From positions 1 to 32,355 of the forward strand of contig NZ_JAAALN010000020.1 of the NCBI RefSeq assembly GCF_009906795.1: a DNA stretch of 32,355 nt. Direction: 5' to 3'. This stretch comes from Kineococcus siccus (GTDB lineage Bacteria; Actinomycetota; Actinomycetes; Actinomycetales; Kineococcaceae). Below the pieces are notes generated by a model, which saw nothing but the letters and a program-made list of their open reading frames with translations, was not told the DNA's origin and ran no database searches. Positions 1-32,355 of this stretch are shown one piece after another (position 1 is the stretch's first letter; each line of letters begins with the position of its first letter). Made by a program: the position numbers and the translations under genes.

Positions 1-1088
1 CACCCGGCCCGCCCTTCGACGTGCACGTTCGCGGCACCGTCTTCCTGGACATCGTCCTGACGGGGCTGGAGTCGGAGCCGCGCCTGGGCACCGAGGTCTG
101 GACGTCGGGCATGGGCTCCTGCCCCGGCGGCATCGCCAACATGGCCACGGCGGCCGCGCGCCTGGGCCTGCGCACGTCCCTGGCCGCCGCGTTCAGCACC
201 GACGCCTACGGCGAGTTCTGCTGGCAGACGCTGGGCGAGGGCGAGGGGGTCGACCTGTCGTCGTCGCGGCGCGTGGCGGACTGGCACTCCCCGGTCACGG
301 TGTCGCTGGCCTACGGCGGGGACCGCGCGATGGTCACCCACGAGCACCCCGCCCCCGGGCCCGACCCCGCGGACGTGCCGCCGTCGCGGGCCGCGCTCGT
401 GCACCTCGCCGCCGAGCCCCAGCCCTGGGTCGTCCAGGCCCGCGAGGCGGGCTCGATGGTGTTCGCCGACGTCGGCTGGGACGCCTCGACGCAGTGGTCG
501 GCCGACGTCCTGACGGGGCTGGAGCACTGCCACGCGTTCCTGCCCAACCACGTCGAGGCGATGCAGTACACCCGCACGGACGACCCGCGGCGGGCGCTCG
601 CGGCCCTCGCCGAGCGCGTCGCGGTGGTCGTCGTGACCCGCGGCCCGGGTGGGGCGCTCGCGGTCGACGCCTCCACGGGGGAGACCGCCGACGTCCCCGG
701 CCTGGCCCTCGAGGCGCTCGACGCGACCGGGGCCGGCGACGTGTTCGGCGCCGCCTTCCTCACCGCGACGCTCGGCGGGTGGCCGCTCGCGGACCGGCTG
801 GCCTTCGCGAACCTGTGCGCCGGGCTGTCGGTGCAGCAGTTCGGCGGGTCCCTCTCGGCGCCGGGGTGGGGGGACATCGCCGACTGGTGGGAGCACCTGC
901 GCCAGGGCCCGCGCGGCGTCGCGACGGGAGAGCTGGTGCGCCGCTACGGCTTCCTCGACGACGTCGTGCCCGCGACGCACGCGCGCGCCGTGCGGCGCGC
1001 GAGCGCGACCCTCGCGGTGCAGAACGACCTGCCGCAGGGGCCCAGCGCACCGACGGGCGGGGCCGGGGGCCAGGGACCATCATCCTGA
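1..1088 (+). CDS. PfkB-family carbohydrate kinase, 5' end truncated by the window
   Basis: The frame is open to the first base, and the first visible residues (a VRGTVFLDIVL strand) match the early beta-strand of ribokinase-type kinases, so the true start lies upstream. A GTG at 21 is in frame but would cut into this strand. The family phosphorylates a sugar or nucleoside hydroxyl with ATP in the cytoplasm. Visible signatures are the N-terminal GGIANMATAAARLG segment and the C-terminal DATGAGDVFGAAF motif. The Asp of GAGD (about residue 240 counted from base 21) is the expected catalytic base. About 70 extra residues follow the core, ending in a low-complexity Gly/Pro tail. The substrate cannot be read from the sequence. 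The gene ends 2 bp before udgX, so the two probably share a transcript. Confidence 0.88.
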   Translation, partial: PGPPFDVHVRGTVFLDIVLTGLESEPRLGTEVWTSGMGSCPGGIANMATAAARLGLRTSLAAAFSTDAYGEFCWQTLGEGEGVDLSSSRRVADWHSPVTVSLAYGGDRAMVTHEHPAPGPDPADVPPSRAALVHLAAEPQPWVVQAREAGSMVFADVGWDASTQWSADVLTGLEHCHAFLPNHVEAMQYTRTDDPRRALAALAERVAVVVVTRGPGGALAVDASTGETADVPGLALEALDATGAGDVFGAAFLTATLGGWPLADRLAFANLCAGLSVQQFGGSLSAPGWGDIADWWEHLRQGPRGVATGELVRRYGFLDDVVPATHARAVRRASATLAVQNDLPQGPSAPTGGAGGQGPSS

Positions 1089-1090
1089 GC

Positions 1091-1747
1091 ATGCCCGCGA
1101 GCACGACCAGGCCCGACCGTCCCGGCGCCCAGCAGTGGGTGCCCGCCGACGCCGACGTGGCGGCGCTGCGCACCGCGGCGGCGCAGTGCCGCGGCTGCGA
1201 GCTGTGGGAACCGGCCACGCAGGTCGTGTTCTCGGCCGGTGCCGAGCACGGGCGGCTGGCCCTGGTCGGGGAGCAGCCCGGCGACCAGGAGGACCGGCGC
1301 GGCGTGCCCTTCGTCGGGCCCGCGGGCCGGCTGCTGCAGCAGGCCGTCGAGGAGGCGGGCATCGACCGGTCCGCGACCTACGTGACCAACGCGGTCAAGC
1401 ACTTCCGCTTCACGCAGACCGCGCCGGGCAACCGGCGCATCCACGCCAGCCCGGAGGCGGGCCACGTCACGGCCTGCCGGCCGTGGCTCGCCGCGGAGCT
1501 CGCGCAGGTCGACCCCGAGGTCGTCGTGTGTCTGGGCGCGACGGCCGCGAAGGCGCTGCTGCCGAAGGACTTCCGCGTCACCAAGCACCGCGGTCAGCTC
1601 TTCCGGCTGCCCACCTCGAGGGGCGAGAAGACGTTCATGGGCACGATCCACCCCTCCGCCGTGCTGCGGGTCCCCGAGGCCGAGCGGCAGGCGGCGTACG
1701 ACGCGCTGGTCGCCGACCTCCGCACGGCCGGGGGCGCCCTGGCGTGA
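1091..1747 (+). CDS. udgX: UdgX-type uracil-DNA glycosylase
   Basis: A 218-residue member of the iron-sulphur uracil-DNA glycosylase superfamily, which recognises uracil in DNA. The ATG at 1091 is 2 bp after the kinase stop. Cys33, Cys36, Cys129 and Cys147 are the expected 4Fe-4S ligands. Motif A is GEQPGDQED (60-68) followed by PFVGPAG, and motif B is HPSAVLR (187-193). The diagnostic feature is the loop NRRIH at 114-118. In Mycobacterium smegmatis UdgX the equivalent KRRIH loop carries the histidine that becomes covalently bonded to the abasic sugar after uracil excision. His118 is retained here, while the first Lys of the loop is Asn. I infer the same suicide-type covalent chemistry. Assignment to UdgX rather than ordinary family 4 UDG rests on this loop. 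Confidence 0.9.
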   Translation: MPASTTRPDRPGAQQWVPADADVAALRTAAAQCRGCELWEPATQVVFSAGAEHGRLALVGEQPGDQEDRRGVPFVGPAGRLLQQAVEEAGIDRSATYVTNAVKHFRFTQTAPGNRRIHASPEAGHVTACRPWLAAELAQVDPEVVVCLGATAAKALLPKDFRVTKHRGQLFRLPTSRGEKTFMGTIHPSAVLRVPEAERQAAYDALVADLRTAGGALA

Positions 1748-1786
1748 CCCGGGGGACCCGCCGGGGTGTGTGAGCATGGAGGGGAC

Positions 1787-1873
1787 ATGCGCACCAGGGA
1801 CACCAGCCGGGGGGCGCCGCCGTGCGCGAGCGCCGCGGGCCCCGTCGGCGACCGGCCGCGGAGCGTGCGGTGA
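1787..1873 (+). other. Possible 28-residue leader ORF coupled to the transporter gene
   Basis: An ATG at 1787 follows GGAGG at 1778-1782 (4-nt spacing) and opens a 28-codon frame rich in Arg, Ser and Pro. Its TGA (1871-1873) overlaps the preferred GTG start of the MFS gene (1870-1872) as GTGA. This is the arrangement expected of a translationally coupled leader peptide. The peptide resembles nothing I recognise, and the ORF could be chance in GC-rich DNA. Confidence 0.3.
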
Positions 1874-3195
1874 CCGCCGCCCGCCCGGTGCGCGGCGCGT
1901 GGCTCGTCTTCGGCGTCGGCGCGATCGCCTACGTCGTCACGGTGCTGAACCGGACGTCGCTGTCGGCCGCGGGGATCGACGCCTCGACGCGCTACGGCAT
2001 CGGCGCGGGGACGCTGTCGAGCTTCGCCGTCCTGCAGCTGCTGGTCTACGCCCTGCTCCAGGTCCCGGTCGGCGTGCTCATCGACCGGTGGGGGCCGCGG
2101 CGCCTCGTCGTCATCGGCGCCGTGACCATGGCGCTGGGCCAGTTCCTGCTCTCCGTCAGCACCGGCGTCGCCGCGGCCGTGCTGGCCCGCGTCCTCGTCG
2201 GAGCGGGGGACGCGCTGACCTTCGTCAGCGTCCTGCGCCTGTGCACCAACTGGTTCCCGCCGCAGCGGGTGCCCGTCGTGACCCAGCTCATCGGCCTGTG
2301 CGGGCAGCTCGGGCAGGTCCTCAGCCTGGTGCCGCTCGTCGCGCTGCTGCACGGCGCCGGCTGGACCACGGCCTACGCGAGCGCCGCGTCCCTCAGCGTC
2401 CTCGCGGCGGTGCTCGCCGTCCTCGTGCTGCGCGACGTCCCGCCCGGGGCGGACGACCCCCGCACGGTCAAGGCGCTCGCCTCGGTGGCGAGCGACCTCG
2501 GGGCGTCGCTGCGCCACCCCGGGACGCGGCTGGGGCTGTGGGCGCACTTCACGACGCCCTTCTCGGGCACGGCCTTCGCCCTGCTGTGGGGCTACCCGTT
2601 CCTCGTCGCGGGCCAGGAGCTCCCGCCCCGCACCGCGAGCTCCCTGCTGACGGCCTACCTCGTGGCCGCGGCCGTGACGGGGCCCGTGCTGGGCCGCCTC
2701 GTGGCCCGGCACCCGCTGCGCCGGTCGTGGCTGGTGCTCACCATCGTCGCGGCGCAGGCGCTGGTGTGGAGCGCCGTCCTGGTGCTGCCGGGCCCCGCCC
2801 CGCTGCCGCTGCTCGTGCTGCTCGTCGTCGTCATGGGCACCGGGGTCCCGGGGTCGCTCATCGGCTTCGACTACGCGCGGACGTTCAACCCGGCCGACCG
2901 CCTCGGCGGGGCCACGGGGATGACGAACGTCATGGGGTTCACGTCCTCCCTCGTCGTGCTGCTCGGCATCGGCCTGCTGCTCGACGCCCAGGGCGCCGGC
3001 ACCCCGGACACCTACTCCCTGGACGCCTTCCGGCTCGCCTTCGCGGTCCAGCTCCCGCTGTGGCTCGCGGGGACCGTCGGCATCCTCGTCAGCCGGCGCC
3101 AGACGCGGGCCCTGCTCGCGCGCGAGGGCGTCGTGGTGCCCCGGATGCGCGAGGCCGTCCGGCGCGACCTCGCCGTCCGGCGCGGCCGCCGCTGA
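1870..3195 (+). CDS. MFS transporter
   Basis: A polytopic membrane protein of about 441 residues with roughly twelve hydrophobic segments in two halves, as expected of the major facilitator superfamily. The family moves small solutes across the cytoplasmic membrane using an ion gradient or facilitated exchange. The loop between the second and third membrane segments carries the conserved motif A, here LIDRWGPRRL. An N-terminal NRTSLS stretch after the first helix is also typical. I prefer the GTG at 1870 because GGAG lies 6 nt upstream and the first helix begins soon after. An in-frame GTG at 1822 would add 16 Arg-rich residues. The substrate is unknown. gnd follows after 65 bp, so co-transcription is plausible. 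Confidence 0.87.
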   Translation: MTAARPVRGAWLVFGVGAIAYVVTVLNRTSLSAAGIDASTRYGIGAGTLSSFAVLQLLVYALLQVPVGVLIDRWGPRRLVVIGAVTMALGQFLLSVSTGVAAAVLARVLVGAGDALTFVSVLRLCTNWFPPQRVPVVTQLIGLCGQLGQVLSLVPLVALLHGAGWTTAYASAASLSVLAAVLAVLVLRDVPPGADDPRTVKALASVASDLGASLRHPGTRLGLWAHFTTPFSGTAFALLWGYPFLVAGQELPPRTASSLLTAYLVAAAVTGPVLGRLVARHPLRRSWLVLTIVAAQALVWSAVLVLPGPAPLPLLVLLVVVMGTGVPGSLIGFDYARTFNPADRLGGATGMTNVMGFTSSLVVLLGIGLLLDAQGAGTPDTYSLDAFRLAFAVQLPLWLAGTVGILVSRRQTRALLAREGVVVPRMREAVRRDLAVRRGRR

Positions 3196-3260
3196 CCCCG
3201 CGCGACGGGGGCGACGGGGCGGGCGTTCCCGCGCGGGCACCCGCGTGGAAGGCTGCGCCC

Positions 3261-4754
3261 GTGACTGAGACGACGCAGAAGGCGCAGATCGGCGTGACCG
3301 GCCTGGCCGTCATGGGGCGCAACCTCGCCCGCAACATCGCCCGCCACGGCTACGTGACCGCCGTGCACAACCGGACCGACGCGAAGACGAAGGCCCTCAT
3401 CGCCGAGTTCGGCCACGAGGGCACGTTCGTGCCGGCCACGACCGCGCAGGAGTTCGTGGACTCCCTCGCCTCGCCGCGCACCGTCATCATCATGGTCAAG
3501 GCCGGCGGTCCGACCGACGCCGTCATCGACGAGCTCGCGCCCCTGCTGAGCGAGGGCGACATCCTCGTCGACGGGGGCAACGCGCACTTCGCGGACACCC
3601 GCCGCCGCGAGGCCGCGCTGCGGGAGAAGGGCATCCACTTCGCGGGGGTCGGCGTCTCCGGCGGCGAGGAGGGCGCGCTGCTCGGCCCGAGCATCATGCC
3701 CGGCGGCAGCGAGCACGCCTACGCCACGATCGGGCCGGTCCTCGAGGACATCGCCGTCAGCGTCGACGGCACGCCGTGCGCCGTGCACGTCGGCCCCGAC
3801 GGCGCCGGGCACTTCGTCAAGATGGTCCACAACGGCATCGAGTACGCCGACATGCAGCTCATCGCCGAGGCCTACGACCTCCTGCGCCACGGCCTGGGCC
3901 GCACGCCGAAGCAGCTCGCCGAGGTGTTCACGACGTGGAACTCCGGCGACCTGGAGTCCTTCCTCATCGAGATCACCGCCCGCGTGCTCGCGACCGACGA
4001 CCCCACGCAGGACGGTGTCGCGCTCGTCGACGTCATCCTCGACGAGGCCGAGCAGAAGGGCACCGGGCGCTGGACCGTGCAGACGGCCCTCGACCTCGGC
4101 ACGCCCGTCTCCGGCATCGCCGAGGCCGTGTTCGCGCGCGCCCTGTCCGGGCACGGGGCGCAGCGCCGCGCCGCCCAGGGCGTGCTGCCCGGCCCGGCGG
4201 ACATCGCCGGGGAGGGCGAGCCCGGCGGTGAGGAGGGTGCGGGCGGCTTCGTCGCCGCGGCGGACGCGGACGCGTTCGCGGACGACGTGCGCGCCGCGCT
4301 GTACGCCTCCAAGGTCGTCGCGTACGCGCAGGGCTTCGACATGATCCGCGCGGGCAGCGAGGAGTACGGCTGGGGCATCGACCCGGGGGCGATGGCCACG
4401 ATCTGGCGCGGCGGCTGCATCATCCGCGCCCGGTTCCTGGACCGCATCCGCGAGGCCTACGAGCAGCAGCCCGACCTGCCGTCGCTGCTGCTCGACCCCT
4501 ACTTCGCGCAGGCCGTCAGCGACGGTCAGGAGGCCTGGCGCCGCGTCGTCACGCAGTCGGTGCAGGCGGGCATCCCCGCCCCGGGCTTCGCCTCGGCGCT
4601 CGCCTACTACGACGGTCTGCGCCGCGAGCGGTCCTCGGCCGCGCTGGTCCAGGGCCTGCGGGACCTGTTCGGCGCGCACACCTACAAGCGCGTCGACCGC
4701 GAGGGCTCCTTCCACGTCGAGTGGTCCGGCGACGGGTCCGAGTCGCGCGCCTGA
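3261..4754 (+). CDS. gnd: 6-phosphogluconate dehydrogenase, decarboxylating
   Basis: A cytosolic pentose-phosphate-pathway enzyme that oxidises and decarboxylates 6-phosphogluconate to ribulose 5-phosphate with NADP. The N-terminal Rossmann motif reads GLAVMGRNLARN, the substrate region contains GVSGGEEGA, and the catalytic helix contains KMVHNGIEYADMQL with the Lys and His-Asn-Gly block. Downstream KGTGRWT and YGWGIDPGAMATIWRGGCIIRA are also classic. At 497 residues it fits the long form. An acidic, glycine-rich stretch (about residues 311-330) interrupts the usual alignment just before the ALYASKVVAYAQGF helix and is probably a surface loop. The GTG start at 3261 has GGAAGG 8 nt upstream. 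The gene is followed by a strong hairpin. Confidence 0.97.
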   Translation: MTETTQKAQIGVTGLAVMGRNLARNIARHGYVTAVHNRTDAKTKALIAEFGHEGTFVPATTAQEFVDSLASPRTVIIMVKAGGPTDAVIDELAPLLSEGDILVDGGNAHFADTRRREAALREKGIHFAGVGVSGGEEGALLGPSIMPGGSEHAYATIGPVLEDIAVSVDGTPCAVHVGPDGAGHFVKMVHNGIEYADMQLIAEAYDLLRHGLGRTPKQLAEVFTTWNSGDLESFLIEITARVLATDDPTQDGVALVDVILDEAEQKGTGRWTVQTALDLGTPVSGIAEAVFARALSGHGAQRRAAQGVLPGPADIAGEGEPGGEEGAGGFVAAADADAFADDVRAALYASKVVAYAQGFDMIRAGSEEYGWGIDPGAMATIWRGGCIIRARFLDRIREAYEQQPDLPSLLLDPYFAQAVSDGQEAWRRVVTQSVQAGIPAPGFASALAYYDGLRRERSSAALVQGLRDLFGAHTYKRVDREGSFHVEWSGDGSESRA

Positions 4755-4766
4755 CCCGCGGCCGCG

Positions 4767-4800
4767 CCGCGGTCGTGCGGAGCCCTCCGCACGACCGCGG
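4767..4800. terminator. Bidirectional hairpin between gnd and the GH63 gene
   Basis: A perfect inverted repeat of two 16-bp arms (4767-4782 and 4785-4800) around a 2-nt centre, lying between the convergent stops at 4754 and 4812. It lacks a clear U-tract, as is common in high-GC actinomycetes. Its position and symmetry fit termination from both sides. Confidence 0.8.
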
Positions 4801-4811
4801 TGGGGACGGCG

Positions 4812-6194
4812 TCAGCAGAGCCAGTCGAGCACGGCCGCGGCCGTCCAGGACTGCTGCATGCTGCCCAGCGGCTCGCCCGTGAAGGGCTCGTAGTACTCGG
4901 CGAAGTCGCCCGCGCCCACCAGGCGCAGCCCCTCCTCGCGCAGCACGGCCGCGCGCTCGGCCCAGCCGCGGCGCGCGAAGGACCAGTGGAACAGCCACGC
5001 GACGACGGGCCACTGCGGTCCCCGCCAGTACTCGCGGGCCCGGAAGCCGTCGACCGCCGGGGACGTCGAGGGCGGCACCGCCGCCACGAGCCCGGGGTGC
5101 CCGCACCAGGCGTCGGACTCGAACAGCGCCAGCAGGCGCGCCTCCTCGGCGCGGCCCAGCCCGCCGCACAGCAGCGGCGCGAAGCCCGCCACGGTCGCCG
5201 TGGCGAGCCACTCCCCGGTGCGCACGTCGCGGTCGCGCGCCAGGCCCGTGCCCGGGTCGACGGACTCCGCGACGCCGCGGCGGAACCGCGCCGACCAGCC
5301 GCGCAGGTCGGTGACGTCGGCCGCGGGCTGACCGCGCTCCTCGCCGAGGTCCGCGAGCACGTCGCAGGACACGGCGAGCAGCGCGGAGACCAGCACGTCC
5401 TCGACCGCGAAGCTCATCGCGGCGTGCATGGCCGCGTCGTCGTAGCCGACGCGGCGCATCTCCTCGATGAGCCACAGGTAGCGGTCGTACTCGCGGTCGC
5501 TGGGCCGCACGGACGGGTCGCCCACGGCGTCGGTGTCGCGGCGCCGGTAGGGCGGCAGGTCGGGCCCGACCACGACGCGGGAGTAGGGGCCGTCCCAGCG
5601 CGGGGAGTTGTCCATCCCCGACTCCCACCCGTGGTGCAGGACGACGCGCCCCGTGCCGTCGGGGTCGCGGCGCTCGGCCAGCCAGCGGTGCCACGCGACG
5701 AGGGGGCGCCAGGCGCGGTCGAGGAACTCCCCGGCGGCGTGCCGGTCGGTGCGTCCCTGCCGGCGGGCGGCCTCGACGATGCGCTGGGCGGCGACGGCGT
5801 GCACGGGCGGCTGGCAGATCCCCGACGTCGCCGGGAAGGGCGGTGCCCCCGCGACGCCGAGGTGGCAGCCCCAGCGCTCCGGCCCGGGGAAGTAGCCCGT
5901 GGCCTCGGGCGAGAACACGATGTGGGGGATCATCCCGTTGCCCCACTGGGCGCCCAGCAGGGTGTCCAGCTCGGTGATGGCGCGGGGGACCGACAGCCGG
6001 GCCAGCCCGACCGCCACGAAGGCCGCGTCCCAGCTCCACATGTGCGGGTACAGCCGGGGCGCCGCCGAGGTCATCACGCCGAGGTCGTTGCCCCGCAGGA
6101 CGTAGGCCGCGCGGGCCGCCAGCAGCTGCGACGTGAGCCGCGCGGGCCGGCGGGGGACCGGGGCCCGCCCGCGCGGCGGGACCTCGGTGGACAT
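4812..6194 (-). CDS. Glucosylglycerate hydrolase-like glycoside hydrolase (GH63)
   Basis: A 460-residue (alpha/alpha)6-barrel hydrolase without a signal peptide, so it probably acts in the cytoplasm. The YPHMWSWDAAFVAVG block (49-63), GNGMIPHIVF (85-94), GWESGMDNSPRWD (189-201) and the C-terminal YYEPFTGEPLGS...QQSW segment match the actinobacterial enzymes that cleave glucosylglycerate (and mannosylglycerate) to the hexose and glycerate. Asp195 is the likely general acid, and an acidic residue in the 433-441 stretch the likely base, by analogy with the Mycolicibacterium hassiacum enzyme. The substrate is inferred from family resemblance; a related trehalase- or GH15-like role is possible. 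The ATG at 6194 has AGGAGG about 6 nt upstream. The gene stands alone, convergent with gnd. Confidence 0.8.
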   Translation of the reverse strand: MSTEVPPRGRAPVPRRPARLTSQLLAARAAYVLRGNDLGVMTSAAPRLYPHMWSWDAAFVAVGLARLSVPRAITELDTLLGAQWGNGMIPHIVFSPEATGYFPGPERWGCHLGVAGAPPFPATSGICQPPVHAVAAQRIVEAARRQGRTDRHAAGEFLDRAWRPLVAWHRWLAERRDPDGTGRVVLHHGWESGMDNSPRWDGPYSRVVVGPDLPPYRRRDTDAVGDPSVRPSDREYDRYLWLIEEMRRVGYDDAAMHAAMSFAVEDVLVSALLAVSCDVLADLGEERGQPAADVTDLRGWSARFRRGVAESVDPGTGLARDRDVRTGEWLATATVAGFAPLLCGGLGRAEEARLLALFESDAWCGHPGLVAAVPPSTSPAVDGFRAREYWRGPQWPVVAWLFHWSFARRGWAERAAVLREEGLRLVGAGDFAEYYEPFTGEPLGSMQQSWTAAAVLDWLC

Positions 6195-6272
6195 GCGGGG
6201 CCTCCTGATCGGGGGCGGGGCCGCCCCGCGACGATCACAGCGGACGGCCCGGCGCAGCGCAAGGGGCCGGGC

Positions 6273-6944
6273 TCAGTCCGCCCGGCCGGCGGCGTGCTCG
6301 GCCCGCACGCGTCGCACGCGGCGCAGCACCGCCCAGGCGAGGACCGCCGCGATCACCGCGTAGACGACGTAGTCGATGTAGTGCCCGTAGCGCTCGACGG
6401 CGGCGTACTGGGTCCCGAGGGCGACCCCCAGGCCGACGAGGAGCCCGTTCCAGAGGCCCGAGCCCAGCACGGTCAGCACCGAGAACTTCACGAGCGGCAT
6501 GCGCGCGGCCCCGGCCGGCAGCGAGATCAGGCTGCGCACCCCCGGGATGAAGCGGCCCGTGAACACCGCGGCCGTGTCGTGGCGCGTGAACCAGTCGCCC
6601 GCCTTGTGCACGTCGGCCGCCTCCATGAGCGGGACGCGGTCGGCGATGCGGGCCGCGCGGTCGAGCCCCAGGAAGCGGCCCACCCAGTACAGGACCAGGG
6701 ACCCCAGGTAGGACCCCAGGGTCGACAGCACGATGACCGCGACGAGCCCGATCCGCCCCTGCTGGACCTGGTAGCCCGCCAGCGGCAGGACGACCTCGCT
6801 CGGGATGGGCGGGAACACCACCTCGAGGAAGCTCAGGACCCCGACGCCGGGGGCCCCGAGGGCCGCGACGGTGTCCAGGACGAAGCCGGTGATGCCGCCG
6901 GCTCCGTCGCTCGTGGTGGCGGCCTGGAGCGCGAGCGGGCTCAT
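6273..6944 (-). CDS. DedA/SNARE-associated family membrane protein
   Basis: A 223-residue integral membrane protein. The N-terminal half has the hairpin FLEVVFPPIPSEVVLPLAGY, and the centre carries the family motif FTGRFIPGVRS with its conserved Arg and Gly. Several hydrophobic helices end in an Arg-rich cytoplasmic tail. Some DedA proteins flip undecaprenyl phosphate or phospholipids and support membrane-potential homeostasis; the specific role here is unknown. The ATG at 6944 overlaps the stop of the preceding gene as ATGA, so it should be translationally coupled to the spermidine-synthase-like gene. GGAGG also lies about 10 nt upstream. Confidence 0.9.
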   Translation of the reverse strand: MSPLALQAATTSDGAGGITGFVLDTVAALGAPGVGVLSFLEVVFPPIPSEVVLPLAGYQVQQGRIGLVAVIVLSTLGSYLGSLVLYWVGRFLGLDRAARIADRVPLMEAADVHKAGDWFTRHDTAAVFTGRFIPGVRSLISLPAGAARMPLVKFSVLTVLGSGLWNGLLVGLGVALGTQYAAVERYGHYIDYVVYAVIAAVLAWAVLRRVRRVRAEHAAGRAD

Positions 6945-7855
6945 CCGTGGGGGTCCTCCGGAGTCGTGGTCGTGGGTGGGGGGCCGGTCCCGGGCGCGCG
7001 GGAGCGCGGCGGGGCCGTCGGGCCCGCGTCGGTGACAACGGTGGCCCCCGCCGAGAAGTGCCGCGCGTCGGCGCCGACCACGACGCGGGCCGGGGCCGCA
7101 CCGCCCGAGACCGCCCGCACGAGCGCCGCCTCGGGCAGCGGTTCCTGGGACGCCACCAGCAGCGCGTTGCCGTAGCGGCGGCCCCGGAAGACCGACGGCT
7201 CGGCCAGCAGGGCGACGGAGGCGAAGACCGACGCGGCGGTCGCGAGCTCGGCGCGCGAGTGCGGCATGGGCGGGCGGTCGGCCAGGTTGGCGATCCACAG
7301 CCCGCCGGGGGCCAGGACGCGGTCGACGTCGACGAGGAACTCGCGCGTCAGGAGGTGCGCCGGGACGGTGTCGGCGCTGAACGCGTCGCGCACGACGACG
7401 TCCTGGGTGGCGTCGGCGACCTTGGCGAGGCCCTCCCGGGCGTCGGCCACCTTCAGCTTGAAGCCCGCGGCGTTGCGGACGCCGAAGCTGCGGCGCACCA
7501 GGTCCACGAGCTGCGCGTCGACCTCCAGCACGAGCTGGCGCGACCCCGGACGCGTCGCCGCGAGGTAGCGCGGGAAGGCGCAGCCCGCCCCGCCCAGGTG
7601 CACGGCCGACACCGTCCGCGGCGGCGGGAGCACGGCGTCCAGCACGGCCGCGGTCCACTGCTGGTACTCGAACGCCAGGTGCGTGGGGTCGGCCAGGTCG
7701 ACGTAGGAGCTGGGGACGCCGTTGACGTGGACCAGCCAGCCGTCGGGGTCGTCGCGGTCGCGCTCGAGGCGCGCGGTGCCGGTGCTGATGGCCGCCTCGC
7801 CCTCCGCGAGCCCGGCGGGCACGGGGGTGCGCGCGGTGCGGCGGGGGCGGGACAC
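6941..7855 (-). CDS. Spermidine-synthase-like SAM-fold protein
   Basis: A protein of about 304 residues with the Rossmann-like fold of spermidine synthases and methyltransferases. AVHLGGAGCAFPRYL is a modified glycine-rich cofactor loop, followed by an acidic residue in LEVDAQLVDLVRRSF. The segment VVVRDAFSADTVPAHLLT replaces the canonical catalytic DxxDP region, so true aminopropyltransferase activity is doubtful. I prefer the GTG at 7855 because GGA lies 7 nt upstream; a TTG at 7867 would add four residues but has no ribosome binding site. The C-terminus is a disordered Pro/Thr/Gly tail. Its stop overlaps the DedA start (ATGA). Such proteins are often annotated as spermidine synthase in actinobacteria without proof of function. 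Confidence 0.75.
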   Translation of the reverse strand: MSRPRRTARTPVPAGLAEGEAAISTGTARLERDRDDPDGWLVHVNGVPSSYVDLADPTHLAFEYQQWTAAVLDAVLPPPRTVSAVHLGGAGCAFPRYLAATRPGSRQLVLEVDAQLVDLVRRSFGVRNAAGFKLKVADAREGLAKVADATQDVVVRDAFSADTVPAHLLTREFLVDVDRVLAPGGLWIANLADRPPMPHSRAELATAASVFASVALLAEPSVFRGRRYGNALLVASQEPLPEAALVRAVSGGAAPARVVVGADARHFSAGATVVTDAGPTAPPRSRAPGTGPPPTTTTPEDPHG

Positions 7856-7969
7856 CGGACGATCCAAGCAGGTGACGCCGCGGGCCGCCCCCCACCCTCC
7901 GGCCGGGCGGGGAGGCCGGGGTCGGTCCCCGGGCGTTCAGTCCGGGGCCCGATCGGCCGAAGAGGTGAC

Positions 7970-8197
7970 ATGCCGACGTTGCTGCTCGTGGGGCTGCTGG
8001 CCCTCTTCGCCGTTCCGTACCTGCGCGACCGCCGCGCCCTGCGCCGCACCGCCCGCGTGGCGGGCCTGCCGACCGCCGACCTGCCCCCCGTCGCGTCCCA
8101 GTCCCGCGTGCCGCGCGCCTGGGCGCGCCGCCGCTACGTCGAGACGGGCGTCGAGGACGTGGCCGCCTTCCTGCGCGAGCAGGACCCCGCGCGCTGA
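7970..8197 (+). CDS. Small membrane-anchored protein of unknown function
   Basis: A 75-residue protein with one N-terminal hydrophobic segment (about residues 3-17) followed by an Arg-rich region and a soluble C-terminus ending VEDVAAFLREQ. It looks like a single-pass protein with the bulk in the cytoplasm. The ATG at 7970 is preceded by AGAGGTG at close spacing. I do not recognise the family. It is divergent from the spermidine-synthase-like gene. Confidence 0.6.
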   Translation: MPTLLLVGLLALFAVPYLRDRRALRRTARVAGLPTADLPPVASQSRVPRAWARRRYVETGVEDVAAFLREQDPAR

Positions 8198-8211
8198 TCG
8201 CCGAGTGCCGT

Positions 8212-8217
8212 TAGCGT
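8212..8217 (+). promoter_or_regulatory. Possible -10 element upstream of the EcsC-family gene
   Basis: TAGCGT resembles the actinobacterial -10 consensus TAnnnT and lies about 50 bp before the GTG at 8266. No convincing -35 is visible. Confidence 0.25.
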
Positions 8218-8265
8218 CGTCCTCCGGCCGCCCAGCCCGGGCCGCCAGGAGGAGGAACGATCGAC

Positions 8266-8943
8266 GTGGCGCGCAGTGAACCGGCCGGTGGCCGGCCCGA
8301 GGTCCCTCTCGACACGCGGGCGGCGGTCCTCGTCCAGCGACTGCTCGCCGTCGGGATCGACGGAGCGGGTCCGTTCGCCTCGGCCGCCGAGGTCGCCCGC
8401 ACGGCCAGGCTGCGCCACCCCAGCACCGAGTCCGCCGTGCACGCCGTGGTGCGCAAGCACGCCAAGATGGTCGCCGCCTCCGGCTTCGCGACCGGCGTGG
8501 GGGGCCTCGTGACGCTCCCCGTGGCCCTGCCCGCCAACGTCCTCGGCTTCTACGTCCTCGCCACCCGCGCCGTCGCGGCCATCGCCGAGCTGCGCGGCTA
8601 CGACACCGCGCGTCCCGAGGTGCGCAGCGCCGTGCTGCTGACCCTCGTGGGCTCCGACGCGACCGACGTGCTGCGCTCGGCCGGCCTCCCCACGGGCGGC
8701 CGCGTCGCCGCCCTCGTGTCCCAGCGACTGCCCCCGGCGGTCCTCATGTTCGTCAACAAGGGCGTCGGCTTCCGCATGCTCGCCCGGATGGGCGCCTCGG
8801 GCCTGTTCCGCACGTCGACCCGGCTGGTGCCGGTGCTCGGCGGGGCCGTCGGCGCCGGGCTCGACACCCTCATGCTGCAGCGCATCGCCAAGCACGCCGA
8901 GCACGGCCTGCCGCCGCTGACGGGCGTGGTCGAGGCGTCCTGA
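8266..8943 (+). CDS. EcsC-family protein
   Basis: A 225-residue protein resembling the EcsC domain: a central amphipathic or hydrophobic block (GFATGVGGLVTLPVALPANV, residues about 74-93), and a C-terminal TRLVPVLGGAVGAGLDTLM segment where EcsC proteins have their VPVVG...N signature. EcsC was first described next to an ABC transporter in Bacillus subtilis, but the biochemical role of the family is unclear. The GTG at 8266 is well supported by an AGGAGGAGGAA stretch a few bases upstream. It is followed by a possible hairpin and a DUF1232 gene. Confidence 0.72.
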   Translation: MARSEPAGGRPEVPLDTRAAVLVQRLLAVGIDGAGPFASAAEVARTARLRHPSTESAVHAVVRKHAKMVAASGFATGVGGLVTLPVALPANVLGFYVLATRAVAAIAELRGYDTARPEVRSAVLLTLVGSDATDVLRSAGLPTGGRVAALVSQRLPPAVLMFVNKGVGFRMLARMGASGLFRTSTRLVPVLGGAVGAGLDTLMLQRIAKHAEHGLPPLTGVVEAS

Positions 8944-8950
8944 CCCGCGC

Positions 8951-9004
8951 CGTTCCCGGCCCGCACCGCGACGCCGACCGGGAACGCCGCACGGGAACGC
9001 CGCA
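8951..9004 (+). repeat. Hairpin plus 13-bp tandem repeat after the EcsC-family gene
   Basis: CGTTCCCGG (8951-8959) pairs with CCGGGAACG (8978-8986) across an 18-nt loop, placed just after the stop at 8943. The second arm overlaps two exact copies of a 13-bp unit, CGGGAACGCCGCA, at 8979-8991 and 8992-9004, so two alternative stems are possible. It may be a weak terminator. Confidence 0.45.
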
Positions 9005-9087
9005 CGGGGCCGCCGACGTTCTCCCGGCAGCCCGTCCCCCGGCGGCCGCGCCCGCGGCCGCACGGACCGCCGTCCCTGGAGGCAGCT

Positions 9088-9489
9088 GTGGCCCGCGGAG
9101 CGACCCCCGTCCTGACCCCGGCCCGGCGCCGGGCCGCGTTCGGCGTCCTCTGGCAGACGCTGCGCAGCGGCACGCGGCCCGGCACCCCCGGCGTGGGGGA
9201 GCGCCTGACCTCGCTGCCCGCCATGACCCGCGACGCGCTCGCGGGTCGCTACGCGGGGCCGGGCCGCACGCGGCTCGGTCTCGCCGTCGCGGGGCTCGCC
9301 TACCTCGTCTCGCCGCTCGACGTCCTGCCCGAGGCGTTCCTGCCGCTGGTCGGACTGGTCGACGACGCCGTCGTGGCGGCCTGGGTCGCGGGGTCGGTCC
9401 TCGTCGCGACCGAGGACTACGCGTCGTGGCGCCGTGAGGCGCACGAGCTGGCGCCGGGCGCCCCCGAGCCGGACCCGCGCGGGCGCTGA
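9088..9489 (+). CDS. DUF1232 (YkvA-like) membrane protein
   Basis: A 133-residue protein whose core AYLVSPLDVLPEAFLPLVG, followed by LVDDAVVAAW (about residues 71-99), is the signature of the DUF1232/YkvA family. These are small, probably membrane-associated proteins of unknown function. The N-terminal 60 residues are basic and soluble, and the C-terminus is acidic and Pro-rich. The GTG at 9088 follows CTGGAGGCAGCT, a good ribosome binding site. DUF4192 follows after about 90 bp. Confidence 0.82.
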   Translation: MARGATPVLTPARRRAAFGVLWQTLRSGTRPGTPGVGERLTSLPAMTRDALAGRYAGPGRTRLGLAVAGLAYLVSPLDVLPEAFLPLVGLVDDAVVAAWVAGSVLVATEDYASWRREAHELAPGAPEPDPRGR

Positions 9490-9575
9490 CGCGCCGCGGG
9501 GTCCACCGGGCCCTCGCCGACCGCACCTGGGGACGCGTGCCGCCGCAGGTCGCGGCGGCGGCCCAGAGTGCGTCC

Positions 9576-10868
9576 ATGCCTCCCGCGCCGCCGCCCTCCT
9601 CGGCCGACCCGCCCGCTCGCGTCCTGACCCTCACGGGGCCCGGCGACCTGCTGGCGGCCCTCCCGTACCGCCTCGGCTTCCACCCGCGGCAGAGCCTCGT
9701 GCTCCTTGAGCTCCGCGCGACGGGTGCCGTCGTGGGCGGCGGGGCCCGGCACCGGCTCGGCGCGTGCGTGCGCGCCGACCTGCCCGTCGCGGTGGCGGAG
9801 GTGGACCGGGTGGCGCAGGCGGTCCTGGCCCCGTGGCAGCGCGGGACGGCCGCCGGTCCCGTCGTGCTGGTGGTCTACGCGGACGACGGGTCCGTCGGGG
9901 ACGGGCCGGGCCCGGTGACGGCGCTGCTGCGGTGCGTGGAGGCGCTCCTGGGCCGGGCCGGCGTCGACGTCCACGACGTCCTGGTCGTCGGGCCGTTCGC
10001 GTGGCGGTCGCTGCGGTGCGCCGACGCCGGCTGCTGCCCGGCGCGGGAGCGGTCGGTCGCGCAGCTCGCGTCGGGCCCGGTCGCCGCCGAGGCCGTGCTG
10101 CGCGGGCTCGTGGCCGCCCCCTCCCGGGCGGCGCTCGCCCCGCTGCTCGCCGCCCTGCCGGAGGTGCGCGTGCGCTCCGCCCGCCGCGCCCTGAGCCAGG
10201 CGCAGCACCTCCCCTGGACCCCCGGGCGGCGCCGGGCCGTCCTGCAGCTGTGGGCGACGGTGCGGGCGCGCTACGAGGGGGACCACGGCGGTGCCCGGCC
10301 CGGTGACCTGCCGTCACCCGAGTCGTGCGGCCGGCTGCTGGCCGGGCTGGGCGACGTGGCCGTCCGCGACGCCGTCCTGCTCGACGCCGTGCCGGGGTCC
10401 CCGGCGCGCGCGGCCGCGGCCGGGCTGCTGGCCGGCTCCGGTCCGGGCGTCCTCGCCGACCGGCTGGCGCAGGCGCTCGCCACCGCTCCCGACCCCCGCC
10501 GGGCCGAGGCCGGCGCCCGGCTCGCCGTCGACCTGGCCCGCCACGCCGGGGCCGCCGACGGGTCCCCCGTCGCGGCAGCGGACGGCGACGGGGACGCGGA
10601 CGGGAACGGGGACGCCGACGGCGGGGCGGGCGAGGGCGCGCTCGCCCACCGGTCGGCGGCGGGGGCCCTGGCGGTCGCGGCGTGGTCGTGGTGGTCGACG
10701 GGCGACGGGGTGCGGGCCGGTGGCTGCGCCGAGGCCGCTCTCGTGCACGACGCGCGGCAGAGCCTGGCGCTGCTGGTGGCCCGCGCGGTCGAGCAGGGTC
10801 TGCCCCCGGCCTGGCAGCAACCGCTCGGCCGGTCGCCGGGGGCGCAGGCCGCCCGGGTGCCCGGATGA
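9576..10868 (+). CDS. DUF4192 domain protein
   Basis: An actinobacteria-specific protein of about 430 residues with the DUF4192 opening: LTLTGPGDLLAALPYRLGFH followed by RQSLVLLELR. Function is unknown. Conserved-looking helical segments include LSQAQHLPWTPGRRRAVLQL in the middle and GALAVAAWSWWSTGDGVRAG near the end. Between them, around residues 328-345, lies an Asp/Gly repeat with DxDxDG spacing, probably a flexible linker. The ATG at 9576 gives a Pro-rich N-terminus; an in-frame GTG at 9537 would add 13 residues. Neither start has a strong ribosome binding site. Confidence 0.82.
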   Translation: MPPAPPPSSADPPARVLTLTGPGDLLAALPYRLGFHPRQSLVLLELRATGAVVGGGARHRLGACVRADLPVAVAEVDRVAQAVLAPWQRGTAAGPVVLVVYADDGSVGDGPGPVTALLRCVEALLGRAGVDVHDVLVVGPFAWRSLRCADAGCCPARERSVAQLASGPVAAEAVLRGLVAAPSRAALAPLLAALPEVRVRSARRALSQAQHLPWTPGRRRAVLQLWATVRARYEGDHGGARPGDLPSPESCGRLLAGLGDVAVRDAVLLDAVPGSPARAAAAGLLAGSGPGVLADRLAQALATAPDPRRAEAGARLAVDLARHAGAADGSPVAAADGDGDADGNGDADGGAGEGALAHRSAAGALAVAAWSWWSTGDGVRAGGCAEAALVHDARQSLALLVARAVEQGLPPAWQQPLGRSPGAQAARVPG

Positions 10869-10986
10869 GGGTGGGCGGCGCGTCTAGTACGGTCGCCGCG
10901 GCTGGCGCCGCGCCTCGTGCGCACGGCACGGCGCCGTCCGGTGGCAGGTCGTCGCCGGTCGTGATGCCGCTCCGGGAGGACGTGCA

Positions 10987-11388
10987 ATGGGAATCGTCGT
11001 CGGGTACGTGGCCAACCCCGAGGGGCGTTCGGCGCTGCAGTCCGCGGGGGCCGCGGCCGTCCGCCTGGGCGTCAAGCTCGTCGTGGTGCACAGCCGCCGC
11101 TTCGGCAAGGAGGTCGACGCCGACGAGGGCAGGCTGCTGCAGGACGTGCACGACGGCGTCCGCGCGCAGCTCACCGCCGCCGGCCTGGGTCACGAGCTCC
11201 GCGAGGTGCCCGACTCCGAGGACCCGGCGGACGACCTCATCACCGCCGCCGAGGAGACGCAGGCCTCCCTCATCGTCATCGGGCTGCGACGCCGCACCCC
11301 GGTCGGCAAGCTCATCCTCGGCGCGAGCGCGCAGCGCATCCTGCTCGACGCGCCCTGCCCGGTGCTGGCGGTCAAGCCCGAGGACTGA
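10987..11388 (+). CDS. Universal stress protein (UspA family)
   Basis: A single-domain 133-residue USP. The N-terminal strand IVVGYVANPEGRSAL and the C-terminal nucleotide-loop region GLRRRTPVGKLILGAS, followed by LLDAPCPVLAV, match ATP-binding USPs (consensus GxxGx9GS/T, here with slightly altered spacing). Such proteins act in the cytoplasm in stress or dormancy responses. The ATG at 10987 has GGGAGGA about 6 nt upstream. A TACGGT at 10888-10893 might be a -10 element, giving a leader of nearly 90 nt. The gene is followed by a perfect hairpin, so it is probably monocistronic. Confidence 0.93.
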   Translation: MGIVVGYVANPEGRSALQSAGAAAVRLGVKLVVVHSRRFGKEVDADEGRLLQDVHDGVRAQLTAAGLGHELREVPDSEDPADDLITAAEETQASLIVIGLRRRTPVGKLILGASAQRILLDAPCPVLAVKPED

Positions 11389-11399
11389 GCCGACCCTCG

Positions 11400-11423
11400 G
11401 CGACCGGCCCGCGGGCCGGTCGC
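11400..11423 (+). terminator. Hairpin terminator after the USP gene
   Basis: A perfect 24-bp palindrome with GC-rich 12-bp arms starts 12 bp after the USP stop. There is no U-tract. Confidence 0.65.
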
Positions 11424-11670
11424 GGTGCTGCGGGGACCGTGGACCGCCGGCCGCCGCCGGGAGGCCCGGACGAGGCCCGCGGAGTGCTCCGGACGGGGTG
11501 CCGGGGGCCGCTGAGCGGGGCCCGCGGGGCGCCGCCTGCGCCAAGTGCGGCGTCGGCGTGCCAGAATGGCCGTTCGTCGTCCTCAGCGGGCATGTACTCC
11601 AGTCCGCCGGTGTTGACCTTGTCGGCTGCTGCCCTCGCAGCCTCGTTCCGCCCTCGACGAAAGGCAGTCC
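11424..11670 (+). promoter_or_regulatory. Sigma-factor gene upstream region
   Basis: About 250 bp with no convincing gene. CAGAAT at 11562-11567 is -10-like, and TTGACC at 11614-11619 resembles a -35, but neither has a good partner hexamer at normal spacing. A leader of up to about 100 nt before the GTG at 11671 is likely. A GAAAGG at about 11660 serves as ribosome binding site. Confidence 0.35.
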
Positions 11671-13176
<1,506 letters not shown>

Positions 13177-13190
13177 GCACCGGCGCACGC

Positions 13191-13230
13191 ACGACGAAGG
13201 GCCCCGACCGCGGTCGGGGCCCTTCGTCGT
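13191..13230. terminator. Perfect bidirectional terminator between sigA and the acyltransferase
   Basis: A flawless 40-bp palindrome (two 20-bp arms) sits between the convergent stops at 13176 and 13262. The arms contain GGGGCCC-type cores flanked by AAGG/CCTT, giving short A and T runs at both edges. It marks the boundary between the housekeeping genes and the polysaccharide locus. Confidence 0.9.
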
Positions 13231-13261
13231 CCGCGGGGGCACCGTCCACGGACCCACCGGG

Positions 13262-14260
13262 TCACGGGGGCGTCGGTGTGGCGGCGGTCCGCGCCGGGCG
13301 AGGCCGGTCCCGCAGCAGGCGGTTGGCGGGACGTTCGACGCCCCAGTGCAGCGCCGCGGCGCAGGCACCGGCCGAAACGGTCATCACCCCTGCGGTGAGC
13401 GCCCCGGGGGGCAGGTGCTCGCGGAGGTTGACGATCACGAGTTCGTGGACGAGGTAGAACGCGAAGGACACCTCACCGGCCGTCACCGCGACCCGTGACG
13501 TCAGCCACCCGGGGCGGCGCGCGAGGTCCCGGTGCGCCGCCCACAGCAGGACCAGGAGGAACGGACCGCTCATGACCACGTTGGGCAGGGGTGCGGGCGT
13601 GACCCAGCTGACCGCTGCCCCGGCGCCGAGCGCCCCGACGACGACCGCTCCGCGGGGCCGCGGCCGCCAGCCGTTGCGCACGGCACTGCCGGCGACCGCT
13701 CCCAGCACGAACTCCCCGAGGTGGACGGGAGGGAAGGAGAAGGCCAGGCCCGGCCGGACGAGAGCGGCCGCGGCCGCCACGAGCAGCAGAGCACCGCACA
13801 GCGCCCAGGTCCGGGGAGCCGCCGCACGGCGGACGGTGACGAGCACCGCGGGGAACGTCGCGTAGAAGAAGGCCTCGCAGCTGAGCGACCACGACACGCC
13901 GTTCATGCCGTACACCGTGGCCGGATCGGTCGACCACGCCTGCAGGAGCAGGACGTTCGGGGCCGCTGCGGTCCAGCTCCGGTCGACCGCTGCGACCGGC
14001 AGGGCCGCGGCCGCCAGCAGGGTCGTGACGTGGCTGGGCCAGGTGCGCGCGAACCGACGCCGCCAGAAGGTGCGGGCAGGCAGGCCGGCGCGCGTCCCCC
14101 AGGCCAGGACGAACCCGGACAGCACGAAGAAGAAGGCGACACCCGTGTACCCGACGCGTTCCACGACCTCCGGCACCCCGATGACGCCCCAGGTGCCCAG
14201 GTGGAACATGAGGACGGACGCCGCGGCGACGGCGCGGAGCGTGGTCAACCTCGGCAGCAC
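13262..14260 (-). CDS. Acyltransferase family 3 membrane protein
   Basis: A 332-residue polytopic protein with about ten membrane segments. The first helix carries the Arg9-x10-His20 motif (R...MFH), the signature of membrane acyltransferases that O-acetylate or O-acylate surface polysaccharides. Further typical elements are FFFVLSGFVLAWG (about 43-55), a basic WRRRFAR loop and the later SWSLSCEAFFY segment. It probably transfers an acyl group from the cytoplasmic side to a sugar exposed outside. The GTG at 14260 has GAGGAGG about 4 nt upstream. It lies 60 bp after the Wzt-like ATPase on the same strand and is likely its operon partner. Confidence 0.9.
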   Translation of the reverse strand: MLPRLTTLRAVAAASVLMFHLGTWGVIGVPEVVERVGYTGVAFFFVLSGFVLAWGTRAGLPARTFWRRRFARTWPSHVTTLLAAAALPVAAVDRSWTAAAPNVLLLQAWSTDPATVYGMNGVSWSLSCEAFFYATFPAVLVTVRRAAAPRTWALCGALLLVAAAAALVRPGLAFSFPPVHLGEFVLGAVAGSAVRNGWRPRPRGAVVVGALGAGAAVSWVTPAPLPNVVMSGPFLLVLLWAAHRDLARRPGWLTSRVAVTAGEVSFAFYLVHELVIVNLREHLPPGALTAGVMTVSAGACAAALHWGVERPANRLLRDRPRPARTAATPTPP

Positions 14261-14320
14261 AGCACCTCCTCGTGCTGAGGGCGGATCGCAGGTGAGAGGT
14301 CGCCCCGCGGGCGCCGCGAC

Positions 14321-15526
14321 CTACGTCGCGCGGGGTTCGAGCCGGACCGGCAGGTCGAGGGCCACGACGCGCGGCGACCGCCGCCGGTCGATCCCCTCCA
14401 CCGTGAACGGCAGCAGGGACGGTTCGTCGATGTAGTCGGCGTCGCGGTTGCCGATCCACAGTCCTGCGACGTGCTCACCTGCCGTGAGCACGGGGGGGAC
14501 ACGGAGGCTGGCCGTGTAGGCACCCTCGTCGCGGCGACGCACCTCGGTGTTGGGCAGCAGCTCGTCGAGCACGCGCGCCCCGCTGGGCCCCGTGACGATG
14601 AGGGCCACGTTCAGCTCGTGCACCGGTTCAGAGAGGTCGAAGTCGAGCGCCAGGTCCATGGGCTCGTCGCGCATGAGGACCGAGCCGGCGGGCCGGTCGG
14701 CCGGGGTGACGCGCAGGCGCCGCACAGAGACGGGCCCCCCGCGCACCACCGCGTCGGCGCCGCCCTGCGTCGCGGCGACCTGCGAGGAGGCCAGGTAGCT
14801 CCGGATCACGCTCCGCGTGTCGCCGTCGTCCCTGACCCGGCCCGCGTCCATCCACAGCGTCCGCTCGCAGAGCCGTTCCAGCGTCTGCAGGTCGTGGCTG
14901 ACGAAGACGATCGTGCGGCCCTCGGCCTCGGCTTCGGCCATGCGTCCCAGGCACTTGCGCTGGAACTCGGCGTCCCCGACGGCCAGGATCTCGTCCACCA
15001 CCAGGATGTCGGGTTCCAGGTGTGCGGCGACGGCGAAGGCCAGCCGCAGGTACATGCCGCTGGAGTAGCGCTTCACCGGGGTGTCGATGAACCGCTCCAC
15101 GCCGGAGAAGTCGACGATGCTGTCGAAGCGGCTCCTGATGTCGCGTCGGCTCATCCCCAGGATCGCCCCGTTGAGCGCCACGTTCTCCCGCCCCGTGAGT
15201 TCAGGGTGGAAACCCGTGCCGACCTCCAGCAGTGCCGCCACCCGACCACGTGTGCGCGAGGTCCCCGTCGTCGGCGTCGTGATGCGCGCGAGGATGCGCA
15301 GGATGGTGCTCTTGCCCGCTCCGTTGCGCCCCACGATGCCGAGGGACTCACCGCTGCTCACCGTGAAGTCCACGTCCCGCAGCGACCAGAGGTCGGTCCG
15401 CGGCGACGGTGCGGCTCCCCGCGCCCGGCGGGCGAGCGCGCTGACCGCCTCCCGTGCCGTGGTGCTCCGCTCGCCGAGGACGTAGCGCTTGCCGACGTTC
15501 TCGAACCGGATCCGGGCCTCGCTCAC
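14321..15526 (-). CDS. wzt: Polysaccharide ABC exporter ATPase with C-terminal Wzt-like domain
   Basis: A 401-residue ATPase of the Wzt/TagH class that energises export of lipid-linked polysaccharide or teichoic acid. Walker A is GRNGAGKST (66-74), the signature is YSSGM (154-158), Walker B is ILVVDE (174-179) and the switch His is 211. After about residue 250 comes a beta-rich extension of roughly 150 residues (including DLALDFDLSEPV and AGEHVAGLWIGN). In O-antigen exporters the equivalent domain binds the modified end of the glycan and selects finished chains. The GTG at 15526 overlaps the permease stop as GTGA, indicating coupling. The gene name reflects similarity; the exported glycan is unknown. 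Confidence 0.92.
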   Translation of the reverse strand: MSEARIRFENVGKRYVLGERSTTAREAVSALARRARGAAPSPRTDLWSLRDVDFTVSSGESLGIVGRNGAGKSTILRILARITTPTTGTSRTRGRVAALLEVGTGFHPELTGRENVALNGAILGMSRRDIRSRFDSIVDFSGVERFIDTPVKRYSSGMYLRLAFAVAAHLEPDILVVDEILAVGDAEFQRKCLGRMAEAEAEGRTIVFVSHDLQTLERLCERTLWMDAGRVRDDGDTRSVIRSYLASSQVAATQGGADAVVRGGPVSVRRLRVTPADRPAGSVLMRDEPMDLALDFDLSEPVHELNVALIVTGPSGARVLDELLPNTEVRRRDEGAYTASLRVPPVLTAGEHVAGLWIGNRDADYIDEPSLLPFTVEGIDRRRSPRVVALDLPVRLEPRAT

Positions 15527-16359
15527 ACGATGTCCGCGAAGGCCTGCTCGGAGCGCTGGAAGTACCAGACGCCGCTGACCAGCAGGAGGAGCACGACGAC
15601 GGCGCCGGTCACCACGGACCAGGTGGACGCCGGTGTCCCGAGGAGCACCCAGCGCCCCGTGTTGATGACCCCGGCCATCGGGTTGACGGCGTGCAGCCAC
15701 TCGAGGCGACGGGGCAGGGCCTCGGTCGCGTAGACGACGGGGCTCGCGAACAACCACAGCTGCAGGCCCGGTCCCAGTGCGTGCTTGACGTCGCGGTAGC
15801 GGACGTTCAGCGCCGAGAGCCACAGGCAGACACCGGCGGCGGTCGCCACCAGCAGCAGGAGCCAGACCGGGGCGAGGAGCAGGTGCCAGGTCGGTCCGGC
15901 GCCGTAGGCGATCGCCAGAAGGGCGAGCAGGACCAGCCCCACGACCAGGTCGACCAGGGGGGGGACGAGGGCCGACACCGGCGCCACGAGGCGCGGGAAG
16001 TGCACCTTCGTGATCAGCGACGCGTTGTCGACCAGCACCAGGCTGCCCTGACTCACGACCGTCGAGAAGTACGTCCAGCTCACGAGGCCGGCGAGCGCGA
16101 AGAGGGGGTACGGCACAGTTCCCGTGTCGCTGCGGGCGATGTAGCGGAACACCAGGGTGAAGACGAGGACCGACGCGATCGGCTGGGCCGCCACCCAGAG
16201 CAGTCCGAGTGCGGCCTGCTTGTACCGCACGCGGAGGTCGCGCACGGCGAAGAACAGCACGAGTTCGCGGGCTGACCACAGAGCGCGAAGGGATTGGAAC
16301 GGTGTGCCACGACCAGCTGAGTTCTCCGTCCAGGTCGCCGCGGGCGGAGAAGACGTCAC
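15523..16359 (-). CDS. wzm: Polysaccharide ABC exporter permease (ABC-2 type, Wzm-like)
   Basis: A 278-residue integral membrane protein with six likely helices. It has the ABC-2 exporter pattern: a cytoplasmic N-terminal segment with RDLRVRYKQAALGLLW, a central VHFPRLVAPVSALVPPLVDL coupling region, and a C-terminal SPVVYATEALP...NPMAGVINTGRWVLLG block. It forms the channel partner of the downstream ATPase, with which it overlaps by 4 bp. The start is a GTG at 16359. AGGA lies 7 nt upstream, but the same bases form TAGGAT, so translation may be leaderless. Confidence 0.92.
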   Translation of the reverse strand: MTSSPPAATWTENSAGRGTPFQSLRALWSARELVLFFAVRDLRVRYKQAALGLLWVAAQPIASVLVFTLVFRYIARSDTGTVPYPLFALAGLVSWTYFSTVVSQGSLVLVDNASLITKVHFPRLVAPVSALVPPLVDLVVGLVLLALLAIAYGAGPTWHLLLAPVWLLLLVATAAGVCLWLSALNVRYRDVKHALGPGLQLWLFASPVVYATEALPRRLEWLHAVNPMAGVINTGRWVLLGTPASTWSVVTGAVVVLLLLVSGVWYFQRSEQAFADIV

Positions 16360-16365
16360 GCCGTC

Positions 16366-16371
16366 ATCCTA
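16366..16371 (-). promoter_or_regulatory. -10 element of the exporter operon, possibly leaderless
   Basis: On the minus strand TAGGAT is followed by six bases and then the GTG start, so a normal -10 to +1 distance puts transcription initiation at the start codon. No good -35 is visible. The AGGA within the hexamer could alternatively act as a ribosome binding site. Confidence 0.4.
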
Positions 16372-16452
16372 GGGGCAGTTCCTCCGCGGCACCGGCGCAG
16401 TTCCGTGCCCCGGAACCTTCAGGCGGCGGCCGTCCGTGCCGATGGGACCACC

Positions 16453-17646
16453 ATGCGTCACGTCATCGCCTGCGTCATCCTCGCCGCCGTGGGCATCGTG
16501 TCGGGGCCGCCGCCCGTCGCCGCGGCCGCCGCGCCGACCGCCCGCACGCTGTCGCCCGGCGACTTCGGGGCGCGCGGCGACGGCGTCGCGGACGACACGG
16601 CGGCGCTGCAGCGCGCCCTCGACGCGCTGGCGCCGGGGGACACGCTGCGCGTCCCCCGCGGACAGGTGTTCCGGCACACCGACATCCTCACGATCCGCAC
16701 TGCCGGCGTCCGCGTCACCGGTCCCGGCGCCCTGTTGGCCACGAACGAGGCCCGCTCCGAGGTCTTCGTCGACGCCGACCGCGTCGTGCTGGACGGAGGT
16801 CTGGTCCTGCGGATGGGCGTCACGACCCGCCGCTGGGACGCCTTCGAGCAGATGAAACTCCGGGTGGGCGGGCGCAGCGGGGTGGTCGTCCGCGACGTCA
16901 CCATCGACGGCGCGGCCGCGGCGGGGTTGTACGTGGGTTCCGGCGCCTCGGGCTTCCAGCTGGACGACGTCCGCGTCCGCGGGACCCGGGCGGACGGCAT
17001 CCACATCACGGGGGCCGCGCACGACGGCGTCGTGCGCCGCCCCGTGGTCGAGGGGACCGGGGACGACGGGGTGGCGGTCGTCTCCTACGAGAACGACGGT
17101 GCGCCCGTCCGCCGCATCACCGTCGAGTCGCCGAAGGTGACCGGGAACTCCTGGGGCCGGGGGATCAGCGTCGTCGGCGGCGAGGACATCACCTACCGCG
17201 ACGTCCAGGTGACGCGGGCGAACGCGGCGGCCGTCTACATCGCCTCGGAAGGGGCACCGTTCCACACCTACGCCCCCCGGCGGGTGAGGGTGCTGGGTGG
17301 GGTGCTGGACGGGGCCAACGCGAACCCGACGGTCGACCACGGGGCCGTCCTCGTCTACGCGGGTCGTCCCGACATGACCCCCTCCGACGTCCTCGTCTCC
17401 CGCATGACGATCCGGAACACGCGCGTCGGTGCCTCCTGGCAGGTCGGCGTCATCGCCGACACCGGCGCGGGGGTCAGCGACGTCCGGTTCGACACCTTCG
17501 CGCTGCACGGCGGCGGCAACGCCTTCACCGCCAACGTGAGCGGGGGGTTCGTGCGCTCGAACTGGCGGGTGCAGGGCGAGCAGGTCGTCGCGGCGGTCGG
17601 GACGACGCCGATCGACGTGCCGCGCCGCGGTCGCGGCCGCCGCTGA
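16453..17646 (+). CDS. Secreted right-handed beta-helix (pectate-lyase-superfamily) protein
   Basis: A 397-residue protein with a signal peptide (hydrophobic residues about 4-18, likely cleavage in the AAA stretch near 25). The mature part opens with DFGARGDGVADDTAALQRAL, the hallmark of the pectate lyase 3 / glycosyl hydrolase 28-like beta-helix fold. Repeated coils follow (GVVVRDVTIDGAAAAGLYVG, DDVRVRGTRADGIHITG and similar). Such proteins cleave or bind polysaccharides outside the cell. No catalytic residues can be named with confidence. The ATG at 16453 fits the signal peptide; the ribosome binding site is weak. It is divergent from the exporter and ends 8 bp from the convergent glycosyltransferase stop. 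A role in trimming or release of this locus's glycan is an inference. Confidence 0.83.
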   Translation: MRHVIACVILAAVGIVSGPPPVAAAAAPTARTLSPGDFGARGDGVADDTAALQRALDALAPGDTLRVPRGQVFRHTDILTIRTAGVRVTGPGALLATNEARSEVFVDADRVVLDGGLVLRMGVTTRRWDAFEQMKLRVGGRSGVVVRDVTIDGAAAAGLYVGSGASGFQLDDVRVRGTRADGIHITGAAHDGVVRRPVVEGTGDDGVAVVSYENDGAPVRRITVESPKVTGNSWGRGISVVGGEDITYRDVQVTRANAAAVYIASEGAPFHTYAPRRVRVLGGVLDGANANPTVDHGAVLVYAGRPDMTPSDVLVSRMTIRNTRVGASWQVGVIADTGAGVSDVRFDTFALHGGGNAFTANVSGGFVRSNWRVQGEQVVAAVGTTPIDVPRRGRGRR

Positions 17647-17654
17647 GCGAGGCG

Positions 17655-18773
17655 TCAGGCCCTGCGCTGCGACACCGACCGGTAGAGCCGGTCGTAGGCG
17701 GTCGCCATCACCGTGTCCGAGTGCCCGGCGTCGGCGACGGCCCGGGCCTGAGCCGAGAGGCGGGCCCGCAGGGCGTCGTCACCGAGGACGCGCCGGCACG
17801 CGTGCGCCAGGCGTGCGGGGTCCCCCGGGGGGACGAGGAGACCGGTCCGCCCGTCGACGACGATCTCCGGCACACCGCCCACCGCCGTGGCGACCACCGG
17901 CACGCCGGCCCGCATCGCCTCCAGCAGCGACAAGGGCATGGCCTCGTGCCGCGACGGCAGCACGAGCGCGTCCACCTCGTGCAGCAGCTCGTGCGGGTGC
18001 CCGGCGCGCCCTCGGAACCGCACGCGGTCGGCGACGCCGAGCGTCGCGGCCAGGTCGAGCAGCTCGGCGCTGAGACTGCCCTCACCCGCGATGTCCAGCC
18101 GGGCGCCCGGCACGGCCCGCAACGCCTCGAGCGCGACGTCGATGCCCTTCTGGTGCTCGAGGCGCGCGAGGACACCGAGGACCTTCGGCTCCCGTCGTGC
18201 GGTGGCGGGCGCGGGCGGTGGGGCGGGCACCCCGTTGGGGATCGTCACGACGCTGCCCGGGCGCAGTCCCGCGCACTCCTCGACCAGGCGGGCCGCCGTG
18301 ACGCTGACGGCGACGTTGGTGACGCGGCCCGTCGTGACGGCGCGCTGCACCGAGCGCCCCCGCCAGCTGAGACCTGTCTCGGGCAGGTGGTCGACGACGA
18401 CCGTGGGGAGCCGGAGCAGCCGGGCCGCCAGGAGCGCGTCGCGGCTGCTCGTCAGGGCCGCGCGGTTGACGTGGACCACGTCGGGCCGGTGCTCCCGCAG
18501 CGCCCGCGCCCACCGCGGGACACCGCCGCTCACGACCTCGGTGCGGCTGCGCGGCCGGCGGTGCACCGCACCCGTGAGCACGGCCGGCGAAGCGCCCAGC
18601 ACCGTGACGTCCACCGCCGGGGGCAGGGCGCCGAGCAGGTACTGCAGGAACACCTCGGCGCCGCCGACGGTGTGCGCGCCGGTCACGACGCACACCCGGT
18701 ACGGCGCACCCGCGTCCCGCTCCGCCACCGTCGCTCCCGTCACCGTCGCTCCCGTCACCGTCGCTCCCGTCAC
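17655..18773 (-). CDS. GT4-family glycosyltransferase with start-site repeat
   Basis: A retaining GT-B glycosyltransferase of up to 372 residues, cytoplasmic or membrane-peripheral, adding a sugar from a nucleotide donor to the lipid-linked glycan. The N-domain has GGAEVFLQYLL and a DVVHVNRAAL strand. The C-domain has VLARLEHQKGIDVALEAL, AGEGSL and the donor-site EX7E motif EAMPLSLLE near residue 275. The start is uncertain: four in-frame GTG codons at 18773, 18758, 18743 and 18728 lie in a 15-bp tandem repeat, each of the last three preceded by GGGAG at 5-nt spacing. The shortest form begins at AERDAGAPYRVCVV. It follows another GT4 gene on the same strand by about 40 bp. Donor and acceptor are unknown. 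Confidence 0.9.
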   Translation of the reverse strand: MTGATVTGATVTGATVAERDAGAPYRVCVVTGAHTVGGAEVFLQYLLGALPPAVDVTVLGASPAVLTGAVHRRPRSRTEVVSGGVPRWARALREHRPDVVHVNRAALTSSRDALLAARLLRLPTVVVDHLPETGLSWRGRSVQRAVTTGRVTNVAVSVTAARLVEECAGLRPGSVVTIPNGVPAPPPAPATARREPKVLGVLARLEHQKGIDVALEALRAVPGARLDIAGEGSLSAELLDLAATLGVADRVRFRGRAGHPHELLHEVDALVLPSRHEAMPLSLLEAMRAGVPVVATAVGGVPEIVVDGRTGLLVPPGDPARLAHACRRVLGDDALRARLSAQARAVADAGHSDTVMATAYDRLYRSVSQRRA

Positions 18774-18775
18774 CG
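18726..18775 (-). repeat. 15-bp tandem repeat bearing ribosome binding site and start codon
   Basis: Three exact copies of a 15-bp unit (18726-18740, 18741-18755, 18756-18770) plus five bases of a fourth. Read on the minus strand, each unit holds GGGAG, five bases, then GTG, all in frame with the glycosyltransferase, encoding TGATV repeats. Confidence 0.9.
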
Positions 18776-18815
18776 GCCGCCGTCGCCCTCGCGCTGTCCC
18801 CAGCGCCTCGACCGG

Positions 18816-19844
18816 TCAGCGCCCGGGGCCCACCGCGCGGACGTAGAGGGCCTCCAGCCGGCGCACGTGCTCGTCGAGGGTGAACTCCGACCGCTGCAGC
18901 TGCCGCAGCCGGCGGCCGTACTCCAGCCGCCGTCCGTCGTCGGACGTCAGCCGCCGCAGCGCGTCGGCCACGGCGGCGGCGTCACCCGGTGCGAAGAGCT
19001 CTGCGCCCGGCAGGCGGCCGACGGTCTCCAGGTGCCCGCCGGACGCGGCGGCCAGGACGGGGAGGGCTCGGGCCGCGGCTTCCAGGACCGTGAGGCCGAG
19101 CGGTTCGGCGGGAGCGGGCGCCAGCAACAGGCCGGCCCGTGCGTACAGACCCGCGACGTCGTCCACCCAGCCGAGGAACTCGACGTGCGCCGAGACGCCG
19201 AGCTCCGTGGCGAGGTGCTGCAGCGCAGGCTGTTCCTCGCCGCGCCCGGCGATCTGCAGGCGCCATCCGGCGTCCGCCACACCGCTGCGCGCGAAGCCCG
19301 CGATGGCCACCGATGTCTGCTTCTCGGCCGACAGCCGCTGGGCGACGAGGACCGTCCGCTCCCGCGGGTACCGGGGTTCCGGGGCGTCTGCCACCCCGTT
19401 GACGAGGACCTCGTCCGGTCGGCCCTCCGGCAGGCGTCCGGCGGTGAACTCGCTCACCGCGATCTCCGCGGCCAGGGCCCGGCGCACGCCGCGGGCGACG
19501 AGGCGCGCGGGGCCGGAGTACCCGCGCGAGTGGTTGATGTGCCGAGTGGAGAACCGTGCGGCGCGGGACCAGGGGGCCGCGGCGAGGGCGGCGAAGTCGG
19601 CCTTGGTGATGTGGCTGTGCACGACGTCGACTCGCCCCGCCGCGCGCAACGAGGTCAGGGCCTGACGCGGCGTGGCGCCCGGGGCCCAGCGCACCTCGGC
19701 CGGCAGCCGGTCACGCATGGCCGCGCGCTCACCACCCAGGACGAGCACCTCGTGCCCGCGGGCGGCCAGACCGCCGCTGACGTCCACCGCGTAGCGCTCC
19801 AGCCCGGAGAAGGTGTCCGTCGTCACCACGTGGACGATGCGCAC
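18816..19844 (-). CDS. GT4-family glycosyltransferase
   Basis: A 342-residue GT-B enzyme. The N-domain begins MRIVHVVTTDTFSGLERYAV and contains DVVHSHITKADFAAL. The C-domain has VLVAQRLSAEKQ, IAGRGEEQP and a donor-site EX7E motif EPLGLTVLE near residue 245. It probably elongates the lipid-linked repeat unit at the cytoplasmic face. I chose the GTG at 19844 because GGGGAGGT lies about 6 nt upstream and the first beta-strand begins at once; a longer reading to 19946 has no support. It lies 118 bp after a GT2 gene and about 40 bp before the next GT4, all co-directional. Donor sugar is unknown. Confidence 0.9.
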   Translation of the reverse strand: MRIVHVVTTDTFSGLERYAVDVSGGLAARGHEVLVLGGERAAMRDRLPAEVRWAPGATPRQALTSLRAAGRVDVVHSHITKADFAALAAAPWSRAARFSTRHINHSRGYSGPARLVARGVRRALAAEIAVSEFTAGRLPEGRPDEVLVNGVADAPEPRYPRERTVLVAQRLSAEKQTSVAIAGFARSGVADAGWRLQIAGRGEEQPALQHLATELGVSAHVEFLGWVDDVAGLYARAGLLLAPAPAEPLGLTVLEAAARALPVLAAASGGHLETVGRLPGAELFAPGDAAAVADALRRLTSDDGRRLEYGRRLRQLQRSEFTLDEHVRRLEALYVRAVGPGR

Positions 19845-19962
19845 CGCGCCACCTCCCCGACACCCGCCGAACGGGCTCCCTGAGCTCCTGCGGATCAGGC
19901 GGGTGCCCGGCCGCCTCGCGGGTCGGAACCCTACTACCGGGTCCACGTCCCGCCCCGCCGCC
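19845..19962 (-). promoter_or_regulatory. Gap inside the glycosyltransferase operon with possible promoter
   Basis: A 118-bp gap. On the minus strand TAGGGT (19933-19928) is -10-like, and AGGCGG (19897-19902) can pair with CCGCCT (19911-19916). An internal promoter or partial terminator is possible but not demonstrated. Confidence 0.25.
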
Positions 19963-20850
19963 TCAGCGGGGCCGGTCGTCCCCCAGCGGGCGGGCGAGCA
20001 GTCCCTCGACGCGCCCGAGGGAACGCGCCACCGCGAGCCGCAGCGACAAGCGCGGGTCGGTGTCGTGCGACAGGGGGCGAAGCCAGGGACCGAGGACCGT
20101 GCGCCACCGGACGTGGCGGGGGTAGGGGTGGACCCGGTAGACGAAACCCGTCCCGCGTGCGTAGCCGCGGTGCTTGGCGACGAGTTCCCCGGGCGTCAGC
20201 GACCTTCGCTCTCCGCGTCCCTCGACGACGACGTCGGGTCGGCTGACGACCCGTCCGCCCCGTTCCAGCAGACGCAGCAGGAGGTCGGTGCCGTCCCCCG
20301 ACTGCCAGGGCGAGGCGGCCCCGGTCCCCACGTCGGGGCGGAACCCCCCGACGGCCGCCCACTCGCCGGCCCGCAGGAACACCGCCGGCTCCACGGCGCG
20401 CCAGATGCTGCGGGCGTCCAGGGCGGTGCCTCGCTCGGGCAGGGCGGCCCGGAACCCGTCGGGATCGCGGACGGCGCCGGCCAGGGCCGCGAGCCCGGCG
20501 TCGCGCGTGAACGCCTCGGCGACCTGCTCGAGGGTCCCCGGCGGCAGCCGGCTGTCGTCGTTGGGGAAGCCCACGACGTCGACACGCCCCTGCAGGGCCC
20601 GGACGGCGTCGTTGCGCCCCGCGCTGACGCCGCCGGAACTCGGGACGACGTCCACGGGGAACGGCAGGTCCCGCGTGTCCAGCGCCAGCCTCCCGCGGGA
20701 CTGGTCGGCGACGGCCACGGCCAGGGGCGGACGGGTCGACGCCGCGGCGCTGCGCAGCAGCTCGGCGATCTCCGGGCGCCCGATCGTCGTCACGGCCAGC
20801 CCGACCGTGACGAGCTCTCCGGCAGGGGCTCTGGGCACCGGTGCGGTCAC
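19963..20850 (-). CDS. GT2-family glycosyltransferase
   Basis: A 295-residue GT-A enzyme. It has the N-terminal strand VGLAVTTIGRPEIAELL, then GGVSAGRNDAVRAL and FPNDDSRLPPG, where NDD is in the DXD (metal/nucleotide) position. A later GTGAASPWQSGDGTDLLLRL probably carries the catalytic acid. The C-terminal GYARGTGFVYRVHPYP region suggests an acceptor or membrane-contact helix. It should add one sugar to the undecaprenyl-linked glycan. The GTG at 20850 overlaps the flippase stop as GTGA, indicating translational coupling. Linkage and donor are unknown. Confidence 0.88.
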   Translation of the reverse strand: MTAPVPRAPAGELVTVGLAVTTIGRPEIAELLRSAAASTRPPLAVAVADQSRGRLALDTRDLPFPVDVVPSSGGVSAGRNDAVRALQGRVDVVGFPNDDSRLPPGTLEQVAEAFTRDAGLAALAGAVRDPDGFRAALPERGTALDARSIWRAVEPAVFLRAGEWAAVGGFRPDVGTGAASPWQSGDGTDLLLRLLERGGRVVSRPDVVVEGRGERRSLTPGELVAKHRGYARGTGFVYRVHPYPRHVRWRTVLGPWLRPLSHDTDPRLSLRLAVARSLGRVEGLLARPLGDDRPR

Positions 20851-22010
20851 GTCCGCCTCCTCAGCACCAGGGTGAAGACCACGGCCAGGACGACCTCGGC
20901 CGCGGCGATGCCCAGGAGGCTACCGTCGAGGCCGCCGACCGCTCCGCCCACGGCCAGCGCGGACAGGGCGACCACCGCCGCGCCGAGCTGCAGCAGGCTG
21001 ATCCGCATCGCGGTGAGCAGGAGCACGAGGATCGTGCCCGCGACCGAGCTGACCGCAAGCGCCGTGCGCTGCATCGTCATCGCCGGCAGCACCTGGGTCA
21101 GGAGGTCGGCCGTCTCCCCGAGCACGAGCCTGAGCACGGCGTGCGGGAGGAGGAGGAGGACGACGCCGTTGGCGAGGGCCACGGCGCCGGCGGCCGCCCC
21201 GGCCCGCAGGTGGACCCCGCGGCGGTCGCCGACGCCCTGGGTCAGCAGCGTCTGGCTGATGACGCCGATCAGGAGGTTGGTCCCGCCGAACGCGAGCTCT
21301 CCGGCCCGGTAGACGCTCGCCGCGCCGAACCCCACCACCCCGGTGAGCACCGCGGGGATCGACTGCACGAGGGCCACGCTGCCCGCGACCCCCATGAGGT
21401 AGGGCAGCCACGTCGGGCGGTGCGTCGTGCACCAGGCCCAGGCGCCGCGCAGCGACAGGCGTGAGCGCGTCGCCAGCGCCGCCAGCGCCATCACGGCGAG
21501 GGCCACGAAGGGTGAGAGCAGCAACCACGGCACGGGCAGCCAGAAGCTCCCGGCCATGACGACGACGGCCTGGCCCGCGTACGCGCCGGCGAGCCGGGCA
21601 CCCGCCGCCCGGGCGCCGCGCGTGAACACGTCGCACCAGTAGGAGGTCTCGACGACCATCGCCGAGGGCAGACCGATCGCGCCCGCCGCGAGCGCCTGGC
21701 GCGTCAGCCCGTCGGTCGCGGCGGCGGCCACGGCGAGGACCGCGGCCACGAGGACGGCCAGGACGACGGCCGCCGACTGCGCCGGCTGCGTCCGTCCCGC
21801 CCGAGCCTCCGCCGCCGCCGTGGCGAGCGGCTTGCCGACGACGGCCGGGGCCAGGGCGGAGGGCGCCGACGCGATGGCCGTGGCGATGGCGAAGACGCCC
21901 ATCTGCTCCGCCGTGCAGCGCTGCGCCAGGACGGCGAACACCAGGACGGAGGTCAGGCGGGAGGTCGCCTGGGGCAGCAGCACCCAGCCTCCTGCGCGCA
22001 GCCGGCTCAC
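20847..22010 (-). CDS. Polysaccharide flippase (Wzx/MATE-like)
   Basis: A protein of about 387 residues that is nearly all hydrophobic, with eleven or twelve predicted membrane segments. The opening LLPQATSRLTSVLVFAVLAQ, followed by EQMGVFAIATAIAS, is the pattern of Wzx-type flippases, which move undecaprenyl-diphosphate-linked repeat units across the membrane. Cationic residues lie between helices (THRPTWLPYLMG). The GTG at 22010 is the only in-frame start between the previous gene and the first helix, though it lacks a good ribosome binding site. It may depend on translation from the acetyltransferase, which ends 31 bp upstream. It overlaps the GT2 start by 4 bp. Confidence 0.82.
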   Translation of the reverse strand: MSRLRAGGWVLLPQATSRLTSVLVFAVLAQRCTAEQMGVFAIATAIASAPSALAPAVVGKPLATAAAEARAGRTQPAQSAAVVLAVLVAAVLAVAAAATDGLTRQALAAGAIGLPSAMVVETSYWCDVFTRGARAAGARLAGAYAGQAVVVMAGSFWLPVPWLLLSPFVALAVMALAALATRSRLSLRGAWAWCTTHRPTWLPYLMGVAGSVALVQSIPAVLTGVVGFGAASVYRAGELAFGGTNLLIGVISQTLLTQGVGDRRGVHLRAGAAAGAVALANGVVLLLLPHAVLRLVLGETADLLTQVLPAMTMQRTALAVSSVAGTILVLLLTAMRISLLQLGAAVVALSALAVGGAVGGLDGSLLGIAAAEVVLAVVFTLVLRRRT

Positions 22011-22041
22011 CGGCCGCGCCGCGAGGTCGTCGCCACGGCGG

Positions 22042-22512
22042 TCAGTGGTTCCGGTGCGGTTCGGGGCGCTCGCCGATCTCCCGGGCCGGCACTCCGCCCC
22101 AGATCTCGAACTCACCGGTGGACCCGACGACCACGGCGTTCGCCCCCACCACGGTTCCCCGCCCGACCCGCACCGTCCCGCGGCCACTCAGCACGACGGC
22201 ACCTGCGCACAGCCACAGTTCGTCCTCGAGGACGAACTGCTCGACGTTCTCCGGTGCGTTCGTGTAGGGGTCCGATCGACCCACAGTGACGCCGTGGAAC
22301 AACCGGACCCGATCGCCGATGGTCGTTCGCGGGTGCAGGACGATTCCCCGCCCGCGGTGCTGCAGGCGCAGATCGGCCCCGATGGTCACAGAGGGTGGGA
22401 TGTCGACGCCGAGGAGCAACGACGCTTGCCGCGCAACGCCTCCCGCCCACCGGGACCGCTGCAGGGTGAGGAGCCGCTCGACCACCCCGGTCGACCTCGC
22501 GGTCGCTGCCAT
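22042..22512 (-). CDS. Hexapeptide-repeat O-acetyltransferase (CysE/WcaB-like)
   Basis: A 156-residue left-handed beta-helix acetyltransferase. Hexapeptide turns run from about residue 42 (VTIGADLRL, TTIGDRVRLFHGVTVG, VRVGRGTVVGANAVVVG). His73 in FHGVTVG is the likely catalytic base by analogy with serine and sugar O-acetyltransferases. It probably acetylates a sugar of the glycan, or a precursor, using acetyl-CoA. I chose the ATG at 22512, which follows GAGGGAG by about 9 nt; a longer frame to 22626 is open but its extra residues are not family-like. It is the first gene of a minus-strand operon with flippase and three glycosyltransferases. Confidence 0.85.
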   Translation of the reverse strand: MAATARSTGVVERLLTLQRSRWAGGVARQASLLLGVDIPPSVTIGADLRLQHRGRGIVLHPRTTIGDRVRLFHGVTVGRSDPYTNAPENVEQFVLEDELWLCAGAVVLSGRGTVRVGRGTVVGANAVVVGSTGEFEIWGGVPAREIGERPEPHRNH

Positions 22513-22717
22513 GGTTTCCGTCTCCCTCGTGTGGTGGACCGGTTCCCGACGAGGAGTCACCCGCAGGTGTTCCCACGAGGTCGCAGCGCACACCCGTCCC
22601 CGGGCCCTCGGGTTCGAGTGCCCCATGGTGTACCCCCTGCTCTAGGGTGACCGCACCAGGACACCCCGGGCGTTGCGTCGATGCTGTCGGGTCGAGCGAC
22701 ACGTGGAGGGGACCCAC
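22513..22717. promoter_or_regulatory. Divergent promoter region of two polysaccharide operons
   Basis: 205 bp between the acetyltransferase (minus) and Wzz-like (plus) starts. TAGGGT at 22643-22648 is a plausible -10 for the plus-strand operon, leaving a leader of about 60 nt that ends in GGAGGGG before the ATG. No -35 consensus is clear. Confidence 0.4.
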
Positions 22718-23545
22718 ATGGCGGAGGACGGTGCGGCGGTGCGCACGCGAGAGGACCTCAGGGCGGCCCGCGAGGACGACGTGGCCGCGCGCGCCGCGGA
22801 GCCGGCCGGCGGACGACGGGGCGGCCGGTGGGTCGCGTTCGTCCTCCCCGTCGTGGTGCTCGCCCTCCTCGGTGCGCTCGTCGGCGCCCTGGTGGGCGGC
22901 GCGACGGCACCCCGGCCCTCGGCGACCGCCCGCATCGCCTTGGCCCAGGACCCCCCCGTGCCCCCCGCGTCGGACCAGGGCGCCGTCGACCCGGACCGCT
23001 TCCTGCAGGGTCAGCTGCTCGTCCTGGCGGGAGACGACCTCGTCGGACGGGTGGAGCAGGGGCTGCCGCCGGGCGCGGCGCTGGAGGTCACGGCGACGCA
23101 GGTGGGCACGACGGACGTCGCCGAGGTCGCGGTCCGGGCGTCGTCGGCCGACGTCGCGCTCCGAGCGGCGTCGGGCGTCGTGGACACCTACCGCCAGCAG
23201 CGCGTCGCCGCCTTCCAGGCCCGGGTGGACGCCTCCCTCGCCGCGGTCGCGGAGCAGCTCGGGGAGGTCTCCGAGGCCCGCAGCCCGGTGCAGTCGACCA
23301 CCGAGGTGCGCTCGGCGGAGTACGCCCGCCTCCTCGCCGTGCAGAGCACCGTGCGGCTGGCGCAGACGGAGGCCGACACGATGGTCACCACGGTGCAGGA
23401 ACCCCGCGCGGTCCCGGCCGACGGCGCCGGTGCGCGCCTCCGGGCCGGCCTCATGGGGGGTGTCCTGGGCGCGCTGGCCGGGCTGCTGCTGGTGCTGGTG
23501 CGCTCGCCGCGCGCGTCGAGGGGCGCGAGGCCGGGCGCCCGGTGA
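22718..23545 (+). CDS. Wzz-like polysaccharide co-polymerase (chain-length determinant)
   Basis: A 275-residue protein with the two-helix architecture of polysaccharide co-polymerases: a basic N-terminal cytoplasmic tail, TM1 at about 39-61, a roughly 180-residue extracytoplasmic helical domain (including VVDTYRQQRVAAFQARVDAS and a long coiled-coil-like stretch), and TM2 at about 244-261 followed by a short Arg-rich tail. It lacks any tyrosine kinase domain, so it resembles Wzz rather than a fused kinase. It should set glycan chain length with the polymerase next door. The ATG at 22718 has GGAGGGG 6 nt upstream. Its TGA overlaps the polymerase start as GTGA. Confidence 0.8.
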   Translation: MAEDGAAVRTREDLRAAREDDVAARAAEPAGGRRGGRWVAFVLPVVVLALLGALVGALVGGATAPRPSATARIALAQDPPVPPASDQGAVDPDRFLQGQLLVLAGDDLVGRVEQGLPPGAALEVTATQVGTTDVAEVAVRASSADVALRAASGVVDTYRQQRVAAFQARVDASLAAVAEQLGEVSEARSPVQSTTEVRSAEYARLLAVQSTVRLAQTEADTMVTTVQEPRAVPADGAGARLRAGLMGGVLGALAGLLLVLVRSPRASRGARPGAR

Positions 23546-24855
23546 GCGCCCCCGCGCGGTCCCGGCTCCAGGGGGTGTGGTGGCTGTCGCCGCCCGGGGC
23601 GGTCCTGCTGACCGTGCCCGCCTCGCTGGGGCTCACCTTCCTCTACGACGACGCGGCCTTCCGGCAGCAGTGGGGATCCCCCAAGGTCCTGACGGACTCC
23701 ACCGCCTGGCTGTTCGCGTTCGGCACCGCGCTCCTCGCCCTGGGCGCGCTCCTCGTGATGGCCTGGCCGTCGCCGCTCCGACCGGTTCCGCGGTGGCCGG
23801 GTCTCCCCGCGGGGGCGACGACGCGCCTGCGGCGCGCCTCGACCGTCGTCTTCCGGTTGACGATGCTCGGCTACGTCACGCTCCTGCTCGCGGGTGTGGC
23901 GAGGGGTGCGCGTCCGGCCCAGCTCGTCGACGTGCTCTTCAACCAGGACAACTTCTCCTCCACGCTGCGAAGCCAGTTCGCACCCGTGACCGGAGTCACG
24001 ACGCTGACCCAGCTCGGCATCGCCTACGTCGTGCTGGCGGGCCTCCTGCTCTGCGGGGGTCGCGACCCGCGCACCGAGCGACGACTGGCCCTGGTCGTCG
24101 GGCTGGCGCTCCTGCGCGCCTTCTTCCTCACCGAGCGCCTCGCCATCCTCGAACTCATGATCCCCCTGGCGACGATCGCGGCGCTGTGCGTGGCCGACCG
24201 TCACGGTCCGCGGGTCCGCGGTGCGGTCCTCGCGGCGCCGTTCCTGCTGGTACCGGCCGTCATCGCGGTGTTCAGCGTCTTCGAGTACTCCCGCAGCTGG
24301 GTGTTCTACTCCCAGCAGCGCGGGGGTTCCTTCGTCGACTTCGCGCTGGACCGCTTCGCCGGCTACTACGCCACCGCCTACAACAACGGCCAGCTGGCCC
24401 TCACGTACCAGGGCGTCGACACGCGCGCCCCCTACGGCAGCATCGAGGGCCTGTGGACCGCCCCCGGCATCCAGCAGTGGGGGTTGTACCAGCTGCTCAC
24501 GGGCCGCACGGGCACCAGCGACTACGCGGACGTCCTGCGGCAGCACGGGAACATCGAGTTCAACAACCCCGGCGGCCTGTCGATCCCCTTCATGGACTAC
24601 GGGACCGTCGGGGGCCTGGTGTTCTTCCTCCTCGTCGGGGCCCTGCTCGGGCTGACCTACCGGCGCTGTGGCGAGGGCAGGCTCTGGGCGGTGCTCCTGT
24701 ACCCGGTCTTCGCCACGGGGCTCTTCGAGGTGCCGCGCTACCTGTACTGGGGTCAGGGGCGGGTGGCCCCGACCCTCGTCGCACTCCTCGTCGTCGCCTG
24801 GTACGTCCGCCGCAGCCGCGTCCGCACGCCCGACCGCGTCCCCTCCGCGAACTGA
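23542..24855 (+). CDS. O-antigen/exopolysaccharide repeat-unit polymerase (Wzy-like)
   Basis: A 437-residue polytopic membrane protein with about ten to twelve helices and one large extracytoplasmic loop (roughly residues 250-355: EYSRSWVFYSQQRGGSF, DRFAGYYATAYNNGQLAL, NNPGGLSIPFMDYG). This layout and the GYY...NN loop chemistry are typical of oligosaccharide repeat-unit polymerases, which join lipid-linked repeats outside the membrane. The gene starts with GTG in a GTGA overlap with the Wzz-like gene and is followed by a GT4 after 17 bp. Wzy proteins share little sequence, so the call rests on topology and neighbours. Confidence 0.82.
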   Translation: MSAPARSRLQGVWWLSPPGAVLLTVPASLGLTFLYDDAAFRQQWGSPKVLTDSTAWLFAFGTALLALGALLVMAWPSPLRPVPRWPGLPAGATTRLRRASTVVFRLTMLGYVTLLLAGVARGARPAQLVDVLFNQDNFSSTLRSQFAPVTGVTTLTQLGIAYVVLAGLLLCGGRDPRTERRLALVVGLALLRAFFLTERLAILELMIPLATIAALCVADRHGPRVRGAVLAAPFLLVPAVIAVFSVFEYSRSWVFYSQQRGGSFVDFALDRFAGYYATAYNNGQLALTYQGVDTRAPYGSIEGLWTAPGIQQWGLYQLLTGRTGTSDYADVLRQHGNIEFNNPGGLSIPFMDYGTVGGLVFFLLVGALLGLTYRRCGEGRLWAVLLYPVFATGLFEVPRYLYWGQGRVAPTLVALLVVAWYVRRSRVRTPDRVPSAN

Positions 24856-24872
24856 GTCACCGGGAGTTCACC

Positions 24873-26000
24873 GTGGACCGTCCCCTCTCCTGGTTGATGA
24901 CCGCCACCCAGGTCCCCGCGTCCGGCACGGGCGGCGGCATCGTCCGCTACACGGTCGAACTCGCCCGCGCCCTGCGCGCGCGCGCCGACGTCGACCTCTC
25001 CGTGCTGGTGGAACCGGCCGCGCAGCCGTTCTTCGCCGACCTCCTGGGGTCGGCGGCCGCGGTGCACACCGTCCCGGCGCTGCCCACCGCCGCCCGGTCC
25101 CTGCTCGAGCGGTGGGGGACGGGCTCCGCCGCCCTCCGGCGCCCCTTCGACGTCGTCCAGGGCACCAAGCACCTCCTGCCCCGCAGCCGACGGGGCCGGC
25201 AGGTGCTCACGGTGCACGACATGCTCACGCTCGACCGGCCCCAGGAGTTCAACGCGATGAAGCGCGCCCTCCTGAGCGGTCCCTACCTCGCGTCCTTGCG
25301 GCAGGCGGACCGCCTGCTGTGCGTCAGCGCCGCGACGCGCGACCGTCTTCTCGCCCACGTGCCCGACGTCGCCGAGCGGGCGGTGGTCGTGCCCCTCGCG
25401 CCGTCGCCGTCCCTGTCGAGCGTCCCGGCGGAGGAGGTCGGCCGGCTGAGCGGGACACCCTTCGCACTCGTCGTGGGCGACCCCTCGCCGCGCAAGAACC
25501 TGGGGTTCGTCGTCGACCTGTGGCCGGACGTCGTGGCGCGGCACCCCGGCGCGGTCCTGGCCGTCGTCGGGCCGCCCAGCTGGGGACCCACCGCCCTCGG
25601 GGCGCTGCACCGGCAGCTCGGCGAGACGGGGGCGCTGGCGGCGCTCGGCCACGTGTCGGAGGCCCGGCTGCGCTGGCTGTACGAGAACGCCGCCGTCGTG
25701 CTGTGCCCGAGCCTCGCGGAGGGCTTCGGCCTGCCGGCCGCGGAGGCCCTCGCGCTCGGCGCCCGCGTCGTGACCTCCGAGGACCCGGCGCTGTGCGAGG
25801 TGAGCGGGCCGGAGGCCAGGCACCTGCCGGTGTCGGACCGGTCCGCGTGGGTCGAGGCGGTCGGGCAGGCGCTCCTCGCGGGCCCTCGTCGCCTCCCGCC
25901 CGGCGCCCGGGCCTCCTGGCGCTCCTGGGACGACGTGGCGGCCGAGACCGTGGACGCGGCGCGTCAGACGGCGGGTGGGGCGGCCGAGCGCGCGTCCTGA
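24873..26000 (+). CDS. GT4-family (mannosyltransferase-like) glycosyltransferase
   Basis: A 375-residue GT-B enzyme. It has the glycine-rich acceptor-side loop ASGTGGGIVRYTVELARAL, the FDVVQGTKHLLP and VLTVHDMLTLDRP strands, and in the C-domain FALVVGDPSPRKN and the donor-site EX7E motif EGFGLPAAE. This pattern is common among mannosyl- and rhamnosyltransferases, but the donor cannot be fixed. The GTG at 24873 has GGGAG 6 nt upstream. Third gene of the wzz-wzy operon. Its last 37 bp overlap the 3' end of the convergent GT2-GT4 fusion gene. Confidence 0.9.
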   Translation: MDRPLSWLMTATQVPASGTGGGIVRYTVELARALRARADVDLSVLVEPAAQPFFADLLGSAAAVHTVPALPTAARSLLERWGTGSAALRRPFDVVQGTKHLLPRSRRGRQVLTVHDMLTLDRPQEFNAMKRALLSGPYLASLRQADRLLCVSAATRDRLLAHVPDVAERAVVVPLAPSPSLSSVPAEEVGRLSGTPFALVVGDPSPRKNLGFVVDLWPDVVARHPGAVLAVVGPPSWGPTALGALHRQLGETGALAALGHVSEARLRWLYENAAVVLCPSLAEGFGLPAAEALALGARVVTSEDPALCEVSGPEARHLPVSDRSAWVEAVGQALLAGPRRLPPGARASWRSWDDVAAETVDAARQTAGGAAERAS

Positions 26001-28255
26001 ACCGGAGCCGGGCCGGGGAGCACGGCACGCAGGACCTCCGCGACGGCCTGCGTCGCCAGCTCCGGGCGGAAGTGCTCGGCGTGCAGCCTGCGAGCGGCCA
26101 CCGAGAGCCGCGCGGCGAGAGCCTCGTCGCGCAGGACCCGTGCGCACGCCGCGGCCAGACCGTCCGCGTCGTCGGCCACCAGGGCGTGCACCCCCGCCTC
26201 GACCCCCAGGCCCTCGCAGCCCAGGGACGTGGTGACCACCGGTACCCCGTGGGCGAACGCCTCGAGCACCTTGATGCGCGTCCCCCCTCCGTAGCGGACC
26301 GGGACCAGCACCACGCGCGCATCGCGCAGGTGCGGGGCCACGTCCTCCACGTCACCCACCACCTCGACGCCGGGCAGGCCGGCCACGTCGGTGAGGAGCT
26401 CACCGCCGCCGCGGCCGACGAGGCGGAGTTCGGCGTCGGGGACGACCTCCCGCAGGCGGGGCAGCACGCGCCGTGCGGCGTGGACGGCCGCGTCCACGTT
26501 CGGGGGGTAGTGGTAGGTGCCCACCACGAGCACGGTGGCACCCTGACGGGGCGCCGAGAGGTCCTGCGGCACGACGGGGTATGTGTTCGGCACGACGTGG
26601 GTCCGCGTTCCGCCGATGCGGGTGCGGTCGAGGTCGCTGCACACCACGAGCGCGTCGGCGAGGGCACGGACCCGAGCCTCGACCCCTCGCCAGAGCGGCA
26701 GTTCGACCCGCCGCTGCCACCGCACCAGCGCGCCGTCGGCGGGGGCGTCGGCCTGCAGCGCGAGGAACCCCCGCAGCTTCGACGTCTCGACGTCGTCCAT
26801 GTCGACCACCGTGCGCCGGGCGCGGAGGGTGCGCCGCAGGCTGAGCGCGTGGTCGGAGGACCCGAACCACACCACGTCGTACGTCGTCGCTCCCAGCGGG
26901 GCCAGGGCCCTGCGGGCCAGGCCCCAGCGCGTCACCGCGATCTGCCACGGCACGGCACGGGCCGCGACGGCCAGGACGCCCGGCAGGCGACGGCGCGGTG
27001 GCGCGTCGACCTGCACGCACCGGCGCACCGTCACCCCGGGCGGCAGCGGGTCCTCCAGCGCCGCCCCCGCGAACAGGACGGCGACGTCGAGGTCGACCCC
27101 CGGGGTCCCGGCGAGCGCCTGCAGCGTGTTCGCGCAGCGCATGCGCTTCCCGCCGTCCGCCGGCCACGGCCGGTCGGGCAGGGTCAGCAGCACCTGCGTC
27201 CGCCGGGGGGCCTGCGTCCGCGGCAGCCGCACGTCGCCGGGCCCCAGCCACGTGGTGGCCTCGCGCTGCCGGTGCCGGCGTCCGACGAGGCCCGGCAGCA
27301 GGCAGGCCGCCAGGGCGAGGGCCCGCGAGCGCGGGGGCTGGCGGGCGTTCCCGATCACGGCCCACGCCGCGGTCCGGGCCGCTGCCGCGCTCGGCGTCAG
27401 GAGCGCCTGCTTGAGCCGGGTGCGGTCCACCGTGCGGCGCTGCTCGGTCACGGCCGCCTCGGCGGCCTCCCGCTCGCGCGGCGTCAGGTCCAGCGCGGCG
27501 AGGTTCCTCTCGAGCAGGGCGACGATGCCGCGCGCCATCGCGTCGCGGTCGGAGCTGAGGCTCTGCTCGTGCAGGCGGTAGCGGGCGAGGGGTTCGTCGA
27601 CCCAGCCGATGCGGTGCCCGGCGTGGACCATGCGGATCCAGCAGTCCCAGTCGGTGGCGTGGCGCAGCGACTCGTCGAACCCGCCGACCTCGAGGAAGGC
27701 GCTGCGGCGCAGCACCACGTGGCCGAAGACGAAGTTCCGCTCGAGGATCCCGCGCCGCTGGTCGTCCACCTCGAACGGGTAGTGCGGGCCGTACCAGCGG
27801 CCCAGCACCCGGCCCTCGTGCACGAGCAGGGCGTCCGTGGTCACGAGGTCCAGCCCAGGATCGCGGCGGAGGACCTCCTGGACGGCGGCCAGCCGCCCGG
27901 GCGACCAGTCGTCGTCGGCGTCGAGCACCGCGACGAACGGCGACGTCGCCGCGCGGATCGCGGTGTTCTTGGCGGTGGCCTCGCCCCCGTTGCGGGCGAG
28001 CCGGATCACGCGGATCCGCGAGCCGAACGACGCGAGCACCGCGGCGGTGTCGTCGGTGGAGGCGTCGTCGCAGACCACCACCTCCGCGGGCGGCGGGACC
28101 TGTGCGAGGGCGGAGCGCACGGCGTCGGCGACGTAGGCGGCCGCGTCGTGGCAGGCGATGACGACCGAGATGGGCTGCGTCGTCGCGTCCCCGCCCGCGG
28201 CGTCGGGCGCCTGCGCGTCGCGGTCGTCCTCCTCGTCGCTGCGGCGGGTGCTCAC
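25964..28255 (-). CDS. Bifunctional GT2-GT4 fusion glycosyltransferase
   Basis: A 763-residue protein with two complete glycosyltransferase domains. The N-terminal GT-A domain has SVVIACHDAAAYVADAV, VCDDASTDDT, the DXD region VLDADDDWSPGRL and the catalytic-acid segment HATDWDCWIRM. A linker with ALALAACLLPG follows, then a GT-B domain from about residue 370 with PWPADGGKRMRC, VVDMDDVE, VLVVGTYHYPPNVDAA and donor site YGGGTRIKVLEAFAHG, where the first Glu of EX7E is replaced but the second is kept. It could add two sugars in succession. The GTG at 28255 overlaps the upstream GT2 stop as GTGA. The 3' end overlaps the convergent GT4 gene by 37 bp. Confidence 0.9.
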   Translation of the reverse strand: MSTRRSDEEDDRDAQAPDAAGGDATTQPISVVIACHDAAAYVADAVRSALAQVPPPAEVVVCDDASTDDTAAVLASFGSRIRVIRLARNGGEATAKNTAIRAATSPFVAVLDADDDWSPGRLAAVQEVLRRDPGLDLVTTDALLVHEGRVLGRWYGPHYPFEVDDQRRGILERNFVFGHVVLRRSAFLEVGGFDESLRHATDWDCWIRMVHAGHRIGWVDEPLARYRLHEQSLSSDRDAMARGIVALLERNLAALDLTPREREAAEAAVTEQRRTVDRTRLKQALLTPSAAAARTAAWAVIGNARQPPRSRALALAACLLPGLVGRRHRQREATTWLGPGDVRLPRTQAPRRTQVLLTLPDRPWPADGGKRMRCANTLQALAGTPGVDLDVAVLFAGAALEDPLPPGVTVRRCVQVDAPPRRRLPGVLAVAARAVPWQIAVTRWGLARRALAPLGATTYDVVWFGSSDHALSLRRTLRARRTVVDMDDVETSKLRGFLALQADAPADGALVRWQRRVELPLWRGVEARVRALADALVVCSDLDRTRIGGTRTHVVPNTYPVVPQDLSAPRQGATVLVVGTYHYPPNVDAAVHAARRVLPRLREVVPDAELRLVGRGGGELLTDVAGLPGVEVVGDVEDVAPHLRDARVVLVPVRYGGGTRIKVLEAFAHGVPVVTTSLGCEGLGVEAGVHALVADDADGLAAACARVLRDEALAARLSVAARRLHAEHFRPELATQAVAEVLRAVLPGPAPVQDARSAAPPAV

Positions 28256-29247
28256 TGCTGGAAGGACCCGTCGGGGTGGCGCCGGGCCTCCGTCCGCCGC
28301 GCCACGCCCGGTGCGACGCCGGCGACCAGGGCCAGGACGCGGCTGCGGCGAGGCAGGTGCCGTCCCCGAGCCACCTCGAAGGCGAGCGCGCGCTCCAGCC
28401 CCCCGTCGCGCAGGCGCAGGCGCAGGGTGTCCAGCTTCGCCGACTGCAGGGCGGCCTGGACGACCAGGCGGTCCTCCTGCGCCAGGCCGGGGGTGGCCGC
28501 CGTGATCTCCAGGACGTGGACGCGGCCGTCGAGGACGCGCTCCAGGTCGGCTGTCTGCTGGCCGTCCCAGCGCCGGTACCGGTACAGGGGAGCCGCCACG
28601 ATGCCGGCGATCGAGCCGTGCAGGGCCATGCGCAGGTAGCACTCCCAGTCGGGGCCGTAGCGCAGCGCGGTGTTGAAACCACCGACCCGGAGCAGCTGCT
28701 CGCGCCGCAGGGCCGGCGCGGGCAGGAAGTTCCGCCGCAGCAGGGTCGAGCGCTGGTCGGTCGTCGGGAAGGTCTCGAGAGGGGGCCACGAACCCCCGTG
28801 CGCCGCGGGCCCGAACTCGGAGAACTGCGTCGTCAGGATGTCGAGGTCCGGGCGCGTGGTCAGCACGTCACCCAGTGCTTCCAGCCGTTCCGGGTGCATC
28901 TCGTCGTCACCGTCGAGGATGACCACGAACTCACTGCTCGCGGCGCGCGCCCCGGTGTTCTTGGCCGCGCCCTCGCCGCCGTTGTCCTGGTGGATGACGC
29001 GGACGCGGTCGAGGTAGGGCGCGACGGCCGCGGCGACGTCGTCCGTCGAACCGTCGTCGACGACGATGACCCCCTGCGCCGGTCTGGTCTGCGCCAGAGC
29101 CGATTCGATCGCCGCAGGGAGGAAGGGAGCGACCTGGTGCGCCGTGATGACGACGGTCATCGTGGGCGGTCCCGCCGGTCCGGGCACCCGGTCCCGGGAC
29201 GGGGGAGCGAGGAAGGGCCACCGCCCGGCGCGCAGCAGCGTCTCCAT
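28252..29247 (-). CDS. GT2-family glycosyltransferase
   Basis: A 331-residue GT-A enzyme. TMTVVITAHQVAPFLPAAIE and VIVVDDGSTDD form the nucleotide-binding start, VILDGDDEMHPERL holds the DXD motif, and GPDWECYLRMALHG carries the catalytic acid. It closely resembles the N-terminal domain of the downstream fusion protein (shared NGGE/AKNT, DDD and DW-C patterns), suggesting paralogy. The ATG at 29247 has no ribosome binding site but lies 8 nt after a TACGGT, consistent with near-leaderless translation. An ATG at 29160 would remove 29 residues preceding the first beta-strand and cannot be excluded. It is coupled to the fusion gene by GTGA overlap. Confidence 0.88.
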   Translation of the reverse strand: METLLRAGRWPFLAPPSRDRVPGPAGPPTMTVVITAHQVAPFLPAAIESALAQTRPAQGVIVVDDGSTDDVAAAVAPYLDRVRVIHQDNGGEGAAKNTGARAASSEFVVILDGDDEMHPERLEALGDVLTTRPDLDILTTQFSEFGPAAHGGSWPPLETFPTTDQRSTLLRRNFLPAPALRREQLLRVGGFNTALRYGPDWECYLRMALHGSIAGIVAAPLYRYRRWDGQQTADLERVLDGRVHVLEITAATPGLAQEDRLVVQAALQSAKLDTLRLRLRDGGLERALAFEVARGRHLPRRSRVLALVAGVAPGVARRTEARRHPDGSFQQ

Positions 29248-29255
29248 GGTCGAGG

Positions 29256-29261
29256 ACCGTA
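29256..29261 (-). promoter_or_regulatory. -10 element of the GT2/fusion operon, near-leaderless
   Basis: TACGGT on the minus strand is followed by eight bases and the ATG at 29247, so initiation 7 nt downstream would leave a leader of about one base. No ribosome binding site precedes the ATG, which favours this reading. A -35 is not evident. Confidence 0.4.
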
Positions 29262-29331
29262 GCGCAGGTGCGCCGGGAGGGCCGCGGCACGGGCCCGGGG
29301 GCGCAGCGGCGGTCACCGGCCGTCGCGGTCC

Positions 29332-29337
29332 TAGGAT
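29332..29337 (+). promoter_or_regulatory. Possible -10 element for the plus-strand GT4 gene
   Basis: TAGGAT lies 48 bp before the ATG at 29386 in the divergent 138-bp gap. A -35 is not convincing. Confidence 0.35.
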
Positions 29338-29385
29338 CAGCGCGCTCCGGAACCGCGGAGCCCCGTCGTCGCTCAGCGGAGTCCC

Positions 29386-30492
29386 ATGCGAGTTCTGCAC
29401 GTCACCCAGCCGACCAGCGCGGGAGTTCCGGTCGTGGTGCGCCAGTACGCCGCCGACCAGGTGGCCCACGGGCACGAGGTCGTCGTGGCCTCGCCCGACG
29501 ACGGGGACCTGCCGGGCTGGCTGGGCGCGGACGCGGTGCCGCGCCGCTCGTGGTCCGCGGCGCGGTCGCCGGGAGCCACGGTGCCCGGTGAGGTGCGGCG
29601 ACTGCGCCGGATCGTCGCCGACGTCGATCCCGACGTGGTGCACCTGCACAGCGCCAAGGCCGGCCTCGCCGGCCGGCTGGCGCTGCGGGGCCGGCGTCCC
29701 ACGGTGTTCCAGCCCCACGCGTGGTCGTTCGAGGCCGTCGACGGCCTGGTGGGTGCCGCGAGCGAGCGCTGGGAGCGGTTCGCCGTGCGCTGGACGGCGG
29801 TCACCGTGTGCGTCAGCGAGGACGAACGGCGTCGCGGGGAGGCGGCGGGTGTCCGCGGCGACGTCGTGGTGGTGCCGAACGGCGTCGACGTGGCCGGCAT
29901 CGCGCCCGCGGGGGAGGAGGACCGCGCGGCGGCGCGGACGGAACTGGGCCTGCCGACCGGACCCCTCGTCGTGTGCATCGGCCGTCTCGCTCCGCAGAAG
30001 GGCCAGGACCTCCTGCTGAGCGCGCTGCCAGGCATCCGGGCGCGCGTCCCGGGTGCGCACCTCGTGCTCGTCGGCGACGGTCCGGAGGCGGCGGCCCTGC
30101 GGGCCGCGGCGCCGCGGGACGTGGTGTTCGCCGGTCACCGCCACGACGTCCGCCGCTGGCTCGTCGCCGCCGACGTCGTCGCGCTGCCGAGCCGGTGGGA
30201 GGCGGGACTGTCCCTCGTCGCCATGGAGGCGATGGCGGTGGGGCGGTCCGTGGTCTCCACCGGTGTGGCCGGCGTGGGCGACCTCCTGCCCGGTGCGGGA
30301 GCCGTCGTCCCGCTCGACGACGTCGCCGCGCTGACGGAGGCGGTCAGCGCACGACTCGCCGAGCCGTCGCGGGCCGCGGCCGAGGGGGCGCGCGGACGGC
30401 AGGCGGTGGAGCGGCACCGCGACGTCCGGCGCACGGCCGCGCAGGTCCGCGCGGCGTACGAGCACGTCCTCCGCGGCGGCGAGTTCCGCTGA
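29386..30492 (+). CDS. GT4-family glycosyltransferase
   Basis: A 368-residue GT-B enzyme. The N-domain begins MRVLHVTQPTSAGVPVVVRQ and has DVVHLHSAKAGLAGRLAL. The C-domain has VVCIGRLAPQKGQDLLLSAL, VLVGDGPEAAAL and the donor site SRWEAGLSLVAMEAMAVGRS, which has one residue more than EX7E between the glutamates, a variant I recall from other actinobacterial members. The VVPNGVDV segment is typical of GT4. It probably adds an early sugar, since the initiating phosphoglycosyl transferase is next downstream. GGAG lies 4 nt before the ATG. Donor is unknown. Confidence 0.9.
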   Translation: MRVLHVTQPTSAGVPVVVRQYAADQVAHGHEVVVASPDDGDLPGWLGADAVPRRSWSAARSPGATVPGEVRRLRRIVADVDPDVVHLHSAKAGLAGRLALRGRRPTVFQPHAWSFEAVDGLVGAASERWERFAVRWTAVTVCVSEDERRRGEAAGVRGDVVVVPNGVDVAGIAPAGEEDRAAARTELGLPTGPLVVCIGRLAPQKGQDLLLSALPGIRARVPGAHLVLVGDGPEAAALRAAAPRDVVFAGHRHDVRRWLVAADVVALPSRWEAGLSLVAMEAMAVGRSVVSTGVAGVGDLLPGAGAVVPLDDVAALTEAVSARLAEPSRAAAEGARGRQAVERHRDVRRTAAQVRAAYEHVLRGGEFR

Positions 30493-30682
30493 CTCAGCGT
30501 CCGCTCCAATGACGTTGCGCAACAACTGGTCCGCCGGCGTCCGGCGGTCGCCCGTTCGGACTGCTGCGACAGCGAGTTGTGTCTAAGGTTCCACTGTCGG
30601 TGTCAGGTTGGTCGCTCAACGACCTGCCGCCACCGCCGTGCGGCCCGAACCGCTCGAGCCTTCCAGTCGCAGGGGGGATCTG
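30493..30682 (+). promoter_or_regulatory. Intergenic region upstream of the initiating transferase
   Basis: 190 bp with three visible elements. A perfect palindrome GTTGCGCAAC at 30514-30523 could be an operator. A hairpin with CCGCCGG (30531-30537) and CCGGCGG (30541-30547) could terminate the upstream GT4. TAAGGT at 30584-30589 is a plausible -10, giving a leader near 90 nt. The ribosome binding site is AGGGGGGA just before the ATG. Confidence 0.45.
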
Positions 30683-32131
30683 ATGACTGATCGTCAGCTG
30701 GAGACCGTGGCCGACGCCCGTGACGTGCTGTCCGTGCTGCCCGCGGCCGCGCGCAGCGAGATGCCGTCCCGGCTGTTCGACCCGCAGGTGCTGCGGCCCC
30801 GGTTGCTGCGGGGACCCGTCGGTCCCTACCTGCTCCTGGGCGACCTGGCGGTCTTCGCCGTCACGGCCCTCGTGAGCGGGGTCTTCGCCCCCGTGCAGGC
30901 GGTCGCGCTGGCTGCGGTCGTCACGTGCTTCTGGGTGTTCGGGATGTACCGCTCGCGGTTGTCCCTGTCGCTGCTGGACGACCTGCCGTTCCTCGTGGCC
31001 GGCGGGCTGGTCTGCCTCACCACCGAACTCTCGCTCTCGACGCTCTTCATGCAGCCGCGCCCCCGTTGGGACGCGCTGGAGCAGTCGCTCGTGCTGTTCC
31101 TCGGCGTCCTCGTGGTGCGCCGCATCGCCTACAGCGTCGTCCGACGCGCCCGCAGCAGCGGACTGGTGCGCCACGCAGCGCTCGTGCTGGGTGCGGGGCA
31201 CGTCGGGGCCCGCCTGGTGGGGGACCTGCAGGAGCACCGGCAGTACGGCGTCGACCCGGTGGGGTTCGTCGACTCCTTCCCGCGGCTGGACCCGGACGTG
31301 CTGCCCGCGCCGCTCCTCGGGGGCTACGGCGAGCTCTCCGAGCTCATCGAGGACTTCGCCGTCCGCGTGGTCATCGTGGGTTTCGGCAACCAGCGCGAGG
31401 CGGACCTCGTCGACATCCTCCGCACGTGCGACCGGCTGGACTGCGAGATCTTCATCGTGCCTCGTCTCTTCGAGGTGCACAGCGTCACCCGCGACATGGA
31501 CGAGGTGTGGGGCATCCCGCTGGTCCGCGTGCGGCGGGCGCCGTTCCGCTCCTTCACCTGGCAGGTCAAGCGGCTCGTGGACCTCGTCCTGTCGGGCGCC
31601 GCGCTGTTCCTCCTCGCGCCGGTGCTCGCGGCGTGCGCCGTGGCCGTGCGCTGGGAGGGTGGGCCGGGGATCATCTTCCGCCAGGTGCGCGTCGGTCTCG
31701 ACGGCACGCCGTTCGAGCTGCTGAAGTTCCGCTCGCTGAAGCCCGTCGACGACACCGAGTCCGCGACGAACTGGAACATCAAGCACGACGACCGCCTCGG
31801 GCCGGTCGGGCGGTTCCTGCGCCGGTCGTCCCTCGACGAGCTCCCGCAGCTGTGGAACATCCTGCGCGGCGACATGAGCCTGGTGGGCCCGCGGCCGGAG
31901 CGGCCGCACTTCGTCGACGAGTTCACCAGCCGCGTGCCGCGGTACATGTCCCGGCACCGGGTCCCGGCCGGGCTGACGGGGTGGGCGCAGGTGCACGGCC
32001 TGCGCGGGGACACCTCGATCGAAGACCGCGCCAGCTTCGACAACCACTACATCGAGAACTGGTCGCTGTGGGGCGACGTCAAGATCATGGTGCGCACCGT
32101 GACCCAGGTGGTCGGGGCCCGGGGCGGCTGA
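30683..32131 (+). CDS. Undecaprenyl-phosphate phosphoglycosyl transferase (initiating sugar transferase)
   Basis: A 482-residue polytopic phosphoglycosyl transferase of the WbaP/CpsE/EpsL type that transfers a sugar-1-phosphate to undecaprenyl phosphate, the first step of glycan assembly. Four or five N-terminal helices (about 45-160) precede a nucleotide-fold domain beginning VLGAGHVGARLVGDL (about 169). The catalytic domain starts at about 293 (KRLVDLVLSG, membrane hairpin) and contains LLKFRSLK, SSLDELPQLWNIL (Asp-Glu pair near 384) and VGPRPERPHF (about 402), all conserved in the family. The ATG at 30683 has a strong ribosome binding site. Which sugar it carries (glucose, galactose or other) cannot be read from the sequence. 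Confidence 0.95.
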   Translation: MTDRQLETVADARDVLSVLPAAARSEMPSRLFDPQVLRPRLLRGPVGPYLLLGDLAVFAVTALVSGVFAPVQAVALAAVVTCFWVFGMYRSRLSLSLLDDLPFLVAGGLVCLTTELSLSTLFMQPRPRWDALEQSLVLFLGVLVVRRIAYSVVRRARSSGLVRHAALVLGAGHVGARLVGDLQEHRQYGVDPVGFVDSFPRLDPDVLPAPLLGGYGELSELIEDFAVRVVIVGFGNQREADLVDILRTCDRLDCEIFIVPRLFEVHSVTRDMDEVWGIPLVRVRRAPFRSFTWQVKRLVDLVLSGAALFLLAPVLAACAVAVRWEGGPGIIFRQVRVGLDGTPFELLKFRSLKPVDDTESATNWNIKHDDRLGPVGRFLRRSSLDELPQLWNILRGDMSLVGPRPERPHFVDEFTSRVPRYMSRHRVPAGLTGWAQVHGLRGDTSIEDRASFDNHYIENWSLWGDVKIMVRTVTQVVGARGG

Positions 32132-32166
32132 CGCGCCCACGACGGGCTCCGGGTCTCCGGCGTCAG
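32128..32166. terminator. Weak hairpin between convergent stops
   Basis: CTGACGC (32128-32134) pairs with GCGTCAG (32160-32166) over a 25-nt loop. Each arm includes one of the two convergent stop codons. Possible bidirectional terminator with a long loop; support is modest. Confidence 0.3.
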
Positions 32167-32292
32167 CGCAGGACCAGCGCTCCGGCGACCCAGACGGCCG
32201 ACCCGACGACCCCCGCGGTGCCCTCGATGAGGACGCTCAGCCCGACGGACTTCAGGGCGACGACCGTCGACGACCACGCGCGCCGCGCGGGC
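32163..32292 (-). CDS. C-terminal fragment of an unidentified membrane protein
   Basis: On the minus strand the frame closed by TGA at 32165-32163 encodes about 43 residues before the palindrome centre, ending AWSSTVVALKSVGLSVL-IEGTAGVVGSAVWVAGALVLR. It contains a hydrophobic, probably transmembrane C-terminus and has coding-like codon bias. Everything beyond 32292 is the mirror image and should not be read as real upstream sequence. I do not recognise the family. Confidence 0.4.
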
Positions 32293-32355
32293 GCCCGCGC
32301 GGCGCGCGTGGTCGTCGACGGTCGTCGCCCTGAAGTCCGTCGGGCTGAGCGTCCT
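32230..32355. repeat. Perfect 126-bp palindrome at the window end
   Basis: Bases 32230-32292 and 32293-32355 are exact reverse complements with no loop, centred on a GCGGGC|GCCCGC core. The right arm runs to the last base, so the full extent may be larger. Most likely a fold-back artefact at a contig end. Confidence 0.95.

Follow-up and report, generated by a model that had tools for sequence, protein, structure and literature searches.

In-frame minisatellites at the N-termini of bacterial proteins are among the closest described counterparts of a tandem array found at the start of a glycosyltransferase gene in Kineococcus siccus. Both have a short unit with a length divisible by three, a few perfect copies, and a low-complexity peptide. 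By contrast, the units of the K. siccus array also carry the motif GGGAG and a GTG codon at workable spacing, so that copy number alters the count of possible starts. Egbert and Klavins reportedly tuned ribosome-binding sites in 2012 with engineered repeats whose length acted through the spacing between the Shine-Dalgarno sequence (SD) and the start codon. The array resembles that design in having a repeat number near the SD and the start but differs in that the whole SD and start are repeated and their spacing stays constant.

Mycobacterial interspersed repetitive units (MIRUs) are longer, dispersed elements. They are described as lying at start codons, carrying translation signals, and appearing mobile, with an ORF of their own that is coupled to the gene at −4 nt (PMC12548453). 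The array likewise places a repeat with translation signals at a start codon, but its unit pattern occurs at one place only. A MIRU-like dispersed element was rejected as a candidate, as the two-unit pattern is confined to the array within its own genome, both as an exact match and with up to three mismatches. The genes hmw1A and hmw2A of Haemophilus influenzae are preceded by seven-base units, present in 16–23 copies in named strains, and the number of units is reported to modulate expression, perhaps through transcription from two start sites (PMC2651432). The array shares with that system the tandem units, whose number modulates expression there, but its units are 15 bp long, few in number, and known from one sequence. 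Tandem repeats with an SD and a start codon in every unit are described in none of the matches listed in a search of open-licence titles and abstract openings.

The array is located in a stretch of 32,355 nt (contig NZ_JAAALN010000020.1; referred to as the window), where a direct reading of the minus strand from 18775 to 18726 shows a 15-bp period that is perfect over 50 bp: CGGTGACGGGAGCGACGGTGACGGGAGCGACGGTGACGGGAGCGACGGTG. The features of the region are as follows, with their basis given in parentheses.

18816 to 19946, minus strand: co-directed GT4-type glycosyltransferase gene, longest frame, with a called start at 19844 (frame, Pfam)
18726 to 18775, minus strand: 15-bp tandem array with the unit GTGACGGGAGCGACG, 3.3 units, perfect; encodes VTGAT three times followed by V (sequence, TRF, frame)
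18771 to 18773, minus strand: GTG1, in-frame start-type codon without a preceding GGGAG (sequence)
18764 to 18768, minus strand: GGGAG, Shine-Dalgarno-like, 5 bases 5' of GTG2 (sequence)
18756 to 18758, minus strand: GTG2, in frame (sequence)
18749 to 18753, minus strand: GGGAG, 5 bases 5' of GTG3 (sequence)
18741 to 18743, minus strand: GTG3, in frame (sequence)
18734 to 18738, minus strand: GGGAG, 5 bases 5' of GTG4 (sequence)
18726 to 18728, minus strand: GTG4, probable ancestral start, in gap-free alignment with the sole possible pre-core start of the orthologue in genome G001
17655 to 18728, minus strand: GT4-type glycosyltransferase gene, stop codon included; 357 aa from GTG4, 372 aa from GTG1 (frame, Pfam)

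The array holds four in-frame GTGs, whose first bases on the minus strand are 18773, 18758, 18743, and 18728, and three pairs of SD and GTG. Three of the five occurrences of GGGAG-N5-GTG on both strands of the window fall within it, and its TRF score of 102 is the highest in the window. The coordinates, the translation, and the Pfam match confirm the anatomy proposed in an earlier note on this DNA, which had described 15-bp units, each with GGGAG, five bases, and GTG in the frame of a glycosyltransferase. Antisense ORFs across the array were dropped as mechanical only.

The frame of the array continues into a glycosyltransferase with a match to the Pfam domain Glycos_transf_1 (E = 4e-38). Genes were classed as GT4-type if the domains Glycos_transf_1 and Glyco_transf_4 both exceeded their curated cut-offs, and this gene reaches 131.1 bits for PF00534 (cut-off 26.4) and 51 bits for PF13439 (cut-off 28.5). 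The locus is a polysaccharide cluster with several glycosyltransferases, an acyltransferase, and an exporter pair similar to Wzm/Wzt-type ABC transporters, with scores under the equivalog cut-offs. Variation in the expression of polysaccharide loci is known from other bacteria.

The array most probably represents a lineage-specific duplication of the start site by slippage, which is tolerated since initiation from the last copy is preserved and which is probably neutral. Replication slippage would have tandemly duplicated a 15-bp segment that happened to hold both the SD and the start codon of the glycosyltransferase gene. The extra units would sit upstream of GTG4, keeping the frame, and GTG4 would retain its own SD. 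Because GTG4 and its SD remain intact and the frame is not shifted, the gain or loss of units should do little harm, which would explain the tolerance of the array. If the upstream GTGs were used, they would give rise to protein variants extended by 5 or 10 residues (by 15 in the case of GTG1) with a tail of T, G, A, and V. Pairs of N-terminal proteoforms have been reported from Salmonella (PMC11005335). The perfect identity of the units could alternatively mean that change is recent or continuing.

The start of the gene before duplication can be approached through its relatives. The sole orthologue found in the genus, in G001, has 57% identity and lies in the same cluster with the same gene order. 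It has a single possible start before the conserved core, a GTG, and a TAG stop four codons upstream, which makes an N-terminal extension impossible. The distance to a shared YR is 11 residues both from this GTG and from GTG4 of the window gene. Since the single start of G001 matches GTG4, the repeat peptide appears to be non-ancestral, being either an addition of the lineage or untranslated, and GTG4 is probably the ancestral start, as judged from the alignment. Both starts are immediately preceded by GCGACG, a match that was noticed post hoc and that is seen in 3 of 1414 other called genes.

The two-unit pattern, allowing up to three mismatches, was found in its own genome only and is absent from 10 other genomes of the genus. 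The glycosyltransferase gene itself is missing from nine of these ten (E ≤ 1e-40), so that the absence of the pattern from those nine is uninformative. The array has the marks of a slippage-type array, namely head-to-tail near-identical units and restriction to a lineage: its units are perfect and occur in 1 of 11 genomes of the genus, of which one other has the gene. A search at the level of the order (396 genomes, E ≤ 1e-60) returned matches in two genomes, its own and G001, and a search at the level of the class (394 genomes, E ≤ 1e-50) returned five, its own and four others. The loci found in the class are L076, from another family, with 58% identity, and L077 to L080 with 42–44% identity; L076 and L080 lie in the same genome. 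All 40 loci from a search of Genome_contigs have a best-segment identity of at most 46%, and a search of plasmids at E ≤ 1e-40 gave no match to the glycosyltransferase.

L076 has candidate ATGs three codons upstream and four codons downstream of the position of GTG4 (50 codons inspected), which supports a start near GTG4 without fixing it. The nearest candidate start of L077 to L080 is downstream of GTG4 and directly precedes the first conserved hydrophobic stretch, and these loci were left out of the argument for an ancestral start. The lineage argument therefore draws mainly on one orthologue, that of G001, with L076 as loose support. The codon log-odds are −0.2 for one unit (five codons) and +3.62 for the first 15 codons from GTG4, with a mean of +0.43 per codon for the gene; our custom gene caller picked GTG2 in one run and GTG4 in another. 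The possibility that the units derive from a degenerate fourth copy among the first codons was rejected as not significant, since scores as good are reached by 34 of 967 genes starting with GTG and by 168 of 6361 randomly chosen GTG sites.

The abundance of tandem arrays in the genus bears on how the units may have arisen. Among arrays in 60 copies of the window generated by an order-3 Markov model, the best scores 88, below the 102 of the real array. Arrays scoring at least 100, including long-period and imperfect ones, number nine in 469,776 bases sampled from the rest of the same genome (38 stretches, picked by contig number, out of 4,580,277 bases in total) and seven in 400,000 bases of G001. 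Those with a period of at least 12, at least 3.3 copies, at least 93% match, and a score of at least 50 number four and five, respectively, in the same samples. The DNA of the genus is much richer in arrays than random sequence, and the array as such is ordinary because comparable arrays are frequent in the samples of the genus.

Near-perfect short arrays (score ≥70, match ≥90%, copies ≥2.6, period ≤60) number 45 in 1,702,131 bases from four genomes of the genus and the window, a count that depends on the TRF thresholds; L121 and L122, which are the window itself, were excluded from the array counts. Their period is divisible by three in 17 of 18 intragenic arrays, 4 of 5 at gene edges, and 10 of 22 intergenic ones. 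This intragenic bias would be expected from slippage combined with the purging of frameshifts. Arrays in the first codons with low-complexity tails also occur elsewhere, in L135 (15 bp) and L128 (18 bp) of the same genome and in L147 of genome G009 (15 bp), none of which has a start site in each unit. The presence of such repeat tails without starts points to a general origin and favours neutrality.

Seven of the 45 arrays, including that of the window, overlap a called start or lie within 30 nt of one, and the window's alone has an SD and a start in every unit, all in frame with the called gene. At L109, where the period of 16 does not keep the frame, two of four such pairs are in frame. Called genes with at least three in-frame pairs between −60 and +45 of the start number 5 of 1415, including the gene of the array. 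The frequencies of 1 in 45 arrays and 5 in 1415 genes are a counterpoint to neutral slippage; they depend on gene calls by a custom script (codon log-odds, greedy choice) and not by a standard caller, and the totals of 1415 and 1414 genes omit those shorter than 240 nt and those lying within 60 nt of the end of a stretch. The placement of the array is unusual, and its origin is probably ordinary.

Several of the other arrays show features of their own. The array of L135 (12702–12755) has a period of 15 bp, is located at the ATG called for a 162-aa gene, and encodes a TAGST-type tail. L139 of the same genome has a 20-bp unit in 3.2 copies with 100% identity between two called genes on the minus strand (16302–16364); its plus strand carries a row of tiny ORFs that run from ATG to TGA, overlap as ATGA, and have GGAGG upstream of their ATGs. 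The array of L109 in G001 (162–248) has a 16-bp unit in 5.4 copies with SD-like and start-like triplets upstream of a called gene, and it may be an on/off variant because each 16-bp unit shifts the frame.

The region upstream of the array differs between the two genomes. The end of the upstream glycosyltransferase gene is 42 nt away from GTG1 and 87 nt away from GTG4, and a pair coupled by termination-reinitiation, which would have an overlap or a very short gap, was rejected with gaps of this size. For six gene pairs in E. coli and Haloferax, a gap of about 20 nt is reported to nearly abolish coupling (PMC10666635), and coupling across 42–87 nt is unlikely. The gene is probably read from a promoter further upstream and initiated via its SD. 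The position is occupied in G001 by a divergent gene of 232 aa, methyltransferase-like as read from its translation, across a gap of 23 bp; at positions 18816–19946 the window has the glycosyltransferase gene in its stead, and the rest of the polysaccharide cluster is collinear. The 23-bp gap itself (L073:8937–8959) has a TANNNT motif at leaderless spacing on both sides, TAGCCT-6-GTG and TACTGT-7-GTG, the latter recognized by eye.

These differences bear on a second explanation of the array, which we regard as unlikely. A change of the upstream gene would have removed a leaderless-type promoter and made the glycosyltransferase gene the second gene of a transcript, after which the duplication would have supplied the missing SD and the array would have been kept for its usable start. 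A TANNNT near the start is described as a leaderless-type signal in actinobacteria, and the same source discusses switches between leaderless and SD-led starts in related actinobacterial genomes (PMC3160421). Consistent with such a change, TAGCCT lies six bases before the GTG of the G001 orthologue, next to the divergent gap, whereas the coding strand of the window lacks a TANNNT between positions −260 and +60 relative to GTG1. The motif is frequent in the genus, ending 5–8 nt before the start in 140 of 1414 called genes (150 have a TANNNT anywhere in the final 16 bases), and a search of the 10 other genomes of the genus for the upstream glycosyltransferase gene found no match at E ≤ 1e-30. 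However, a comparison of two genomes gives no order of events, and the change may have taken place in the lineage of G001. Moreover, the SD may have arrived with the exchanged segment, and a promoter of another type may serve the gene.

Tuning of the gene by copy number, which the earlier note had proposed beside a neutral N-terminal repeat, is improbable. Units would come and go at an appreciable rate, and each would act as an initiation site, so that expression of the glycosyltransferase changes stepwise. The neutral half of that proposal is the better supported; only the arrangement speaks for tuning, with a complete in-frame SD and GTG in each unit and a frame-keeping period, in a gene whose polysaccharide cluster includes the Wzm/Wzt-like exporter pair (under the equivalog cut-offs). 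Against it are the G001 orthologue without an array and the similar arrays scattered in the genus. A fast-changing array would also be expected to have more and shorter units than three of 15 bp.

The SD pairing of GTG1 to GTG4 amounts to −7.0 kcal/mol at each start, arising at GTG1 through a different pairing, and is middling compared with the 13 other ORF starts in a mechanical list of the window (+1.9 to −12.1 kcal/mol). Because the SD term is the same at every start, the sites are not separated by SD strength in a rough folding model, which combines unfolding and pairing and uses assumed values for the anti-SD tail and the scale factor. Its output rises from 0.011 for one copy to 0.102 for two, as tuning would have it, but is flat to slightly falling from two to six copies (0.102, 0.061, 0.054, 0.054, and 0.059). 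The model predicts no dial, although it is crude and cannot decide the matter. The RNA structure of the leader is not more stable than that of shuffled sequences (z = −0.45; equal or greater stability in 62 of 200 shuffles).

It is very improbable that both processes came together in an array of start-site cassettes, where the leaderless promoter would have been lost with the upstream exchange and the SD gained by duplication, and where three starts would provide redundant initiation, N-terminal isoforms that depend on the number of units, and frame-safe graded expression. Hardly credible are a direct-repeat operator for a regulator, with no TANNNT nearby and units that line up with the frame and the start codons, not with a promoter, and a copy number produced by assembly error, which a draft assembly of 495 contigs might suggest but which is at odds with a 50-bp array that is shorter than an ordinary read and lies in mid-contig.

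If the array is a neutral slippage duplication and nothing else, the start region of a gene tolerates tandem duplication as long as the last copy keeps working, and automated start calls on genes with such arrays are arbitrary. If the exchange of the start is true, the array would document a concrete shift of a gene from leaderless to SD-led initiation. If tuning is true, the array would be a frame-safe, graded counterpart to on/off phase variation.
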